The position numbers and the translations under genes were made by a program. Below the pieces are notes generated by a model. The model was not told the DNA's origin. It worked only from the letters and a program-made list of their open reading frames with translations, and searched no databases. A stretch of 33,395 nt of DNA from Acidobacteriota bacterium (lineage in GTDB: Bacteria > Acidobacteriota > UBA6911 > RPQK01 > JAJDTT01), in the NCBI GenBank assembly GCA_022827025.1, contig JAJDTT010000317.1, positions 1-33,395 of the forward strand, written 5' to 3'. Shown here piece after piece: positions 1 through 33,395 of the stretch. Positions within the stretch are counted from its first letter, which is position 1; each line of letters starts with the position of its first letter.

Positions 1-834
1 CCCTGTATCTCGGGAAAAGTGTTGGTATTCGAGGTCTTCGCGAATCCACTTCGGCTTAGGGTTTTTGGAGTCCCCTTTCATCGCCTGCCATATGGGGCCC
101 GCCTTCCACCTGGCCCGACTAGTAACCTTGGGCGGTACGTAATAAAGAATTTGATTGCAGGTCTCGCAGCTAAGAATCTTTAGGCCGGTCTTGACCTCGG
201 TGAAGAGCTGGGGACGAAGCTTCACGTTGCAGGCTTGGCAAGATTCGTCGCTGACCGCTGCCAAGGCCTGCCCGTTGTTGACCGAGGCGATCCGGCGGTA
301 CTGTTCGAGCAATGGTTCGGGCAGGTCGCGTTCCAGCCGGTTCTTCTCCTGCTCGAAACCGGCCATGTTCGTCTCGGAACTGGCCGCGAAGGTCTCCAGT
401 TCCTTCTGCCGGGACGACACCTCGGAGGCCCGCTCCTCGGCCTGACGGCGGGCATCCCGAGTCTGGTCTTCCAATTCGTCCATGGCCAGCATGATTTCGA
501 GGATCTCATCCTCCTTGCCGGAAATCTGAGCCCGGACGCCGGCGATCTCGTGGCGCATGGCCCGGTACTCCCGGTTGGTTTTGACGTCCATGAGCTGCTC
601 CTGGTAGCGGGACAGCTTTTGTTGCAGCAACTCGACTTCACCCTCCAACCGGCGTTGGGTCCGGGCTTGCCGGTCGGCTTGCTCCCGGAGCTTTTCTACC
701 GCGTCCCGACTCTTCTGGAGTGACTCGGCCTGACTCTCGATCTCGTCAGGAATGGACAAGACCCGCTGCCGCAACTCGACGATTCTGATGTCGACTTGCT
801 GAAGCTGGATCAACCTCTGCAACTCTTCGCTCAA
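1..834 (-). CDS. COG1579-type coiled-coil protein with C4 zinc ribbon (3' end outside window)
   Basis: The reading frame runs from a TTG at 834 leftwards off the window without a stop, so it is at least 278 residues long. The N-terminal two-thirds is rich in Leu, Gln, Glu and Arg and looks like a long antiparallel coiled coil. It begins LSEELQRLIQLQQVDIRI, typical of the COG1579 family. Near residues 200-225 there are two knuckles, CQAC and CETC, separated by about 20 residues, followed by the family-typical ILYY stretch. TTG is chosen because GGAGG lies six bases upstream, while the nearby ATG (839-837) meets a stop after one codon. Family members are poorly characterised and are suggested to act in nucleic-acid or ribosome-related functions, so no specific role is claimed. 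It lies 49 bp downstream of a tRNA on the same strand and may share its transcript. Beyond the second knuckle at least 45 more residues follow, longer than is usual for the family. Confidence 0.8.
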   Translation of the reverse strand, partial: MSEELQRLIQLQQVDIRIVELRQRVLSIPDEIESQAESLQKSRDAVEKLREQADRQARTQRRLEGEVELLQQKLSRYQEQLMDVKTNREYRAMRHEIAGVRAQISGKEDEILEIMLAMDELEDQTRDARRQAEERASEVSSRQKELETFAASSETNMAGFEQEKNRLERDLPEPLLEQYRRIASVNNGQALAAVSDESCQACNVKLRPQLFTEVKTGLKILSCETCNQILYYVPPKVTSRARWKAGPIWQAMKGDSKNPKPKWIREDLEYQHFSRDTG

Positions 835-840
835 CGCATG

Positions 841-845
841 CCTCC
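841..845 (-). promoter_or_regulatory. Shine-Dalgarno GGAGG deciding a TTG start
   Basis: GGAGG on the minus strand sits six bases before the TTG at 834. It supports that non-ATG start for the zinc-ribbon gene, because the intervening ATG at 839 is out of frame and stops immediately. Confidence 0.6.
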
Positions 846-883
846 ATGGGACGGTCCGGACCGGCAGCCGGCGTCGGTGGGTA

Positions 884-957
884 TGGGCCCAGTAGGACTC
901 GAACCTACGACCACCTGATTATGAGTCAGACGCTCTAACCGACTGAGCTATGGGCCC
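884..957 (-). tRNA. tRNA with CAT anticodon, probably tRNA-Ile2 (lysidine type)
   Basis: A full cloverleaf can be drawn. The acceptor GGGCCCA pairs with TGGGCCC, the D arm is GCTC/GAGC, the anticodon stem is TCTGA/TCAGG around loop CTCATAA, and the T arm is GTAGG-TTCGAGT-CCTAC, with discriminator A. The length is 74 nt and CCA is not encoded. The anticodon CAT fits elongator Met or Ile2. C at positions 4 and 5, paired with G, resembles the TilS recognition pairs known from E. coli tRNA-Ile2, and elongator Met in E. coli has U-A there. I therefore favour Ile2, but the T-arm and other identity elements were not tested against covariance models. An initiator is unlikely because the 1-72 pair is a Watson-Crick G-C. 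Confidence 0.9.
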
Positions 958-961
958 ACCG

Positions 962-988
962 AAAAAAAAAGGGCGCTTCCCAGCGCCC
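962..988 (-). terminator. Intrinsic terminator-like hairpin after rpoD, abutting the tRNA
   Basis: On the minus strand a perfect 6-bp stem GGGCGC/GCGCCC (988-983 with 976-971) and a 6-nt loop is followed by nine consecutive T residues (970-962). This is a textbook rho-independent terminator for the rpoD transcript. Oddly, the T tract ends only four bases before the 5' end of the tRNA at 957, which leaves no room for a separate tRNA promoter between them. Confidence 0.8.
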
Positions 989-1140
989 GTGTGAAACAGT
1001 TGCCGCGCCATTCGGACGGCGCCGCATCCCGGCCGAGGATCCTGTTCCCAGGCCAAGACTCGGTGGCGGCAACGAATTTGCCCGCCTGCCAGCCCCGTGA
1101 CCCCCGCCGCCCCAATGCGCCGGAAGTTCACGACGGACTC

Positions 1141-2880
1141 CTAGGAAAGTGTACGGCCCGAATTCCCATTGTCTTCGTGGAATGTCTTCAGCTTCCGGCT
1201 GCGGGACGGGTGCCTCAGCTTCCGCAGGGCCTTGGCTTCGATCTGGCGGATCCGCTCCCGGGTTACGCAGAACCGCTGGCCGACTTCTTCCAGGGTATGC
1301 TCGCTTCCGTCCCCGATGCCGAATCTCATGCGGATCACCTGCTCCTCTCGATCGGTGAGAGTCTTGAGAACGGCCGCCGTCTGTTCCTTGAGATTGAGAT
1401 TGATGACCGCCTCGGCGGGTGAGGTCACGCCTCGGTCCTCGATGAAGTCGCCGAGATGACTGTCTTCCTCTTCGCCGATGGGCGTCTCCAGGGAAATGGG
1501 TTCCTGGGCGATCTTGAGGATCTTCCGGACCTTGCTGACCGGAAGGCCCATTTTCAGCGAAATCTCTTCGTTGGTCGGTTCCCGGCCGTATTCCTGCACC
1601 AGCGCCCGGGAGGTCCGGATCAGTTTATTGATGGTTTCGATCATATGGACCGGGATCCGGATGGTTCGGGCCTGGTCCGCAATGGCCCGGGTGATGGCCT
1701 GCCGAATCCACCAGGTGGCGTAGGTCGAAAACTTGTATCCCCTTCGATATTCGAACTTCTCCACCGCCTTCATGAGTCCGATGTTCCCTTCCTGGATCAG
1801 ATCCAGGAACTGCAGGCCCCGGTTCGTGTATTTCTTGGCGATGGAAACCACCAGTCTCAGGTTCGCTTCCACCAACTCTTTCTTGGCGATGTCGGCTTCG
1901 AGCTCACCCTGCTTTATGATGGCCAGAGTACGCTTGAGTTCCGCGGGGGTGGCCAGAACCTCGTCTTCGATCTCCTTCAGATACTTGCCGATCTCCCGTA
2001 ACCGGAGCTTGATCTTCTTGGAGTCCTCCAGCTTCAGCGGGGCTTCGTGCAGCTTCCTGAGTTTCCTGGTCTCCTGGTCCAGGGCGACGATCCGGTCGAC
2101 AGCTCGCTTGATGACGTTGACGAGCCGTTCGTAAGTCAGGGGAGTGAGATCCAGGGCCCGGATGTGCCGGGCAATCGGAATTCGATAGCGGGCCAACTGC
2201 GACAGGAGGCTCTTGTATTGGGTCGAATCCTTGGGTTTCCGGACCCGGCGCATCTTGCGCCGGACCCTGCTGGCCCCCACTTCCAGTTCAGCCACCTCTC
2301 TCGCCATGCGGATGGTGGTCTGCCGCCTGGTCTCCAACACCTCGGGGGTGATTTCGGCTTCACGGAACACCACCAGTGTCTTGATGTTGAGGCCGCCCTC
2401 GTCCAGCGCTTCCCCGTAACGCATGACCTCGTTGACGACTACGGGAGACCGGGACAGCACGTTCAGCACCGTCTTTCGACCCTTCTCGATCCGCTTGGCG
2501 ATGGTCACCTCCCCCTCCCGGGTCAACAGGGGGACCGTGCCCATCTCCCGCAAATACATGCGGACCGGGTCATTGGTCTTCTCGAGCGTGGGGTCCGGGG
2601 GCTCCGCCGCCGCCCCCTCGGACTTGGCCCGAATCCTTCGCTGGGTAGACTCGAAATCCTCCTCCGAATCGATGACCTCGATCCCGGCCTCCCCGAACAG
2701 GTAGAAGATGCTGTCCAGGTCTTCCGAGGATTGGATATCGTCGGGGAGGTAGTCGTTGACTTCGTCGTAAAGGAGATAGCCCTTTTCCTTGCCCAGGGCG
2801 ATCAGTTCCTTTACGCCGTCGTACCTTTCCTCAACGGGAATCTTCTCTTCGTTCTCGCTCATGCCGCCAGCCGCCCCCAT
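1141..2880 (-). CDS. rpoD: RNA polymerase primary sigma factor RpoD (sigma-70 family, group 1)
   Basis: This protein directs core RNA polymerase to housekeeping promoters. The 579-residue product has an acidic N-terminal region 1.1-like segment ([20 protein letters not shown]). Region 1.2 follows with [13 protein letters not shown], then region 2 with [17 protein letters not shown] and the aromatic-rich melting motif [13 protein letters not shown]. Region 3 follows, and region 4.2 holds the helix-turn-helix [17 protein letters not shown] and HPSRSRKLK near the C-terminus. The chosen ATG overlaps the dnaG stop by one base (TAATG). An internal ATG at 2862 (MSENEEK), preceded by a GGGGGCGG stretch, is an equally credible start and would give 573 residues. 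The dnaG-rpoD order is the conserved core of the macromolecular-synthesis operon, here without rpsU next to dnaG. A hairpin with a T tract lies downstream. Confidence 0.96.
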
Positions 2881-4625
2881 TATACAAAATCGAACTCTAT
2901 TTTCTTGCGGATCCGCTCCTTTCTTACCAGAAGCTCCTGCAAGATTTCGGTTGACGTCGCGTTCTTCTCCTCTTCCAGAATCTGTAGCTGCACCTGCCGG
3001 CTCAGGTTCTCGAAATGCTTGCGTCTCAGCGCTCGAATGCATTCGAGGACGATCTCGTCCGAAAGCGTGTCGTCGGCCAGGGCCAGGTTTTCCAGGAGAT
3101 CCATGTCATCCGGGTCGAGCCGCTCCGAGGCCGCGGCTACGGTCAGGTCCCGCTGGTCACCGTTCAATTCGAACAAGGCCTCGAAGATCTTGCCCGATTC
3201 CAGGTTCTGGAACCAGTCCGGTTCCACCTCGCTGAAGACCCGATGCCGGTGGGTCGGATCAAGGGCGGCCAGCACCAACGTCTTCTCTGCCTGAGTGACG
3301 GCCGCCGTCCGTGGAGACCGCGTCACGGGAAGTTGCCTGGCCCGGGGTTTGCGGACGTAACGCATCTCCGCCAGGATCAGGTTCTCATCCAGCCGCAGAA
3401 GGGCGGCCGTCCGGGACACGGCTTCGGCGCGCTCGATTCTATTGGCGATCGCCGCGAGGTGAGGCACGACCTGTTCGGCGATTTCCCGTTTCCCCCGGGG
3501 ACTGTACGGATCCTTGTGCTCGCGAATCCGCCAGGAGAGCAGAAAAGAGAGAAGAGGGACGGACGATCGCAGCACATCGCGGTAGGCCACTGCCCCATGT
3601 TCTCTCAGAAAGGAGTCGGGATCCTGGCCTCCTGGAACCTGGGCAATGCTCACACTGAAACCTTCGCCCACGAAGATGTCGGCCGAGCGCACGGTTGCGT
3701 TGGCTCCGGCCGTGTCCGGATCGTAATTGATCACGACTCGACGCGTGTAGTGCCGCAGCAGCTTGGCCTGGTCGGCCGTGAGACTGGTGCCCAGGGAGGC
3801 GATCACGTTCCGGAAGCCGAACTGATGAGGCATGACACAGTCGAAATAACCTTCCACCAGAATGGCGAAGCCCCTCCTTCGGATCTCGGGACGGCTCAGG
3901 TCCAGGGCGTACAGATTGGCGCCCTTCTTGTAGAGATCGGAGTCCGGAGAGTTGAGGTACTTGGGGACGCCGTCTCCCATGATGCGGCCGCCGAAGGCCA
4001 CGATCCGCCCCTGTAGATCCCGGATCGGGAATGTCACACGCCGCCGAAGATACTCATAGCTGCGGCCCCCTCTCCCCTCCTTGATCAGGCCGCAGGCCAT
4101 CAGTTCCTGGTTCGTAAAGCCCTCCCGGCGAAGCTCGGCGACCAATTGACCGCCGCCGGGCGCATAGCCGATCTGGAATCGCTCGACGGTCTCAGTGTTG
4201 ATCTGCCGGTCCCGCAGGTAGTCCCGGGCCGCTCTCGACCGCTCCAGGAACCGGCGGTAGAGTTTCCCGGCCAGCTCCATGACCTGGCGCAGGCGCTGCG
4301 TCCGGAGGGTCCGCGGGCTTGGACTCTCGTTCCACTGACGCACCGCGATGCCCGAACGCTCCGCCAGGAACCTCACCGATTCGGGGAAGGTCCGGTTTTC
4401 CATCAGCATGATGAACTTGAAGATATCCCCGCCGGCGCCGCACCCGAAACACTTGAAGATCTGCTTGCTGTCGCTGACGTTGAATGAAGGGGTCTTTTCG
4501 GCGTGAAAGGGGCAGAGGGCGATGTGGTTCTGTCCCCGCTTCTTCAGGGGGACGTAGCCGCCGATCAGATCCACGATATTGATGCTGTTGCGGATCTGTT
4601 CCACGATCCGGTCGTCGAACTTCAT
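2880..4625 (-). CDS. dnaG: DNA primase DnaG
   Basis: This enzyme makes RNA primers at the replication fork in partnership with the replicative helicase. The 581-residue protein starts with a CHC2 zinc-binding domain in which C38, H41, C59 and C62 are visible (CPFH...CFGC). The catalytic core follows, with the primase N-terminal fold around residues 120-250. A TOPRIM domain carries VEGYFDCV and the acidic INYDPDTAG metal motif. The C-terminal third is divergent and would hold the helicase-interaction domain. The length agrees with the family (about 580-620). It sits between larB upstream (150 bp gap) and rpoD downstream (1-base overlap), all on the minus strand, which suggests translational coupling with rpoD. 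The ribosome site is weak (AGGG directly before the ATG). I could not identify a convincing promoter in the gap to larB. Confidence 0.96.
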
Positions 4626-4775
4626 CCCTGAGTCGTGATCGGGGACGCCCGCGCCCGGGCTCGGATGACATCACATGCCGAGCGGGTACGTGCCCGAAAA
4701 TAGGATCCTTTCCTTGTCGCGCCCTCGGCGAGCCGGTGAGAATTTCCGGTCAGAATTTACCAGAATCAGTCCGGG

Positions 4776-5530
4776 TCAGTCGCCATCCCGCCGCCGGTTG
4801 ATCATGCTGGCCACATAGCCGGCGCCGAACCCGTTGTCGATATTGACCACCGACACGTTCGCGGCGCAACTGTTGAGCATGCCCAGGAGTGCGGCCAGAC
4901 CGCCGAAGGAAGCCCCGTAGCCCACGCTGGTGGGAACCGCGATCACCGGAAGATCGACCAAACCGCCCACCACGCTGGGAAGGGCCCCTTCCATGCCGGC
5001 GACGGCGATCACCACCGTGCAAGACGCCAACAGCTCCCGCTGTCCCAGGATCCGATGCAGCCCCGCCACGCCCACGTCGTAGCAGGGGACGGCCTGGTTG
5101 CCCATGACCCTTGCCGTGATCAGGGCCTCTTCGGCGACCGGGATGTCCGCGGTGCCGGCCGCGAAGACTCCGATGGTCCCCCGGCCCCGGTCGACCGGGG
5201 CCCGGACCACCTCCAGAATCCGGCTCCGGCTGTGAAACACGGCCTCCGGGCAGGAGGCCTTCAGCCGGGTGTGGACACCCTCGCTGGCGGAAGTGATGAG
5301 CAGGTTGGAGTGGTGCTCCAACAGCGCCTCGGCGATCCGGACGATCTGGTCCCGACTCTTGCCCTTCCCGAAAATGACCTCGGGAAAGCCTTGCCGGAGA
5401 CTCCGGTGGTGGTCGACCTTGGCAAAATCCAGATCCTCGTAGGGCAGGTCGTGGAGCCGCCGGAGCAACTCCCTCTCGGGCAGACGGCCCTCCTTGAAAT
5501 CGCGGAGAGCCTGCTTCAGCGATTCCGGGA

Positions 5531-5534
<4 letters not shown>
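4776..5534 (-). CDS. larB: LarB, nickel-pincer cofactor biosynthesis protein (PurE-like carboxylase/hydrolase)
   Basis: LarB carboxylates and hydrolyses nicotinic acid adenine dinucleotide in the first step towards the nickel-pincer nucleotide cofactor of lactate racemase-type enzymes (known for the family). The 252-residue product has a helical N-terminal segment with [20 protein letters not shown], then the PurE-like Rossmann domain. The latter shows [29 protein letters not shown] and the highly conserved [20 protein letters not shown] followed by [11 protein letters not shown]. All are typical of LarB rather than PurE. Its ATG overlaps the pnp stop (ATGA), which implies coupled translation. 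LarC, LarE and a lactate racemase homologue are not in the window and would have to be encoded elsewhere if the pathway is complete. Its place between pnp and dnaG is unexpected for a cofactor gene. Confidence 0.92.
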
Positions 5535-7759
<2,225 letters not shown>

Positions 7760-7930
7760 TGCTTCTCCTTGTATTCAGGGTGTTTGAAACGGGTCGCGGC
7801 CGTCGCGGCAATCGGGAAAGCAGGTTCTCACGGGGAGTGTGGGATCCGTTTTCCTTCCGGCTCGGAAGCCGGTGGCCGGAGGGTCGCCAGGGTCAAGATC
7901 CGGAACCACTGTGGCCGGACGTACCGCCGT
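7760..7930 (-). promoter_or_regulatory. rpsO-pnp intergenic region with a perfect hairpin
   Basis: This 171-bp spacer contains a perfect 6-bp stem with a tetraloop (7857-7862 with 7867-7872, stem CCGGCT/AGCCGG). The sequence just after it on the minus strand (AAGGAAAAC) has no T tract, so it does not look like a terminator. In the transcript it would sit in the pnp leader, where RNase III processing sites occur in enterobacteria. Such a role here is only analogy. Confidence 0.4.
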
Positions 7931-8197
7931 TCACTTGCGAATTCCCAGTCGACCGATCAAATCCTTGTAGCGGCCGAAGTCTATCCGTTTCAGATAGTCC
8001 AGTAGCCGCCGCCTCTGGCCGACGAGTTTCAGGAGTCCCCGCCGGGAGTGGTGGTCTTTCTTGTGGGATTTGAAGTGTTCGGTGAGGTACCCGATCCGGT
8101 GGCTCAGAATGGCGACCTGGACTTCGGGCGAGCCGGTATCGGTTCGGTGCAGTTGGTAGCCTCTGATGAGATCTTCTTTCTGTTCCTTCGTCAACAT
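7931..8197 (-). CDS. rpsO: 30S ribosomal protein S15
   Basis: S15 binds the central domain of 16S rRNA early in 30S assembly. The 88-residue product matches the normal family length. It has the typical signatures [49 protein letters not shown] and a C-terminal [12 protein letters not shown]. It is the first gene of the rpsO-pnp-larB-dnaG-rpoD series on the minus strand. The start is preceded by an A-rich stretch (GAAGAAG then eight A), a weak ribosome site. A plausible sigma-70-type promoter lies about 20 bp upstream of the start, after a REPIN-like repeat that separates it from xerC. Confidence 0.97.
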
Positions 8198-8224
8198 CTT
8201 TTTTTTCTTCTTCGTTCGCGCGTC

Positions 8225-8254
8225 AATCTAGCAGAGAAGGGTGTCGCCTGGCAA
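8225..8254 (-). promoter_or_regulatory. Candidate sigma-70 promoter for rpsO operon
   Basis: On the minus strand TTGCCA (8254-8249) is separated by 18 bp from TAGATT (8230-8225). This would start transcription near 8218 and give a leader of about 20 nt before the rpsO ATG. Both hexamers differ from consensus at two positions. The location just outside the palindromic repeat is sensible for the head of a ribosomal protein operon. Confidence 0.5.
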
Positions 8255-8264
8255 CCGAAACGCT

Positions 8265-8369
8265 GGAGCGGCGGTTTCCTAACCGCCGGCTCTTGTGACG
8301 TGGGGAGGGAGAAGAAACGTGCGCTTGGAATCCGCCTCTCGGGGAGGGCGATTAGGAAATCGCCCCTCC
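8265..8369. repeat. REPIN-like pair of inverted palindromic units
   Basis: Two hairpin units face each other about 60 bp apart. Unit 1 is 8270-8287 (GGCGGTT-TCCT-AACCGCC) and unit 2 is 8347-8364 (GGCGATT-AGGA-AATCGCC). With their flanking GGAG edges, unit 1 (8265-8287) and the reverse complement of unit 2 (8369-8347) agree at 20 of 23 positions. Two of the three differences are a compensated pair (G-C in one, A-T in the other), so both stems stay perfect. The element fills the gap between the rpsO promoter and the last base before the xerC stop codon (8371-8373). This layout resembles REP doublets. No transposase of the RAYT type is in the window. Confidence 0.75.
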
Positions 8370-8370
8370 T

Positions 8371-9276
8371 TCAGGCCTTGGGGTGGGCGGCCCGGTAGAC
8401 CTTCTGCAGGTGCTCGATCGAGACATGGGTGTAGCGCTGAGTCGTGGAGAGGCTCTCATGCCCCAGGAGTTCCTGAATCGAGCGCAGGTCGGCGCCGTTG
8501 TTGAGCAGGTGCGTGGCGAAGGAATGGCGAAAAAGGTGAGGATGCACGTCCAGCAGCAATGCCGCTTGCCGGACATAGGCCGCAAGATTTCTCTGGACCG
8601 AGCGGGCGCTGAGGCGGCCTCCGCGCAGATTCAGGAACAGGGCAGGGGTTTGCGGACCGTCCTTGCGCTTGGCCAGGATGCGCCTCCTGGACTCCAGGTA
8701 GGCGGCCAGACTCGCATGGGAGGGCCCTCCGAAGGGGACCACCCGCTCCTTGTTCCCCTTTCCCCGGACCCGCACCAGCCGGCGGTTCATGGAGAGATCG
8801 ATCAGGTTCAGCCCGACCAGCTCTCCCACCCGCAGGCCGCTGGCATAGAGGAGTTCCAGTATGGCCCGGTCCCGGATTCCCTTCGCGGCATTCGCCGGAG
8901 GCAGGCTGAGGATGGACTCGACCTCCGCGGGAGAGAGAAAACGGGGTGTCTTGAGTGGCCGGCGGGGAGTCCGAACCAGCTTGGCCGGATTCTGGTCCAG
9001 GTGGCCCTCGCGGTAGAGGTACCGGAAGAAAGACCGCAATACCGACAGTTTTCGGGCGATGGTCACCTTCCGGTTCCCCGCCTGGCTCAACCGGCTCAGG
9101 AATTCCCGGATGGTGATGTGGTCCAGATCGGAAGGCTTGATCTCCCTGCCGGTGCGGCCGGCAGTCAGGTGGCGGAGGAATTGGTCCAGGTCGCGGGAGT
9201 AGCTCTCCACGGTGTGGGGGGAATAATTCTTCTCGAACCTCAAGTGAGCGACGAAGGATGCCATCAGTGCCTGCAT
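8371..9276 (-). CDS. xerC: Tyrosine recombinase XerC/XerD
   Basis: This is a site-specific recombinase that resolves chromosome dimers at dif. The 301-residue protein has the SAM-like N-terminal core-binding domain (residues 1-90) and the C-terminal catalytic domain. Visible catalytic residues are R149 (ASGLRVGEL), K173 (RGKGNKER), H247 and R250 (HLFRHSFATHLL), H273 (LGHESLSTT) and the nucleophile Y282 (QRYTH). The length and spacing are typical of Xer rather than of integron or phage integrases, so a housekeeping role is likely. I cannot separate XerC from XerD by eye. The ATG at 9276 is 20 bp after the stop of the NtrX-like gene, and MASF at 9264 is an alternative start. It appears to be the third gene of an ntrY-ntrX-xerC transcript. 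A REPIN-like repeat begins directly after its stop. Confidence 0.92.
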   Translation of the reverse strand: MQALMASFVAHLRFEKNYSPHTVESYSRDLDQFLRHLTAGRTGREIKPSDLDHITIREFLSRLSQAGNRKVTIARKLSVLRSFFRYLYREGHLDQNPAKLVRTPRRPLKTPRFLSPAEVESILSLPPANAAKGIRDRAILELLYASGLRVGELVGLNLIDLSMNRRLVRVRGKGNKERVVPFGGPSHASLAAYLESRRRILAKRKDGPQTPALFLNLRGGRLSARSVQRNLAAYVRQAALLLDVHPHLFRHSFATHLLNNGADLRSIQELLGHESLSTTQRYTHVSIEHLQKVYRAAHPKA

Positions 9277-9296
9277 GAACTTCGAGCTCGATTCGG

Positions 9297-10769
9297 TCAG
9301 CGGTTCACACTCCGTCCCCGGGCCGCATCCGAAATCTCCCGGCGGCCCCCGCGCTTTCCGCGTGTCGCGCCGACCCTGATCCCGTAGGCCTTGAGTTTCC
9401 GGTGCAGGTGGGAACGCTCCATCCCGATCTCGGCGGCGGTTCTGGAAATGTTGCCGCCGTATTGCCGCAGCTTTCGGGTCAGGAAATCGGACTCGAACGC
9501 CGCGCGGGCTTCCTGCCAGCTCCGGGATTCCGGCCGGGAGGCGCCGGACCCGTCCAGGATGGACCGCGGTAGGTCCGAAAGCTCCACCCGGCCGCCGGGA
9601 ACCATGATAATCCAACGCTCCACCATGTTGCGCAGTTCGCGGACGTTTCCCGGCCAGTGATACCGGAGGAGCCGGTCCCCCACCTCCCGGGGAATGATCT
9701 TGGCCGGTTTCCCATGATGGGGGCTGAGCATCTCCATGAAGTAGTCCAGAAGCTGGGGAATGTCCTCCTTGCGCTCCCGCAACGGCGGGACTTCGAAAGG
9801 GATGACGTTGAGCCGGAAATAGAGGTCCTCCCGGAACAGTCCGGTTTCGATCTGCTTCTCCAGATCCTTGTTGGTCGCCGCCAGGACACGCGTATCCACC
9901 TCGGTGGGCCGTTGGCTGCCCACCGGATAAAACCGTTGATCCTCCAGTACCCGCAGGACCCGGGCCTGGGTCTTGAGGCTCATGTCCGCCACTTCGTCCA
10001 GAAAGAGAGTGCCGCCGTCGGCCAGCTCGAAGCGCCCCTTCCGGTTCTCGGTCGACCCGGTGAACCCTCCCTTGACGCTGCCGAACAGCTCGCTCTCGAT
10101 CAGGTCGTCCGGAATGGCCGCGCAATTGACTTCGACGAAGGGCCCCTCGCGGCGGGCGCTGTTGAGGTGGAGCAACCGGGCCACCAGTTCTTTGCCGGTG
10201 CCGTTCTCGCCGTATATGACCACCCTTCCTTCCGTGGGGGCCGCGAAGTCGATCTGTTGGCGGAGCGCCTGCATCGGCACCGAAGCGCCGATCATGACCG
10301 TCTCCTGCCGGACGAGGTCCTTCAGGCTCCGGTTTTCCGTTTCCAGGCGCTTCTGCTTGAGCGCATGGCTCAGCACCAGCAGAACCTTGTCCCGGGCCAG
10401 CGGTTTCTCGATGAAGTCGTAGGCTCCCAGCTTGGTGGCCTGGACCGCCGTCTCGATGGTGCCGTGGCCGGAGATCATGATGACGTACTGGCGGGGGCGC
10501 CGGGCCCGAATCCGCGTGAGGGCATCGATCCCGTCCATGCCGGGCAACCAGATGTCGAGGAAGATGGCGTCGTAAGTGGTCCGGTCCACGAGGCGCAACC
10601 CTTCCTCGGCGCTGGCCGCCGTTTCCACCAGGTAGCCCTCGTCTCTCAGGACTCCGGCCAACGAACGGAGCACGCTCCGGTGGTCGTCTACGATCAACAG
10701 CCGGATTCCGGGATGGCGTCCGGTCCTGAGCGGATCGTGCCCCGGGGTCTTGCCGGCCTTGTGGATCAT
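9297..10769 (-). CDS. NtrX-like response regulator with AAA+ domain and altered GAFTGA loop
   Basis: The 490-residue protein has a receiver domain (residues 22-140, phospho-acceptor D72 in AIFLDIWLPGMDG, acidic pair at 28-29, conserved K in IEKPL). A sigma-54-activator AAA+ domain follows with Walker A GENGTGKE, Walker B GGTLFLDEVAD and the R-finger region LFREDLYFRLNV. A C-terminal Fis-type helix-turn-helix (NISRTAAEIGMERSHLHRKL) and a basic tail end the protein. The loop that normally reads GAFTGA and contacts sigma-54 is GGFTGS here. The ATG overlaps the stop of the upstream NtrY-like kinase (ATGA), so the two form a cognate pair. The 20-residue lead before the receiver may be extra. Whether it activates sigma-54 promoters is doubtful given the altered loop, and it may work as a DNA-binding repressor or activator for other holoenzymes. 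Confidence 0.9.
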   Translation of the reverse strand: MIHKAGKTPGHDPLRTGRHPGIRLLIVDDHRSVLRSLAGVLRDEGYLVETAASAEEGLRLVDRTTYDAIFLDIWLPGMDGIDALTRIRARRPRQYVIMISGHGTIETAVQATKLGAYDFIEKPLARDKVLLVLSHALKQKRLETENRSLKDLVRQETVMIGASVPMQALRQQIDFAAPTEGRVVIYGENGTGKELVARLLHLNSARREGPFVEVNCAAIPDDLIESELFGSVKGGFTGSTENRKGRFELADGGTLFLDEVADMSLKTQARVLRVLEDQRFYPVGSQRPTEVDTRVLAATNKDLEKQIETGLFREDLYFRLNVIPFEVPPLRERKEDIPQLLDYFMEMLSPHHGKPAKIIPREVGDRLLRYHWPGNVRELRNMVERWIIMVPGGRVELSDLPRSILDGSGASRPESRSWQEARAAFESDFLTRKLRQYGGNISRTAAEIGMERSHLHRKLKAYGIRVGATRGKRGGRREISDAARGRSVNR

Positions 10770-12973
10770 GCGGACGGAAACTCCATGATGAAGCGGGTGC
10801 CGCGGGGCACGTTCCGTTCCGCCCGGATGAACCCGTCGTGCTCCGAGACGATCTGCCTCACGATGGCCAGTCCCAGGCCCGTGCCCCTCTTCTTGGTGGA
10901 GAAGTAGGGGAGGAAGAGATTCTCGTAGTCTTCCGGAGAGATCCCGGTTCCGTTGTCTTCGAATTCCACCACCACCGAACCGCGCTCCGGATCGTAACGG
11001 CTGCGAATTCCGATCCGGCGGCGGCCCTTGACCTCCACCAGGGCGTCGAGGGAGTTGTCGATCAGGTTGACGAAGACCCGCTGGATCTGGGCCGGGTCCC
11101 AGCGCACGGTCTTGACTCGGGGGTCGAAGCGGGTGCTCACTCCCACGCTCTTCAACGCTCCGTCGTAGCGGGCGAGGGTCTGTTCGACCAGTTTGGCCGG
11201 ATCGACCTCCACGGGATGGCAGATGGGAAGCCGGGCGAACCGGGAAAACTCCTCCACCAGGGTCTTGAGCGTGGCCGCCTCCGCGGTGATCAAGGCCGTC
11301 GCTTCCGTCAAGGTCTCGCCAAAGGCGAGGGTCTCGCGAGTTCCGGGGAGGGTCTGCTCGATCCTGTGGAAGCGGTTCCGGATGCGGTCGGCCGAGAGCT
11401 GGATCGGCGTCAGGGGGTTCTTGATCTCGTGAGCCAGTCGCCTGGCGACCTCCTGCCAGGCGGCGAATTTCTCTGCCCGGATCAGTTCCGTGAGGTCGTC
11501 CAGGACCACCAGGTGCTCGACGCCGTTCTTGAACGGCAGGTTGGTGGTGGTGGCGGTGACGGTGAGTGGCGGCTGCCCCTGGCCCCGCTTGAAGTTGACC
11601 CGGCGCCGATCCGTGCTGAACAGGCTCACGCGTTTTTTCATGTCCTGAAAATCGGCGTAGACATCCGGCTCCAGGACGCCGGTCAAGGGCTGGTTCAGGA
11701 TCTGCTCCGGCCCGGCGCCGAACATTTCCATGGCCGCCTGGTTGACGGTGCGAATCACATCGTTCCGATCGACGCTCACCACGCCGGTGGCGATGTTCTC
11801 GAGAATGGTCTCGATGTACTTCCGGCGTTCGTCCAGACGCTCGTTGGTCTCCCGCAGCTCGGCGTTGGCCTGCTCCAGCCGCCGCCGGCTATGGTGGATC
11901 TCGTCGGCCATCCGGTTGAAGGAGTCCACCAGGATGCCCAACTCGTCCACCGCCTCCTGCTCCACCCGGTGGTCCAGGTTCCCTTCGGCAAGTTCCCGCG
12001 CGCCCTGGGCCAGGGCCTCCAGCGGGACCGTGATTCTTCTGGCCATGTAGGTGCCCAGCCAGACGAAAACGACCACCACGACCAGGGTGGTGACCGCCAT
12101 GATCAGCAAGTAGTTGTTTTCGAACTGTTGCCGGCTGCTCATCAACTGGCGATGCTTCTCCGACGCAGTCTGCGCTTCCAGAGTGTGGAAGATGACGCTG
12201 TCGGGCAGGGCGAAGCCGGCCACCAGGCCCCCCAGCACCGATCCGTCGGAACCTCGCGCCGGAACCGCAGCCAATCCCCGGTCGACGTACCTGCGCCGGT
12301 TCAGGTCGGCCCGAGAGGAGACGGCATAGTACTCGCTGCCGTCCAGGACTTTGTCCAGCGCAAGGTCCCACGAAGAATCCTCCCAATCGCCTTGCCGGAA
12401 GCGGATCTTCCGGTCGCGATCCACCAGCATCAGGCCGTCGAACCCGAGCTCGGCAATGCCGCCGTGCAAAGCGGAGTCGAAGGTGAAGCGGGTCCAATCG
12501 ATCTGGCCGCTGAGGGTGCGCGCCGCAATCAGGCTCACCGTCTTCTTCTCTTCGTAATAGTTTGAGGCAATGATCTCGGACGCTTCCAGAAGGTCCTCGG
12601 AGGGGGAACTGAACCAGAGCTTGAGGTTCTCGTTGATGAGTCCGGTCGCTACGAAAAAGTAGATCAGAGCCGGAAAGAGGGAGATGATGGTCAGGGTCAG
12701 CACCAGCTTCCGCTTCAGGCGGGTGCCTTCCCGCCTGGATTGATGCTCGAAAAACAGCTTGATGAGATTCCGGGCGAAAATGAACAGGAGCGTCAGAGCC
12801 ACTATGAAATAGATGGCCCAGACCGCGGACCAGAGAGTCAGATTCGAGACGAACCGCGGGTTGCCGACGGAAGTCGGGTTCAGAAAGAGAACGGCTACCA
12901 GGACCAGGAGTGCGGAGAAGGCGAGGAGCGCTCCCGTCCAGTAGATCCTCCGGAGTCGTTCGAGCCGCTTCAT
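10766..12973 (-). CDS. NtrY-like membrane sensor histidine kinase
   Basis: The 735-residue kinase begins with three hydrophobic helices (about residues 11-33, 45-67 and 87-108). A periplasmic segment of roughly 170 residues follows, then a fourth helix (LLIMAVTTLVVVVVFVWL) that leads into a HAMP domain (ARRITVPLEALAQGARELAEGN). A coiled linker and a PAS domain precede the kinase core. The H-box is RLAHEIKNPLTPIQLSADRI with H515. The ATPase part shows LIDNSLDAL, FEDNGTGI and GTGLGLAIVRQIV. This architecture is that of NtrY. The ATG at 12973 (MKRLERLRRIYW) is chosen because the membrane topology starts there. The frame stays open far upstream, but that portion has no plausible protein character. 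Its start faces hyuA across a divergent intergenic region. The signal is unknown. Confidence 0.92.
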   Translation of the reverse strand: MKRLERLRRIYWTGALLAFSALLVLVAVLFLNPTSVGNPRFVSNLTLWSAVWAIYFIVALTLLFIFARNLIKLFFEHQSRREGTRLKRKLVLTLTIISLFPALIYFFVATGLINENLKLWFSSPSEDLLEASEIIASNYYEEKKTVSLIAARTLSGQIDWTRFTFDSALHGGIAELGFDGLMLVDRDRKIRFRQGDWEDSSWDLALDKVLDGSEYYAVSSRADLNRRRYVDRGLAAVPARGSDGSVLGGLVAGFALPDSVIFHTLEAQTASEKHRQLMSSRQQFENNYLLIMAVTTLVVVVVFVWLGTYMARRITVPLEALAQGARELAEGNLDHRVEQEAVDELGILVDSFNRMADEIHHSRRRLEQANAELRETNERLDERRKYIETILENIATGVVSVDRNDVIRTVNQAAMEMFGAGPEQILNQPLTGVLEPDVYADFQDMKKRVSLFSTDRRRVNFKRGQGQPPLTVTATTTNLPFKNGVEHLVVLDDLTELIRAEKFAAWQEVARRLAHEIKNPLTPIQLSADRIRNRFHRIEQTLPGTRETLAFGETLTEATALITAEAATLKTLVEEFSRFARLPICHPVEVDPAKLVEQTLARYDGALKSVGVSTRFDPRVKTVRWDPAQIQRVFVNLIDNSLDALVEVKGRRRIGIRSRYDPERGSVVVEFEDNGTGISPEDYENLFLPYFSTKKRGTGLGLAIVRQIVSEHDGFIRAERNVPRGTRFIMEFPSA

Positions 12974-13083
12974 GATGCCGGCTAACAGTCCGTGGCGAAA
13001 GTCCCACGCAGCACCGAAACCGGGGCTGCGCCCGCCGGACAAGGCGCCCTGAGGGAGCAGATCGGGAAATATGTGACCGAGGA

Positions 13084-13150
13084 GCAACGCAGTCCGCCGG
13101 GATGCAGACCCGGTCGAATGCCGTGACGACCTTTGCCACGGGCTGTCAAG
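13084..13150 (+). repeat. Dispersed intergenic repeat, copy A
   Basis: It aligns without gaps to 31492-31558, same strand, with 53 of 67 bases identical, including an exact 14-base core (13115-13128, CGAATGCCGTGACG). Both copies lie in intergenic DNA upstream of a plus-strand gene. The right edge, read on the minus strand, is TTGACAGCCCGTGGCAAAG. That matches 16 of 19 bases of the left edge of the region around copy B (31463-31481), which hints at terminal inverted repeats. Confidence 0.7.
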
Positions 13151-13175
13151 GATCGGAAAGCGCCCCGGGGAACGC

Positions 13176-13205
13176 TTGTCAGGTTTCCCGAATCTTCGGT
13201 ATTGT
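13176..13205 (+). promoter_or_regulatory. Candidate promoter for hyuA
   Basis: TTGTCA (13176-13181) and TATTGT (13200-13205) are separated by 18 bp and would start transcription near 13212, about 100 nt before the hyuA ATG. It sits just downstream of repeat copy A. Confidence 0.35.
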
Positions 13206-13312
13206 AGCATCTTCTCAGGCCTGAACCGGTCGTCGGGGATGGGGTGAGCGCCGGGCCGCGGGGCCAGATTCGGATTGGCCGGATTGAAGGGACAAACTCG
13301 GGACAGCGTGTG

Positions 13313-15328
13313 ATGAAGGGTCTCCCTGATCCCGAGTCTCTGCTGCGGGTCGGGGTCGACACCGGCGGCACCTTCACCGATTTCGTGGTCTGCCGCGAGG
13401 GCCGGATCGAATCCCTCAAGCTGCCCTCGACGCCGGCGACACCGGAAAAGGCGGTCCTGGAGGGGTTGGCCCGCATTCTCGGGGACGCCCCCGCTCTGGT
13501 GCAACACGGCTTCACCGTCGGCACCAACGCCTTGCTGGAGCGCAAGGGGGCCAAGATCCTCCTGGTGACGACCGAGGGTTTCCAGGACGTTCTGGCGATC
13601 GGCCGCCAGAACCGGCCGCATCTGTACGATCTGACCGCCGGCCGGGTCGCGCCGCTGGTTCCCCGCACCCGTCGCGTCGGAATCCAGGAGCGGACGCTTC
13701 ACGACGGGACGCGGCTGGAGCCGCTGCAGCGGGAGACTCTGGATCGGCTCCTGGAAAGGGTGCGGCGCCAGTCGCCCCAGGCCGTCGCGGTCGTCCTGCT
13801 GCACAGCTACGTCAATTCACGTCACGAGGATCTTGTCGGCAGAGCGCTGCGGGACACGGGAATACCGGTCAGCCTCTCCAGCCGCATCCTGCCCGAGTTC
13901 CGCGAATACGAGCGAACCTCGGCGACGGTCATCAACGCCTACCTGACGCCGGTGGTCGACCGTTATCTGGACGCCTTGAGCTCGAGCCCGTTGCTGGAGG
14001 GGGGCCGTCTCTCGGTCATGCAGTCCAACGGGGGGACGGCGCCCCTGGCCTCCACTTCCGTCGATCCGGTGAGAACTCTCTTTTCGGGACCGGCCGGAGG
14101 AGTCGTGGGAGCCTTCAAGTTGGCCCGGCAGGCCGGCTACGACCGGATCATCACTCTGGACATGGGAGGCACGTCCACCGATGTCTGCCTCTGCGACCAG
14201 CGGATTCCCAGCACGGGAGAGGCCGAGGTGGACCGCTTTCCCCTGCCCGTCCAGACGATTCCCATTCGTTCCGTCGGCGCGGGAGGTGGCTCCATTGCGT
14301 GGGTCGATTCGGGGGGGCTGCTGCGGGTGGGTCCCAAGAGCGCAGGGTCCAGTCCGGGTCCCGTCTGCTATGGGAGGGGGCGGAGCATCACCGTGACCGA
14401 CGCCAACCTCTTCTTGGGCAGAATCGACGCCGAACGCTTTCTGGGCGGAGAGATGAAACTCGATGCGGACCGGTTGCCCAGGTACCTGAAGCAGCTTTCA
14501 AGCCGGCTCCAGGAGCGTTCCTGGTCACCCGAGGAACTTTCCGAGGGGATCATCAAGATCGCGAACACCCAGATGGAAACGGCCTTGCGGGTGATCTCCC
14601 TGGAAAAAGGCTACGACACGCGGGACTTCACACTGGTGAGCTATGGCGGCGCCGGCGGGCTCCATGCCTGCGAGCTGGCTCGATCTCTGATGATTCCGCG
14701 GGTCATGGTCCCTCCCAGCCCGGGTCTGGTCTCCGCTTGGGGAATGATGGGCTCGCAGGTCGTCCGGGATCTCTCCCGCACCGTCCGTCTCGCCTTCAGC
14801 AATGCCAACGTGTCGCGCCGCCTCCGGAAGAAGATGGCGCCCCTGGTGGATCGGGCGCGCCGCCAGTTGGCCCGGGACGGGTTTGCGGAGGAGCGGATCC
14901 AGGTCCAGCGGAGCGTGGATCTCAGGTACCTGGGACAGGGTTACGAAATCAACGTCCCCTACTCGCGCAACCTGTTGCGAACGTTTCACAAGAAGCACGA
15001 GAGGCTCTACGGATACTCCAATCCCGGTCTCACCGTGGAAGTGGTGACACTGCGGGTTCGGGCCTTCGGCAACCATCCCGAGCTGCCGCTTCCGGAAGCC
15101 GCCGCCATCCCGAAGAAGCCGCCCCGGGCCTTTGCCGAAGAGAAGAGAAAGGTTTTCTTCCGGAGGGGGCGCCGCATGACCCGCTTCTACGATCGCGACC
15201 GGCTACGGCCCGGAACCCGGCTCAAGGCGCCCGCCGTGATCAGCGAATACAGCGCCACCACCTTGATTCCTCCCGGATTCAAGGGTCGTGTGGATCGATG
15301 GCGGAACCTGATTCTGGAGCCCGGATAG
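13313..15328 (+). CDS. Hydantoinase/oxoprolinase family protein, HyuA-type subunit
   Basis: Members use ATP to open five-membered cyclic amides such as hydantoins or 5-oxoproline, or carboxylate ketones in the acetone-carboxylase branch (family knowledge). The 671-residue protein has the actin-like N-terminal signature RVGVDTGGTFTDFVV (about residues 12-26), then HGFTVGTNALLERKGAK. The second ATPase lobe has ITLDMGGTSTDVCLC and a Gly-rich VGAGGGSIAWVDSGG, and the C-terminal part has FTLVSYGGAGGLHACELA. The start at 13313 (MKGLPDPESLL) places the signature at the usual distance from the N-terminus. A GTG directly before it and another at 13244 are alternatives. HyuB, the usual partner subunit, is not adjacent, so the substrate cannot be guessed from context. 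Its 3' end overlaps the convergent rlmB gene by 50 bp. Confidence 0.88.
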   Translation: MKGLPDPESLLRVGVDTGGTFTDFVVCREGRIESLKLPSTPATPEKAVLEGLARILGDAPALVQHGFTVGTNALLERKGAKILLVTTEGFQDVLAIGRQNRPHLYDLTAGRVAPLVPRTRRVGIQERTLHDGTRLEPLQRETLDRLLERVRRQSPQAVAVVLLHSYVNSRHEDLVGRALRDTGIPVSLSSRILPEFREYERTSATVINAYLTPVVDRYLDALSSSPLLEGGRLSVMQSNGGTAPLASTSVDPVRTLFSGPAGGVVGAFKLARQAGYDRIITLDMGGTSTDVCLCDQRIPSTGEAEVDRFPLPVQTIPIRSVGAGGGSIAWVDSGGLLRVGPKSAGSSPGPVCYGRGRSITVTDANLFLGRIDAERFLGGEMKLDADRLPRYLKQLSSRLQERSWSPEELSEGIIKIANTQMETALRVISLEKGYDTRDFTLVSYGGAGGLHACELARSLMIPRVMVPPSPGLVSAWGMMGSQVVRDLSRTVRLAFSNANVSRRLRKKMAPLVDRARRQLARDGFAEERIQVQRSVDLRYLGQGYEINVPYSRNLLRTFHKKHERLYGYSNPGLTVEVVTLRVRAFGNHPELPLPEAAAIPKKPPRAFAEEKRKVFFRRGRRMTRFYDRDRLRPGTRLKAPAVISEYSATTLIPPGFKGRVDRWRNLILEPG

Positions 15329-16079
15329 GAGTCTGCGCGGTAGATTGATTTCTGCCGCGCCGGCTTCTGGTTCTGCCAAAGGAGATGTGGTACAGCAGGA
15401 CTCCCGCCGCCACCGACAGGTTCAGGGATGCGACCCGTCCCTGCATGGGCAGGGCCGCGAGGTAGTCGCACTGCCGGCGCACGAGCCGGCGCAGGCCTTG
15501 GTGTTCACCGCCCACGACCACGACCAGGCGCAGGGTGGCGTCGATCTGGTCAAGGCCGGTCGATCCCCCCGGGTCCAGACCTACGATCCAGAATCCCGCC
15601 TGCTTGAGTTGGTCCAGGGTGCGGGACAAGTTGGAGACACGGCAGATCTTCAGATGAAGGGCGGCTCCGGCGCTGGCGGTGACGACGCTGGGAGTGATGG
15701 AACAGGAACGGCGCCGCGGGATCAGGACTCCCTCGATGCCGACGGCCTCGGCCGTTCTCAGGAGAGCCCCCAGGTTGTTGGGGTCCTGGACGCCGTCAAC
15801 GGCGAGCAGCAAGCTCGGCCTCTGTCGCAGGATGGATTCGAGAGGGACCGGCGAGGCCCCCGAGACGCGGGCCGAGACCTCCTCGTGACGTTGACGCCGG
15901 CTGGCGGCTGACGACCGGGACACGGCCTCGAATTCGACGGGGATTCCGCGGCGGCGAGCCGTTGCGACGATTTTCTGCAGTCTTGGATTCAGACTCCGTC
16001 TCCGGATCAGAATCTTCTCGACCTTGGGATTCTGCGCCGCCAGCGCCTCCCGGACGGCATGGACCCCATGAACGATCAT
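15279..16079 (-). CDS. rlmB: SpoU/TrmH-family 23S rRNA 2'-O-methyltransferase, RlmB-type
   Basis: RlmB methylates a guanosine in the 23S rRNA peptidyl-transferase region in E. coli. The 266-residue product starts MIVHGVHAVREAL, the usual RlmB opening of a substrate-binding domain (residues 1-70). The SPOUT catalytic domain follows: motif 1 DGVQDPNNLGALLRTAEAVG, motif 2 VVVVGGEHQGLRRLV, and motif 3 LPMQGRVASLNLSVAAGVLL that closes the knotted cofactor site. After the usual family end (LLYHI) about 32 extra, Arg/Ser/Pro-rich residues follow. Their last 17 codons lie antisense to the end of hyuA. The start has little ribosome site. A TATACT sequence on the minus strand (16123-16118) could be a -10 element, but no -35 partner is clear. 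Specificity between RlmB and related TrmH-type enzymes is inferred from the N-terminus. Confidence 0.92.
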   Translation of the reverse strand: MIVHGVHAVREALAAQNPKVEKILIRRRSLNPRLQKIVATARRRGIPVEFEAVSRSSAASRRQRHEEVSARVSGASPVPLESILRQRPSLLLAVDGVQDPNNLGALLRTAEAVGIEGVLIPRRRSCSITPSVVTASAGAALHLKICRVSNLSRTLDQLKQAGFWIVGLDPGGSTGLDQIDATLRLVVVVGGEHQGLRRLVRRQCDYLAALPMQGRVASLNLSVAAGVLLYHISFGRTRSRRGRNQSTAQTPIRAPESGSAIDPHDP

Positions 16080-16239
16080 GAGACCGGATCGGGATTGCGG
16101 ACCAGCGTCATGGCCGGAGTATACACTCGGAGGCCGCGTGGGAAGGAACCCGCGGGAGACCGCCCGGTCCGGCCCGTTGAAACATCCAGACGAAGAGGAA
16201 TGGTCCCGGAGCGGCTGCGGTTTCGAATTTTGCGGCGGA

Positions 16240-16268
16240 TTGACTATCGCGAGGACGATGCCTAGAAT
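16240..16268 (+). promoter_or_regulatory. Strong sigma-70-type promoter for the outer-membrane barrel gene
   Basis: TTGACT (16240-16245), a 17-bp spacer and TAGAAT (16263-16268) give one mismatch to consensus in each hexamer at the ideal spacing. The predicted start is near 16275, which leaves a leader of about 160 nt before the ATG at 16437. Confidence 0.65.
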
Positions 16269-16323
16269 GTGCAATTGAGAGAGAAGGGAATTCTGGAGTC
16301 ACTTCCCTGATCGTCGACTTGAA

Positions 16324-16355
16324 GCTGCACGGCGGGGGGTTTTGCCGTGGGCAGC
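16324..16355 (+). promoter_or_regulatory. Strong stem-loop in the leader of the barrel gene
   Basis: GCTGCACGGC (16324-16333) pairs with GCCGTGGGCAGC (16344-16355) around a 10-nt loop, with a two-base bulge. No T tract follows, so it is not an intrinsic terminator. It lies in the predicted 5' leader and could affect stability or translation. It does not match a riboswitch class that I recognise by eye. Confidence 0.5.
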
Positions 16356-16436
16356 GTAACGTGGCCCCTTGGGGCGAGCGTGCTGCCGGAAATGTGGACG
16401 GGTTCAAGCCTGATCTATAATCCCCAAAGAAAACTT

Positions 16437-18221
16437 ATGGCCTGTCCTTCAGTAGGTCGCTTTTCAGTTCGCCTGATTCTCGCCTGTGTTCTCGTAGCTC
16501 TGTCCGGAGTGTCGGCGCAGGCGTCCGCCCGGGGACAACTCCTCGGGCTGGTGCAAGACGAATCCGGGCTTCCGGTTTCCGACGTCCTGGTCACTCTGAC
16601 GGAAGACTCCTCCGACGAGGGCTTGCCGGTTCTCACCCGCAGCGACGCGTCCGGCCGGCTGTTCTTCAAGAATATGAGGGCCGGTTCCTACAGAGTCCTG
16701 GTCAAGAGCAGCCAATACGCGGTTCGGAAGGCGGCTCCGGTGGAGATTCTTCCCGGCCAGACGGCAGTGATGACCCTGGTTTTGCAGGATCTGCTGGATG
16801 TCGAAGGGCTGGGAGGCCGAAACGTCAGCTTCAAGGCGCTGCTTCGCAATGCCGACCCTCGACTGATTTTCCGCCATCTTCCCGAACTGCGTGAAGGAAA
16901 GATCAATCCCTGGTTCGAAAGCGCGGTTTTCCAGGTTTATTCCAGTGCCGGCCATGGCGGCGACTATCTCCGCCTTCCCGACGACTCCGCGGGCGCGACC
17001 ACGGCGAACTTCGCCATGGTGCAGAGCCTGCCAGGCGGCCGCGACTACATCTTCGCGGGCCAGTTGAATTCGGGCGAGGACGCGCTCTGGCGGATCAAGG
17101 CGTTCATGGACCAGTCCCTGAGCGAGCGGCACTCGGTCAGGTTGTATCTGGGCCACGGCCGGATCGGCGTCCACCAACCCAGGATGGCCCTGTTGGGGAA
17201 TCCCGGCTCCCTGGGCCGCGACCTGGATTTCACCAATGCCGCCGGCACCACCAACATCCTCAGCCTGGGTTTTGAGGACCGGTTCTCGTGGGGCGACACC
17301 CTGGCCCTGACCTGGGGGCTCGAACTGAACAGGGTCCGGTCGACCTACAACTATTCGACCCTGAGTCCGAGTGCCGAGTTGACCCTGCGGCCGGTGCCCC
17401 GAGCCCGTCTGCGCCTGACCATGGCGTCGAAACGGCCCACTCTCTACCAGAATTCCGTGACCTTGGAGGACGGCCGGTCCCTGGGCCTCTCGGATGCCGT
17501 CAAGATCTCCTGGATCGACAACCGGTTGGAATTCGGCACCTCGCGCCACTTCCAGGGCAGCATGTCCTACACGCTCCAGGAAGGCACCGAGTTGGAGCTG
17601 GCCCGCTTCCAGGACCAGTTTTTCGGCGGAACCGTCCCCTTCATGGCCTTTTTCGCCAGTTCTCCGGATCCGGATCTGGTTCGGCTGACAGAGGATCAGG
17701 CCAGGACCCGGGGCAACCGGTTGACGCTGCGGCAGGGAATCAGCCGCAACGTTCGGGCCGGTGTTTCCTATATCCGCGGCTCGGCCGTCAGTGTGATTCC
17801 TGCCGGATACGCCCTGGTGCTGGAGACGGCGGACATCGGCGCACTGTTGGAGAGAAGGGGTTACGGCGCTGTCGCTTCCGAGTTGGGCGTGCTCATCCCG
17901 GCGACTCGGACCGAGTTGACCGCCGTGGTCAAGTTCGTGACGGATGGAGACCCCGTGACTCCGTTGGACGCTCTCTCGGATGCCTACGAGACCGGCAACA
18001 ACGGTCTGAATCTCTTTATCCGCCAGATCATCCCCATTCCCGACAGCGTCTTGAGTTTCCTCGGTCTGGACTTCCTCAACGGACGTCGGATCGAGGCGCT
18101 GCTGGATATCCGCAATCTCACCAATGAGGACCTTGGCGTGATCTCGAACGGTCCGGGTGGAAGCGTTGTCCTGGCCCAGGACCCAAGGTCCGTTCGGGGA
18201 GGAGTCACGGTCAGGTTCTGA
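16437..18221 (+). CDS. Outer-membrane beta-barrel protein with N-terminal carboxypeptidase-regulatory-like domain
   Basis: The 594-residue protein starts with a Sec signal peptide (MACPSVGRFSVRLILACVLV, cleavage near AQASA). A carboxypeptidase-regulatory-like Ig fold follows (about residues 35-120: GQLLGLVQDESGLPVSDVLV, SDASGRLFFKNMRAGSYRVLV). The rest is rich in alternating polar and aromatic strands (RVRSTYNYSTLSPSAELTLR, RHFQGSMSYTLQEGTELELA) and ends GGVTVRF. The terminal Phe is typical of barrels inserted by the Bam machinery. It resembles the TonB-receptor-like proteins of Acidobacteriota, but I see no recognisable plug domain and it is short for a transporter. The start at 16437 is chosen because the signal peptide begins there; the frame is open from 16347. 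A structured leader and good promoter precede it. The cargo is unknown. Confidence 0.8.
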   Translation: MACPSVGRFSVRLILACVLVALSGVSAQASARGQLLGLVQDESGLPVSDVLVTLTEDSSDEGLPVLTRSDASGRLFFKNMRAGSYRVLVKSSQYAVRKAAPVEILPGQTAVMTLVLQDLLDVEGLGGRNVSFKALLRNADPRLIFRHLPELREGKINPWFESAVFQVYSSAGHGGDYLRLPDDSAGATTANFAMVQSLPGGRDYIFAGQLNSGEDALWRIKAFMDQSLSERHSVRLYLGHGRIGVHQPRMALLGNPGSLGRDLDFTNAAGTTNILSLGFEDRFSWGDTLALTWGLELNRVRSTYNYSTLSPSAELTLRPVPRARLRLTMASKRPTLYQNSVTLEDGRSLGLSDAVKISWIDNRLEFGTSRHFQGSMSYTLQEGTELELARFQDQFFGGTVPFMAFFASSPDPDLVRLTEDQARTRGNRLTLRQGISRNVRAGVSYIRGSAVSVIPAGYALVLETADIGALLERRGYGAVASELGVLIPATRTELTAVVKFVTDGDPVTPLDALSDAYETGNNGLNLFIRQIIPIPDSVLSFLGLDFLNGRRIEALLDIRNLTNEDLGVISNGPGGSVVLAQDPRSVRGGVTVRF

Positions 18222-18310
18222 TTTCCCACCGCTGTCCCTGCTATTCCGGAAGCGGAACTCCCGGCAACGCTCGGATCCGGGCCCCAGGTCGACAATCCAA
18301 TTTTTTGGAC

Positions 18311-18320
18311 CTCGTACGAG
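18311..18320. promoter_or_regulatory. Palindrome CTCGTACGAG, candidate activator site
   Basis: This perfect 10-bp palindrome is centred about 127 bp upstream of the predicted sigma-54 start (near 18443), a distance usual for enhancer sites. It may bind the Fis-type helix-turn-helix of the adjacent regulator. That is inference. Confidence 0.35.
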
Positions 18321-18388
18321 AGATTGGATCGGAATCCGTGTCAACGGCGCACCGGCTTCCCCGCGGGGCCGAGAATCTCTCTTCTACC

Positions 18389-18402
18389 CACGACATTTCG
18401 TG
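18389..18402. promoter_or_regulatory. Inverted repeat CACGA-N4-TCGTG near the sigma-54 promoter
   Basis: This perfect 5-bp inverted repeat has a 4-bp spacer (CATT) and is centred about 48 bp before the predicted start. It shares TCGT/ACGA tetramers with the palindrome at 18311-18320. It may be a second regulator site. Confidence 0.3.
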
Positions 18403-18416
18403 TGTGGATCGACAGG

Positions 18417-18431
18417 TGGCACCGATCTTGC
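18417..18431 (+). promoter_or_regulatory. Sigma-54 (-24/-12) promoter for the kinase-regulator operon
   Basis: TGGCAC, five bases (CGATC) and TTGC match the RpoN consensus, with invariant GG and GC elements exactly 10 bp apart. The predicted start is near 18443 and the leader is about 80 nt. The operon it precedes encodes a sigma-54 activator with an intact GAFTGA loop, so autoregulation is a natural reading. Confidence 0.75.
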
Positions 18432-18522
18432 GAGTGAGGGGCGGGGTATTGCAGGGACTATGAAGAGCGCCGCAGACGTGCGCGTCATTTCTGACGCCGG
18501 CCGTTTCTGAGGGGAGCCGTTC

Positions 18523-21390
18523 ATGCTTCGTGGCTTCCAAATGAAAGCTGTCCTGGCCGTCCTGGCCTCCGCCGTCGCCATCTATGCCGGCGTCCTGAAT
18601 CTTCTGGACCGGTCGGCTTGGGGCGAGGTTTCTGACGGGATCGTCTGGACCGAAGGCAGCAGCGGGGACGTCCTCGCCCACCGCATCGGCGATCCGGAGG
18701 CCGGTGGCCCGCGCGCCGGAATCGAGCCGGGAGACCGGCTGGTGGAACTGGGGGGCATCGAGATCCGGTCTCTCGACGACTACGTCGAGGTGATGGAAGT
18801 CTTGGCCGGGTCCGGTTCCCTCGGCATGCCGGCGACTTATCTGATCCAGAAGACACCGGGAGGCGATCGGCGCCAACACCAGGTGCGGCTGGAAGTCCAG
18901 TCGGGACTCGACCGAACCGACGGCCTTCTGGTGCTGGTCGCCCTGCTCCACCTGGCCATCGGACTGTTGGTTTTTCTGCGCAAGCACGAGTCGGCGGGCG
19001 CGCTCCACTTTTTTCTGCTGTGCCTGGTCTCGTTCTGCCTCTACCTGTACCGGTACTCGGGCCGGGGCGATTCCTTCGATCTCCTGATTTATTGGGTCGG
19101 GTCGGTGGCGCTGCTGGTCCTTCCTCCCTTGTTTCTCCACTTCTGCGCCACGTTTCCCGAGGCCCAGCGATGGCTGGACCCGCGTGGACGGCTGGGCGTT
19201 GCCTTCTATCTGCCGGCGGCCGTGCTGTTGGCGATTCATGTGGCCTGGTTCCTGGGATCCCTGCAGCCGCTGGGGTTGCCGCGAAGTCCGGGAGTCGCCC
19301 ACTTCTTCGACAAGATTCACCTGTCCCATCTGGGGGTCTTCTTCTGTCTCGGAGCGGGTCTGCTCATCCAATCCGGCCGGCAGGCGCGGACGCCGCTTCA
19401 CCGCAGGCAGATGATGTGGGTTTCCCATGGGACCCTCATCGCCCTGGCTCCGTTTTTGATTCTGTATGCCGGACCCTATTTCATGGGTTTTCCCATACAT
19501 CCCGTCATGGAGATGTCGATCCTGAGTCTGGCGCTCCTTCCCTTGTGTTTCGGATACGCCATCATCCGGTACCGGTTGATGGACGTCGAGTTGATCTTTC
19601 GCGAAAGTGCAGCCTACGTCCTGGCCAGTTGGGTCCTCCTGGTCTTTTACGTGGGGGTGGTCTTGATGGTCGGGGGGACGCTGTTCGGCCTCTCTCCCCA
19701 TTCCGATTTCTCGGTGTTCGCCGTTTCGGCCCTGGTGGCGGCTTTCCTGTTCGCGCCGGTGAAGGACAAGATTCAGCAGCGGTTGGATCGCTACTACTAT
19801 CCGGAGACCTACGACTACCGTCAGTCGTTTGCGGATTTCGGCAGGAGCCTGAACTCGGAATTCAGTCTGCCGCGATTGGCGGAGCGAGTTTGCGCCCGGA
19901 TCGAGCAGACTTTCACGGTCCGTCCCGTGGCCCTCTTTCTCCGCTCTCCTGAACGTCCCGGCAGGTTCTTCCTCTACCACGCCCTCGGTGTAAACGGCGG
20001 CGTGGACAAGGACAGTCCGATTCTGCTGCCGGCTCCGGCTTGGGGCGGCAACCACGGCCGGGCGGAGCGCGTGGCGCCGGATTTCGGCGGCGGGGATGAG
20101 GACACGGCGTACCGGACCCGGCTGGCGGCGTTGGGAATTCGGTATCTCCAGCCCCTTGAGACCCATGGCCGCGTCATCGGCCTGCTGGGGCTGGGTGATC
20201 GGGCCAACGGCGACGTCTTGAACAGCCAGGACATGGAGTTGCTGGCGGCGCTGGCCGGTTATGCGGCGACTGCCATGGACAACGCAGTGCTCTACCGTTC
20301 GTTGGAAACCAAGGCGGGCGAACTCCAAAGACTCAAGAGCTACAACGACAGCGTGATCCGGAGCATTACCGCGGGAGTCGTGGTGGTCGATGCGGACGGC
20401 GCCGTCCGAGTCTGGAACTCGTTCATGGAGTCGTTTTACGGCCTGGAGGCGAGCCATGCGGTCGGCCGGAGCATCGACGAGGTCTTTCCCCCGGATCTGC
20501 TCCACTCCGTGATGGAAGCGCTGGGCAACTCTCGCTGGCGGATTCCGGAGGTGACACGCGTGGACAAGACGCGTCTCAAGTCCTCCTCGGGCGAGGATCG
20601 CCTCGTGAATCTTCACCTCTCGCCCTTCGTGGCCCAGGATGACGTCCTCACCGGGACTCTCCTGCTCTTCGACGACGTCACGGAGAAGGCGCAGTTGGAG
20701 GACCAGCTGGTCCAGGCGGAGAAGCTCACGTCCATCGGCCTCCTGGCGGCGGGTGTGGCGCATGAAGTCAATACCCCTCTGGCCGGGATCTCGAGCTACA
20801 CGCAGTTGTTGTTGGATTCGACCCCTTCTTCCGACTCCCGGCGCGACCTGTTGGAAAAGATCGAAAAACAGAGCTTTCGAGCTTCACGGATCGTCAACAA
20901 CCTGGTCAACTTTGCCCGGGTCCGGGACGGCGAATTCCGTGATGTCAACCTCAATTCCCTGATGTTGGAGACGGTGTCCCTCCTGGAGCATCAACTCGGG
21001 AGCCATGGGGTGGAGGTCAGTCTCCATCTCGATCCCGCTCTGCCCCGCACCCGGGGCCATGAGGGCAAGCTGCAGCAGGTTTTCGTCAACTTGCTGATGA
21101 ACGCCAAGGACGCCATGCCGGACGGAGGGAGCATCGCGATCCGCACCTCCCACCGGAACTCCGGGCTCGTGGTGGAGGTGGAAGACAGTGGAAAGGGCAT
21201 TCCCGGCGACGTTCTGCACCGGATCTACGATCCCTTCTTCACCACCAAGGACGTGGGGAAGGGGACCGGCCTGGGACTCTCGGTCTGTTACGGAATCGTG
21301 CAGGAGCATGAGGGCCGAATTCAGGCGAGAAGCCGGGTGGGCGAGGGAAGCACGTTCGCAGTCCATCTGCCCGTGAAAAGGGTTCAATGA
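18523..21390 (+). CDS. Multi-pass sensor histidine kinase with periplasmic PDZ, GAF and PAS domains
   Basis: The order in this 955-residue protein is as follows. TM1 spans about 8-26, preceded by a basic N-terminus. A PDZ-like domain spans about 35-128 (RAGIEPGDRLVELGGIEIRS). About eight further hydrophobic helices lie between 134 and 413. A GAF-like domain spans about 450-600 and a PAS domain about 625-735. The HisKA domain has H747 in AAGVAHEVNTPLAGISSY, and the ATPase domain has NLLMNAKDAMPDGG, VEDSGKGI and GTGLGLSVCYGIV. Positive-inside logic puts the PDZ domain in the periplasm. The ATG has a strong ribosome site (GAGGGGAG). Its stop overlaps the start of the regulator (ATGA), making a cognate pair. 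PDZ domains bind protein C-termini, so a peptide or misfolded envelope protein is a plausible ligand. That is inference from domain knowledge, including DegS. Confidence 0.9.
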   Translation: MLRGFQMKAVLAVLASAVAIYAGVLNLLDRSAWGEVSDGIVWTEGSSGDVLAHRIGDPEAGGPRAGIEPGDRLVELGGIEIRSLDDYVEVMEVLAGSGSLGMPATYLIQKTPGGDRRQHQVRLEVQSGLDRTDGLLVLVALLHLAIGLLVFLRKHESAGALHFFLLCLVSFCLYLYRYSGRGDSFDLLIYWVGSVALLVLPPLFLHFCATFPEAQRWLDPRGRLGVAFYLPAAVLLAIHVAWFLGSLQPLGLPRSPGVAHFFDKIHLSHLGVFFCLGAGLLIQSGRQARTPLHRRQMMWVSHGTLIALAPFLILYAGPYFMGFPIHPVMEMSILSLALLPLCFGYAIIRYRLMDVELIFRESAAYVLASWVLLVFYVGVVLMVGGTLFGLSPHSDFSVFAVSALVAAFLFAPVKDKIQQRLDRYYYPETYDYRQSFADFGRSLNSEFSLPRLAERVCARIEQTFTVRPVALFLRSPERPGRFFLYHALGVNGGVDKDSPILLPAPAWGGNHGRAERVAPDFGGGDEDTAYRTRLAALGIRYLQPLETHGRVIGLLGLGDRANGDVLNSQDMELLAALAGYAATAMDNAVLYRSLETKAGELQRLKSYNDSVIRSITAGVVVVDADGAVRVWNSFMESFYGLEASHAVGRSIDEVFPPDLLHSVMEALGNSRWRIPEVTRVDKTRLKSSSGEDRLVNLHLSPFVAQDDVLTGTLLLFDDVTEKAQLEDQLVQAEKLTSIGLLAAGVAHEVNTPLAGISSYTQLLLDSTPSSDSRRDLLEKIEKQSFRASRIVNNLVNFARVRDGEFRDVNLNSLMLETVSLLEHQLGSHGVEVSLHLDPALPRTRGHEGKLQQVFVNLLMNAKDAMPDGGSIAIRTSHRNSGLVVEVEDSGKGIPGDVLHRIYDPFFTTKDVGKGTGLGLSVCYGIVQEHEGRIQARSRVGEGSTFAVHLPVKRVQ

Positions 21391-22775
21391 CATCCCGGTC
21401 CACGGTTCTGATCATCGACGACGAAGAGATCATGCGGGACGTCTTCTCGCGAGTCGTCGCCGACGGCGGCCACCAGGTTCTCCTCGCTGCCTCGGGGGAG
21501 GAGGGCCTCAAGCTGATAGGGCGCGAGCCGGTGGACCTGGTGCTCCTGGATCTCATGCTTCCCGGCATCGGCGGACTTGAGACGCTGGAGCAGATCCTCG
21601 AGCTGGATCCTGACCTGGCCGTCATCATGGTCACGGCCTATGCGTCCATTGAGAACGCGGTGCGGGCGACCCGGCTGGGAGCGTTCGACTTCGTGACCAA
21701 ACCGTTTCGCAACGAAGAGTTGCTCCTGGTCATCAAGAACGGCATCCGGCAACGGCGCCTCGAATTGGAGAATCGCCAACTCAAGTCCAGTCTTCATCGC
21801 CGTCAGGGTCACTTCCAGAACATCGTCGGGAAGAGCGAGCCGATCCGGCGGGTCACGGATCTCATTACCCAGGTGGGCCCGGGCCGCAGCACGGTTCTGA
21901 TCACGGGGGAGAGCGGCACCGGGAAAGAATTGGTCGCCAAGGCCGTTCACAATCTGAGTCCCCGGCGCGACCGGGCCTTCGTCCCGGTCAACAGCGGCTC
22001 GATTCCCTCCGAACTCCTGGAAAGTGAGCTCTTCGGGCATGTCAAGGGAGCCTTTACCGGGGCCACGGCCACCAAGAAGGGACTGTTCGAAATCGCTCAT
22101 GAGGGCACGATTTTCCTGGACGAGATCGATACCGTCCCGGTGCAGACCCAGGCCAAGCTGTTGCGGGTTCTCCAGGAGAGGGAATTCCGTCCCGTGGGCG
22201 GCGTGCGGAGCATCAAGGTCGACGTGAGAATCGTGGCCGCCACCAACGTGGACCTGAAGCGGGCGGTCCGGGAAGGCCGGTTCCGGGAGGACCTCTACTA
22301 CCGTCTCAAGGTCATCACCCTGGACGTGGCGCCGTTGCGCGACCGGAGGGATGACATCCCCCTGCTGTCCCACCATTTCCTGACCCGCTTCAGCCGCGAG
22401 AACGGGAAGACGTTGAATTCCATCGATCAGGACGCGCTCAGGGTCTTGATGAACTACGACTGGCCCGGAAACGTCCGGGAACTGGAGAACGCCATCGAAC
22501 GCGCGGTGGTTCTCTCCGGGACCAGTGGAAGTATCCGATCGGAGCTGCTTCCCCGGGAAATTCTGGATTCGACCTCGGGCCGGCCGGATGGCATCCCGGC
22601 CCAATCCCGGAACGGGTCCCTCAGGGAACTGGTACTCGAGTTTGAGCGCAATCTGATTCTGCTGGCGATGGAACGGGCCAATTGGAACCAGCGGAAGGCG
22701 GCCAGCCTGCTCAAGGTCAAACCGACCACCCTGAATGCCAAGCTGAAACGCCTGCAGGTCAGGATCCCGTCCTGA
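21387..22775 (+). CDS. NtrC-family sigma-54-dependent response regulator
   Basis: The 462-residue protein has a receiver domain with acidic residues in LIIDDEEIMRDVF, phospho-acceptor D55 in LVLLDLMLPGIGG and K in FVTKPF. The AAA+ domain (about 140-375) has Walker A GESGTGKE, an intact sigma-54 contact loop in GHVKGAFTGATATKKG, Walker B GTIFLDEIDT and the GNVRELENAIER sensor region. The C-terminal Fis-type helix-turn-helix is NWNQRKAASLLKVKPTTLNA. It is translationally coupled to the PDZ kinase through an ATGA overlap and probably activates the -24/-12 promoter upstream of that kinase. Unlike the NtrX-like protein at 9.3-10.8 kb, all signature residues for sigma-54 activation are present. Targets beyond this operon are unknown. 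The following ExbB operon has a sigma-70-like promoter. Confidence 0.94.
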   Translation: MTSRSTVLIIDDEEIMRDVFSRVVADGGHQVLLAASGEEGLKLIGREPVDLVLLDLMLPGIGGLETLEQILELDPDLAVIMVTAYASIENAVRATRLGAFDFVTKPFRNEELLLVIKNGIRQRRLELENRQLKSSLHRRQGHFQNIVGKSEPIRRVTDLITQVGPGRSTVLITGESGTGKELVAKAVHNLSPRRDRAFVPVNSGSIPSELLESELFGHVKGAFTGATATKKGLFEIAHEGTIFLDEIDTVPVQTQAKLLRVLQEREFRPVGGVRSIKVDVRIVAATNVDLKRAVREGRFREDLYYRLKVITLDVAPLRDRRDDIPLLSHHFLTRFSRENGKTLNSIDQDALRVLMNYDWPGNVRELENAIERAVVLSGTSGSIRSELLPREILDSTSGRPDGIPAQSRNGSLRELVLEFERNLILLAMERANWNQRKAASLLKVKPTTLNAKLKRLQVRIPS

Positions 22776-22825
22776 ACTCTTCGGATCTGCACTGCTCCCC
22801 TTGTGATTGACCTCCCCCGGCCAGT

Positions 22826-22855
22826 TTGACTTGCCCGGCGAAGCGGGGCTATCAT
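22826..22855 (+). promoter_or_regulatory. Candidate sigma-70 promoter for the exbB-exbD-exbD-TPR operon
   Basis: TTGACT (22826-22831), an 18-bp spacer and TATCAT (22850-22855) predict a start near 22862 and a leader of about 120 nt. The spacer contains an imperfect GC-rich inverted repeat. No sigma-54 motif with correct spacing is present in this gap. Confidence 0.5.
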
Positions 22856-22971
22856 GATTTTTCCTTACGAGCGCCACGGGTTCGGACACCGGACTCTTTG
22901 GACTGAATTGATACTTCCACCGACTTTTGCAGTCTAATTTACTCAGCACATCGTTTTGTTGGTCGGACAAT

Positions 22972-22977
22972 AGGAGG
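22972..22977 (+). promoter_or_regulatory. Strong ribosome site AGGAGG deciding a GTG start for ExbB
   Basis: AGGAGG lies eight bases before the GTG at 22986. This is the best Shine-Dalgarno in the window and supports the GTG start over the later in-frame ATG at 23041. Confidence 0.7.
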
Positions 22978-22985
22978 ACAGGACA

Positions 22986-23666
22986 GTGGTAGTCGCAATC
23001 GGGGGAACCCTGTTGAGTTATTTCCAGCAGGGCGGTCCCATGATGTACGCCCTCCTTCTCTGTTCCATAGTCGCGTTGATATTCATCATCGAACGCATGA
23101 TCACGTACTACCGGGTTCAAGGAACCACGGCGGACATCTTTTCGTCGGTCCGCCAGGCATTGCTCGACGGGGATCTTCGCCACTCCCTGGAGGTGTGCGA
23201 GTCCTATACCCACCCCGTCGCCAGCACTCTGAAGTCGGGTCTGCTCAGGTACGGAAAGCCGCACTACGAGATCGAGAAGGCAATGGAGAGCGTGGCTCTT
23301 CACGAGGTTTCCAATCTGGAAAAGGGACTCTGGGTCCTGGGAACGGTGGCCAACATCGCCCCGTTGTTCGGATTCCTGGGAACCGTCACCGGCATGATCG
23401 CGTCGTTCGAGGCGTTGGCGGAGGTCGGCCTTGGAAACCCGCAGGCGGTGGCGGGAGGCATCGCCGAGGCCCTGGTGACCACGGCGACGGGACTCATCGT
23501 CGCCCTCCCGGTCCAGGCCGCGTACAACTACTTCAGCAACCGGGTCTCGATCCTGGGCCTGGACATGGAGACCAGTTCCTCCATGCTGCTGGAGACGTTC
23601 AACGAGTTGGAGGAGAGGCAGGGCGGAAGGGACCGGCTGACGGAAGCGGCCCCGAGTGATTCCTGA
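22986..23666 (+). CDS. exbB: ExbB/TolQ/MotA-family proton channel protein
   Basis: ExbB-type proteins form the pentameric inner-membrane stator that, with ExbD, converts the proton gradient into force on periplasmic partners. The 226-residue protein has the three-helix family plan. TM1 is near residues 18-38 (MYALLLCSIVALIFIIERM). A cytoplasmic loop follows, then two helices near 110-135 (LGTVANIAPLFGFLGTVTGM) and 155-180 (EALVTTATGLIVALPVQAAYN). The GLLGTV-like and TTATGL motifs are characteristic. It starts with GTG behind AGGAGG. The stop overlaps the start of the first exbD by one base (TGATG), so the complex subunits are coupled. It could equally be called TolQ, and the lack of tolA/tolB/pal nearby makes ExbB preferable. 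Confidence 0.92.
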   Translation: MVVAIGGTLLSYFQQGGPMMYALLLCSIVALIFIIERMITYYRVQGTTADIFSSVRQALLDGDLRHSLEVCESYTHPVASTLKSGLLRYGKPHYEIEKAMESVALHEVSNLEKGLWVLGTVANIAPLFGFLGTVTGMIASFEALAEVGLGNPQAVAGGIAEALVTTATGLIVALPVQAAYNYFSNRVSILGLDMETSSSMLLETFNELEERQGGRDRLTEAAPSDS

Positions 23667-24100
23667 TGAAGCTGAGACGGGAAAAGTCAGCAGCGCTGGT
23701 TCCCAGGATCCCCACCGCATCCATGGCGGATATCGCCTTTCTGCTCATCATTTTCTTCATGTTGACGACGTCCTTTTCTCCGGAACGGACCTCGGTGAGC
23801 CTGCCCGAGTCGGAGATTCGGACCGAAGTGTCCAAGGACGCGGCCATCGTTGCCATCTCGTCTCAGGGCGAGATCAGCTTCACTGACGGGGATCAACCGG
23901 CGTTCCCCCTGGTGAACATCGCCGAACTGGGTCAGTATGTGAAGACGCTGGTGGCCGCCATCCCCCGGAAGGAGTTCCTGATCAAGGCGGACCGGGATGT
24001 CCGGTACGAATTGGTGGACGGCGTCCTGGAGCAGTTGCGGACCAACGGCGCGCGCCGGATCGGCCTCCTCACGGAGCGAAAACCAAAGGAGTCGGGTTGA
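23666..24100 (+). CDS. exbD: ExbD/TolR-family protein, first paralogue
   Basis: The 144-residue protein has a short cytoplasmic N-terminus and a single membrane helix (SMADIAFLLIIFFMLTTSF, about residues 19-37). The helix holds the Asp (D21) that carries protons in the family. A periplasmic domain of about 100 residues ends LRTNGARRIGLLTER, as is usual for ExbD. It is coupled to exbB upstream by a one-base overlap and to the second exbD downstream without any spacer. Outside the membrane helix its periplasmic domain differs strongly from its neighbour, so the two probably form different or mixed dimers. Confidence 0.93.
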   Translation: MKLRREKSAALVPRIPTASMADIAFLLIIFFMLTTSFSPERTSVSLPESEIRTEVSKDAAIVAISSQGEISFTDGDQPAFPLVNIAELGQYVKTLVAAIPRKEFLIKADRDVRYELVDGVLEQLRTNGARRIGLLTERKPKESG

Positions 24101-24538
24101 ATGAAGTTCCGAAGCCGTCTCCAGCGGGCTCCCGAGGTCCCCACCTCCTCCATGGCCGACATCGCCTTTCTGTTGATCATCTTCTTCATGTTGACGGCGG
24201 TCTTCACGTCGAACCGGGGGCTTCAGTTCGCTTTCCCCAAGGAGGATCCGACCCGGTTGGACGTCCAGCCCGAGGAAGCCGTCCACATCAAGATCACGGG
24301 TGAACAGCAGTACCTGGTGGACAAGACGCCCATGTCCCTGGGTTCGCTGGCCGGCTACGTGGAAGCGAAGATGGGGCAGAATCCCAACAAACCGGTGATC
24401 ATTCAGACGCAGGGACATGTCCCCTACCGGGTCATGATCGAAGTTTTCGACGTCTTGAGACAGCTTGAGGTCAAGAACATCTCGGTGCCTACGGAGTCGG
24501 AAGTCGAGCGCTGGAAGACGTTCGGTGTTTTCGAGTGA
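24101..24538 (+). CDS. exbD: ExbD/TolR-family protein, second paralogue
   Basis: The 145-residue protein shares with the first paralogue the membrane segment SMADIAFLLIIFFMLTAVF, including the proton-carrying Asp. It then has a divergent periplasmic domain (EEAVHIKITGEQQYLVDK, VPYRVMIEVFDVLRQLEVKN). The ATG follows the stop of the first exbD directly. The shared DNA in the helix region suggests duplication followed by divergence of the periplasmic part. Tandem ExbD genes after one ExbB are known in several phyla. No TonB-like protein is present in the window. Confidence 0.93.
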   Translation: MKFRSRLQRAPEVPTSSMADIAFLLIIFFMLTAVFTSNRGLQFAFPKEDPTRLDVQPEEAVHIKITGEQQYLVDKTPMSLGSLAGYVEAKMGQNPNKPVIIQTQGHVPYRVMIEVFDVLRQLEVKNISVPTESEVERWKTFGVFE

Positions 24539-24557
24539 TGCCGTTGAAGGGGTGACC

Positions 24558-25520
24558 ATGCCGCGCGGACTCCTATTGCTGGCGCTGCTGCTCGGTACGC
24601 CTCCGGTCAGTGGTCAAGGGGACTTCGGGAAGGGGATCTCCTTCTACAAGCAGGGGCAGTACGACAAGGCCATAGCGGAATTCGAGGCCATCGTCGAGGA
24701 GCATTCCGACTATGAGAGCGGCCACCGGATTCTCGGGATCTCCTACCTGAAGACCGATCGGGCGGAAAAGGCCATCGAGTCCTTCAAGAAGGCGCTGGAA
24801 CTCAAGGACGACGTCTATGCCTCGCATCAGGGCCTGGGTATCGCCTACTACAACACGGGCAATTTTCAGGAAGCCGCGGCGGCGCTCGAAACCGCGGAGG
24901 CGTACGCCAAGTCGCCCGCGGACCGCTATCAACTGCACCACACGCGAGGAAGCGCCTACTTCAATCTGGCCGAGTACGACCGGGCCATCTCGGACCTGGA
25001 GCGGGCCGTCTCCATCCGCAGGGGACAGTTCGACGACGTGCTCCAACTCGGATTGGCCCATTACAGGAAGAAGAGCTACGCGCTGGCCGAAGGATTCCTG
25101 AAACAGGCCGCCGGTCTGAATCCGAATTCCGCCGAAGCCCGGAACCACCTCTCCCGCATCGTCTACTACCGGGGCGTTGCGTCCCTCGAACAGGGGAACT
25201 ATCCGGACGCGATCACGACCTTGGGTGAATACCTGAAGGAACAACCGGAAGACGGGGATGCCTGGTTCAACCTGGGGATCGCTCATCTCTTCTCCGAACA
25301 CCTTCTGGCGGCGCAGGAAGCCTTCTTGAAGAGCAAGGAAATCGCCCCGGAGCACTGGGAGACGTACAACCGGCTCGGCTACATCTACGAAATGAATGAC
25401 CAGTATCCGGAGGCTCTGGACCACTACAGGAAAGCTCACGGCCTGAGGCAGGATGGTGAGATCCAGGCGAGCGTCGAGCGGGTCGAGGAGCGGATTCGAA
25501 GGCAGAAGGAACGAAGATAG
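24558..25520 (+). CDS. Secreted tetratricopeptide-repeat protein of the ExbBD operon
   Basis: The 320-residue protein starts with a signal peptide (MPRGLLLLALLLGTPPVSG; cleavage before QGDF is likely). The rest is about eight tandem TPR units of 34 residues, for example ISFYKQGQYDKAIAEFEAIV, SYLKTDRAEKAIESFKKAL and AYFNLAEYDRAISDLERAV. The last full units are near 255-310. It is a periplasmic protein-binding scaffold by inference. The ATG at 24558 is preceded by GAAGGGG and lies 19 bp after the second exbD. The frame is open further upstream inside exbD, but the signal peptide fixes this start. It could act as the mechanical or adaptor partner of the ExbB-ExbD-ExbD complex in place of TonB. 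Confidence 0.88.
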   Translation: MPRGLLLLALLLGTPPVSGQGDFGKGISFYKQGQYDKAIAEFEAIVEEHSDYESGHRILGISYLKTDRAEKAIESFKKALELKDDVYASHQGLGIAYYNTGNFQEAAAALETAEAYAKSPADRYQLHHTRGSAYFNLAEYDRAISDLERAVSIRRGQFDDVLQLGLAHYRKKSYALAEGFLKQAAGLNPNSAEARNHLSRIVYYRGVASLEQGNYPDAITTLGEYLKEQPEDGDAWFNLGIAHLFSEHLLAAQEAFLKSKEIAPEHWETYNRLGYIYEMNDQYPEALDHYRKAHGLRQDGEIQASVERVEERIRRQKERR

Positions 25521-25541
25521 CGCCCCACGCGTTTCGTGTGA

Positions 25542-26831
<1,290 letters not shown>

Positions 26832-26893
26832 CCAGTGCAGGCTCCTGGCCTGAAAAGAACCGCCGTTTGACCCTGATTTTGCCGCACTGAATC

Positions 26894-28429
26894 ATGTCGA
26901 CACCCCCCGTGGTCCTCCTGGCTGTCCTGGATGGTTGGGGATTGCGAGACGGCCGGGACGGGAACGCCATCGCCCAGGCCCGGATCCCCACCATGGAGAG
27001 CCTCTACTCGCGTTACGCCTGGACCCGCCTGGCGGCCAGCGGCGGACGGGTCGGCCTGCCCCGGGGCCAGATGGGCAACAGCGAGGTCGGCCATTTCAAC
27101 CTCGGGACCGGACGGGTCGTCCAGCAGGATCTGACCCGAATCGATCAAGCCATAGAAACCGGGCGGTTCGACGGCAACTCGAGCCTGCGGTCCGTCATGC
27201 AAACCGCTCGCCAGACGGCGCTTCACCTGGTCGGGCTGGTTTCCAACGGCGGTGTCCACAGCCACATCCGCCATCTGCTGGCGCTGCTTCGGCTGGCCAG
27301 GAACGAGCATGTCGAGAAGGTGTGGATTCACGCCATCCTGGACGGGAGGGACGCAAGTCCCACGGCCGGAGTGCAATACCTGGAGCAGTTGCAGGATGCG
27401 GCCAGGAGGCTGGGAACGGGAGGATTGGCTTCGGTCGGTGGGCGCTACTACGCCATGGATCGCGACAACCGTTGGGACCGGGTCGAGAAGGCCTATCGAT
27501 GCATGGTCGAGGGTCGAGGAGAACAGGGCTGGCGGAATCCGATTCAGGGTCTGGAGGAGTCCTATCGATCAGGAGTCCGCGATGAGTTCGTAAAACCGTT
27601 TCCGGTTGTGGATACCCACGGCCATCCGGTGGCGCCGATGGATTCCGGCCACGCGGCCATCTTCTTCAACTTCCGCGCCGACCGGGCTCGCCAACTCACG
27701 GACTCGCTCACGGAAGTCGATTTCCGGGCCTTTCCCCGGAACCGGGCGCCCATGACCCACTTTCTCACCATGACCCGGTATCGGCACGACTGGGCGTTGC
27801 CGGTGGCCTTCCCTCCCCTACCCGTTCGGAGCACGCTGGCCGAGATCCTGAGTGCCCATGGTGTGTCCAATCTGCGGCTGGCGGAGACGGAAAAGTACGC
27901 CCACGTCACCTACTTCTTCAACGGGGGAGTTGAGGCCCCTCCGGAAGGGGAGACCAGGGTGATGATTCCGTCTCCCAAGGTGGCGACCTACGATCTCCAG
28001 CCCTGGATGAGCGCCGCCGAGATCACGGATCGATTGCTCTGCGAGTTGGACCGCGGCGTCTTTCCGGCCATCGTGGTCAATTTCGCCAACGCCGACATGG
28101 TGGGACACACGGGGGACCTGGCGGCGACCGTCCAGGCGGTGGAAGCTGTCGATTCCTGCCTGGGCCGGATTTACCGAAAGATCCGAAAAACCGGAGGCGT
28201 CATCTTGGTCACCGCAGACCATGGCAATGCAGAGTTGATGGTGGACGCAAAAACAGGTCAGCCGCATACGGCGCACACGAGTCACCCGGTGCCGTTCATT
28301 CTGGTCGATCCTCAACACCGGTCCGCATTGAGGTCGGGGGGCGCTCTGGAGGACGTTGCGCCCACGCTGCTGAAGTATCTGGGCTTGCCGCAACCGAAGG
28401 AAATGACCGGAAGGTCCCTGGTCATTTAG
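26894..28429 (+). CDS. gpmI: 2,3-bisphosphoglycerate-independent phosphoglycerate mutase
   Basis: This is a two-metal phosphotransferase that interconverts 3- and 2-phosphoglycerate. The 511-residue protein has the metal-binding LLAVLDGWGLRD (D13) and the nucleophile S63 in GQMGNSEVGHFNLGTGR. Family motifs VSNGGVHSHIRHL, HAILDGRDASP and GGRYYAMDRDNRWDRV follow. The substrate-binding FFNFRADRARQLT comes next, with AETEKYAHVTYFFNGGVE and the metal motifs VNFANADMVGHTGDL and TADHGNAE. The C-terminus HTSHPVPFILV is typical. It forms a glycolytic pair with enolase and lies six bases before the first glycosyltransferase, so the sugar-transfer genes may be on the same transcript. No strong ribosome site is visible. 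Confidence 0.97.
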   Translation: MSTPPVVLLAVLDGWGLRDGRDGNAIAQARIPTMESLYSRYAWTRLAASGGRVGLPRGQMGNSEVGHFNLGTGRVVQQDLTRIDQAIETGRFDGNSSLRSVMQTARQTALHLVGLVSNGGVHSHIRHLLALLRLARNEHVEKVWIHAILDGRDASPTAGVQYLEQLQDAARRLGTGGLASVGGRYYAMDRDNRWDRVEKAYRCMVEGRGEQGWRNPIQGLEESYRSGVRDEFVKPFPVVDTHGHPVAPMDSGHAAIFFNFRADRARQLTDSLTEVDFRAFPRNRAPMTHFLTMTRYRHDWALPVAFPPLPVRSTLAEILSAHGVSNLRLAETEKYAHVTYFFNGGVEAPPEGETRVMIPSPKVATYDLQPWMSAAEITDRLLCELDRGVFPAIVVNFANADMVGHTGDLAATVQAVEAVDSCLGRIYRKIRKTGGVILVTADHGNAELMVDAKTGQPHTAHTSHPVPFILVDPQHRSALRSGGALEDVAPTLLKYLGLPQPKEMTGRSLVI

Positions 28430-28435
28430 CAGCCC

Positions 28436-29530
28436 ATGGACGTGAGCGTCGTCATCCCGACCTGGAACGGAATCGCCCTGTTGCGGGAGACTCTGCCCTC
28501 GGTGTGCGAGGCCGCCGAGTTCTACCGCCGCGAGAGCCATAGCCGGACCGAGATCCTGGTCGTGGATGACGGCAGCGAAGACGAGACCCGGGACGTTCTG
28601 CCGGCCGAGTTTCCCCAGGTCCGGCTGATCGAGTCCCCCTCGAATCGCGGATTCGCCCGTGCCTGCAACCTCGGATTCGAGCACGCCGGTTTTCCCCTTG
28701 TGGCGCTCTTGAACAACGACGTGAAGGTGGAGCCCGATTACCTGCTGCACCAGGCTCCGCATTTCCAGGACCCGGAGGTGCTGGCGGTGACGGCCCGGGT
28801 CTTCTCCTGGGACGGAGACGAGTTCACGGCGGGAGGCCGATTCGGCCGCTTCCGGCGAGGATTCTGGAGCGTCTATCTGAACTATGACGTGGACCCGCAC
28901 AGCGCTCGCGCCGAAGATCAGCAACGCCGGTGGCTGTCCGCCTATGCCGTCGGCGGGTTCGCCACCTACGACCGCCGGAAACTCCGGGAGTTGGGAGGCT
29001 TCAACACCCTCCTCGCTCCCTTCCACTGGGAGGACGTCGACCTTTCCTACCGCGGATGGAAGCGTGGGTGGAAGATCCACTACGAACCGGGGAGCGTCGC
29101 CTACCACCGGATCAGCGCCACCATCGGCAGCCGGTTCCGGCCTCGAAAGGTCGAGACCGTCGCGGTGCGGAACCGGCTCCTCTTCCACTGGATCAACCTT
29201 CACTCCACCAGCTACTGGATTCGCCACCTGGCGGGACTCGCAGGCCTCCTGCTGACTCGGTTCCTGGTGCTCGACGGGACCCTTTACCGTTCCTTCCTGG
29301 GCGCTCTCTCGCGGATTTCCGAAGTGAGGCGGATGCGGCGGCGGGAACGGGACCGGGCGCGGCGGTCCGACGCCGAGATCTCCAGGTTACTGGACACCTT
29401 TTATCGGACCGCGCCGATTCGGGTGTATCGGAGCAGCCGCCAGGTGCGGGCGGAGCACCCGGGTCTGGAAAGAACTCCCGCCGGCGAGGCGGGCTCGTCT
29501 CGTGCCGGCCGGTTCGGTTGTATGATCTGA
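28436..29530 (+). CDS. Family 2 glycosyltransferase (rhamnosyltransferase-like)
   Basis: The 364-residue protein is a GT-A inverting glycosyltransferase. The N-terminus DVSVVIPTWNGIALLRETLP and the nucleotide-binding ILVVDDGSEDETRDVL are followed by SNRGFARACNLGF. The DxD-like position reads LLNNDVKV. A C-terminal acceptor region has GGFNTLLAPFHWEDVDLSYR (the ED catalytic-base motif of this family). One or two hydrophobic stretches near 255-275 (HLAGLAGLLLTRFLVL) may contact the membrane. The neighbours are two further glycosyltransferases and rmlA/rmlB, which makes a role in assembling a deoxysugar-containing polysaccharide likely. The exact donor and acceptor are unknown. Confidence 0.9.
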   Translation: MDVSVVIPTWNGIALLRETLPSVCEAAEFYRRESHSRTEILVVDDGSEDETRDVLPAEFPQVRLIESPSNRGFARACNLGFEHAGFPLVALLNNDVKVEPDYLLHQAPHFQDPEVLAVTARVFSWDGDEFTAGGRFGRFRRGFWSVYLNYDVDPHSARAEDQQRRWLSAYAVGGFATYDRRKLRELGGFNTLLAPFHWEDVDLSYRGWKRGWKIHYEPGSVAYHRISATIGSRFRPRKVETVAVRNRLLFHWINLHSTSYWIRHLAGLAGLLLTRFLVLDGTLYRSFLGALSRISEVRRMRRRERDRARRSDAEISRLLDTFYRTAPIRVYRSSRQVRAEHPGLERTPAGEAGSSRAGRFGCMI

Positions 29531-29581
29531 GGATCTGACCTCCATGTCGGGCGTTCAAGTGATCTGGATGGTGCGAGTCTC

Positions 29582-30358
29582 TTGAGAAAGCTCTCCGGCG
29601 TCGTCATCTGCTACAACGAGGAAGATAAGATCGATGCTGCCCTGAGCAGCCTTCAGGCCGTGAGCGACGAGATCGTGGTCGTGGATTCCTTCAGCTCGGA
29701 CGGGACCGAAGCCATCTGCCGCCGCTACACGGATCGATTCCTCCAACGCACCTGGTCCGGCTACCGCGACCAGAAGCAGTTCGCGACGCATCAAGCCACC
29801 TGCGACTGGATCCTGAGCCTGGACGCGGACGAAGTTCTGAGCCCGGAGCTGCAGCAGGAAGTGCTCCTCTGGAAGTCCGGCGAGGATGATGGAATCGACG
29901 GTTACCACCTGTGCCGCAAGACCTTCTTTCTGGGGCGATGGATCGAGCACACGACCTGGTATCCCGATTGGCAGATGAGACTCTTTCGCCGGTCCGCGGG
30001 GCGGTGGGAGGGAGGACGGGTCCACGAGTCCTTCCGGGTCAAAGGGGCCACCGGCCGTCTTTCGGGAGATCTCCACCATCACACCTACGCTTCCCTGAGC
30101 GAATATCTGCAGCAGTTGGAGCGGTTCACCAACCTGGCGGCGGCCGACTATTTCGATTCCGGCGTTCGCGCCGGACCGGTGAAGCTGTTGCTGTATCCCC
30201 CTTGGGTATTTCTGCGCAATTACGTCCTGCACCGGGGTTTTCAGGACGGCGTTCCCGGGCTGGCCGTGTCGGCCCTCTCTGCCATGTCCACTTTCTTCAA
30301 GTATCTCAAGCTGTGGGAGCTGGCCGCAGGAGACCCGAAGCGGGCGGGTGATCGATAA
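29582..30358 (+). CDS. Family 2 glycosyltransferase of the WaaE/KdtX type
   Basis: The 258-residue protein has LSGVVICYNEEDKIDAALSS, EIVVVDSFSSDGTEAICRR and the metal-binding DxD in WILSLDADEVLSPEL. The sequence FFLGRWIEHTTWYPDWQMRLF and GRVHESFRVKG is typical of lipopolysaccharide-core beta-1,4-glucosyltransferase-like enzymes. A hydrophobic C-terminal segment (VKLLLYPPWVFLRNYVL) suggests membrane association. The start is TTG, because the frame has no ATG or GTG between the upstream stop (29548) and the conserved N-terminus. A GGATGG lies about ten bases before it. The last bases overlap the start of the next glycosyltransferase, which supports an operon. Assignment to core or O-chain synthesis is inferred. 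Confidence 0.88.
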   Translation: MRKLSGVVICYNEEDKIDAALSSLQAVSDEIVVVDSFSSDGTEAICRRYTDRFLQRTWSGYRDQKQFATHQATCDWILSLDADEVLSPELQQEVLLWKSGEDDGIDGYHLCRKTFFLGRWIEHTTWYPDWQMRLFRRSAGRWEGGRVHESFRVKGATGRLSGDLHHHTYASLSEYLQQLERFTNLAAADYFDSGVRAGPVKLLLYPPWVFLRNYVLHRGFQDGVPGLAVSALSAMSTFFKYLKLWELAAGDPKRAGDR

Positions 30359-31466
30359 CGTGAAGCGTCCGTTGCGGATCCTCTACGTGGATACCGAGAG
30401 TTTCTGGCGGGGAGGCCAGGAGCAGCTCTTCAGCCTGATGGTGGGAATCCGGAAACGGGGCCACGATGTGGAGCTGGCGGCGCCGGCCGGGAGCCCGCTG
30501 GCAAACCGGGCCCGCGATGCGGGCGTCCTCACCCACAGCTTCACCCAGCGGAGCGAACTGAGTCTTTCCGCGGCTTGGAAGCTGATACGGATCATGGGAC
30601 CCGGAAGGGTGGACATGCTCCACTACAATACGCCCCGTCCGGTGCTGGCCGGCAAACTGGCGGCCATGATCTCCGGGGTTTCCATTCTGGTCGCTTCCCG
30701 CCGAGTCAATTTCCCGTTGCGCTCCGGGTTCAGCCGGATCAAGTACAACCGGCTCCTCGACCGGGTCGTCACCGTCTCCGGAAGCATCCGGCGGACGCTG
30801 GTTCAGAACGGCGTCCGGCCGGAGCGGGTCTCGGTGATTTATGAGGGAGTGGACCTGCGGTCGATCGACCGGCTCCCTGACACGTCGGTGTTGCCGGCGC
30901 GATCGGGTCTCGTCGTCGGGGTGGTCGCCCACCTGAGCCCCGAGAAGGGGCACGTGACGGTGCTGAAAGCCGCGGCCCGGTTGCGGGAGAGGTTTCCCGG
31001 CGTGACGTACGTCTTCGTCGGCGGCGGGGAGCGCCGGCAGATGCTGGAGGAGCGGGCTCGCGCCCTGAACGTCGCGGACCGGGTCCTGTTCACCGGCTTT
31101 CGGAAAGACAGCGACGCGATGATGCGGGAATTCGACGTCTTCTGTCTGGCGTCGCTGTCGGAGGGGCTCAGCTCCGCCATTCTCGCCGCAATGGCCCGGG
31201 CGCTACCTGTCGTGGCCACTCGCGTGGGCGGGATTCCGGAGCTGGTGGTGGACGGAATCACGGGTCTGCTGGTTCCCCCCGGCCGGCCGGACAAGTTGGC
31301 CGAGGCGCTGGCCAAGGTGCTTTCGTCTCCGTCGTTGCGACGCCGAATGAGAGAAGCCGGGCGTAGACGGGTGGCCGAGTCTTTCACTCTGCAACGCAAG
31401 CTGGATGAGACCGAGCGGCTTTATCTGGAACTGGCGAAATTGCGGCGGCCGAAACGCCCGAATTGA
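30348..31466 (+). CDS. Family 4 glycosyltransferase with altered EX7E motif
   Basis: The 372-residue GT-B retaining glycosyltransferase has an N-terminal acceptor domain with ILYVDTESFWRGGQEQLFSL (GGQE in the family position). A linker VIYEGVDLRSIDRLP follows, then a donor domain with VVGVVAHLSPEKGHVTVLKA, YVFVGGGERRQMLEE and VLFTGFRKDSDAMMREFDVF. The usual EX7E motif reads E-GLSSAIL-A (31161-31187), so the second Glu is Ala. The following ALPVVATRVGGIPELV is intact. The start is a GTG at 30348 that overlaps the previous gene. A second GTG at 30360 is possible. Together with the two upstream GT2 genes it forms a compact transferase set. Confidence 0.9.
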   Translation: MIDNVKRPLRILYVDTESFWRGGQEQLFSLMVGIRKRGHDVELAAPAGSPLANRARDAGVLTHSFTQRSELSLSAAWKLIRIMGPGRVDMLHYNTPRPVLAGKLAAMISGVSILVASRRVNFPLRSGFSRIKYNRLLDRVVTVSGSIRRTLVQNGVRPERVSVIYEGVDLRSIDRLPDTSVLPARSGLVVGVVAHLSPEKGHVTVLKAAARLRERFPGVTYVFVGGGERRQMLEERARALNVADRVLFTGFRKDSDAMMREFDVFCLASLSEGLSSAILAAMARALPVVATRVGGIPELVVDGITGLLVPPGRPDKLAEALAKVLSSPSLRRRMREAGRRRVAESFTLQRKLDETERLYLELAKLRRPKRPN

Positions 31467-31491
31467 CAGCCCGGATCAAAGTTTCCGCGCG

Positions 31492-31558
31492 GCAAGGCGG
31501 CCCGCCGGGAGGCGGCTCCGGCCGAATGCCGTGACGGCGTTTGCCGGGGGCTGGTAAG
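31492..31558 (+). repeat. Dispersed intergenic repeat, copy B
   Basis: It is 79% identical over 67 bases without gaps to 13084-13150 and ends 22 bp before the rmlA ATG. The region may extend left to 31463, where TTGACAGCCCGGATCAAAG begins. The reverse complement of its right edge (31539-31557, TTACCAGCCCCCGGCAAAC) matches that at 12 of 19 positions. The whole would be a 95-bp element with weak terminal inverted repeats that starts inside the stop codon region of the GT4 gene. Confidence 0.65.
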
Positions 31559-31580
31559 ATGAGCCCGGGTTTGGAAGGCC

Positions 31581-32339
31581 ATGAAGGGAGTCATTCTCGC
31601 AGGTGGACTCGGCACCAGGTTGTGGCCCCTGACCAAGGTGACCAACAAGCACCTGTTGCCGGTCTACAACAGGCCCATGATCTACTATCCCTTGGAAATG
31701 CTGGTCGAAGCCGGCATCGACGAGATCATGCTGGTGACGGGGGGCAACAATGCGGGCGACTTTCTCCGACTGCTGGGCAGCGGCCAGGAGTTCGGTCTGA
31801 GACAGATCCACTTCGGCTATCAGGAGGGAGAGGGAGGAATCGCGGACGCCCTCTCTCTGGCCCGGCATTTCGCCGGAGACGACCTGATCTGTGTCGTGCT
31901 GGGCGACAACATTCTTGAAAAATCCATCGCGCCGTTCGTTCGCAGCTTTCTCCGGCAGGGCCAGGGCGCCAAGATCCTCTTGAAGAAAGTGCCCGATCCC
32001 CAACGTTTCGGCGTGCCGGAGTTGAACGGCGACCGGGTCGTACGCATCACCGAGAAGCCGTCCAGGCCCGCCTCTCCGTATGCCGTGACGGGAGTGTACA
32101 TGTACGACAACCGGGTCTTCGACATCATTGACACCCTCTCGCCTTCCGAAAGGGGCGAACTGGAGATTACGGACGTCAACAACCGGTACATCGAGTCGAA
32201 CGAGTTGACGTACAATGTCATCGATGGCTGGTGGACCGACGCGGGGACCATCGAGTCCCTGATGCGGGCCGCGAACCTCGTGGCGGCGGATGCCGGAGCG
32301 CCCGCGCGCCTTGAAGTCGAGATGCTCGCCAATTCTTGA
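31581..32339 (+). CDS. rmlA: Glucose-1-phosphate thymidylyltransferase-type nucleotidyltransferase (RmlA, short form)
   Basis: The enzyme couples glucose-1-phosphate and dTTP to form dTDP-glucose, the first step of dTDP-deoxysugar synthesis. The 252-residue product starts MKGVILAGGLGTRLWPLT, the nucleotide-binding loop, followed by NKHLLPVYNRPMIYYPLEML. VVLGDNILEKSI carries the metal-binding Asp. ITEKPSRPASPYAVTGVYMYD and GELEITDVNNRYIE are sugar-binding segments, and GWWTDAGTIESLMRAA ends the core. At 252 residues it lacks the C-terminal part of the approximately 290-residue form. The ATG has GGAAGG upstream. rmlB follows after 101 bp. Activity on another nucleotide (UTP or CTP) is not excluded, but the rmlB neighbour favours dTTP. 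Confidence 0.92.
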   Translation: MKGVILAGGLGTRLWPLTKVTNKHLLPVYNRPMIYYPLEMLVEAGIDEIMLVTGGNNAGDFLRLLGSGQEFGLRQIHFGYQEGEGGIADALSLARHFAGDDLICVVLGDNILEKSIAPFVRSFLRQGQGAKILLKKVPDPQRFGVPELNGDRVVRITEKPSRPASPYAVTGVYMYDNRVFDIIDTLSPSERGELEITDVNNRYIESNELTYNVIDGWWTDAGTIESLMRAANLVAADAGAPARLEVEMLANS

Positions 32340-32440
32340 CAATCCGTGCGGAAACACCCGTATGACCCACTGAGAAACGTGGGCCGGCAACCGGACCGGG
32401 AACACGAACGGGATTCGGCGCGCTCAAGTGGTGGCTTCGG

Positions 32441-33395
32441 ATGAAATTGCTGGTCACCGGTGGAGCAGGCTTCATCGGCTCGAATTTCATCCGCTACATT
32501 CTGGGTCGCCGCGGCTTTCGGGTGGTCAATTTCGATCTCCTCACCTACGCCGGGAATCTGCAGAACCTGGCCGGCCTGGAGGCCGGCGGCGACTACCGCT
32601 TCATCCGGGGCGACATCGTTTCCGGCGAGCAGGTGGCCGGGGCTCTGGATCCCGGCATCGACGCCATAGTCCACTTCGCCGCCGAAAGCCATGTGGACCG
32701 GAGCATTCTGGATGCCTCCGCGTTTGTCCGCACCAACGTCCTGGGAACCCAGAATCTGTTGGAGGCGGCCCGCCGCAACGGGATTCCCCGTTTCATCCAC
32801 GTGTCCACCGATGAGGTCTACGGGTCGCTGTCCGGGGACGGAACGTTCACGGAGGATTCTCCGCTGGCCCCCAACAGCCCCTATGCCGCCAGCAAGGCGG
32901 CCGCGGACCTTCTGGCCAGGGCCTACCATCGCACCTATGGGCTGGGTGTCGTGACGACGCGTTGCGGGAACAATTACGGTCCCTATCAGTTTCCGGAGAA
33001 GCTGATTCCCCTGATGGTCTCCAACGCACTGGACGATGAACCGCTCCCCTTGTACGGAGACGGCCTGTATACCCGGGACTGGATTCATGTCCTGGACCAT
33101 TGCCGCGCCCTGGAGGCCATATTGCTCGAGGGCCGGGAGGGGACCGTCTACAACGTCGGAGCTGAAGGGGAACGCACCAACCTGGAAGTGGCGCGCCGTA
33201 TCCTTGGTATCCTGGGAAAGTCTGAAGACCTGATCTCCTTCGTGGCCGACCGGCCGGCGCACGACCGGAGATACGCCGTGGACAGCAGCCGTCTGCGGCT
33301 GGAGCTGGGATGGTCTCCGCGGATTCCCTTCGAGGAGGGGTTGGAAGAGACGGTGCGGTGGTACCGGGATCATCCCCAATGGGTGGACGGGGTTC
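32441..33395 (+). CDS. rmlB: dTDP-glucose 4,6-dehydratase (3' end outside window)
   Basis: RmlB converts dTDP-glucose to dTDP-4-keto-6-deoxyglucose using bound NAD. The 318 codons visible run off the right edge; the family is usually 330-360 residues. The Rossmann motif is LLVTGGAGFIGSNFIR, with FAAESHVDRSI and HVSTDEVYGSL (T123, D124, E125 are the catalytic trio). Catalytic Y148 and K152 lie in SPYAASKAAADLL, followed by TRCGNNYGPYQFPEKLIPL and YGDGLYTRDWIHVLDH. The last visible part is RRYAVDSSRLRLELGWSPR. It lies 101 bp after rmlA, and the rest of the rml pathway (rmlC, rmlD) may follow outside the window. No strong ribosome site is seen before the ATG at 32441. Confidence 0.95.
   Translation, partial: MKLLVTGGAGFIGSNFIRYILGRRGFRVVNFDLLTYAGNLQNLAGLEAGGDYRFIRGDIVSGEQVAGALDPGIDAIVHFAAESHVDRSILDASAFVRTNVLGTQNLLEAARRNGIPRFIHVSTDEVYGSLSGDGTFTEDSPLAPNSPYAASKAAADLLARAYHRTYGLGVVTTRCGNNYGPYQFPEKLIPLMVSNALDDEPLPLYGDGLYTRDWIHVLDHCRALEAILLEGREGTVYNVGAEGERTNLEVARRILGILGKSEDLISFVADRPAHDRRYAVDSSRLRLELGWSPRIPFEEGLEETVRWYRDHPQWVDGV

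Follow-up and report, generated by a model that had tools for sequence, protein, structure and literature searches.

The question raised by this locus is whether the string TGGCACCGATCTTGC (TGGCAC-N5-TTGC), which starts 106 bp 5' of the ATG of a sensor kinase gene at position 18523, is a real sigma-54 promoter, and if so, which activator and which genes belong to it. In the window, by which we mean the whole stretch of 33,395 nucleotides analysed here, a pattern scan finds it on the + strand as the sole exact match, with 0 mismatches and the correct GG/GC spacing, just as the sequence-only reading had described it ahead of the kinase gene; the predicted transcription start lies at about 18443. 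Counts of the bare motif do not set it apart. When up to 2 mismatches are allowed, the window holds 21 matches against 25.2 in shuffled sequence, so that the pattern is not commoner than chance, and the exact pattern occurs 5 times in the 5.33-Mb genome against 8 times for the reversed pattern. There is no enrichment, and the genome-wide count of bare -24/-12 elements was rejected as uninformative. Elsewhere in this metagenome-assembled Acidobacteriota genome, of which the window is contig C263, an exact TGGCAC-N5-TTGC is also present at L032 (G000:C141:12031-12045, minus strand), about 2 kb from another sigma-54 activator gene (C141:9350-9847).

The lack of enrichment in window or genome is what would be expected if the element were a chance string without promoter function and a housekeeping promoter drove the operon, but comparison with orthologs makes this exceedingly improbable. 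Kinase orthologs were taken from 60 related genomes and their upstream DNA was compared (phylogenetic footprinting). A sigma-54 element with at most 1 mismatch is found in 25 of the 27 orthologous upstream regions, whereas 0.25 would be expected from dinucleotide shuffles, and it occurs together with a conserved pair of enhancer sites. The element persists in nearly all orthologs whose upstream DNA could be read, including those with a protein identity as low as about 41%, while the neighbouring sequence diverges, and in the genus alignment it is invariant between variable flanks. It is because of this conservation, and not because of the motif by itself, that we accept TGGCACCGATCTTGC as a real promoter. 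The claim of a sigma-54 promoter presupposed an rpoN gene, and the genome does encode RpoN (PF04552, E = 6.5e-57), with the C-terminal RpoN box RRTVAKYR. GG and GC stand at their fixed spacing and the same genome has a sigma-54 gene, and the comparisons with orthologs strongly support sigma-54 control of this operon. The features of the locus are collected in Table 1.

Table 1. Positions in the window of the promoter element, the candidate activator sites and the genes of the kinase neighbourhood.
Feature	Position	Strand	Basis and remarks
CarboxypepD_reg protein, 624 aa	16347..18221	+	Pfam; conserved neighbour 5' of kinase; last residue aromatic (F)
Distal candidate activator site TCCAATTTTTTGGA	18296..18309		Perfect TYCAA-N4-TTGRA; centre about -140; position conserved across class
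Proximal candidate activator site TACGAGAGATTGGA	18315..18328		2 mismatches to consensus; centre about -121
Sigma-54 -24/-12 element TGGCACCGATCTTGC (TGGCAC-N5-TTGC)	18417..18431	+	Exact match, conserved in orthologs
Sensor histidine kinase, 955 aa	18523..21390	+	Pfam: PDZ, 7TM, GAF, PAS, HisKA, HATPase; N-terminal hydrophobic helix
NtrC-type response regulator	21387..22775	+	Pfam: receiver, sigma-54 interaction AAA+, Fis-type HTH
ExbB/TolQ-type proton channel	22986..23666	+	Pfam; conserved neighbour in order relatives
ExbD/TolR, copy 1	23666..24100	+	Pfam; conserved neighbourhood
ExbD/TolR, copy 2	24101..24538	+	Pfam; conserved neighbourhood
TPR-repeat protein	24465..25520	+	Pfam; conserved neighbour; true start maybe 3' of ORF start

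Inverted repeats of 14 bp, of the form TYCAA-N4-TTGRA, are also found in the orthologous upstream regions. In nearly every case two of them stand in tandem, their starts separated by 18-22 bp, at about 140 to 100 bp 5' of the promoter element. Of the 27 regions, 23 have the promoter together with the paired sites, an arrangement that 5400 shuffles never produced, and outside the class the whole arrangement or one clear site is seen in genomes G038, G053, G042, G057 and G051, and also in G052. These alignments show the DNA architecture to be conserved, and the candidate sites lie within the 80-200 bp 5' of the promoter at which NtrC-family activators have their tandem dimer sites. The imperfect proximal site of the window is identical in all 4 genus members, and other families have perfect or near-perfect sites at the same place. 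A simple consensus search found no IHF-like site between enhancer and promoter. One further perfect copy of the repeat, TTCAACGAGTTGGA at 23598-23611, lies inside exbB, where a 2-mismatch scan shows no sigma-54 element close enough to serve it, and is probably due to chance.

The sequence-only reading had placed the activator sites elsewhere, at the palindromes CTCGTACGAG (18311-18320, about -127) and CACGA-N4-TCGTG (18389-18402, about -48), within a system that would chiefly amplify itself. Both palindromes really exist in the window, yet the one at -48 is intact in only 1 of the 4 genus members, the window genome, and the one at -127 in 3 of the 4, since one of the three sister species carries a broken copy. 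Beyond the genus, neither is seen in the orthologous upstream regions, in contrast to the TYCAA-N4-TTGRA pair, which has persisted. The genus alignment rules both out as conserved sites, and CTCGTACGAG shares some positions with the left half of the proximal member of the conserved pair. As many further targets were also found with the corrected site, we consider it very improbable that the two palindromes are the activator sites of a mainly self-amplifying system.

The kinase itself has a phospho-acceptor box that can be read as AHEVNTPLAG and a PDZ_6 match just under the curated Pfam cut-off, and its topology, with a membrane-anchoring N-terminal helix followed by the PDZ and 7TM domains, suggests that the PDZ domain is periplasmic. 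The regulator gene overlaps the kinase stop codon. Its product combines a receiver, an AAA+ domain with GAFTGA at residue 221 and a Fis-type HTH, as is characteristic of NtrC-family activators, and its closest solved relatives are NtrC-family regulators, which bears out the earlier description of the partner as a GAFTGA-bearing activator. Among the neighbourhoods compared (n=9), the regulator follows the kinase in 9/9 and the CarboxypepD_reg protein precedes it in 8/9; the latter could possibly be an outer-membrane partner of the kinase. In L113, L114 and L116, relatives from the order, the series ExbB-ExbD-ExbD-TPR comes next. In the window the TPR gene and an enolase gene (24465-26831) come after ExbB/ExbD, followed by an iPGM gene (26894-28429), and in several families enolase is likewise encoded close to the kinase operon. 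About 5 kb 5' of this operon in the window, and divergent from it, the minus strand (9297-13804) encodes another sigma-54 two-component pair, an NtrY-like kinase (NtrY_N, HAMP, PAS) with an NtrX-like regulator.

The combination of site and promoter recurs well beyond this operon. The scan pattern, promoter plus one enhancer site, was applied to metagenome assemblies and, being strict, would miss drifted sites. In 38 genomes of the class it gave 25 matches against 0 for the reversed control, and in 396 genomes of the Acidobacteriota it gave 82 matches in 62 genomes, while the reversed control gave 3 and a palindrome scrambled without change of composition gave 4. A search for the tandem pair without the promoter term had a clean control and added 4 new places; at each, 134-165 bp 3' of the start of the pair, stands a sigma-54-like element with 1 or 2 mismatches. 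The regulon scan that the sequence-only reading had proposed, run here with the corrected site, did recover kinase promoters; self-amplification did not hold up as the whole story, since receptor genes were found too. The strict pattern is absent from 253 of the 313 kinase-bearing genomes, and several families keep the kinase while the strict site is absent, or mostly so as in f18, f29, f32 and f52, which implies either that the site has drifted or that the regulon is limited to certain lineages.

Beyond kinase promoters, all 11 readable targets in the class are CarboxypepD_reg/TonB-receptor-type outer-membrane genes. Seven of these came from the search with promoter and site (6 proteins tested with Pfam, the seventh being an ortholog of one of those six) and 4 from the tandem-pair search, the latter assigned on N-terminal sequence only; the count omits L110, whose downstream sequence is partly readable, and L111, which lies at a contig end. 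For the phylum a sample of 40 places was examined, and CarboxypepD_reg scored above the Pfam cut-off in 34 of the 39 readable targets. The other 5 comprise 3 kinase-type proteins (2 with 7TM/GAF/PAS, 1 with GAF only by Pfam) and 2 Alginate_exp porins. Among the 34, PF13620 is above the cut-off in all and PF25183 in most, while Plug or PF00593 is present in many, weakly in some, several of the sequences being partial. The order typical of Oar-like proteins, CarboxypepD_reg and then a plug and a large outer-membrane beta barrel, was found in the targets. Because the target class played no part in building the pattern, its association with receptor genes is an independent result, and these scans show the receptors to be the target class of the conserved arrangement. 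In family f27, at L236 (G190) and L240 (G055), enhancer and promoter stand ahead of an Alginate_exp porin gene and not a CarboxypepD_reg receptor gene.

In the window genome, which has about 40 CarboxypepD_reg-type receptor loci, upstream DNA was fetched for 30 and showed site plus promoter clearly at one locus and weakly at a second. At the clear target, C189:4243, the promoter is TGGCACCGGAGTTGC and the sites stand at -146 and -114. At the weaker candidate, L126 (G000:C212), the element TGGAACCTGCATTGC is accompanied by a single site, TCCAACAAGCTGAA, 144 bp upstream.

Which activator uses these sites is a separate matter, as the window genome encodes 6 full sigma-54 activators, five of them besides the adjacent regulator. 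One of these five could bind the sites, in which case promoter and enhancer would be real while the kinase operon would be a downstream target and not autoregulated. Two genomes with the pattern, G073 (L241) and G287, also show no kinase at E <= 1e-15, and in G073 the pattern lies ahead of a CarboxypepD_reg gene; either the kinase there is diverged or missing, or another activator acts on the site. The regulator is, however, a constant neighbour of the kinase, and the scans show pattern and kinase to occur together: the kinase is present in 60 of the 62 pattern-bearing genomes and in 253 of the 334 pattern-free ones (Fisher p = 2.5e-5, a value that ignores shared ancestry). Moreover, the recognition helix of the adjacent regulator is conserved in the class and is unlike those of the other alignable activators of the genome, whose readable HTHs carry different helices. 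In family f18 (L172 in G059 and L182 in G044) the recognition helix is altered to PLSTLNQKIKRLN and no TYCAA-N4-TTGRA is seen at the kinase promoters, so that regulator and site may have changed together, while some lineages with a near-common recognition helix are also without a visible site. We therefore regard control by another activator as unlikely, and infer from the pattern of conservation, which points to the adjacent regulator without amounting to proof, that this regulator binds the TYCAA-N4-TTGRA sites.

The reading that we prefer, and hold to be quite probable, is that an autoregulated PDZ-7TM-GAF-PAS kinase and its NtrC-type partner drive, through sigma-54, a regulon made up of Oar-like TonB-dependent receptors. 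Activators of the NtrC family, once phosphorylated, bind a pair of sites, oligomerise and use the GAFTGA loop on sigma-54 polymerase. By analogy, the kinase would phosphorylate the regulator encoded alongside it, and regulator dimers would bind the two TYCAA-N4-TTGRA repeats, about two helical turns apart and roughly 85-150 bp 5' of the -24/-12 promoter; the bound regulator would then oligomerise, and its GAFTGA loop would remodel and open the sigma-54 polymerase. The same enhancer and promoter would drive the CarboxypepD_reg/beta-barrel (Oar-like, TonB-dependent-receptor-type) outer-membrane genes, and because of this the circuit would couple a signal, presumably periplasmic or membrane-borne, to receptor production while raising its own level. 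Transcription from a sigma-54 promoter depends on an activator, so a regulator bound upstream of its own operon would imply positive feedback, and a self-activating two-component circuit is likely. Against this circuit count the 2 mismatches in the proximal site of the genus and the single clear receptor target among about 40 loci.

A more specific role for the PDZ domain can be imagined. In DegS, a PDZ-type domain senses unfolded barrel C-termini, and the C-terminal aromatic residues of the receptors, together with the ExbB/ExbD neighbours, make a link to the state of the receptors attractive as speculation. If so, the kinase PDZ would sense outer-membrane receptors, for example through unfolded barrel C-termini, with the CarboxypepD_reg neighbour and ExbB/ExbD in a sensing or energising complex, and this would be an ancestral circuit of the Acidobacteriota in which receptor synthesis responds to receptor state through sigma-54 and not through an ECF sigma factor. 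We think this extended version decidedly unlikely.

The preferred circuit resembles several known systems and differs from each. Like AtoS/AtoC, NtrBC and ZraSR, it has a kinase and an NtrC-type regulator (receiver, GAFTGA AAA+, Fis-type HTH) with paired enhancers 5' of a -24/-12 promoter; it differs from all three in its PDZ-7TM-GAF-PAS sensor, its TYCAA-N4-TTGRA site and its receptor-type outer-membrane targets. Identity with AtoSC was rejected, the scores lying far under the curated NCBIfam cut-offs (284 vs 646 for AtoS; 460 vs 714 for AtoC). PrsK/PrsR, of the PEP-CTERM/exosortase system, likewise pairs a GAF-type sensor kinase with a sigma-54 regulator, but the targets here are receptor-type genes and not PEP-CTERM genes, and the NCBIfam cut-offs were again not reached (113.8 vs 300; 418 vs 502.6). 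ECF sigma/anti-sigma systems of the FecIR type let an envelope signal set the expression of a TonB-dependent receptor, whereas in the present system this would fall to sigma-54 with a two-component NtrC-type activator. Oar of Myxococcus xanthus is a TonB-dependent transporter (PMC6434023), and our targets are likened to it by layout, CarboxypepD_reg with a large barrel, and not by orthology. Francke et al. (2011, PMC3162934) proposed in general terms that sigma-54 controls the exterior of the bacterial cell, and the present regulon fits this; a term search of the main text of that paper found mention of neither TonB nor Acidobacteria, so this regulon is apparently not described there.

In the open-access literature, outside which most subscription journals lie, searches that combined sigma-54 with Acidobacteria, Oar or TonB-dependent receptors returned nothing on the present regulon, no report of sigma-54 control of Oar-type genes in Acidobacteriota and no published regulator of their CarboxypepD_reg-type TonB receptors. 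The kind of machinery is familiar, but no description of its sensor architecture, of the TYCAA-N4-TTGRA site or of a sigma-54 receptor regulon spanning the phylum seems to exist in that literature. Acidobacteriota are difficult to grow in culture, and their CarboxypepD_reg-type TonB receptors are numerous, as the window genome alone illustrates. For these receptors our results offer a candidate master regulator, a DNA site, and a testable regulon and mechanism, conserved in many families of the phylum. The recurrence of site and promoter across the Acidobacteriota points to a phylum-wide circuit that may control the cell surface.
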